33,072 nt of DNA, taken from Gemmatimonadales bacterium (GTDB lineage: Bacteria > Gemmatimonadota > Gemmatimonadetes > Gemmatimonadales > GWC2-71-9). The DNA is taken from positions 1 through 33,072 of the forward strand of contig JAICJD010000019.1 in the NCBI GenBank assembly GCA_025928645.1, in the 5' to 3' direction. Shown in pieces: positions 1 through 33,072 of this stretch (the first letter of the stretch is position 1; every line of letters starts with the position of its first letter). A program made the position numbers and the translations under genes. Under the pieces are notes generated by a model. The model did no database searches. It saw only the letters and a program-made list of their open reading frames with translations, and was not told the origin of the DNA.

Positions 1-814
1 CCACGAAGATGCAGGTGAGCCGGTCGCCCACGGCGAGATGGACCAGCACCGCGGCGACCGACGAATCGACCCCGCCCGACAGCCCGCAGATCACGCGGCC
101 CGTGGGCCCGACGGTCTCCTGGATGCGCCGGATCTCGCTCTCGACGAAGTGGCCGGGCGTCCAGTCCGGCGTGACGCCGCAGACCTCGAACAGGAAGTTG
201 CTCAGGATCTCGCCGCCGCGGGGCGTGTGCGCCACCTCAGGGTGAAACTGAACGCCGAACAGAGGCCGCTCGCGGTGCTCGATGGCCGCGACCGGGCTGT
301 TGTCGCTCGACGCGGTGACGGCGTAGCCGGGGGGCGGGGCGTCCACGTGGTCGCCGTGGCTCATCCAGACCGGCGTCTCCTCGCCGCGGCCGAACCCGCG
401 GAACAGGCGGCCGCCTTCGATCGTGACGTTGGCCCGCCCGTACTCGCGCCGGGAGGCGCGGGTCACGTTGCCGCCTGAGAGATGCGCGAGCAGCTGCATG
501 CCGTAGCACAATCCCAGCACGGGCGTGCCGAGCTCGAGCAGCGCGGGGTCCGCGGTCGGTACGTTCTCGTCGTACACCGAGTTGGGGCCGCCGGAGAGGA
601 TGATGCCCCTCGGCTTCCACTCGCGAATCCAGGCCACCGTGCGGGAGGGCGGGTGGATCTCGCAGTACACGTGGGCCTCGCGCACCCGCCGCGCGATGAG
701 CTGGGTGTACTGCGACCCGAAGTCGATGATCAGGATGCCGTCGTGATGAGGAGCCACCCGGGGTGGCGCGCCCTGTCCGGCCGCCCCCTCCGCCTTTGCA
801 ATGCCGCTGGTCAT
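1..814 (-). CDS. guaA: GMP synthase (glutamine-hydrolysing), N-terminal part, cut by window edge
   Basis: Converts XMP to GMP using glutamine and ATP, the last step of guanine nucleotide synthesis. About 271 codons are visible. The class I glutamine amidotransferase domain begins [18 protein letters not shown] and carries the nucleophile motif GLCYGMQ, followed by VQFHPEV with the catalytic His and Glu. The PP-loop ATP pyrophosphatase motif SGGVDSS follows, and the frame runs off the window there. The ATG at 814 overlaps the lysA stop as ATGA and has a strong GGAGG five bases or so upstream, so I prefer it, although it gives about 25 residues before the usual family start. A GTG a little downstream is an alternative start. 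Seen: motifs and overlap. Inferred: a normal full-length gene continuing beyond position 1. Confidence 0.96.
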
Positions 815-2097
815 TCCGCCTCCGTCCGTTCCCCCGCAAACAGCGCTTCCACCGTTTCCCGCGACCGCGCCAGCCACCAACGGCCGCCATCGACCACCAC
901 CTCGGCGGGCCGGGGGCGGGAATTGTAGTTCGACGCCATGACGAAGCCGTATGCGCCGGCACCGAGGACGGCGAGCCCGTCGCCGGCGCTCACATCGGGC
1001 ACCTCGCGGTCGAGCGCGAGGAAGTCGCCGGTCTCGCACACCGGGCCCACGACGTCGGCCCGGACGGTGCCGCGGTCGCGGTCGTCGAGCGCCACGATCT
1101 CGTGGTAGGCCTGGTAGTGGCTGGGCCGCACCAGGTCGTTCATCCCCGCGTCCACCACGACGAACTCTTTTCCGCCGGAATGCTTGCGGTACAGCACTTC
1201 GGTCAGGAGCACGCCGGCGCTGCCGACCAGGAACCGGCCGGGCTCGAGATAGACGGTGTAGCCGGTGGGGGCGAGAAGCGGGACGATCTCGGCGGCGAAG
1301 CGCGCCGGGTCCATGCCCGGCTCCCGACCGTACCGGATGCCGAGCCCGCCGCCGATGTCCAGCACGTCGAGCCGGTGGCCGCCGGCCTCGAGGCGCCGGG
1401 CCAGCTCGAGCAGGCGGCCGATGCCCTGCCGGAACGGCGCGGTGTCGGAGAGCTGGCTGCCGAGGTGCATGGCCAGCGTAGTGAGACGCAGCCGCGGATG
1501 CCGCGCGATGAGCTCGGCCGCCCCCGGCACCTGATCCATGGGCACGCCGAACTTGAGTCCGCCCTTGCCGGTCGAGATGTAGGGATGGGTGTCCGTCGTG
1601 ACGTCGGGATTGACCCGGATGCCCACCGCGACGTCGGCCCGCTCGTCCTCGGCGATCGCCGCGAGCCGCTCCAGCTCCTCCAGCGACTCGACGTTCAGAT
1701 GACCCAGCCGCGCCCGCACCGCCTGGCGGAGCTCCGCGTCGGTCTTCCCCACCCCGCTGAACACGATCCGGTCCGGCGCGAATCCGGCGGCAAGGGCCCG
1801 CGCCATCTCGCCGCCCGACACGATGTCCGCGCCGGCGCCGAGATCGCGGAGAATCCGAAGCACGGCCAGGGTACTGTTGGCCTTGACCGCGTAGCAGAGG
1901 CGGTGACGGACCCCGGCGAGCGCTTCATCGAGGGCGCGGTACCGGTCGCGGATCGCGTCGGCGTTGTAGACGTACACCGGCGTGCCGACGGTTCGGGCGA
2001 TGTCCGCGAGCGCGATCCCGCCGAGCAGAAGCGCTCCATCCCGGCGCGCGAGCCCGGCGTCCGCGAAGCGCTCGTCGATCAGTAGGCTTTGGCCCAC
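811..2097 (-). CDS. lysA: Diaminopimelate decarboxylase
   Basis: PLP-dependent decarboxylation of meso-diaminopimelate to L-lysine, the last step of the DAP pathway. The 428-residue product fits the fold III decarboxylase family. Visible motifs are CYAVKANS (the lysine that binds PLP), the glycine-rich phosphate-binding [16 protein letters not shown], and the C-terminal GPVCETGD with the active-site cysteine from the partner subunit, then [17 protein letters not shown]. There is no ATG at the expected N-terminus. I chose GTG at 2097, which overlaps the 3' end of proS by 19 bases and has GAGG four bases upstream. A CTG at 2082 is a weaker alternative. Its stop overlaps the guaA start, so proS, lysA and guaA look co-translated. 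No oddities beyond the non-ATG start. Confidence 0.94.
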
Positions 2098-3527
2098 ACC
2101 GCCTCGGCGACGCTGGGCCGGCCGCACCACATGCAGGTGGCCGGGGCCGGGACGGAGCGGAACTCCTCGTCGGGCAGCACGCGGATCGTGGCCTTCGTCT
2201 GTTCCTTGACCTGGGCCTCGCAGTCGTTCGAGCCGCAGAACCCGGCGTACACGAACCCGCCGCCGGCCTCCATGTAGTCGAGGAACAGCTGCTTGGTGGC
2301 GCCGCGGATGCTGTTCGCCTCCCGCCGCGCCCGGGCAGCCTCGAGCAGGTCGGTCTGCATGCGCTCCATTTCCTGGAACATGCGGGGCACCAGACCTTCC
2401 ATCGGAAGCGTCTCCTTCTTTCCGCCGGTCCGCCGCGCCAATACCACCGCGCCGGCCGCCACGTCCCTGGGGCCGATCTCGAGCCGGAGCGGGACGCCCC
2501 GCCCTTCCCACTCGTAGTACTTGGCCCCCGGCTTCATGCCTTCCCGCGCATCGAGGTGAACCCGGACGCCGGCGGCAACGAGCTCCTTCCGCACCCGGTC
2601 CGCCGCCTCGAGAACGGCGCCGCGCTCGCTGTCGGTGCGATAGATCGGCACGATCACCACCTGGTACTGGGCCAGCCGCGGCGGGCAGACCAGGCCGGCG
2701 TCGTCCCCGTGGGTCATGATGAGGGCGCCGACGAGTCGGGTCGAGACTCCCCACGAGGTGTTCCACACGTGGTCCAGCTCGCCGTTGGCGGTCTGAAACG
2801 TCACCTCGAAGGCACGCGAGAAGTTCTGGCCGAGGTTGTGGCTGGTGCCGGCCTGAAGCGCCTTGTTGTCCTGCATGAGCGCCTCGCAGCTGTAGGTGCG
2901 GAGCGCGCCGGCGAACCGCTCGCTGTCCGTCTTCCGCCCGGTGACCACCGGCATGGCCATCCATTGATCCATGAACGTCCGATAGACGCCGAGCATCCGC
3001 CGGGTCTCCTCCTCGGCCTCGGCTTCGGTGGCGTGCGCGGTGTGCCCCTCCTGCCACAGGAACTCGGTGGTGCGCAGGAACAGCCGGGTGCGCAGCTCCC
3101 AGCGCACCACGTTGGCCCACTGGTTGATGAGCAGCGGCAGGTCGCGGTAGCTCTGGATCCACTTGGCGTACATCGCGTAGATGATCGTCTCGGACGTCGG
3201 ACGGACCACCAGCGGCTCTTCCAGCTCCTTGCCGCCGCCGTGGGTCACGACGGCGGTCTCGGGCGCGAAGCCCTCGACGTGCTCCGCCTCGCGCGAGAGG
3301 AAGCTCTGGGGGATGAACAGCGGGAAGTAGGCGTTCTGATGACCGGTGTCCTTGAACATCTGGTCGAGGGCGCGCTGCATCTGCTCCCAGATGGCGTAGC
3401 CGTTCGGGCGGATGACCATGCACCCCCGCACCGGGCTGTAGTCGGCCAGCTCGGCGCGGGCGATCAGTTCATTGTACCAGGCGCTGAAATCCGCCGCCCG
3501 GGTCGTCAGCGCCTTCGTGTCCGCCAT
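2079..3527 (-). CDS. proS: Prolyl-tRNA synthetase, archaeal/eukaryotic-like short type
   Basis: Charges tRNA-Pro with proline. The protein is 482 residues, much shorter than the roughly 570-residue bacterial form, and no editing insertion is seen between motifs 2 and 3. Class II motifs are visible: motif 2 around RTRLFLRTTEFLWQEGHTAH and motif 3 around GVSTRLVGALIMTHGDD. After the anticodon-binding domain there is a C-terminal extension with Cys pairs (CGSNDC and CMWCG) that ends in Tyr (KAY), the hallmark of the archaeal/eukaryotic-like class known in some bacteria. The start is ATG 3527 (MADTKALTT), preceded by GAGGGG; an in-frame upstream extension to 3584 lacks homology. It is followed by lysA, which overlaps it. 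Confidence 0.95.
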   Translation of the reverse strand: MADTKALTTRAADFSAWYNELIARAELADYSPVRGCMVIRPNGYAIWEQMQRALDQMFKDTGHQNAYFPLFIPQSFLSREAEHVEGFAPETAVVTHGGGKELEEPLVVRPTSETIIYAMYAKWIQSYRDLPLLINQWANVVRWELRTRLFLRTTEFLWQEGHTAHATEAEAEEETRRMLGVYRTFMDQWMAMPVVTGRKTDSERFAGALRTYSCEALMQDNKALQAGTSHNLGQNFSRAFEVTFQTANGELDHVWNTSWGVSTRLVGALIMTHGDDAGLVCPPRLAQYQVVIVPIYRTDSERGAVLEAADRVRKELVAAGVRVHLDAREGMKPGAKYYEWEGRGVPLRLEIGPRDVAAGAVVLARRTGGKKETLPMEGLVPRMFQEMERMQTDLLEAARARREANSIRGATKQLFLDYMEAGGGFVYAGFCGSNDCEAQVKEQTKATIRVLPDEEFRSVPAPATCMWCGRPSVAEAVWAKAY

Positions 3528-3650
3528 GCGTGGCCCCTCTGCCGTGCGTGCCTGACCCTTGATGCCGATTGCCACTGCGTTCACCGCCTTGAGTCGTTCG
3601 GTCCTGGCCGCTGCCTCCGCGCCGCCGTCCGCCGCGGGCGGGTACTCTGG

Positions 3651-3692
3651 AAAATACCGGGATGGCCCGGCCCCGGCGTTCAGGCGCCGGTA
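3651..3692 (-). terminator. Possible weak terminator after hisS
   Basis: On the minus strand, just after the hisS stop, TACCGG (3687-3692) can pair with CCGGTA (3655-3660), directly followed by TTTT (3651-3654). An alternative internal stem CCGGCG/CGCCGG (3685-3690 with 3673-3678) is also possible. The T tract is short and the outer loop long, so this is a candidate only. The rest of the 171-base hisS-proS gap is GC-rich, and I see no convincing promoter in it. Confidence 0.3.
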
Positions 3693-3698
3693 CGCCCC

Positions 3699-5000
3699 TC
3701 ACACCACCGCGGCCATGCGCGCCAGCCGCTCGACGACCTGGGTCCGATCCACTGGTTCCTGCCCCTGCCCGCGCAGGTCCTTGAGCATGACCTGGCCCCG
3801 TGCCCGATCGTCGGGGCCGATCACCAGGGCCGCGCGGGCATTCCGCGCGTCCGCCAGCCGAAGCTGCTTCCCCACGGCCTGGGTCGTCAGCGCGTACTCG
3901 ACCCGGAGCCCGGCGTCGCGGAGCTCGTGGGCGAGAGCCAGGACCTCCGGCACGTCCTGCTCGCTGATGGCGGCGACAAAGACATCGATGCTCGAGACGT
4001 CGGCGGGCACGAGCCCCCGCTCGCGCAGCAGCTCGGCCAGCACGACGTCGCCCATCCCGAAGCCAATCGCCGGCAGGTCGACCCCCCCCAGGGCCTCGAG
4101 GAGCCCGTCGTAACGCCCGCCGCCGCAGATGGCGCGCAGCGTCCGCCCGGCGTCGAACAGCTCGAACACGGTTCCGGTGTAGTAGGCGAGGCCCCGCACG
4201 ATGGTGAGGTCCACCTCGACGAACTCCCCGAGCCCCATGGCGCCGAGCGCCTCGACCACGCGGCGGAGCGGCCGGCCGGTCTCCTCGCCGCCGGGGGCGC
4301 GCGCCAGCGCGGCCTCGACCGCCGGCAGGCCACGCAGCGCCGCGGCCGCGAAGACGCCGTCGATCGTTCCGGCCGTCATGCCCGCGGCCGCGAGCGGCTC
4401 GGCGAGCGCCCGGCGCTCCGCGCGCTCGATCTTGTCCACCGCCTGGAAAGCGGCCGGGAGCTGCTGGTCCGTCACGCCCGACGCGAGCAGCAGGGTCCGA
4501 AGCACGCGCCGGTCGGAGAGCCGGACCTTGATGTCGCCCGGGCCCAGGCCGAACGCCCGCATGACGTCCACCGCGAGCGCGATCAGCTCGGCGTCCGCGA
4601 GCGGGCCGGGCTCGCCGATCAGGTCGCAGTTGAGCTGGAAGTGCTCTCGAAGACGCCCCCGTTGCTGGCGCTCGTAGCGGAACAGCTGAGGCAACGCGAA
4701 CCAGCGGATCGGCTTCTTGAGCCCGTTGGCCCGCGCGGCCACCATCCGGGCGAGGGTGGGCGTCATCTCCGGCCGAAGCGCGACCTCACGGCCGCCCTTG
4801 TCCGTGAAGTTGTACAGCTGGCCCACGATCTCGGCGCCGCTCTTCGCGGTATAGAGCTCGAGCGGCTCGAGCGGCGGGCCGTCGTACTCCTCGAAGCCGT
4901 AGCGCGACGCGACGGCCCGCCAGGTGTGGAGGATGTGCGCGCGGAGCGCGAGGTCGGCGGGGTAAAAGTCCCGAAAGCCCGGCAGGGCCTTGGCTTGCAT
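3699..5000 (-). CDS. hisS: Histidyl-tRNA synthetase
   Basis: Charges tRNA-His with histidine in the cytoplasm. The 433-residue protein has the usual family length. It opens with ALPGFRDFYP (motif 1 region), carries class II motif 2 FRYERQQRGRLREHFQLNCD, and has the histidine-specific motif LVRGLAYYTGTVFE followed by CGGGRYDGL (motif 3 area). The C-terminal anticodon-binding domain begins near VDVFVA-type residues (SSIDVFVAAISEQ). The ATG at 5000 fits the family start. No clear Shine-Dalgarno sequence precedes it, but TATGTT lies six bases upstream. It follows folC after 27 bases and precedes proS by 171 bases, so two aminoacyl-tRNA synthetase genes are adjacent. I see no irregularities. Confidence 0.96.
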   Translation of the reverse strand: MQAKALPGFRDFYPADLALRAHILHTWRAVASRYGFEEYDGPPLEPLELYTAKSGAEIVGQLYNFTDKGGREVALRPEMTPTLARMVAARANGLKKPIRWFALPQLFRYERQQRGRLREHFQLNCDLIGEPGPLADAELIALAVDVMRAFGLGPGDIKVRLSDRRVLRTLLLASGVTDQQLPAAFQAVDKIERAERRALAEPLAAAGMTAGTIDGVFAAAALRGLPAVEAALARAPGGEETGRPLRRVVEALGAMGLGEFVEVDLTIVRGLAYYTGTVFELFDAGRTLRAICGGGRYDGLLEALGGVDLPAIGFGMGDVVLAELLRERGLVPADVSSIDVFVAAISEQDVPEVLALAHELRDAGLRVEYALTTQAVGKQLRLADARNARAALVIGPDDRARGQVMLKDLRGQGQEPVDRTQVVERLARMAAVV

Positions 5001-5027
5001 GGGGAGAACATAGTCGCCCCAGGAACC

Positions 5028-6269
5028 CTACACCACCTCCATGCCGAGCGCCGTCATCACGTCTCCTACCGTGTGGAACGAGCCGGTGACGAGCACCGTG
5101 CCGGCGCCCTCCTGCACCTTCGCGAGCGCCTCACCGAAGTCGGGCAGCAGCGTCCAGAGCGCACGCGCCGGCGGCCGGCCGCGGTCTCGCAGCCAGCGGC
5201 GCAGCCACACCGCGTTCCAGCCCCGGCTCGCCGCCGTCGGCGCGACGGTGAGGACGCCCCGATCGATGACCCGGTCGAGCTGCACCAGCATGTCGGGCCA
5301 TTCCTTGTCGCCCAGGATCGAGACCAGCGCGTGCAGCGGCCGCGGCGGCCGGAGCGTCTCGAGCGCGCCCAGGAGAGCCCGGATCCCGTCGGGATTGTGG
5401 GCGACATCGAACAGCCACTTGCCGCGGCGGTCGAGCCGCCCCGGGAGCTGCGCGGCGGCGAACGCGCGCTCGAGCGCCGGCGCGGGCGGGCGATACGGCG
5501 GCGGCAGCGCCATCAGAACTCCCTGCGCCACGCCGGCATTCCGGCGCTGGTGCGGACCCGCGAGGCCGAGCGGTGCCGGCCACTCGTAGTCGGCCGGGAG
5601 GACGCGGATGTCCGCGCGCCCGTCGCCGTCGAGCCGGGCCACCGATTTCCGAGCCTCGCGCCGGAGCACGTCCACCAGCGCCGGGTCACGCTCGCCGATC
5701 ACGAACGGCACCCCGGGCTTCGCGATGCCGGCCTTCTCCGCGGCGATCAGCTCGAGCGTGTCTCCCAGATACTTCATGTGGTCGCGCTCGATCTTGGTCA
5801 CCGCGCTCACCAGCGGCCGGAGGACGTTGGTGCTGTCGAGCCGCCCGCCCAGCCCGACCTCGGCGACGACGATCTCCGCGCCGCGGGCCGCGAAGTCGGC
5901 GAACGCGATGGCCGTGCTCGCCTCGAAGAAGGTGGCCTTCCGCTCGAGGATGAGCGGCCGGAGCCGCTCGGTCCACATTGCCATCGCCGGCTCGCTGATG
6001 GGCACCCCGTCCACCCGGATCCGCTCGCGGAACGAGATCAGGTGCGGCGAGGTGTACAGTCCCACCCGCCATCCAGCCTCGGCGAGCGCCGCGGCCACGA
6101 GTGTCGAGACGCTGCCCTTCCCATTGGTGCCGCCGATGTGGATCGACGGCATGACCTCATGCGGGTCACCCACCGCGCGCAGCAGCGCGCGCGTGGTGGC
6201 GAGCCCGAACTTGATGGTCGTGGTCCGGGGAAAGAGAAACCGAAGCGCGTCGTCGTAGGTCAGGGGCAT
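5028..6269 (-). CDS. folC: Folylpolyglutamate synthase / dihydrofolate synthase
   Basis: Adds L-glutamate to dihydropteroate and to folates using ATP, giving retained polyglutamate cofactors. The 413-residue product has the Mur-ligase-like layout. The ATP loop is HIGGTNGKGSVS near residue 45, followed by GLYTSPHLISFRERI, the central AEVGLGGRLDSTNV, and ERDHMKYLGDTLELIAAEKAGI. The C-terminal domain carries the DVAHNPDG motif and ends with TVLVTGSFHTVGDV. Whether it has both activities cannot be told from sequence alone. The ATG at 6269 has GGAGC nearby. It sits 96 bases after accD, an arrangement also common in other bacteria, and 27 bases before hisS. Confidence 0.95.
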   Translation of the reverse strand: MPLTYDDALRFLFPRTTTIKFGLATTRALLRAVGDPHEVMPSIHIGGTNGKGSVSTLVAAALAEAGWRVGLYTSPHLISFRERIRVDGVPISEPAMAMWTERLRPLILERKATFFEASTAIAFADFAARGAEIVVAEVGLGGRLDSTNVLRPLVSAVTKIERDHMKYLGDTLELIAAEKAGIAKPGVPFVIGERDPALVDVLRREARKSVARLDGDGRADIRVLPADYEWPAPLGLAGPHQRRNAGVAQGVLMALPPPYRPPAPALERAFAAAQLPGRLDRRGKWLFDVAHNPDGIRALLGALETLRPPRPLHALVSILGDKEWPDMLVQLDRVIDRGVLTVAPTAASRGWNAVWLRRWLRDRGRPPARALWTLLPDFGEALAKVQEGAGTVLVTGSFHTVGDVMTALGMEVV

Positions 6270-6314
6270 GCTGCTCCGGCGCTCACCGCGTCACGGGCCG
6301 CCGTCGGAACGACG

Positions 6315-6344
6315 ACGCCCCACCCGGTGGCCCGGATGGGGCGT
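6315..6344 (-). terminator. GC-rich stem-loop between accD and folC
   Basis: A perfect 8-bp inverted repeat (6315-6322 with 6337-6344, ACGCCCCA/TGGGGCGT) encloses a further CCGG/CCGG pairing. The stem lies 21 bases downstream of the accD stop. No T tract follows on the minus strand, so it could be a factor-assisted terminator, an RNA-stabilising stem or a processing site. The call as terminator is an inference. Confidence 0.35.
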
Positions 6345-6365
6345 GCGCTCCGGTGGCAGCGGCCG

Positions 6366-7232
6366 CTAACTCAGCTCGGCGTGCTCGGCCTGCGGCCGCT
6401 GCCCCTTCATGTGCCGCAGCAGCCGGGCCGTGGTGTCGCGCAGCGACGCGCGCGGTACCACGTCGTCGATCTGCCCGTGCTCGAGCAGGAACTCGGCGGT
6501 CTGGAAGCCTTCCGGCAGGTCCTGCCCGATGGTCTGCTTGATCACCCGCTGCCCCGCGAATCCGATGAGCGCCCCCGGCTCCGCCAGGATCACGTCGCCC
6601 TGCATGGCGAACGACGCCGAGACGCCGCCGGTGGTGGGATCCGTGAGAATCGAGATGTAGGGGATGCAGTCGCGGTTGAGCAAGGCGATGGCGGCGGAGG
6701 TCTTGGCCATCTGCATCAGGGAAAGCACGCCTTCCTGCATGCGCGCGCCGCCCGACGCGGAGACGAGGACCAGCGGAATCTTCTTCTCGTGCGAGCGCCG
6801 CGCCAGCCGGGCGATCTTCTCGCCCACCACCGAGCCCATCGAGCCGCCCATGAAGCTGAAATTCATGACGCCCAGGTTGAACGGCAGCCCGTCCAGCCGG
6901 GCCGTGCCGGTATAGATCCCGTCCGCCTCCCCGCCCTTCTTGCGGGCCGACACCAGCCGCTCGGGATAGTGCTCGAAACGGAGCGGGTCGGTCGAGCGCA
7001 GGTTGGCCCAGAGCTCGCGCCAGGTGCCGGGATCGGTCAGGAGCTCGATGTAGCCCTCGGCTCCGATCCGCCGGTGGCGCCCGCACTCCGGACAGACGTT
7101 GAGGGCCTTCTCGAACTTCTCCCGCAGGTCGATGTGCCCGCAGCCGTCGCACTTTTCCCACGCGTCGGGCGGAATCTCCAGCCGCTCGCGCTGCGACGTC
7201 CGGGGCTTCCGTTCTTTCTTAAACCATGCCAT
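6366..7232 (-). CDS. accD: Acetyl-CoA carboxylase carboxyltransferase subunit beta
   Basis: The beta half of the carboxyltransferase that moves CO2 from biotin to acetyl-CoA to make malonyl-CoA for fatty acid synthesis. About 288 residues. The N-terminus has the AccD-specific zinc ribbon C-x2-C-x15-C-x2-C (CDGCGHIDLREKFEKALNVC then PECG). The crotonase-like fold follows with SASGGARMQEGVLSLMQMAKT, LTDPTTGGVSASFAMQGD and GALIGFAGQRVI. The ATG at 7232 (MAWFKKER) matches the family N-terminus; an ATG three codons upstream (7241) is equally readable, and neither has a good Shine-Dalgarno sequence. accA is not in this window. rodA lies upstream, folC downstream. Confidence 0.96.
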   Translation of the reverse strand: MAWFKKERKPRTSQRERLEIPPDAWEKCDGCGHIDLREKFEKALNVCPECGRHRRIGAEGYIELLTDPGTWRELWANLRSTDPLRFEHYPERLVSARKKGGEADGIYTGTARLDGLPFNLGVMNFSFMGGSMGSVVGEKIARLARRSHEKKIPLVLVSASGGARMQEGVLSLMQMAKTSAAIALLNRDCIPYISILTDPTTGGVSASFAMQGDVILAEPGALIGFAGQRVIKQTIGQDLPEGFQTAEFLLEHGQIDDVVPRASLRDTTARLLRHMKGQRPQAEHAELS

Positions 7233-7244
7233 CACGGCCATAGG

Positions 7245-7295
7245 TGCAGGGGTCGCCTGGGTGAAGGAACGGGAGGGTCATGAACGGCCCCTGCA
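7245..7295 (-). promoter_or_regulatory. Inverted repeat just upstream of accD start
   Basis: Two perfect 8-base arms, TGCAGGGG and CCCCTGCA on the minus strand (7288-7295 and 7245-7252), are separated by 35 bases. They end three bases from the ATG at 7241. If folded in mRNA, the stem would sit over the ribosome entry site of accD. No protein-binding or riboswitch family is recognised. The rest of the rodA-accD gap shows no clear promoter. Confidence 0.3.
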
Positions 7296-7345
7296 ATTTC
7301 GACCATCCCCGGCCCAAACGCCAGACCCAGCCATCTAAGTTGTTG

Positions 7346-8587
7346 TCAGATATCAGGATAGCCAGCCTGCCTGGAGTCCCATGCGACCCGGAACGCGAGG
7401 CCGAGGCAGATCGAGCAGATGATGAAGAAGGAGCCGCCGTACGAGAAGAACGGAAGGGGAATGCCGGTGATCGGCATGAGGTTCACCGTCATGCCGACGT
7501 TCTCGAACACGTGGGTGAAGAACAGCGCCAGGATCCCGAACGTCACCAGGCTGCTGAAGCTGTCGGTGGCGCGGCGGGCGATCCGGAGGAGCGCCAGGAA
7601 CAACGCCAGGAAGAGCGACAGCGCAACCATGACGCCGACGAAGCCCAGCTCCTCGCCGACCACCGGGAAGACGAAGTCGGTGTGTTGCTCGGGCAGGAAG
7701 GCGAGCCGCTTCTGCGGTCCCTGGGTGTACCCGGTGCCGAACCACCCGCCGGACCCGATCGCGACCCGCGACTGGATCGCGTGATATCCGGCGGCCCGCG
7801 GGTCGGCCTCGGGATTGAGGAACGTCAGCAGCCGGTTCTGCTGGTACGGCGCGAGCCGGTGCCAGAGCGGAAGGGCGATCGCGCCCATCGCGACGTTGAC
7901 GAACCAGACCGCCAGCGCGTCATAGATGTAGGGCCGCCACGAGACGAGCAGCGCCGTCACGCCGATCATCCAGATGCCCCAGGTCCAGTTGTTGAACGCG
8001 AGGAGCAGGCTGAGCCCCGGCGAGGCGATCATGAAGAGCAGCCTCGGCCGGACGCCGGCCCAGAACAGCATCGCGAACGCGATGCCGATGAAGACGATGG
8101 CGCTGCCGAGGTCGGGCTGCTTGAGCACGAGGAGGAACGGGACGCCGACGATCAGCCCCGGGACGAGCAGATCCCGGATCGAGCGCGGCGGCTCGCGCCG
8201 GCTCGAGAGGTAGCGGGCCAGCATCAGGACCGTCGCCACCTTGGCGAACTCCGACGGCTGGCCGATCTGGTGCCCGCCGATCGCGAGCCAGCTATGGCTG
8301 CTCTGCGCCGTGCCCGCGCCCGTGCCGATCGCGAGCACCAGTACCAGCAGCACCAGGGCGAACGCGTAGAGCGCCGGAGCCAGCCACTCGAGCAGCCGGA
8401 GCGAGACATGGAACACGATCCACCCGGCCACCACGCCGATGCCGAACCAGAAGAACTGGCGGTACCAGACGCCCGCGGCGTGCGTCGGCACGTCGGTCTG
8501 TCCGGCGGAGTACAGGGTGAGCAGCCCGTAGGTCATGAGCGCGAGGCTCACCCACAGGAGGCGGCGGTCGACCGCTCCCGCCTTCAC
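7346..8587 (-). CDS. rodA: Rod-shape SEDS peptidoglycan glycosyltransferase
   Basis: Polymerises lipid II into glycan strands during lateral wall growth, in complex with PBP2. The 413-residue protein is strongly hydrophobic with about ten membrane segments, beginning at LLWVSLALMTYGLLTLYSAG. SEDS signatures are visible: SSHSWLAIGGHQIGQPSEFAKVA, LKQPDLGSAIVFIGI, the long extracytoplasmic loop with FLNPEADPRAAGYHAIQSRVAIGSGG, and LPEQHTDFVFPVVGEELGF, ending with GMTVNLMPITGIPLPFFSYGG. The GTG start at 8587 overlaps the mrdA stop as GTGA, so the two partner proteins are translationally coupled. A longer upstream reading into mrdA is only an alternative frame. Confidence 0.96.
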   Translation of the reverse strand: MKAGAVDRRLLWVSLALMTYGLLTLYSAGQTDVPTHAAGVWYRQFFWFGIGVVAGWIVFHVSLRLLEWLAPALYAFALVLLVLVLAIGTGAGTAQSSHSWLAIGGHQIGQPSEFAKVATVLMLARYLSSRREPPRSIRDLLVPGLIVGVPFLLVLKQPDLGSAIVFIGIAFAMLFWAGVRPRLLFMIASPGLSLLLAFNNWTWGIWMIGVTALLVSWRPYIYDALAVWFVNVAMGAIALPLWHRLAPYQQNRLLTFLNPEADPRAAGYHAIQSRVAIGSGGWFGTGYTQGPQKRLAFLPEQHTDFVFPVVGEELGFVGVMVALSLFLALFLALLRIARRATDSFSSLVTFGILALFFTHVFENVGMTVNLMPITGIPLPFFSYGGSFFIICSICLGLAFRVAWDSRQAGYPDI

Positions 8588-10488
8588 GGCCGGCTTTCCT
8601 GGGCCGCCGCGGCGCTGTCGGGGTCCGGCGGAGGTCCGGCGATGTCCCCCGCCGAGGGCACGACCACCGCCGCGCCGTCCTCGGGCACCGAGATCTGGAC
8701 CGCGCCCGCGGTGCCGGCCGAATCGGGACCGAGCACGTACCGGCGGAGCGCCAGATAGACGTTGCGCACGACCAATGGATCGTGCAGGCCGACGTTTTCC
8801 ATGATGCCGCCCACCACCAGCTCGGGATGGTCGGCGGGGGCCATGGCGATGAACCACCGGTGGTCGAGGCCGTGCGGGTTCTGCGCCGTGCCCGTCTTCC
8901 CGGCGATCTGGAGCACGCGGGCCTTCGAGCCGGGCGTCGCGTTGATGATGGCGGACGCGGTGCCCCGCTCCGCGACCGCGGTGAGGGCCCGGCGGAGACC
9001 GAGGAGCTGGGCGTCGCTGAGGCCGAACGAGTACGCCTCTGCCTTGGGATCGGGACGCACCACGAACGGCTCGTGCGACTCCCCGTTGCCGGCGAGGCCT
9101 TCGTAGAACCGCACCATGTTGATCAGCGTCTGCGTGTTCTCACCCTGACCGATCGAGAAGTTGAGCGTGGTCGCCGGCGGGCTCCAGTTCCGCGGCCCAT
9201 AGAGCTTGTCGAAATAGGCGACGGTGGACGGATAGATCGGGTTCTGCTCACTCGGGAGGTCGATCCCGCTCCGGTCGTGAAAGCCCATGAGCACGCCATC
9301 CTTCAGGATGGCCTCGAGGCCGAGCTTGAGGCCGAGCTGGTAGAAGTACACGTCGCAGCTCGCCGCCACGGCCCCCACCAGATCGAGATTGCCGTGCCCT
9401 TCCTTCTTCCAGCAGTGGAAGTAGCGGTTGCCAAGCTGCATGCCGCCCGTGCACGGCAGCGGCATCCGGGTATCGAAGCTGATCATGCCGCGCCGGAGCG
9501 CCATGGCGGCGATCGCCAGCTTGAACGGCGAGGCGGGCGGGTACCGGCCGATCATGGCCCGGTTGAGCAGCGGCTTCGAGGGGTCCCCATTGAGCGAACG
9601 CCAGAGCGCGGTCGAGATGCCGCCCACGAACTCGTTGGGGTCGTAGGACGGGGCCGAGTAGAGCGCCCGGACCGCGCCATCCGGCGTCATGGCCACCATC
9701 GCGCCGCGGACCCCCGCGGGCCAGATGCTGTCGATGTACCGCTGCAGGTCGAGGTCGATCGTCGTGCGGATAGGGTGGCCGGGCGTCGGCGGGAGCGAGG
9801 CCGTGCTCGCCTCCTCGCGGACCAGACGGCCGCGCGCGTTCACTTCGATGTACCGTACGCCTTCGGCGCCGCGAAGCGTGTCGTCGTACTCGCGCTCCAG
9901 CCCCGCCTTGCCCACGATGGAGCCGAGCCCGGCGCCGGGAAATCGGCCGGCGGTCAGGTCGGACTCGGTCACCTCGGACACGTAGCCCACGAGGTGGGCC
10001 ACCGATTTCCCGGCGGGATAGAGCCGCTTGGGCTCGGACTGGATGACCAGCCCCGGCAGCACGGCCCGATGCTCCTCGAGCCGCGCGACGGTCTCGAAGC
10101 CGGCGTCGCCCAGCACGACGACCGGCTGGTAACGCGCCGCCGCGAACCGGCGCAGGATCTCGGGCGTCTCGCTCGTGTCGATGGCCACGTAGCGTCGCAG
10201 CCGGGCCAGCACCGCCAGCAGCGAATCCCGGTTGGGGGCGAGGAGCTTGACCGAATAGCCGGGCACGTTCTCGGCGATGATCCGACCCTCGCGGTCGAGG
10301 ATCGCGCCCCTGGGCGGCGTCAGCCCGATCGGCCTGAGCCGGTTGGTCTCCGCCTTGAGCTGGAACTTGTCATGCTGGATGACCTGGGTCCGGAAGAACG
10401 CCCCCGAGAGCACGACGTAGGCGGCGATCAGGATCCAGCGGGCGACATCGGCGCGGTCGCGCACGCGGTAGGAATCGAACCCGCTCAT
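8584..10488 (-). CDS. mrdA: Penicillin-binding protein 2 (elongasome transpeptidase)
   Basis: Cross-links peptidoglycan in the elongasome, working with RodA. The 634-residue protein has one N-terminal membrane anchor (WILIAAYVVLSGAFF, about residues 18-32), a PBP dimerisation or pedestal region starting RLRPIGLTPPRGAILDREGRI, and a transpeptidase domain. Active-site motifs are SPFK (Ser320, Lys323), SCD (377-379, the SxN/SxD position; PBP2 usually has SxD here) and KTGTA (531-535). WKKEGHG before SCD is also typical of PBP2. The C-terminus is a short Pro/Ala/Asp-rich tail. The ATG at 10488 lies one base after the mreD stop. Periplasmic location is inferred. Confidence 0.96.
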   Translation of the reverse strand: MSGFDSYRVRDRADVARWILIAAYVVLSGAFFRTQVIQHDKFQLKAETNRLRPIGLTPPRGAILDREGRIIAENVPGYSVKLLAPNRDSLLAVLARLRRYVAIDTSETPEILRRFAAARYQPVVVLGDAGFETVARLEEHRAVLPGLVIQSEPKRLYPAGKSVAHLVGYVSEVTESDLTAGRFPGAGLGSIVGKAGLEREYDDTLRGAEGVRYIEVNARGRLVREEASTASLPPTPGHPIRTTIDLDLQRYIDSIWPAGVRGAMVAMTPDGAVRALYSAPSYDPNEFVGGISTALWRSLNGDPSKPLLNRAMIGRYPPASPFKLAIAAMALRRGMISFDTRMPLPCTGGMQLGNRYFHCWKKEGHGNLDLVGAVAASCDVYFYQLGLKLGLEAILKDGVLMGFHDRSGIDLPSEQNPIYPSTVAYFDKLYGPRNWSPPATTLNFSIGQGENTQTLINMVRFYEGLAGNGESHEPFVVRPDPKAEAYSFGLSDAQLLGLRRALTAVAERGTASAIINATPGSKARVLQIAGKTGTAQNPHGLDHRWFIAMAPADHPELVVGGIMENVGLHDPLVVRNVYLALRRYVLGPDSAGTAGAVQISVPEDGAAVVVPSAGDIAGPPPDPDSAAAAQESRP

Positions 10489-10489
10489 C

Positions 10490-10987
10490 TCAGGTGTCCA
10501 GTCGGATCGAGAACCACTCGCGGAACACCACCAGGATCAGCAGCGCGAATAGTCCGGTGGTGATCGCCTGGAGGGGGCTGTAGACGGCCAGCTCGGTCAG
10601 GAACGAGTTGTCGCCGCTGCCGCTGGCCGCGAGCACCAGCAGATCGCGCAGCCACAGGCCCACGGCCACGAAGCCCGCGTTGATCAGCGGGTTGTCAGCG
10701 AAGAAGACGGCCCGGGCCCACGAGGCAAGATAGCCCACCACCGTGTGCGCCAGCGCCCCCGCCCCGAACTTGGCGGGCGAGAGGGAGTCGGCGGCGAGCC
10801 CGACGGCAAATCCGGCGATGGCGGAGGCGCCCGGCCCGTTCCGCATGGCGAACAGCATCAACGCGATGAAGAGGAAGTCGGGCGCGACCCGCGGGCCCCA
10901 CAGCCTGGGCCGCACGTAGAAGTGGAGCACGACCAGGAGCAGCAGGACCACGGCCAGCTGCACGCGGTTGGCGCGGGCCGGAATCAT
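10490..10987 (-). CDS. mreD: Rod shape-determining protein MreD
   Basis: Small integral membrane protein of the elongasome that works with MreC. The 165 residues are mostly hydrophobic, with about five predicted membrane segments, starting VQLAVVLLLLVVLHFYV. Typical for the family are the early PDFLFIALMLFAMRNGPGASAIAGFAVGLAADSLSP stretch (a variant of the usual GFxxGLxxD motif) and the acidic and glycine residues around it. MreD is poorly conserved, so the position between mreC and mrdA carries much of the weight. The start ATG at 10987 overlaps the mreC stop as ATGA. Confidence 0.93.
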   Translation of the reverse strand: MIPARANRVQLAVVLLLLVVLHFYVRPRLWGPRVAPDFLFIALMLFAMRNGPGASAIAGFAVGLAADSLSPAKFGAGALAHTVVGYLASWARAVFFADNPLINAGFVAVGLWLRDLLVLAASGSGDNSFLTELAVYSPLQAITTGLFALLILVVFREWFSIRLDT

Positions 10988-12024
10988 CGGGCCGAATCTC
11001 CCGCGGCGCGGCGCGCGGCGGAGTCGGGTCTGGCTTTCACGCTGTCGGGCCGCGCGGCCGCGCGAGTGCGGGCGCGAGCCGTATCACGCCGCGCGGCCAG
11101 CGACTCCGCCCGCTCGGCCTTCGCGGCCTGCGCCGCCTGGGCCACCGAGTCGGCGCGCCTCACCCGCTCGAGCGAGTCGAGCCGCTGCGCGTTGAGAGCC
11201 GAGTCGCTGGGGAAGGCGCGGGAGACGTCGCCGCTCGGGGCAACCAGGATCAGGACGTGGGCCGCGGAGCCCGGGTTGGCGGAGGGCTGCAACCGGTACA
11301 CCCGCTCCCAGCCGGCCTGTTCCTTCACCACGCCCGTCACCGTCCCCACCGGAATGCCCTTGGGATACACGCCGCCGAGGCCGGAGGACAGCACCAGGGT
11401 TCCCACCGGCACGGAGTCGCGGTAGGGCACGCCGCGGAACTCGAGTGCCCCTTCCCCCGTGCTCGAGGGCGCGACCACGCCGGCCGCGTTGCCGTTCACC
11501 GTGAACGCGCTGACCCGGAACTCGGGATGCGCCCACGTCATGACGATGCTGGTGCGAGCAGCCGTATTGAGCACCACGCCGATCAGCCCATCGGGCGCGA
11601 TCACGGGGTCGAAGGCCGCCACGCCCTGGCGCGACCCCGCGCTCAGGAGCAGCGTCCGGCCGTCGGTGGCCTGGGCCTGGTGGAGGACCTCCGCGGCGAC
11701 GTAGGGACTGGAGAGCCGCTTGCTCAGCCCGAGCACCTGGCGCAGGCGCTCGTTCTCGGCGAGCAACGAGGGGAGCCCCTGGGCGAGGTAGGCGGCGGAG
11801 TCACGCTCGACGGTAATGGCCCGGAGCCGCTCGCGGCTGGTGCGGCCCTCCTCCGCCTGAACCTGGAGCCAGACCAGCGGCGCGAGCACGGTCTGCCGGA
11901 GGCTCGCGGCCAGCCCCAGCCCCCACGCGGACGGCGAAAACAGCGCGACCAGCGACAGGGCCAGGCACACGCTGAACATCACCGTGTCCCGACGGGTGTA
12001 CGAACGTTCGGACGCGCTGGCCAT
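10984..12024 (-). CDS. mreC: Rod shape-determining protein MreC with long charged Ala-rich tail
   Basis: Periplasmic scaffold linked to the membrane that activates PBP2 and RodA. The 346-residue protein has a single membrane segment after RRDTVMF (VCLALSLVALFSPSAWGLGLAA), then a coiled coil (about residues 45-85) with ERDSAAYLAQGLPSLLAENERLRQVLGL. Two beta domains follow with VAAEVLHQAQATDGRTLLLSAGSRQGV, DPVIAPDGLIGVV and SSGLGGVYPKGIPVGTV, as in other MreC proteins. Residues from about 269 to the end form an unusual low-complexity tail rich in Ala, Arg, Asp and Ser, with repeated ADSV/PDSV/PDSA units. The ATG at 12024 lies two bases after the mreB stop, with no obvious Shine-Dalgarno sequence. 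Confidence 0.94.
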   Translation of the reverse strand: MASASERSYTRRDTVMFSVCLALSLVALFSPSAWGLGLAASLRQTVLAPLVWLQVQAEEGRTSRERLRAITVERDSAAYLAQGLPSLLAENERLRQVLGLSKRLSSPYVAAEVLHQAQATDGRTLLLSAGSRQGVAAFDPVIAPDGLIGVVLNTAARTSIVMTWAHPEFRVSAFTVNGNAAGVVAPSSTGEGALEFRGVPYRDSVPVGTLVLSSGLGGVYPKGIPVGTVTGVVKEQAGWERVYRLQPSANPGSAAHVLILVAPSGDVSRAFPSDSALNAQRLDSLERVRRADSVAQAAQAAKAERAESLAARRDTARARTRAAARPDSVKARPDSAARRAAGDSAR

Positions 12025-12026
12025 GC

Positions 12027-13064
12027 TCAGTTGGACAGGACGCTGCGGTATTTCTCGTAGTCGTCGAGAATGCGTCCCGTGCCGCGCACCACGCAGGTGA
12101 GCGGGTCTTCGTCCACGTGAATCGGAAGGCCGGTCTCCTGCGCGAGCAGGATGTCGAGGCCGCGGATGAGCGCGCCGCCGCCGGTCATGACGATGCCCCG
12201 GTCCACGATGTCGCTGGCGAGCTCGGGCGGCGTGATCTCGAGCGCGCGGCGCACGGCGTCGACGATCTGCTGGATAGGCTCCTGCACCGCCTCGCGGATC
12301 TCGGTGGAATGAACGCGCACCGTCTTGGGGATGCCGGAGACCAGGTCGCGGCCCTTCACCTCCATCTCCTTCTCCTCCCCGCTCGGGGCCGCGGACCCGA
12401 TCTTGATCTTGATGGCCTCCGCCGTGGGCTCGCCCACGAGGAGGTTGTAGTTCTTGCGCATGAACTGCACGATGGCCTGGTCCAGCTCGTCGCCGCCGGT
12501 GCGGATGGAGGTGTCCGACACGATCCCCGACAGCGCGATCACCGCGATCTCGGTGGTGCCGCCGCCGATGTCGATCACCATGTTCCCCGTCGGCGTCTCG
12601 ACCGGGAGCCCCACGCCGATGGCCGCCGCCATCGGCTCGGCGACCATCAGCACCTGCTTGGCACCGGCGGTTTCGGCCGAGTCGCGCACCGCGCGGCGCT
12701 CCACCTCGGTGATGCCCGACGGCACGCAGACGATGACCTTGGGTTTGACGCGGAAGACGTGCTTGTCGATGATCGTCTTGAGAAAGTACCGCAGCATCTT
12801 CTCGGTGACGTCGAAGTCGGCGATCACGCCGTCCTTGAGCGGCCGCACCGCGATGATGCCGTCGGGCGTGCGCCCGAGCATGCGCTTGGCCTCGAGTCCG
12901 ATGCCCTTGATCTTGCCCGACGCCTTCTCGATGGCGACGACCGAGGGCTCGTTGAGGACGATGCCTTCGCCCTTCACGTAGACGAGCGTGTTGGCCGTAC
13001 CGAGATCCACCGCGATCTCGTTCGCGGGCAGCCACGACGTCAGATTCAGGGACGGAAGCTTCAT
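12027..13064 (-). CDS. mreB: Rod shape-determining actin-like protein MreB
   Basis: Bacterial actin that forms membrane-bound filaments and positions the elongasome. 345 residues, the normal length. Actin-fold ATP-binding motifs are clear: phosphate 1 [20 protein letters not shown], phosphate 2 [13 protein letters not shown], and the adenosine motif [15 protein letters not shown]. Family-typical PSVVAIE and [15 protein letters not shown] are also present. I chose ATG 13064 (MKLPSLNL), which matches the usual N-terminus with a short amphipathic or hydrophobic start. A GTG at 13091 would add nine residues. It heads the mreBCD-mrdA-rodA cluster; a 182-base gap separates it from dut and holds a repeat. 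Confidence 0.97.
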
Positions 13065-13127
13065 CAGATGGCCGTCAGGCGCATGGTTCACAAGGTAAAA
13101 GGAGCCCGGAAGATCGGGAAGCGTCGT

Positions 13128-13246
13128 GAGAGGACGGAGAGGGCGGAGAAGACGGAGAGGACGGAGAGAGGTTGATCACCGGCGGCTCGGACCTCTCCGT
13201 CACCTCTCCGTCACCTTTCCGTCTCCTCCGTCCTCTCCGTCCTTCA
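13128..13246. repeat. GGACGGAGA-type tandem repeat in inverted arrangement
   Basis: From 13128 to 13171 the plus strand is a purine tract of degenerate units GGACGGAGA, at least four in a row. After a 19-base non-repeat spacer, 13191-13246 carries the complementary pyrimidine form (units like CTCTCCGTC), at least five in a row. The two blocks can pair imperfectly into a large hairpin. The block starts directly after the dut stop codon. The same unit appears at 30271-30302 and 32961-32992. No clear promoter for mreB was seen in the remaining bases up to 13064. Confidence 0.8.
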
Positions 13247-13684
13247 CTACCTTCCTGTGCTGCCGAAGCCGCCGGCCCCGCGCGCGGTGCCGGGCAGCGC
13301 GTCGACGGGCCGGAACGCCGCCCGTTCGACCCGCGCGATCACCAGCTGGGCGATCCGCATGCCGCGGGTCACCTCGAACGGCTCCGCGCCGAGGTTGACC
13401 AGCATGATCATGAGCTCGCCCCGGTAGTCGCTGTCGATCGTCGCCGGGGTGTTGGGCAGCGTGATCCCATGGCGCAGCGCCAGACCCGACCGGGGCCGCA
13501 CCTGACACTCGAAGCCCTCGGGCACCGCGATCGCGAAGCCGGTGCGAAACAGCTTCCGCTCCATCGGCGCCAGCATGCCGTCATCCGCGCTGGCGATGTC
13601 GTAGCCCGCGGCGCCCGGCGTGGCGAGGCTGGGCAGCGGGAGGCCGTCGGCGTGGGGAAGCCGGCTGATGAGCACCTCGGTCAC
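13247..13684 (-). CDS. dut: dUTP diphosphatase
   Basis: Hydrolyses dUTP to dUMP and pyrophosphate, keeping uracil out of DNA and feeding dTMP synthesis. The 145-residue trimeric-type enzyme shows all five motifs: GAAGYDIAS (1), [10 protein letters not shown] (2), [10 protein letters not shown] with the catalytic Asp region (3), [10 protein letters not shown] (4) and the C-terminal [10 protein letters not shown] (5, the flexible arm that closes over substrate). The GTG start at 13684 overlaps the ald stop as GTGA. The gene ends directly at the GGACGGAGA repeat. Coupling with ald is a local arrangement with no evident functional link. Confidence 0.96.
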
Positions 13685-14793
13685 AGGACCGAGGCGACGT
13701 CGGTCAGGGGGAGCCGGAAGGCCTCGGCGACGCCCGGGTAGACCGTCTTCCCCTCGACCACGTTGAGCCCCAGCGCCAATGCCGGGTCGGCCTTGCAGGC
13801 GGCACGCCAGCCGAGCTTGGCCAGCTTAAGTCCATATGGCAGCGTGGCATTGGTCAGGGCGAGGGTGGACGTCCGCGGCACCCCTCCGGGCATATTGGCG
13901 ACCGCGTAGTGCAGAATGCCGTCGACGAAGTAGGTGGGATTTTCGTGGGTGGTGGGTTTGATCGTCTCGACACAGCCGCCCTGGTCGACCGCGACGTCCA
14001 CGATGACCGACCCCGGCTTCATGGTCTTGAGGTCGGCCCGCTTGACCAGGTGCGGCGCCTTGGCCCCCGGCAGGAGGACCGCCCCGATGACCAGATCGGC
14101 CCGGGCGATGGCGTCCAGAATGTTGTGGCGGTTGCTGTAGACGGTGTCCACGTTGGCAGCCAGCACGTCGTCCAGGTAGCGCAGGCGGTCGAGCGAGATA
14201 TCGAGGATGATCACGTGGGCGCCGAGCCCCGCCGCCATCTTGGCCGCGTTGATGCCGACCACGCCGCCGCCGATGATGACCACCTCGCCCGGCGCCACGC
14301 CCGGCACCCCGCCCAGCAGAATTCCGCTCCCCCCGAAGACCTTCTCCAGGTACTTGGCGCCTTCCTGGACCGCCATCCGTCCGGCCACCTCGGACATGGG
14401 CGTGAGCAGGGGCAGCTCGCCGCTGGGGAGCTGCACCGTCTCGTAGGCCACGGCGATCGCCCCCGAGTCGATCACGGCCCGGGTCAGATCCTCCGCCGCC
14501 GCGAAGTGGAAGTAGGTGTAGATGACCTGGCCGCGCCGCATCCGCGGCCACTCGGCCGCGATCGGCTCCTTCACCTTCATGATCATGTCGGCGCGCTGCC
14601 ACACCGCGTCGGCCGTGGGAAGGATCTCGGCGCCGGCCGCCCGGTACGCCTCGTCCGGGAAGCCGCTGCCGAGTCCCGCGCCGGTCTCGACGGACACCGT
14701 GTGTCCCGCCGCGACGAACGCTTCGGCGCCCGCCGGCACCAGGGCGATGCGGTTCTCGTTCGTCTTGATCTCCTTCGGCACGCCGATGAGCAT
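13681..14793 (-). CDS. ald: Alanine dehydrogenase
   Basis: NAD-dependent interconversion of L-alanine with pyruvate and ammonia. The 370 residues equal the usual length. It begins [20 protein letters not shown] with the substrate-binding Arg, then IMKVKEP (catalytic Lys area), [13 protein letters not shown] (catalytic His), and the Rossmann motif [21 protein letters not shown] followed by an Asp at the end of strand two (VIILD). The later stretch [20 protein letters not shown] is typical. The start ATG 14793 is preceded by GAGG six bases upstream; an upstream in-frame extension to 14862 is not supported. The 186 bases before it hold a long inverted repeat. Confidence 0.96.
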
Positions 14794-14855
14794 CGGATCC
14801 TCACGTTCGGGGGATAGGAATGTGGGTGGCCGGCGGTGAGCGGAGCGCGCCCCAG

Positions 14856-14942
14856 TCTTCATCCCGAGCGCAGCGAGGGACCTTGCCGCGAACTGTCTCG
14901 AACTCGGCCCAGCAAGGTCCCTCGCTGCGCTCGGGATGAAGA
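14856..14942. repeat. Perfect 31-bp inverted repeat in ald upstream gap
   Basis: The arms 14856-14886 and 14912-14942 are exact reverse complements over 31 bases, separated by a 25-base loop (14887-14911). Each arm contains the core ATCCCGAGCGCAGCGAGGGA. The element lies between the M16 peptidase stop (14980) and the ald start (14793). As RNA it would form a very stable stem and could act as terminator or processing site. From memory, cores like this recur between genes in many GC-rich genomes; I cannot check that here. Confidence 0.9.
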
Positions 14943-14979
14943 AGGCAGCCGGCCGGCCCTTCCGCTTACCGCGTGCTCC

Positions 14980-16236
14980 TCACCGCTCCGGCCCGAGCCG
15001 CACCACCGTCTGCCGCTCGGGCGCGAAATATTCCGCCGCCACGGCCGCGACCTCGTCCGCGGTCACGGCGTCGATCTCCGCCAGCATGCGGTCGAGCGGG
15101 CGGTACTCGTCCTCGTGGAGCACGAACCCGGCAAGCCGGCCCATCCGGGCCGACGGGCTCTCGAGCGAGAGCATCACCTGCCCCTTGAGCTGCTGCTTGC
15201 CGTCGGCCAGCTCGTCCGGCGGCAGGCCCTCGCGCGCGATGCGCGCATACTCGGCCCGGATCGCGTCCGCCGCGGCGTCCGCCGTGGCCGGCTGGGTGCC
15301 GATGTAGGCGCCCAGCTGGCCCGCGGACTGATAGAAGTGCTTGTAGGCGAAGATCGCGTAGGCCAGGCCGAGCTCCTCGCGCACGCGCTGGAACAGCCGG
15401 CTCGACATGCCGCCGCCGAACACATTGGTCAGGATGGCGAGGGCGAACCGGCGCGGGTCGCGCAGTGGAAAAATGTCGGTGCCGAACACAATGTGCGTCT
15501 GCGCCGTGTCCCGCGTCTCGTGGCGCGCCTGCCCCCGGGCCGCGGGCGTCGGGGTGACGGGCCGGCGCGCGGGCTCCAGCGCCTTGCCCTCGAACCAGCC
15601 CTCCCGCTCCAGCACGGTGAGAAGCTGGTCGTGGTTCACGTTGCCCGCGGCCGCCACGACGAAGTTGCCGCGGTAGTACCCGGTGGCGTGGAGGCAGCGG
15701 AGATCGTCGGCCGACAGCGCCGCCAGCGTGTCCGCGCTGCCGAGAATCGAGTACCCGTACGGGTGCTCGGGCCAGAGCGCCGCGGCGTGAAGCTCGAAGA
15801 CCAGATCGTCCGGCGTGTCCTCAACACCGTTGATCTCCTCGAGGATGACGTTCCGCTCGGGCTCGAGGTCGCTCTCGCGGAGCAGCGGCCGGCGGGCGAG
15901 ATCGGTGAGGATCTCCACCGCGAGGGGAAGATCGGCGTCGAGGGTGTGCGCCTGGTAGCTGGTGTAGTCGCGGCCGGTGAAGGCGTCGAGGCTGCCGCCC
16001 CGCACCTCGAGCTCGAGCGCGAGAGCCTTGGCGCTCCGACGCTCGGTGCCCTTGAAGACCATGTGCTCCAGCAGATGGGAGATCCCCATCTGCTCGCGGC
16101 GCTCGTGGGCGCTCGCCGTGCGCACGTAGAGTCCCGTGGCGGCCGAGCGCACCCCGGGGAGCTGCTCGGTGAGGACGACGAGCCCGTTCGGCACCGTGGT
16201 GCGAAAGAGCCCGTCGTCGAGCTTGACCGTGTCCAA
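14980..16236 (-). CDS. M16 family zinc peptidase (processing-peptidase-like)
   Basis: Zinc metallopeptidase of the pitrilysin family, related to mitochondrial processing peptidase beta and bacterial YmxG/PqqL-type proteins. The 418-residue protein has the inverted zinc motif HLLEH (His54, Glu57, His58) and the distal Glu at about 134 in ILEEINGVEDTPDD, the classical 76-residue spacing, so it should be catalytically active. The C-terminal half has FGGGMSSRLFQRVREELGLAYAIFA, typical of the family. The start is TTG at 16236, with a clear AAGGAG nine bases upstream inside the end of pnp. The same pnp-peptidase order is known in Bacillus-type genomes. The substrate is unknown. Confidence 0.92.
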   Translation of the reverse strand: MDTVKLDDGLFRTTVPNGLVVLTEQLPGVRSAATGLYVRTASAHERREQMGISHLLEHMVFKGTERRSAKALALELEVRGGSLDAFTGRDYTSYQAHTLDADLPLAVEILTDLARRPLLRESDLEPERNVILEEINGVEDTPDDLVFELHAAALWPEHPYGYSILGSADTLAALSADDLRCLHATGYYRGNFVVAAAGNVNHDQLLTVLEREGWFEGKALEPARRPVTPTPAARGQARHETRDTAQTHIVFGTDIFPLRDPRRFALAILTNVFGGGMSSRLFQRVREELGLAYAIFAYKHFYQSAGQLGAYIGTQPATADAAADAIRAEYARIAREGLPPDELADGKQQLKGQVMLSLESPSARMGRLAGFVLHEDEYRPLDRMLAEIDAVTADEVAAVAAEYFAPERQTVVRLGPER

Positions 16237-16242
16237 GTGAAG

Positions 16243-18327
16243 CTACTCCTTGGGCAGCAGCGCCTTCCGGGAGAGCTTCATGCGCCCGCGGTCGTCCACC
16301 TCGAGCAGCTTGACCTGGACGATGTCGCCCTTCTTGACCACGTCCTCGGTCTTCTCGGTGCGGCCGTGCTGGAGCTCGCTGATGTGGAGCAGGCCCTCGA
16401 CCCCGGGCAGGATCTCGACGAACGCCCCGAAGGCCGTCGTGCTCTTGACGGGCCCCTCGTAGGTGCGCCCCACTTCGGGCTCGGTGGTGATCGCCGCGAC
16501 CATTGCGCGCGCCTTCTCGCCCGCCTCGCCGCCGATGGCGGAGATGGTGACGAGCCCGCTGTCCTCGATATTGATCTTGGCGCCCGTGGCATCCTGGATG
16601 CCGCGGATCGTCTTGCCCTTGGGGCCGATGACGTCGCCGATCTTGTCGGGCTTGATCTGCATCGTGAAGATACGCGGCGCGTACTTCGAGAGCTCGGTGC
16701 GCGGCCCGGGCAGGACCTTGGCCATCTCCTTCAGGATGAAGAGGCGGCCCCTCCGCGCCTTCTCCAGCGCCTGCTCCATGATGCGGAGGTCGAGGCCTTC
16801 GATCTTGATGTCCATCTGGATCGAGGTAATGCCCTTCTCGGTGCCGGCCACCTTGAAGTCCATGTCGCCGAGATGGTCCTCGGAGCCCAGGATGTCGGTG
16901 AGCACCGCGACCTGGTCGCCTTCCTTGATCAGGCCCATCGCGACGCCGGCGCAGGGCGCCTGCATCGGCACGCCCGCGTCCATGAGCGCGAGCGACCCGC
17001 CGCACACGGTGGCCATCGAGCTCGAGCCGTTGGACTCGAGGATCTCGCTCACCACCCGCAGCGTGTAGGGGAAGTCCTCGTAGTGCGGCAGCAGCGGCTG
17101 CAGCGCCCGCTCGGCCAGCGCGCCGTGGCCGATCTCGCGGCGGCTGGTGCCGCGGATCATCTTGACCTCGCCGGTGGAGAACGGCGGGAAATTGTAGTGC
17201 AGCATGAACGACTTGGTGGTCTCGCCGGCCACGTCGATGCTGTCGATGCGCTGCTCGTCGTCGGCGGTGCCCAGCGTGGCGGACACCAGGGCCTGCGTCT
17301 CGCCCCGCTGGAACAGCGCCGAGCCGTGCGTGCGCGGGAGCACCCCGGTCTCGATGCTGATCGGACGGATCGTGTCGAGATCGCGGCCGTCCACCCGCTC
17401 GCCCTTCTCGAGCACCTGGCGGCGCATCACGCGATACTCGACGTCCTCGAGCTCGGCGCTGATCTCGCGTCCCTTCTCGGGGAACTGCTCGAGCAGCTTG
17501 GCGACGGTCTGTTCGCGCACCGCCCGGACCCCGCCGGCCCGGCCGGCCTTGTCCTTGGCGTTGATGGCCTGCGCCATCTCCCCCTCGGCCAGCTCCCGCA
17601 CGCGGGTCACCAGCGCCGCGTCCGCCGGCGCCTTGGTCCACGCCAGCTTGGGCCGGGCGCCGGACTTGTCGATGAGCTGCTTCTCCAGACCGATGATGTC
17701 GCGGATGCCCTTCTGCGCGACCTTGAGCGCCTCGAGCATCTCGGTCTCGGAGACCTCGAGCGAGCCGCCCTCGACCATGACGATGGAGTCGGCCGAGCCG
17801 CTCACCACCAGATCGAGGGTGGAGAACTCGAGCTGCTGGAAGGTCGGATTGAGGATCCAGTTCCCCTCCACCCGGCCCACGCGCACGGCCGCCAGCGGGC
17901 CGTTCCACGGCACCGAGGACAGGCTGAGCGCGGTCGACGCGGCCACCACGCCGAGGGTGTCGGCGTCGTTCTCCTGATCGGCCGACAGCACCGTCACGAA
18001 CACCTGCACCTCGTTCTTGAACCCCTCGGGGAAGAGCGGCCGGATCGATCGGTCGATGATGCGGCCCGCGAGGATCTCGTCGTCCGACGGCCGCCCCTCG
18101 CGCTTGAGGAACCCGCCGGGAATCTTGCCCGCGGCATAGGTCTTTTCGCGATACTCGACGGTCAGGGGGAAGAACGGGAGGGCGGAGATGTTGGGGGACA
18201 CGGTGACGGCGGCCAGCACCATGGTGTCGCCGAAGCGCAGGAGGGCGGAGCCCGCCGCCTGCTTCGCCAGGCGCCCGGTTTCCAGCATGATCGGGCGTCC
18301 GGCGAACTGGGTCTCGATCCGTTGCAC
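16243..18327 (-). CDS. pnp: Polyribonucleotide nucleotidyltransferase (PNPase)
   Basis: Phosphorolytic 3'-to-5' exoribonuclease, part of the RNA degradosome. 694 residues. It has two RNase PH domains, from QFAGRPIMLETGRLAKQAAGSALLRFGDTMVL and from RPISIETGVLPRTHGSALFQRGETQ, separated by a helical linker. The active-site region holds ILGSEDHLGDMDFKVAGT with its Asp residues. A KH domain (IGPKGKTIRGIQDATGAKINIED) and an S1 domain (GPVKSTTAFGAFVEILPGVEGLLHISEL) follow. I chose GTG 18327, eight bases after AAGG; a second GTG at 18333 is too close to that signal. It follows rpsO as in many bacteria, where PNPase controls its own mRNA. Confidence 0.96.
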   Translation of the reverse strand: MQRIETQFAGRPIMLETGRLAKQAAGSALLRFGDTMVLAAVTVSPNISALPFFPLTVEYREKTYAAGKIPGGFLKREGRPSDDEILAGRIIDRSIRPLFPEGFKNEVQVFVTVLSADQENDADTLGVVAASTALSLSSVPWNGPLAAVRVGRVEGNWILNPTFQQLEFSTLDLVVSGSADSIVMVEGGSLEVSETEMLEALKVAQKGIRDIIGLEKQLIDKSGARPKLAWTKAPADAALVTRVRELAEGEMAQAINAKDKAGRAGGVRAVREQTVAKLLEQFPEKGREISAELEDVEYRVMRRQVLEKGERVDGRDLDTIRPISIETGVLPRTHGSALFQRGETQALVSATLGTADDEQRIDSIDVAGETTKSFMLHYNFPPFSTGEVKMIRGTSRREIGHGALAERALQPLLPHYEDFPYTLRVVSEILESNGSSSMATVCGGSLALMDAGVPMQAPCAGVAMGLIKEGDQVAVLTDILGSEDHLGDMDFKVAGTEKGITSIQMDIKIEGLDLRIMEQALEKARRGRLFILKEMAKVLPGPRTELSKYAPRIFTMQIKPDKIGDVIGPKGKTIRGIQDATGAKINIEDSGLVTISAIGGEAGEKARAMVAAITTEPEVGRTYEGPVKSTTAFGAFVEILPGVEGLLHISELQHGRTEKTEDVVKKGDIVQVKLLEVDDRGRMKLSRKALLPKE

Positions 18328-18396
18328 AGTCACTACCTTCTCTCTCTCTTGGTCGCTCGGGTTTCTTTGCTGCTTGGAATGGACAGAACGCCGAGA

Positions 18397-18424
18397 GGGC
18401 GTCCCGATGTGAATCAGGACGCCC
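18397..18424 (-). terminator. Stem-loop in rpsO-pnp gap
   Basis: A perfect 8-bp stem GGGCGTCC/GGACGCCC (18397-18404 with 18417-18424) with a 12-base loop lies 17 bases after the rpsO stop. In E. coli the matching gap carries an rpsO terminator and an RNase III stem that lets PNPase repress itself. The same role here is an inference. No T tract follows. Confidence 0.45.
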
Positions 18425-18440
18425 CCGCGGCACAACGGAT

Positions 18441-18701
18441 CTAGTGGCGCAGTCCGAGCTGCTCGATGAGGGCTCGGTAGGTCTCGAGGTCGCTCCGCTT
18501 GAGATAGGTCAGCAGGCGACGCCGCGTGCCGACCATCTTGAGCAGACCTCGGCGCCCGTGATGATCCTTGGGGTGGGTACGGAAGTGCTCGGTGAGCGAG
18601 TTGATCCGTTCGGTGAGCAGGGCGACCTGCACCTTGGCCGAGCCGGTGTCGCCGGCGCCGATCTGGTGCTTGGTCATCACTGCCTGCTTGTCGAAGCTCA
18701 T
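18441..18701 (-). CDS. rpsO: 30S ribosomal protein S15
   Basis: Binds the central domain of 16S rRNA early in assembly of the small subunit. 86 residues, close to the usual 89. The family core is clear: [51 protein letters not shown] and the C-terminal [12 protein letters not shown]. The ATG at 18701 gives the standard N-terminal helix; the next ATG would remove it. It is preceded by a promoter candidate and followed by a stem-loop and pnp. S15 autoregulation is common in bacteria, but the leader here is short and no pseudoknot could be judged by eye. Confidence 0.97.
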
Positions 18702-18751
18702 GCGGCCCCGGTCCTGTGTGCGATTGGCGTCGTAATCCGTTGTAGCATGGG

Positions 18752-18780
18752 AAAATAACCGTGCTCGACAGGGCGGACAA
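18752..18780 (-). promoter_or_regulatory. rpsO: Candidate sigma-70-type promoter for rpsO-pnp
   Basis: TTGTCC (18775-18780) and TATTTT (18752-18757) on the minus strand are separated by 17 bases, and each matches four of six consensus bases. The start of transcription would be about 45 bases before the rpsO ATG. The A/T-rich -10 box stands out in this GC-rich DNA. Confidence 0.4.
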
Positions 18781-18781
18781 G

Positions 18782-18815
18782 GGGAACCACAACGGCCCCA
18801 TAGCGAGGGGTTCCC
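18782..18815 (-). terminator. Stem-loop after rseP
   Basis: GGGAACC and GGTTCCC on the minus strand (18809-18815 with 18782-18788) form a perfect 7-bp stem beginning eight bases after the rseP stop. An alternative inner CCCC/GGGG stem is possible. Only CTTGT follows, so it is a weak terminator candidate. It ends right next to the -35 box proposed for rpsO, which fits an operon boundary. Confidence 0.4.
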
Positions 18816-18823
18816 GGCCCCGG

Positions 18824-20185
18824 CTACGCCCCGAAGAGCCGCCGGAGGTCGTTGGAAAACGCCAGCCCCATGAGGAGCACGATCAGCACCAGCCCGACCA
18901 TGGTGAGCCGCTCGCGAAGCTTGAGCGGGAGCGGGCGGCGGGCCAGGCCCTCGGCCACGAGGAAGAGGAATTGGCCCCCGTCGAGCACCGGCACCGGCAA
19001 CAGGTTGAGCACCGCCAGGTTGATCGAGATGAGCGCCATGAAGGCGAGGAACGCGTCGAGGCCCATCCGGGCGCTCTCGCCGGCGAGCTGGCCGATGAGG
19101 ATCGGTCCGCCGACCTCGCGCTTGGAGATCCGGCCGCTGAACAGGCCCCGGACCGTGCGCACGATCTGGGTCGAGGCGCCCACGGTGGCGTGCCAGCCCT
19201 CGACAACGGCCTGGCCGAGCGTGAGCGGCTCCGAGCGGAAGTCGCCGCCCAGCGCCACGCCGATCCGGGCGATCGGCTGCGGCCGGCCGTTCGGCCCGTC
19301 GACCGAGTCGATGTAGGGCGTGATCTGAAGCCGCTCGTGTCCGGCCGCCCGGGCGACATCGAGCGTGATCGGGCGCGCGCCGTTCTTCTCCAGCATGTCG
19401 AGGAGGTCATACCACTGCGCGACCGGGCGGCCGTCGACGGCGCGGATCGTGTCGCCGGGCTCGACGCCGGCCCGGGCGGCCGGCCGCCCCGGCAGGACCT
19501 GCCCGACCACCGGCACCCGGTACGGCTGGATGGCCTGGGCCGTCTTGAGGCGCTGCTCGATGGCGTCGGGATGAATGGGCGCGGTGAGGACCGAGCCATC
19601 GTCCAGCGTCAGGCGAATGGCCGGCTCCGAAGAGTTCGCGATCCCCTGGACCACGTCGTCCCAGGACGTCACCGGTTTTCCGTTGAGGCTCACGATCCTC
19701 GTGCCCGGCCGAATCCGGCTGAACGCCTGAGCCTCGGGCGGCAGGAGCGAATCCACCACCCGGCCCACCGTCGTGACCGGATCGATCTGCCGCCCGTTCT
19801 TGACGGCGAGGAAGCTGTACAGAAACCAGGCGAACAGCGCGTTCATCGTCACGCCGGCCAGGATCACGATCATGCGCTTCCAGACCGGCTTCGCCTCGAA
19901 CATGCGGTCGGGCGGCACCGGGCCCTCGAGCGTCCCGCCCTCGAGCGCGCTGCTGGTGGCGTCCTCTTCCCGGCTGGCCATCTTCACGTAGCCGCCGAGC
20001 GGCAGCCACGAGATCGAGTACTCGGTTTCGCCCTTCCGGAATGTGAGGGGCCGGATCGGGGGGCCCAGGCCAAGCGAGAAGCGGTGGACGTAGATGCCCG
20101 CCCACTTGGCGGCGATGAAATGGCCGGCCTCGTGGACGAACACCAGCACGCCCAGCACGACGATCAACGACAGCAGCGTCAGCAC
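18824..20185 (-). CDS. rseP: Site-2 intramembrane zinc protease RseP
   Basis: Cleaves membrane-bound regulators such as anti-sigma factors inside the membrane, in response to envelope stress. The 453-residue protein begins with a membrane segment containing the zinc motif HEAGH (about residues 18-22), followed by SLGLGPP and [10 protein letters not shown]. Two PDZ-like stretches follow (around [30 protein letters not shown] and [21 protein letters not shown]). The C-terminal membrane part has [12 protein letters not shown] with the third zinc ligand Asp. GTG 20185 is preceded by GAGG. It comes seven bases after dxr, its usual neighbour. Its substrate is not in the window. Confidence 0.95.
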
Positions 20186-20192
20186 GGCATCC

Positions 20193-21329
20193 TCATGCGG
20201 CCCTCACGTAGTCTCGCGCGCGCTCGCGCGCCCACCGGTCGGCCTCCCGCACCACCGCAAGGGCGCTGGCGGAAGCCGGCGCATGATCCTCGAGCACCCG
20301 CTCGATGATCTCGCTGATCCGCCCGAATGGTATCTCCCCCGCGAGGAAGGCCGCTACCGCCTCCTCGTTGGCGGCGTTGAACACGGCCGGGCTCACCCCC
20401 CCGGCCCGGCCGGCCGCGATGCCCGCGGCCAAGGCGCGGAACACGTCGGTGCGCACCGGCTCGAAGGTGAGCGGCCCCGCGCGCACCGGATCGAACCGTG
20501 GGACGCCCGCGTCGGGCAGACGCGCCGGATGGGTGAGCGCGTAGAGGATCGGCAGCTCCATCGACGGAAATCCGAGCTGCGCGATCACGCTCCCGTCGCA
20601 GAACTCGACGAACGCGTGAACGATGCTCTGCGGGTGCACCACCACCTCGAGCGCGTCGTACGACAACCCGAACAGGTGATGGGCCTCGATCAGCTCGAGC
20701 GCCTTGTTGGCCAAGGTCGCGCTGTCCACCGTGATCTTGCTGCCCATCTGCCAGGTCGGGTGCCGGAGCGCTTCGTCCACCGTCGCGGTGCGTACCCGCT
20801 CTTCCGACCACTCCCGGAACGGCCCGCCCGAGCAGGTGAGGATCAGGCGGCAGAGCCCGGCATCGCGCCCGGTGACGCACTGGAGCACGGCGCTGTGCTC
20901 CGAATCCACCGGGACCAGCTCGCCCCCGCCGGCGCAGGCCGCCTGCGCCACCAGGTCGCCCGCCATGACCAGCGTCTCCTTGTTCGCCAGGGCGACCCGC
21001 TTCCCCGCCCTGAGGGCCGCCAGTGTGGCGTCGAGCCCCGCGGCGCCCACGACCGCGTTGACGACGACGTCGACCTCGGGGTGCGTGGCTGCCTGCAGCA
21101 GCACGTCGGGACCGCTCGGAAAGCGGGTCTCGCCGGCCGGCCCGGCGACGCCGGCGAAGGCCGGCCGCCACTCGCGCACCTGCGCCTCGAAGGCCTCGAC
21201 GTTGCGGCCGGCGGTGAGCGCGACCACCCGGAAGTGCTCCGTCTGGCGCCGAAGCACCGCCAGCGTGCTCCGGCCGATCGATCCGGTCGAGCCGAGGACC
21301 GCGACCCCGCGCACGCCCCGCTCGCTCAT
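20193..21329 (-). CDS. dxr: 1-deoxy-D-xylulose 5-phosphate reductoisomerase
   Basis: NADPH-dependent conversion of DXP to MEP, the committed step of the MEP isoprenoid pathway, which supplies UppS with precursors. 378 residues. The NADPH motif GSTGSIGRSTL is at the N-terminus, followed by ALANKETLVMAG, the metal- and substrate-binding PVDSEHSAV, LTCSGGPFRE, the strongly conserved HPTWQMGSKITVDSATLANK, and HPQSIVHAFVEFCDGS with FPSMELPI. These residues are intact, so a functional enzyme is expected. The ATG at 21329 overlaps the cdsA stop as ATGA. A longer upstream frame through cdsA is only an alternative reading. Confidence 0.96.
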   Translation of the reverse strand: MSERGVRGVAVLGSTGSIGRSTLAVLRRQTEHFRVVALTAGRNVEAFEAQVREWRPAFAGVAGPAGETRFPSGPDVLLQAATHPEVDVVVNAVVGAAGLDATLAALRAGKRVALANKETLVMAGDLVAQAACAGGGELVPVDSEHSAVLQCVTGRDAGLCRLILTCSGGPFREWSEERVRTATVDEALRHPTWQMGSKITVDSATLANKALELIEAHHLFGLSYDALEVVVHPQSIVHAFVEFCDGSVIAQLGFPSMELPILYALTHPARLPDAGVPRFDPVRAGPLTFEPVRTDVFRALAAGIAAGRAGGVSPAVFNAANEEAVAAFLAGEIPFGRISEIIERVLEDHAPASASALAVVREADRWARERARDYVRAA

Positions 21330-22216
21330 CGGATGATGCCGAACAGCCGGTACATCGCCGCCGCCGCCGGCACCACGAAGTAGAGCGAGTCGAGCCGGTC
21401 GAGCACGCCCCCGTGGCCCGGGATGAGGTGGCTCGAGTCCTTCACGCCCGCCTCGCGCTTGAACAGCGATTCGGCCAGGTCGCCGACCTGGCCGACCACG
21501 CCGAGGATGGCGGCGATCGCGAGGAGCTGCCAGAGCGGGATCTCGAGGCCGACGCGGGGGAACACGGCGGCGGCGAAGATCGGCGCCACGATCAGCCCGC
21601 CGATCACCCCGGCGATGCCGCCCGAGCGCGTCTTGCCGGGGCTCACGGTGGGGGCAAGCTTCGCGCCGCCGATGGCGCGCCCCCCGAACATCGCCGCCGT
21701 ATCGACCACCCAGGTCACGACCAGCGGAAAGAACACCAGCCACGCGCCGGCCCAGCTCCGCGGGGCGAAGTTGCTGTGGCGGATCGCGAGGAGAAAGGCG
21801 GGAAGCCCGGCGGTGTACATCACGCCAAGCACGGTGACGGCGACCGCCTCGAGCGGACGGTCCGACGGCGCGCGCGCCGCCAGGCCCCACAGCATGACGA
21901 CCATGAGCCACACGGCCGCTCCGTATGGCCAGGCGGAGGCGATGACGCCGCGAACGTCGTCCGAGGCGATCGCGGCATAGGTCAGCGGAGCCACGGCCAG
22001 CGCGCTCGCGAGCCCCAGTACGCGCGCCGGGCGCACGCCGCCCCGCTCGGCCAGGTCGAACAGCTCGCGCGCGGCCAGAGCCCCCGCGAGCGCCAGCAGC
22101 AGCGTGAGCGGCACCCCGCCGTACCAGACGAGGAGCAGGGCGACGGGAATGGCGACGGCCGCAAAGGCGACGCGCCGGACCAGATTGCCGTCGCCGGGCG
22201 GCCGGCTGGCGTCCAT
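21326..22216 (-). CDS. cdsA: Phosphatidate cytidylyltransferase
   Basis: Makes CDP-diacylglycerol from phosphatidate and CTP at the inner membrane, the branch point for phospholipids. The 296 residues include about seven or eight membrane segments starting at RRVAFAAVAIPVALLLVWYGG. The PROSITE-type CdsA signature near the C-terminus is clear: SLFKREAGVKDSSHLIPGHGGVLDRLDSL. Upstream, DTAAMFGGRAIGGAKLAPTVSPGKTRSGG is the other conserved block with the acidic and Lys residues. The start ATG 22216 shares one base with the uppS stop (TGATG). Confidence 0.95.
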   Translation of the reverse strand: MDASRPPGDGNLVRRVAFAAVAIPVALLLVWYGGVPLTLLLALAGALAARELFDLAERGGVRPARVLGLASALAVAPLTYAAIASDDVRGVIASAWPYGAAVWLMVVMLWGLAARAPSDRPLEAVAVTVLGVMYTAGLPAFLLAIRHSNFAPRSWAGAWLVFFPLVVTWVVDTAAMFGGRAIGGAKLAPTVSPGKTRSGGIAGVIGGLIVAPIFAAAVFPRVGLEIPLWQLLAIAAILGVVGQVGDLAESLFKREAGVKDSSHLIPGHGGVLDRLDSLYFVVPAAAAMYRLFGIIR

Positions 22217-22956
22217 CAGGCGGTGACGCGCCCGAACCTGCGGTCGCGCCGCTGAAATTCCAGGATGGCCTCGAACAGGTGGCGGCGGGTGAAATCGGGC
22301 CAGAGGACGGGGGTCACGTACAGCTCGGCGTAGGCGAGCTGCCAGAGGAGGAAGTTCGAGATCCGCATCTCGCCCGAGGTCCGGATGAGGAGGTCGGGGT
22401 CGGGCCAGGGCGCGGTGTAGAGCCGCCGGGCGACGGCCTGCTCATCGATGTCCGCGGGCTCGAGCCGGCCGGCCGCCACTTCGTCGGCCAGGAGCCGCGC
22501 GGCGCGCGCGATCTCCGCGCGCGAGCTGTAGGAGATGCAGAGGTTGAGCGCAAGCTCGCCGCCCCCGGCGGTCTCGGCCATGACCCGTTCCACCGCGTTC
22601 CGGGCGCCCGGCGCCAGCCGCTCGATGTCGCCCAGGATGCGGACGGTGACGCCCTTCTCCCGCAAATTGCCGAGCTCCCGCGCGATGTACTCCTCGAGCA
22701 GGCGCATGAGCGCGCCGATCTCGCCCGCCGGACGCTGCCAGTTCTCCTGGCTGAAGGCGAACAGGCTGAGCACGCCCACCCGCGCGTCGAGGCAGCCCTG
22801 GATCACCTCGCGCACCGCCCGCATGCCCGCGTGGTGGCCGAGCGGCCGCGGCAGCGCGCGGCCCTTGGCCCATCGGCCGTTCCCGTCCATGATGACCGCG
22901 ATGTGCGCCGGCACCGAGCCGTGCACCTGAATGCGGCGCAGCAGGTCGTCGCTCAT
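22216..22956 (-). CDS. uppS: Isoprenyl transferase (undecaprenyl diphosphate synthase)
   Basis: Condenses isopentenyl diphosphate units onto farnesyl diphosphate to make the C55 lipid carrier used in peptidoglycan synthesis. 246 residues, the normal length. Motifs: HIAVIMDGNGRWAKGRALPRPLGHHAG (catalytic Asp and phosphate-binding region), LSLFAFSQENWQRP, and DLLIRTSGEMRISNFLLWQLAYAEL. These match cis-prenyltransferases throughout. Chain length cannot be told from sequence alone, but the setting beside dxr and cdsA supports C55. It ends overlapping cdsA and starts only three bases after the frr stop. Confidence 0.96.
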   Translation of the reverse strand: MSDDLLRRIQVHGSVPAHIAVIMDGNGRWAKGRALPRPLGHHAGMRAVREVIQGCLDARVGVLSLFAFSQENWQRPAGEIGALMRLLEEYIARELGNLREKGVTVRILGDIERLAPGARNAVERVMAETAGGGELALNLCISYSSRAEIARAARLLADEVAAGRLEPADIDEQAVARRLYTAPWPDPDLLIRTSGEMRISNFLLWQLAYAELYVTPVLWPDFTRRHLFEAILEFQRRDRRFGRVTA

Positions 22957-22959
22957 CCG

Positions 22960-23514
22960 TCAGACTTCCATGATCTCGGCTTCCTTGGAATGGATGAGCC
23001 CGTCGATCTGCTTGATGTGCTCGTCGGTCAGCTTCTGCACGTCCTTCTCGGCCCGCGACTTGTCGTCCTCCGAGACCTTTTCCAGCTTCTTGACCTTCGA
23101 GAGCGTCTCCGTCCGCGCGTGTCGCACGGCGATGCGGCCCTCTTCCGCGAACTTGTGGACCACCTTCACCAGCTCCTTGCGCCGCTCCTCCGAGAGCGCG
23201 GGCAACGGGACCCGGATGAGGTTGCCCTGGGTAGCCGGGTTGAGGCCGAGGCCGGCGTCGCGGATGGCCTTCTCGATGGCCTGGGTGAGCGACTTGTCGA
23301 ACGGCTGGACCGTGAGCAGCCGGGGTTCGGGTGCCGCGACCATCGCGACCTGATTGAGCGGCATCGGGTTGCCGTAGGCATCGACCCGGACGATGTCGAG
23401 CAGCGAGGTGGTGGCCTTGCCGCTCCGGATCCCGCTGAACTCGCGCTTGGTGCTCTCGACCGCCTTGTGCATCAGTTCGCGGGCGTGCTTGGTGAGTTCG
23501 GGAATGGTGCTCAT
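22960..23514 (-). CDS. frr: Ribosome recycling factor
   Basis: Splits post-termination ribosomes together with EF-G. 184 residues, the standard size. Domain I helices and domain II are recognisable: [61 protein letters not shown], then [37 protein letters not shown]. The C-terminal helix is rich in Lys and Glu. The ATG at 23514 overlaps the pyrH stop as ATGA, so production is linked to pyrH. I see nothing unusual. Confidence 0.97.
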
Positions 23515-24221
23515 CGGACGAGGGTTCCTACCCGGTCGCCCTGCAGCACGCGGGAGATCGCGCCGGGCTGGTTGATGTTGAAGACGACGACGGGGAGCTG
23601 GTTGGCCTTGCAGAGTCCGAAGGCGTTCGCGTCCATGACCGCGTAGTTCTTGACGATCGCTTCCTGGTAAGTGAGCTCGGGAATGAACGTGGCGCCCGGA
23701 TCCTTGCGCGGATCGCCGGTGTAGACCCCGTCCACGTTGGTGGCCTTGAGGATCACTTCCGCCTCGATCTCGAGCGCGCGGAGCACGCCGGCGGTGTCGG
23801 TGGAGAAGAACGGATTGCCGGTGCCCGCGGCGAAGATGATGAGCCGCCCCTTCTCGAGGTGGCGGACCGCGCGGCGCCGGATGTACGGCTCGGCCACCGA
23901 TTCCATCCGGATGGCCGTCATGACCCGGGTATTGACGCCGCTCTTCTCGAGCACATCCTGCAGCGCCAGCGCGTTGATGACCGTGGCCAGCATGCCCATG
24001 TAGTCGGCCGAGACGCGGTCGAGCCCTTCCCGGCTGGCGGTGGCGCCGCGGATGATGTTCCCGCCGCCGACCACCAGCGCGAGCTGCACGCCGAGGGCGT
24101 GCACCTGCTTGATCTCTTCCGCGAACCCCTCGACGACGTGGAAGTCGAGGCCGGACGCCTTCTCGCCGCCCAGCGCCTCGCCCGAAATCTTGAGCAAGGC
24201 GCGGGTGTAGGCGAGGGGCAT
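23511..24221 (-). CDS. pyrH: UMP kinase
   Basis: Phosphorylates UMP to UDP for pyrimidine nucleotide supply; bacterial hexameric type of the amino acid kinase fold. 236 residues. Visible motifs: [11 protein letters not shown] at the N-terminus, [26 protein letters not shown], the ATP and effector region [20 protein letters not shown], and [19 protein letters not shown]. The end of the protein, [22 protein letters not shown], is also typical. It starts three bases after the tsf stop and overlaps frr. Confidence 0.97.
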
Positions 24222-24223
24222 CC

Positions 24224-24829
24224 TCAGGCCACTCCGACCTGGAACCGGGCGAACCGCCGGACGGTGACCGCCTCGCCCAGCTTGCCCGAGACCTCCTTCA
24301 CCAGATCGCCGACCGTCTTGGAGTCGTCCTTCACGTACGGCTGCTCGAGCAGCGTACGTTCGGCGACGAACTTCTTGAGCTTCCCCTCGACGATCTTGGC
24401 CCGCACGTTTTCCGGCTTGCCTTCGGCCGCCACCTGCTCCTCGGCGATCCGCCGCTCCCGCTCGAGCAGCTCGGCCGGGATGTCCGAGGCGTTGACCGCG
24501 ATCGGATCGGCCGACGCGATGTGGATCGCGATCTCGCGGGCCAGCTCGCGGAAGGCGTCGTTCCGGGCCACGAAGTCGGTTTCGCTGTCGAGCTCGAGCA
24601 GCACGCCGACCTGATGGTTGTGGTGGATGTAGCTCAGCACGATGCCCTGCGTGGCCGTGCGGCCGGCGCGCTTCTCGGCCTTGGCGATCCCCTTCTTGCG
24701 GAGGATCTCCACCGCCTTGTCCATGTCGCCGCCGGCCTCTTCCAGCGCCCGCTTGCAGTCCATCATGCCCGCGCCGGTGCGGCCGCGGAGCTCGCTCACG
24801 TCCTTCGATGAAATCGCCGTGCTCGCCAT
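24224..24829 (-). CDS. tsf: Elongation factor Ts, short form
   Basis: Nucleotide exchange factor that regenerates EF-Tu-GTP. The 201-residue product is the short form (E. coli has about 283). The N-terminal UBA-like domain with [36 protein letters not shown] is complete, followed by the core with [27 protein letters not shown] (the TDFVAR motif that contacts EF-Tu). A single core subdomain then leads to [20 protein letters not shown], as in thermophile-type short EF-Ts. The ATG at 24829 has GGAG upstream; the in-frame extension to 24916 covers repeat DNA and is not coding. Confidence 0.96.
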
Positions 24830-24910
24830 AGTCTCCAAACCAGATTCAGTCAGGGGTGAATAGTAAGGCCGCCGCCTCTGTGCCGCTCGGGGACGCGGGC
24901 TCACCCCGGA

Positions 24911-25002
24911 CGTCACCCTGAGCCCTTCGCATTCGCTCAGGACAGGCTGCGCGAAGGGGGCATGCCCGGACGCATGCCCCCTTCGCCTCGCTCAGGGTGA
25001 CG
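24911..25002. repeat. Nested inverted repeat between rpsB and tsf
   Basis: An inner perfect 15-bp stem (24951-24965 with 24972-24986, loop CCGGAC) is enclosed by an outer perfect 13-bp pair (24911-24923 with 24990-25002, CGTCACCCTGAGC / GCTCAGGGTGACG). The left side holds 27 extra bases and the right side only three, so it looks like two inverted copies of one short element, one copy carrying an insertion. It lies in the 211-base rpsB-tsf gap, where it may weaken read-through into tsf. I saw no clear tsf promoter between 24830 and 24910. Confidence 0.85.
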
Positions 25003-25040
25003 CCAAGAGCGTGACTCCGCGCCGAGATCGCGGTGCCGCC

Positions 25041-25925
25041 CTACGCGCCCTCGCCCGCCGCGCCCGTCGTGGCGACCTCGGCGCCGTCCGCGTCGGTCTT
25101 GAGCCGCGCCGCGATGGCCTCCGGCTTCGGCCGACGCTTGCGGCGCGGGCGGCGGCGCTTGCGATCCTCGGCGTCGCCCTCGCTGCCGGTGTCGGTGCTG
25201 TAGGTCTCGGCCTCGAGATCCTCGCTCACCTCGCGCATCGGCATCTGCTGGCGCGCTTCCTTGATCACGTCCGCCAGCGCGGCGGTGATCAGACTGACCG
25301 AACGGATGGCGTCGTCGTTGCCCGGCACGGGCACGGTGATGACGTCCGGGTCCGCGTTCGTGTCCACGATGGCCACGACCGGGACGCCGAGCTTGTTGGC
25401 TTCGGCGACCGCGATCTTCTCCTTCTTGGCGTCCACGATGAACAGCGCGCCCGGCAGCCGTCCCATCTGCTTGATGCCCTCGAGGTTGCGGCTCAGCTTC
25501 ACGCGCTCGCGCTCGAACAGCAGCTTTTCCTTCTTGGTGTAGTTCTCGAAGTCGCCGTCGGCCGCGCCCTGCTCCAGCTCGCGCAGGCGCCGGATCTGCT
25601 TCTTGAGCGTCTGGAAGTTGGTGAGCATCCCGCCGAGCCACCGCTCGGTGACGTAGAAGGCGCCGCAGTCGGCCGCCTCGGCCTGCACGATGGCCTTGAG
25701 CTGCTTCTTGGTACAGACGAAGAGGACGCCCTCGCCCTTGAGGACGACGCTCTTGAGCAGCTCCTGGGCCTTCTGGATCTGACGGAGGGTCTTCTGGAGA
25801 TCGATGATGTAGATGCCCGAGCGCTCGGCGAAGATGAAGCGCCGCATCTTCGGGTTCCACCGGCGGGTCTGGTGGCCGAAGTGGACGCCGGCCTCGAGCA
25901 GGTCCTGCAGTTGGGGCTGTGCCAT
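25041..25925 (-). CDS. rpsB: 30S ribosomal protein S2 with basic C-terminal extension
   Basis: Small-subunit protein at the neck of the 30S, bound late and needed for S1 attachment. 294 residues, some 50-60 more than a typical S2. The core is standard: LLEAGVHFGHQTRRWNPKMRRFIF, IYIIDLQKT, YVTERWLGGMLTNFQTLKKQI, KLSRNLEGIKQMGRLPGALFIVD and GVPVVAIVDTNADPD. From about residue 236 there is an extension with a basic run (RKRRRPRRKRRPKPE) and an Ala/Gly/acidic end. ATG 25925 is preceded by no clear Shine-Dalgarno sequence. Two stem-loops precede it. Confidence 0.96.
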   Translation of the reverse strand: MAQPQLQDLLEAGVHFGHQTRRWNPKMRRFIFAERSGIYIIDLQKTLRQIQKAQELLKSVVLKGEGVLFVCTKKQLKAIVQAEAADCGAFYVTERWLGGMLTNFQTLKKQIRRLRELEQGAADGDFENYTKKEKLLFERERVKLSRNLEGIKQMGRLPGALFIVDAKKEKIAVAEANKLGVPVVAIVDTNADPDVITVPVPGNDDAIRSVSLITAALADVIKEARQQMPMREVSEDLEAETYSTDTGSEGDAEDRKRRRPRRKRRPKPEAIAARLKTDADGAEVATTGAAGEGA

Positions 25926-25958
25926 GCGACTGTTCGTATCCGATCCGTCTTGAGGGTT

Positions 25959-26014
25959 AGGCGTCCACCGCCTTCGTGTTCCGACGACGACCCCGCGGGG
26001 CACCCACGTCGGAA
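25959..26014 (-). promoter_or_regulatory. rpsB: Possible structured leader of rpsB
   Basis: Upstream of rpsB on the minus strand are two stems: an outer 8-bp pair TTCCGACG/CGTCGGAA (26007-26014 with 25979-25986) that encloses the self-complementary CCCCGCGGGG, and a smaller AGGCG/CGCCT stem (25969-25973 with 25959-25963, five-base loop). They end 33 bases before the ATG. r-protein operons often have a leader bound by the product (S2 in rpsB-tsf of E. coli). That this one is such a leader is a guess from position and pairing only. Confidence 0.35.
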
Positions 26015-26032
26015 TCCAGCGGTGTGCGTGAT

Positions 26033-26115
26033 CAGGCGAGCGGGCGAGCGGGTCGTGGCTGCCGGGCCGGGCCCAGAATCGAGCCCCACTGCTCGCCCGC
26101 TCGCCTGCTCGCCTG
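26033..26115. repeat. 17-bp inverted repeat after rpsI
   Basis: The arms 26033-26049 and 26091-26107 are exact reverse complements built from GCGAGCGG-like octamers, with a 41-base loop; one further partial unit (CTCGCCTG) follows at 26108-26115. It starts five bases beyond the rpsI stop in the direction of transcription, where a stable stem could end the rplM-rpsI transcript. No T tract follows. Confidence 0.8.
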
Positions 26116-26120
26116 TCTGA

Positions 26121-26522
26121 CTACCGCTTACTGAACTGGAACCGCTTCCGCGCGCCCGGACGGCCCGGCTTCTTGCGCTCGACGGCGCGCGGATCGCGCG
26201 TCATGAGCCCGGCCGCCCGGAGCTTCGTCCGGTGCTGGCCGTCCGCCTCCACCAGCGCCCGCGCGATGGCCAGCCGCAGTGCGCCTGCCTGTCCCGACTG
26301 CCCGCCGCCATCCACGTGCGCCTTCACGTCGAACGCGCCCAGCGTGTCGGTGGCGGTGAAGCTCTGCTGGATGTGCTGCACCAGCGAGGGACGGGGGAAG
26401 TAGTCGCCCAGGGTGCGGCCGTTGACGTCCCACTTGCCGGTGCCCGGGGTGAGGTACACCCGCGCGATGCTCGTCTTGCGGCGGCCCACGGCCTGCCAGC
26501 GGAATTCGGGGGCGGCGGTCAT
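26121..26522 (-). CDS. rpsI: 30S ribosomal protein S9
   Basis: Small-subunit head protein whose C-terminal tail reaches the P-site tRNA. 133 residues. The family pattern is clear: WQAVGRRKTSIARVYLTPGTGKWDVNGRTLGDYFPR, DVKAHVDGGGQSGQAGALRLAIARALV, and the basic tail MTRDPRAVERKKPGRPGARKRFQFSKR ending in the invariant SKR. ATG 26522 overlaps the rplM stop as ATGA, the normal L13-S9 pair. Confidence 0.97.
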   Translation of the reverse strand: MTAAPEFRWQAVGRRKTSIARVYLTPGTGKWDVNGRTLGDYFPRPSLVQHIQQSFTATDTLGAFDVKAHVDGGGQSGQAGALRLAIARALVEADGQHRTKLRAAGLMTRDPRAVERKKPGRPGARKRFQFSKR

Positions 26523-26971
26523 GCGCTCACCTTCGACGGGGTGACGGAAAACGGCTTGGGCTGCTGGGCCGCGTGCGGATGCTGGCCGCCGGCGTACACC
26601 TTGAGCTTGCCCCGCAGCTTCTGCCGCGCGAGCGACGTCTTGGGCAGCATCCCGAAGACGGCCTTCTCGATGACCCGGTCGGGGTGCTTGGCCAGGAGAT
26701 CCCGCGCGGCGGTCATCCGATCGTGGCCCATGTACCCCGTATGCGAGAAGTACTTCTTGTTCTCGAGCTTGCGTCCGGTGAGCCGCACCTTTTCCGCGTT
26801 GATCACCACCACGAAGTCGCCCCCGTCCATGTGGGGGGTGAACGTGGGCTTGTGCTTGCCGCGGATGAGCTGCGCCACGGCGCTGGCGAGCCGACCCAGC
26901 GGCACGCCGGCGGCGTCGACCAGGTGCCACTCGTGGTCCAGGTCGTCGGGCGTGGCGGTGAACGTCTTCAT
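26519..26971 (-). CDS. rplM: 50S ribosomal protein L13
   Basis: Early-assembly protein of the large subunit. 150 residues. Recognisable blocks are EWHLVDAAGVPLGRLASAVAQLIRGKHKPTFTPHMDGGDFVVVINAEKVRLTGRK, YFSHTGYMGHDR and VIEKAVFGMLPKTSLARQKLRGKLKVYAGGQHPHAAQQP, all typical of L13. I chose ATG 26971 (MKTFTATPDD), with GGAG about eight bases upstream; the longer frame to 27040 runs through the promoter region and is not supported. It is the first gene of the rplM-rpsI pair. Confidence 0.97.
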   Translation of the reverse strand: MKTFTATPDDLDHEWHLVDAAGVPLGRLASAVAQLIRGKHKPTFTPHMDGGDFVVVINAEKVRLTGRKLENKKYFSHTGYMGHDRMTAARDLLAKHPDRVIEKAVFGMLPKTSLARQKLRGKLKVYAGGQHPHAAQQPKPFSVTPSKVSA

Positions 26972-27010
26972 GAACGGGTCTCCAAACGAGTCAAACCAAA
27001 ACAGACTTTG

Positions 27011-27040
27011 AAGATACCCGGTGCTGACGGGACGGGTCAA
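27011..27040 (-). promoter_or_regulatory. rplM: Candidate promoter for rplM-rpsI
   Basis: TTGACC (27035-27040) and TATCTT (27011-27016) on the minus strand are 18 bases apart, matching five and four of six consensus bases. The start of transcription would fall about 33 bases before the rplM ATG. The -35 box overlaps the stop codon of the upstream biotin carrier gene. Confidence 0.5.
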
Positions 27041-27543
27041 GGGCTCGGGTCGAACTCCACGAGCACCTGTCCCTTCTCCACCGCCTCGCCCGGCGCCACC
27101 CGGACGGCCGTGACCACGCCGGCCGCCTGGGCGCGCAGCTCGTTCTCCATCTTCATCGCCTCGAGCACCACGATGCCGCTGCCGGCGGTCACCGCCTGCC
27201 CCGGCTGGGCCTGCACCCGCACCACCAGGCCGGGCATGGGCGCCCGGAGCACACCGGGCCCGCGCCCCCGGTCCGCGCCGGCGGTCAGGCTCCGGATGTG
27301 CCGGGTGCGCTCGTCGACCACCTCGATCTCGTGCCGCTCGCCCCGAAGGGTCAGCGCCCAGCGGCCGCCCCCCTGTCCTTCGACGGCCAGCGCATCCGCG
27401 CGTCCGTCCAGGAAAAGCTGCCGCACGTGGGTCACGGGTGAGCCCTCGAGGCTGGCCGGCACAGTGCGGCCGGCCACCGTCACCCGATCGCCATCGACCT
27501 CGACCTCGACCTCACGGCCCGCCACCGCGACCAGGTACTTCAC
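27037..27543 (-). CDS. Biotin carboxyl carrier protein of an acyl-CoA carboxylase
   Basis: Carries biotin between the biotin carboxylase and carboxyltransferase. 168 residues. The C-terminal biotinyl domain is clear: VLRAPMPGLVVRVQAQPGQAVTAG, then VLEAMKMENELRAQAAG with the biotinylated Lys, then GEAVEKGQVLVEFD. The first half (VAVAGREVEVEVDGDRVTVAGRTVP and WALTLRGERHEIEVVDE) resembles the region before the biotin domain in propionyl-CoA carboxylase alpha chains. This suggests a PCC-type enzyme whose alpha chain is split into two genes. The GTG start at 27543 overlaps the methyltransferase stop as GTGA. I avoid the symbol accB because of the likely PCC role. Confidence 0.9.
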   Translation of the reverse strand: MKYLVAVAGREVEVEVDGDRVTVAGRTVPASLEGSPVTHVRQLFLDGRADALAVEGQGGGRWALTLRGERHEIEVVDERTRHIRSLTAGADRGRGPGVLRAPMPGLVVRVQAQPGQAVTAGSGIVVLEAMKMENELRAQAAGVVTAVRVAPGEAVEKGQVLVEFDPSP

Positions 27544-28759
27544 GAGGCCCGCTCGAGCACGGCGACGGTCTCGACGTGCGCGGTCTGGGGAAAGAGATCG
27601 AACGCCCGGAGGTCGCTCAGGCGGTAGCTGGGGAGCCGGGCGAGGTCCCGGGCAAGCGTGGCCGGGTCGCAGGATACGTAGACCACCCGCGCGGGGGCCG
27701 CCCGCTCGAGCGCGGAGGTGACGGCGGCATCCATGCCGGTGCGCGGAGGGTTGGTGACCACGAGCGCCGGCAGAGCCATCCGCTCCACCACCGCCTCCAC
27801 CCTGGCCGCGTGCCGCGTGGCGCGAGGCCCGCGGCGCTCGGCTTCGGCGACCGCGCGCCGATCGGCTTCGACGCTCTCCACCTCGGCTCCGGCCTGGGCC
27901 AGTGCCGCCGTCGTCTCGCCCACGCCGGCGTACAGATCCCACACATGGCGCCCTTCCAGCCGTCCGAGCGCGGCCACCGCATGGGCGCGGACCCGATCGC
28001 CCATGACGGGATTGACCTGCTCGAAGACCGTGGCCGGGTACACTTCGCCCGCCCCGGCCATCGCGCGCGGCGCGCCGTCTTCCGGCCGCCACCAGATGGT
28101 GGCCGGCTCGCCCCGCTGGACGAGCGCCCCGTGCAAGGCGTCCGCGCCATTCCAGGCCTCCGCCGCCGCGGCCGTGAAGAGCACATGTCGCCCTCCGCCG
28201 CGGTCGAGGCGGAGCACGAGGGACGTGAGCCCCGGCGGCAGGAGCCGGCGGACCGATCGGACGGCCCCCCACAGGCGCATGAGCTCGGGCGCCGTGATAT
28301 GGCACCACTCCAGCTCGAAGACCTCGGCGGGCCGGTCGTAGGGATGGAGCCCGATCCGGCGGCCATCGCCGCTCGCGGCGAGGGTGATCTTCGTGCGGTA
28401 GTCGAACTCCCGGTCGGCCGGCTCGAGTGGTGGATCGGCCACGTCGCGCCGGGCCAACCGGCGGAGCGCGTCGCCGACGAAGCCGCGACGAGCCTCGCGC
28501 TGCGCCGGGGATGCGACGTGCTGGAGCTGGCACCCGCCGCACTCGTCCCGCACATAGTGGGGACAGCGCGGCTCGACGCGCTCCGGAGCGGGCTCGAGCA
28601 GGCGCGCGATGCGCGCGCGGGCGAAGCGCCGGTGCGGGCGAAGCGCGCCGAGCTCGACCAGGTCGCCGGGCGCCGCGCGGGGCACGAACACGGCGCGGCC
28701 GTCGTCCAGGCGGCCGACGCCATCGCCGCCGGCCGCGAGCCGGAGGATCCGCACCGCGG

Positions 28760-28763
<4 letters not shown>
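27540..28763 (-). CDS. RlmD/RumA-family RNA (uracil-5-)methyltransferase
   Basis: SAM-dependent m5U methyltransferase, most likely acting on 23S rRNA. 407 residues. It has an N-terminal TRAM domain (VRILRLAAGGDGVGRLDDGRAVFVPRAAPGDLVEL), the iron-sulfur cysteines CPHYVRDECGGC with a fourth Cys in LEWCHI, then FEQVNPVM, the SAM site VWDLYAGVGETTAALA, VTNPPRTGMD, the catalytic nucleophile in YVSCDPATLARDL, and the final Glu in VETVAVLER. The exact target base, U1939 or U747 type, cannot be decided. The GTG start overlaps the biotin carboxylase stop and its own stop overlaps the biotin carrier start, so it is coupled into the carboxylase operon. Confidence 0.92.
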
Positions 28764-30262
<1,499 letters not shown>

Positions 30263-30270
30263 TCGTTGGC

Positions 30271-30302
30271 GGACAGGACGGAGACGACGGAGAGGACGGA
30301 GC
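30271..30302. repeat. GGACGGAGA-type tandem repeat before biotin carboxylase
   Basis: Three or four degenerate GGACGGAGA units (plus strand) lie immediately upstream of the GTG start of the biotin carboxylase. They match the repeat at 13128-13246 and the one at 32961-32992. Confidence 0.7.
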
Positions 30303-30303
30303 G

Positions 30304-30333
30304 GCCCGCGCGCGGCAGGCCCTCCGCGCGGGC
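30304..30333 (-). terminator. 9-bp GC stem after the exported-protein gene
   Basis: GCCCGCGCG/CGCGCGGGC (30325-30333 with 30304-30312) forms a perfect 9-bp stem with a 12-base loop that begins at the last base of the stop codon. No T tract follows; a repeat does. It may partially separate the exported-protein gene from the biotin carboxylase. Confidence 0.4.
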
Positions 30334-31346
30334 TACCGTCTGCACCCCGCCGAGGGGGCGTCTCCCACGTAGAGGAGCAGACTGGTACACAGCACCGCGT
30401 TGTAGCGGGCCGCGGCCGCGTACACGCTTTCCACGTCCTGCACCCAGGGCGAGCGGACCTGGCGCGAGGCCTTGAGCAGCTCGGCCACGCTCAGCGCGTC
30501 GGCGCTGGGCGGCGCGGTGCGGCTCAGCCGGACCATCCGGAACGGCACCCAGGCCAGTGCCGGCGCCGCCGCCTGGTCCGTGCCGGGGCTCAGGCAGATC
30601 GTCCGGTTGGCGGCCACCGCGGCGAGCGCGCGCTGCACCGGCAGCCCGGGATCCACGCCCATGGCGGCGGCCATGCGAAGGCGGTAGAGGGAGTCGGTGG
30701 CGTAGAGGTCGGGTCGGATCGGGAGGACATCGAGGGGAGCACGCGCGAGACCACCGTACCACACCGAGACCGCTTCGAGCTCGCTCCCGGTGAGCAGCAC
30801 GCCACCGGCCGGACATGACGTGAGGAGGTTGGTGCCGAGCTCCACGATGTAGTCCGGCATCCGGGGCGCGTCCGACCGCGGTTGGACGGTCCGGGCCACG
30901 TCCCAGCCCGAGTCTTCCAGCACCTCGAGCGCCCGGTCCATGTCGGTGACGCCGCGCAGCACCACGCCGGAGTCCACCGAAAGCCGCACCGCCTGATCCA
31001 GGGCTGTGGCGGCGAACTCGAGGTAGAGCTGGCCGTCCGGGTCGCCATGGTGGCCGTGCAGGTGCCAGTCGCGCGCGTCGAACAGGTAGAAGCGGCCGAG
31101 CTGGAGCCAGGCGCGGCCGTCGTCGGGAGCGGTGGCGAGGTAGTGGCCGAGGAGATCGATGGCCATCTGCCGCTCGCCCTCGCGCTCAAGCGCGGCGGCG
31201 CGCGGTGCGACGTTGGGATCGATCGCGCCTTGCGCCGCCGCGCCGCCGGTCCATGCCAGCGCGAGCAGCAGGCTCAGAAGGCCGCACGCGGACCGCCGGA
31301 GGCCGGACCGACCACCCTGGGCCGCGGAGGGGGGTGCTGCGTGCAT
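30333..31346 (-). CDS. Unrecognised exported protein, TPR-like N-terminal part
   Basis: I do not recognise the family with confidence. The 337-residue product has a signal peptide (positively charged LRR near 16-18, hydrophobic GLLSLLLALAW, likely cleavage after AAA at 38), so it should be exported. Residues 48-115 look like helical TPR-type repeats (EREGERQMAIDLLGHYLATAPDDGRAWLQLGRFYLF). The later part has GGVLLTGSELEAVSVWYGGLARAPLDVLPIRPDLYATDSLYRL, which resembles a periplasmic domain pattern I associate with DUF2723-type proteins; this is a weak resemblance. It lies between the carboxyltransferase and biotin carboxylase genes, with a 47-base gap above it. ATG 31346 lacks a Shine-Dalgarno sequence. 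Function unknown. Confidence 0.75.
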   Translation of the reverse strand: MHAAPPSAAQGGRSGLRRSACGLLSLLLALAWTGGAAAQGAIDPNVAPRAAALEREGERQMAIDLLGHYLATAPDDGRAWLQLGRFYLFDARDWHLHGHHGDPDGQLYLEFAATALDQAVRLSVDSGVVLRGVTDMDRALEVLEDSGWDVARTVQPRSDAPRMPDYIVELGTNLLTSCPAGGVLLTGSELEAVSVWYGGLARAPLDVLPIRPDLYATDSLYRLRMAAAMGVDPGLPVQRALAAVAANRTICLSPGTDQAAAPALAWVPFRMVRLSRTAPPSADALSVAELLKASRQVRSPWVQDVESVYAAAARYNAVLCTSLLLYVGDAPSAGCRR

Positions 31347-31359
31347 GTCGGTCAATAAT

Positions 31360-31391
31360 GTCCGGGCCTTGCGAACTTCGCTAGACCGGAC
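31360..31391 (-). terminator. Stem-loop after the carboxyltransferase gene
   Basis: On the minus strand GTCCGG (31386-31391) pairs with CCGGAC (31360-31365), and inside it GCGAA/TTCGC (31371-31381) forms a short palindrome. The stem begins two bases after the pccB-like stop and is followed by ATTATT. It could be a weak terminator or attenuator ahead of the exported-protein gene. Confidence 0.35.
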
Positions 31392-31393
31392 GG

Positions 31394-32947
31394 TCACAGC
31401 GGAATATTCCCATGCTTCTTGGCCGGGTTGCGGTCGCGCTTGGTCCGGAGCGTCCTGAGCGCCTCGATCAGGCGCGGCCGCGTGTCGCGGGGATCGATCA
31501 CGTCGTCGATGTAGCCGCGCGCGGCGGCCGCGTACGGGTGGGCGAACTTCTCGGTGTACTCGTCGATCAGGCGCGTCGTGGCGGCGGCGGGGTCGTCCGC
31601 CCGGGCGATCTCGTCCTTGAACAGAATCTCCACGGCGCCCTTGGGTCCCATCACCGCGATCTCCGCCGTCGGCCATGCCAGGTTTACGTCGCCCCGGATG
31701 TGCTTCGAGCTCATGACGTCGTAGGCACCGCCGTACGCCTTCCGGGTGATGACCGTGAGCTTGGGCACGGTCGCCTCGCAGTAGGCGAACAGCAGCTTGG
31801 CCCCGTGCTTGATGATGCCGCCATGCTCCTGGGTGACGCCCGGCAGGAACCCGGGCACGTCCACAAAGGTGACGACCGGCAGGTTGAAGCAGTCACAGAA
31901 CCGGATGAACCGGGCGGCCTTGAGCGAGGCGGTGATGTCCAGCACGCCGGCGAGCACTGCGGGCTGGTTCGCCACGATCCCGACCGGACGCCCGCCCAGC
32001 CGCGCGAACCCGACCACGATGTTGTCGGCGTACCCGCGCTGGACCTCCAGGAAGGCGCCGTCGTCCACCACCCGGCCGATCACGCCGTGCATGTCGTAGG
32101 GCTTGCTGGCGACGTCGGGCACGAGATCGAGCAGCGCCTCGTCCCGGCGGTCGGCGGGGTCCTCGGTGGGCCGGAGCGGCGGGTCGTCGAGGTTGTTGAG
32201 CGGCAGGTAGCCGATGAGCTCGCGGACGGCCTGCAGCGCCTCGGGCTCGCTGTCGTGCACGAAGTGCGAGACGCCCGACGTCCCGCCGTGCACGTCGGCC
32301 CCGCCCAGCTCGTCGAAGCTCACGTCCTCGTGCGTCACCGTCTTCACCACGTTCGGCCCGGTGACGAACATGTAGCTCACGCCGCGGACCATGAAGATGA
32401 AGTCGGTGATCGCCGGGCTGTACACCGCGCCGCCGGCGCAGGGGCCCAGAATGGCGGAGATCTGCGGGATCACGCCGGACGCCTGCGTGTTGCGCAGGAA
32501 GATGTCGGCATAGCCGCCCAGCGAGGCGACCCCCTCCTGGATGCGCGCGCCGCCCGAATCGTTGAGGCCGATGACCGGCGCGCCGTTCCGGAGCGCGAGG
32601 TCCATCACCTTGCAGATCTTCTCGGCGTGCGCCTCGGAGAGCGAGCCGCCGAACACGGTGAAGTCCTGCGAGAACACGTAGACCAGCCGGCCGTCGACCC
32701 GACCCCACCCGGTCACCACGCCGTCGCCGGGGACCACCTGGCGGTCGAGGCCGAAGTCGGTGGAGCGGTGGGTGACGAACCGGTCGAGCTCGACGAAGCT
32801 CCCTTCATCGAGCAGCAGGTCGAGCCGCTCGCGCGCGGTGAGCTTGCCCTTCTTGTGCTGTTGCGCCACGCGCGCCTGTCCCCCGCCCTGCTCGGCGAGC
32901 GACTGGCGCTGGTGGAGCTGTTCGAGGAGCTGGCGGGGGTCAGGCAT
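31394..32947 (-). CDS. pccB: Acyl-CoA carboxylase carboxyltransferase (PccB/MmdA type)
   Basis: Transfers carboxyl from biotin to an acyl-CoA, probably propionyl-CoA. 517 residues, the normal size for the fused alpha/beta carboxyltransferase. Visible: [34 protein letters not shown] at the N-terminus, [28 protein letters not shown], the first oxyanion loop [23 protein letters not shown], and [20 protein letters not shown]. The second half has [43 protein letters not shown] and [11 protein letters not shown], ending KKHGNIPL. It lacks the AccD zinc ribbon. Substrate (propionyl, methylmalonyl, other) is not fixed by sequence alone. ATG 32947 gives the usual start; there is no Shine-Dalgarno sequence, and TATCTT lies eight bases upstream. 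Confidence 0.94.
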
Positions 32948-32960
32948 GGCGGGAGAAGAT

Positions 32961-32992
32961 ACAGAGGACGGCGAGGACGGAGAAGACCCGGA
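32961..32992. repeat. GGACGGAGA-type tandem repeat before pccB
   Basis: Degenerate units of the same family as at 13128-13246 and 30271-30302 (GAGGACGGCGAGGACGGAGA), beginning 14 bases upstream of the pccB-like start. The remaining bases to the window end hold an unusual A/C-rich tail (from about 33018) and no gene. Confidence 0.65.
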
Positions 32993-33072
32993 GGAAGGGG
33001 TGGAGGGCGCCCAGGGGTTATAAAACAAACACCAAACAAACCCCGCACAGACAAAAAAAACAACACAACCCG

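Follow-up and report, generated by a model that had tools for sequence, protein, structure and literature searches.

A REPIN unit consists of two inverted REPs with a short spacer, and the d(GCGNAGC) mini-hairpin is known as a synthetic or aptamer motif; GNA loops and sheared G/A pairs are stable. Among the described systems, the CGTC-tagged REPs (Di Nocera et al. 2013, PMC3733652) resemble the locus reported here most closely. In the accessible part of that paper, these REPs carry the tag CGTC, often TGTC or CCTC, have A and T as the first stem residues, stems of 8-9 bp, loops of 4-5 bases, and a short unpaired tail, mostly CCA. They occur mostly as inverted dimers, comprise four families, and have no dedicated transposase found; the same part of the paper names five phyla as hosts, and Gemmatimonadota is not among them. 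For the E. coli REP, the available sections of PMC8266576 report that TnpAREP needs a 5′ tag and stem mismatches, and that it cuts at CT beside the hairpin. Furthermore, an excerpt of PMC6006769 mentions that Y1 subclasses 2.6 and 3 have flanking structures of an atypical kind.

The window, namely the whole stretch of DNA analysed here, comprises 33,072 nucleotides and is contig C292 of a 3.89-Mb, 294-contig, 97%-complete Gemmatimonadales genome (G000, the host genome). It contains an inverted repeat which, judged by its sequence, has REP anatomy in a REPIN-like doublet; it is closest to the CGTC-tagged superfamily and is set apart from the published families by its stem and loop lengths. The REP features observed were a short palindromic module, many mostly intergenic copies, and an unpaired 4-base tag preceding the hairpin on its 5′ side. 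As in the CGTC-tagged REPs, so far as the accessible part of PMC3733652 covers them, we found a 4-base tag, A/T first pairs, inverted dimers, and no Y1 transposase. The tag may be of the CGTC type: GTC, which the search pattern did not demand, was present in 138 of 150 arms from the cross-phylum loci described below, and in the host genome the tag was mostly CTTC (60/96 arms), with TGTC, TTTC, CCTC, CGTC, and others. In contrast to those REPs as described there, the stem of each arm is divided by a tandem G/A mismatch into an outer part of 5 bp and an inner part of 2 bp, the loop has 3 bases, and the tail is CT or CC. Because these stem and loop lengths do not fit, the element was not placed in any of the four families in that part of the paper.

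Two inverted modules form the unit (48 tag-outward doublets), as in the Pseudomonas REPINs; unlike in the RAYT REPINs, the host genome has no detectable Y1 gene and none of 30 Y1 loci was flanked by these arms. With the E. coli REP, as portrayed in the available sections of PMC8266576, the element shares a 5′ tetranucleotide, two conserved mismatches within the stem, and a foot with CT, whereas the E. coli tag is GTAG, the sequence is different, and a Y1 enzyme is not detected in the host genome. The core GCGNAGC of the mini-hairpin motif is present in each arm, where, unlike in the motif itself, G/A mismatches and a longer stem surround it. A literature search by title and abstract, which handles sequence strings poorly and lacks most subscription papers, yielded no paper on repeats with the core letters or on the peptides HPERSEG or HPELVEG, and a word search yielded nothing on Gemmatimonad inverted repeats. 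The letters GAGCG were absent from the available portions of the main texts of PMC3733652, PMC12306157, and PMC6006769.

The inverted repeat between the M16 peptidase gene and ald

The preliminary description had reported a perfect 31-bp inverted repeat with a 25-base loop between two genes, and this was confirmed. The two 31-nt arms (14856-14886 and 14912-14942) were complementary at 31/31 positions (100%) and 25 nt apart, and Pfam identified the neighbours as an M16 peptidase gene and ald. Both genes are on the minus strand; the M16 gene ends 37 bp before the repeat, and ald begins 62 bp after it. Among the 14 other inverted repeats in the same 2.4 kb, the longest had 27 nt (70%) and 19 nt (84%). 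The features are as follows.

13684..14793, minus strand: ald, alanine dehydrogenase, the downstream neighbour (Pfam PF01262 and PF05222)
14857..14860, plus strand: CTTC tag of the left arm, with which the element ends outwards (conservation across the 48 doublets stops here)
14861..14881, plus strand: predicted mini-hairpin of the left arm, ATCCC-GA-GC-GCA-GC-GA-GGGAC, the outermost pair being A/C in this copy (sequence, cross-phylum covariation)
14882..14886, plus strand: inner part of the left arm, CTTGC, pairing with 14912-14916 (complementarity)
14887..14911, no strand: 25-base loop of the doublet, variable among copies, with a TCGA centre common in its class (doublet comparison)
14912..14916, minus strand: inner part of the right arm, CTTGC on the minus strand (complementarity)
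14917..14937, minus strand: predicted mini-hairpin of the right arm, identical in sequence to the left one when read on the minus strand (doublet comparison)
14938..14941, minus strand: right tag, CTTC on the minus strand (doublet comparison)
14980..16236, minus strand: M16 peptidase gene, the upstream neighbour, with its 3′ end towards the element (Pfam PF00675 and PF05193)

When the minus strand with its flanks was folded as RNA, the energy was -82.8 kcal/mol, whereas 200 shuffles averaged -48.2 (z -8.6) and none of them equalled it.

The repeat also affects the calling of open reading frames. At its outer end, the left arm contains an in-frame ATG (14860-14862, minus strand). An ORF call from this codon (13681-14862) adds 23 codons to ald and runs into the repeat, whereas the ald start that fits Pfam is at 14793. 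On the plus strand, an antisense ORF (14836-18444, 1202 aa) opens by translating the arm as SLHPERSEGP. One HPERSEG ORF is thus in the window, and small ORFs bearing this peptide occur more widely. Such peptides probably arise as spurious translations of the repeats, and the module may account for the spurious small ORFs in which they are found.

Copies of the doublet in the host genome

Searching the host genome with a 24-base arm (up to 3 mismatches) gave 82 forward and 80 reverse matches, and the reversed-pattern control in the same genome at the same threshold gave 0. With exact gapped patterns, 31 short-loop pairs, including that of the window, and 17 longer-loop pairs were found, making 48 tag-outward doublets. 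Of these, 44 were clear of predicted genes and 4 overlapped one. The recurrence of the core between genes, for which the preliminary description had suggested a genome-wide count of copies and pairing, was borne out by many arms and paired doublets instead of a single copy. The anatomy and context statistics given below for the host genome refer to the 48 exact doublets (96 arms), about 62 arms outside exact pairs being left out. A slightly stricter paired pattern had matches in 7 of the 10 genomes in the genus and in none of 51 others, with 44 paired copies in the host genome versus 0-10 in its congeners. The interiors differed by class, and in two congeners (G002 and G006) a third interior type was present between the same arms.

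Across the 96 arms, the module was ordered as the 4-base tag, ATCCC, GAGCGNAGCGA, GGGA followed by C or T, and a final C (CT in the column view). Conservation started sharply at the tag and weakened towards the interior of the doublet. In the six columns outside the tag, agreement within copies was 0.27-0.38 versus 0.27-0.34 between copies; in most tag and arm columns, the two arms of a copy agreed at 0.85 or more. The free loop base was common to both arms of one copy at 0.79 versus 0.36 between different copies, and in the inner part of the arm some columns agreed more within than between copies of the 48 doublets. This agreement within copies is also expected from template-switch correction, and the copies could be old ones kept alike by conversion or selection.

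The second base of the tag was strongly associated with the last base of the outer stem, as if tag and foot change jointly, in copies that are related by descent: with G at the tag position the stem base was T in 16 arms and C in 4, and with any other base it was C in 68, T in 6, and G in 2.

The M16-ald spacer in congeners

The corresponding site was compared within the genus. Together with a readable M16-ald spacer, ald was recovered in 8 of 9 congeners (G005 gave only a distant ald relative), and the spacer differs among nine genomes of the genus. None of these arms was present in the spacers of G003 and G008. One solo arm was found in G004, a degenerate doublet in G006, unrelated sequence in G007, and doublets of other type in G001, G002, and G009. 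In the ald gene tree (801-1110 aligned bases), the host genome grouped with G004 (support 0.97), and these two then grouped with G003 and G008 (0.995). The distribution fits loss plus new gain at one site, in spacers too diverged for an exact empty site to be aligned.

Two further observations were made at these spacers. In G001, G002, and G004 (loci L059, L054, and L049), an arm (TGTCAYCCTGA) is fused to the coding end of the M16 gene and gives its stop codon. The spacer of G007 (L053) contains another short repeat, GCGTGAGCGGGAAC, twice, directly downstream of the M16 gene.

The mini-hairpin and its covariation across phyla

A scan of the genome collection across phyla, in which the letters were left free at two stem pairs, gave at least 119 loci. 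Among the matches listed, these fell into about 20 phylum-level groups as read from record titles, where titles of MAGs can err and some loci are perhaps chance matches (a stricter pattern found nothing in the L113 genome). In 150 arms from the loci listed, the two free pairs were Watson-Crick in 147 and 128 arms, respectively, while 2000 shuffles averaged 62.9 and 99.3 and reached at most 86 and 109. The 3′ foot was CT or CC in 141 of the 150 arms, again without being demanded by the pattern, and information was about zero beyond tag and foot.

The genome and viral samples had been seeded with exact arm patterns, and the invariance of letters fixed in a pattern is therefore no evidence. In a core-free search, the tag and the 5-bp outer stem were demanded and the core letters were left free; 239 genome and viral loci were among the matches listed. 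GA..GA was present in 317 of the 357 hits, 52 of which did not have the seed core, compared with 44 of 8952 control windows with unpaired flanks. The inner pair nearest the mismatch was A-T instead of G-C in 20/317 and not Watson-Crick in 6/317. These counts and the compensatory pairs indicate covariation in both the outer and the inner stem, with the tandem G/A retained. The arm is, as predicted from these comparisons, a mini-hairpin with a 5-bp outer stem, a tandem G/A mismatch, a 2-bp inner stem, a GNA triloop, and a CT/CC 3′ foot, and the G/A pairs would form on the GA strand only. In a DNA energy model, the isolated arm gave -3.3 kcal/mol, and 45 of 200 shuffles folded as well; this model may under-credit GNA loops and sheared pairs.

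Where neighbouring arms in the 239 loci listed were less than 150 bp apart, 46 pairs were tag-out, 7 tag-in, and 16 same-direction. The same loci also contained 47 arm-to-arm intervals of 400-4000 bases, which might bracket a gene.

Exact arms were then counted in 11 genomes with two slightly different patterns. The numbers were 468 in Reyranella, 311 and 141 in Hymenobacter, 184 in a Chloroflexales genome, 80 and 40 in Mucilaginibacter, 26 in Edaphobacter, 16 in Silvibacterium, 6 in Pedobacter, 1 in Methylotenera, and 0 in Oscillospiraceae. Among the matches listed, tag-outward pairs were frequent in Hymenobacter and one Mucilaginibacter; no tag-outward pair within 100 bases was found among the first 24 of the 184 Chloroflexales arms. 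The module was also present in at least 120 stretches of contigs labelled viral.

The proposed mobilising enzyme and alternative explanations

The preliminary description had considered a REP-type element mobilised by a RAYT transposase. Its REP-type part holds in the anatomy, the pairing, and the mostly intergenic placement, and its RAYT part is not supported: the enzyme search, which covered the Y1 family (PF01797), gave no match in the 97%-complete host genome. A classical RAYT REPIN whose enzyme has since been lost from the genome, or lies in its unassembled part, is an improbable explanation, despite the REP-like anatomy and the Y1 genes of four congeners (G001, G003, G005, and G007). Over 200 Gemmatimonadota genomes, of which 25 had arms, 52 had Y1, and 12 had both, the two do co-occur (12/25 versus 40/175, p 0.013); however, inside family f1 the link was gone (11/18 versus 16/25 genomes, p 1.0), and the three arm-richest of the 200 genomes (the host genome with 126 arms, G215 with 114, and a third with 28) were all without Y1. 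Within the genus, paired elements numbered 1, 0, 0, and 0 in the four Y1-bearing genomes versus 44, 6, 2, 2, 10, and 7 in the six without it (p 0.033), a contrast limited to the paired class because a wider single-arm pattern found 14 arms in the Y1-bearing G007 (and one in G003). Furthermore, 37 of 54 searched genomes (G005 counted twice) had a Y1 match, and 30 Y1 loci, one per genome, had no arm in their flanks (up to 1.5 kb each). Given the missing Y1 match, the Y1 loci without arms, and the absent link in f1, RAYT as the mobiliser in the host genome is not supported. It is most improbable that the element is a DDE-type MITE whose terminal inverted repeats are the arms. Such a MITE would account for conserved ends around unrelated interiors, including the third interior in G002 and G006, but the arms are also found singly, with their own stems covarying, and a 4- or 5-base direct repeat was present in at most 2 of 47 testable copies (boundary offsets within 6 bases). 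This explanation was rejected on the missing target-site duplication.

The gene context bears on a different possibility, namely a selected 3′-end element whose RNA hairpin shields or processes the mRNA ends between M16 and ald, with copies fixed as useful and not mobile. We consider it unlikely. The stem is very stable, and 45 doublets with two neighbours lay between tandem genes in 31 cases, convergent in 12, and divergent in 2 (3 more were at contig edges). The median distance was 38 bp to a gene 3′ end (57 neighbours) versus 72.5 bp to a start (36 neighbours). Solo arms in other genomes were sense to tandem genes in 55 cases and antisense in 26 (p 0.0017, with a crude ORF caller and several tests made). 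Background spacers at the same loci, however, were tandem in 50, convergent in 8, and divergent in 9 cases, so that the shift was not significant (p 0.057 for convergent versus divergent; p 0.19 for divergent versus the rest), and promoter-avoiding insertion would give an identical picture. The orthologous spacers of two congeners have no arm. An intrinsic terminator was also rejected, since the consensus scan gave 0 terminator-like sites and the sequence has no T-run after the stem. Rfam applied to 14600-15200 (E up to 1) gave eight hits. Six to four miRNA families and one to snaR-A fell on the hairpin, and the eighth, to Guanidine-III, lay outside it; because all scores were far below gathering, the hits were read as chance matches of a long hairpin.

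We favour a non-autonomous REPIN-like doublet that is probably multiplied as a unit through folded single-stranded DNA by a trans-acting enzyme other than a detectable Y1/RAYT. Two REP-type modules would be placed tag-outward, and the GA-bearing strand of each would fold alone into its mini-hairpin. The doublet would be the multiplying, non-autonomous unit, recognised as folded single-stranded DNA, and the enzyme acting on it in trans would not be a detectable Y1/RAYT transposase of the host genome. Mobility is what we infer, from sequence comparisons, for an element whose anatomy, copy number, arm pairing, compensatory stems, mostly intergenic placement, and site difference among congeners are as observed above. 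Transcripts of the upstream gene would include many copies at their 3′ ends, and as a by-product such copies could be cut by RNase III or act as a barrier at RNA ends.

More tentatively, a single 27-base module, [TC]GTC-AT-stem-GA-GC-GNA-GC-GA-stem-AT-C[TC], might have spread in about 20 phylum-level groups without RAYT, by a widespread or horizontally moving enzyme reading the tandem G/A mismatch; we regard this as possible but doubtful. Compared with the CGTC-tagged REPs as presented in the accessible part of PMC3733652, such a module would have a wider host range and a defined folded target with compensatory changes. The genomes with more than 100 arms and no detectable Y1 would provide a sharper handle, and the fixed 27 bases a bait, for an enzyme search.

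Strand bias of solo arms

The strand of the solo arms was compared with GC skew and transcription. Of all solo arms, 94/153 were on the C-rich strand, in neighbouring windows that are not independent. Under a stricter arm definition, the genome loci showed no bias (51 versus 46, that is, 51/97), and the viral-contig loci (L264-L383) had 78 versus 36 arms (78/114) on the negative-skew strand. No link of solo arms with net transcription was found (86/154, p 0.17); consecutive solo arms had identical direction in 24/33 cases (p 0.014, several tests made). In Silvibacterium bohemicum, where the skew was at most 0.07, 8 of 16 arms were on the C-rich strand.

In Edaphobacter lichenicola (G069, L384-L423), all 26 exact arms were on the C-rich strand (negative GC skew over 20 kb), two local flips included, as expected of an enzyme working one replication-fork strand. 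The strand assignment there rests on Pfam because the gene callers disagreed; Pfam placed genes on both strands in windows L385, L415, and L420, with a match for 16 of 20 ORFs. We regard this asymmetry as a lead. The GC skew of this genome reached 0.2-0.3 over many 20 kb windows, and its sign flipped repeatedly along the contigs. In the sampled windows of a low-skew stretch of contig C2 (1.5-2.25 Mb), one arm was present.
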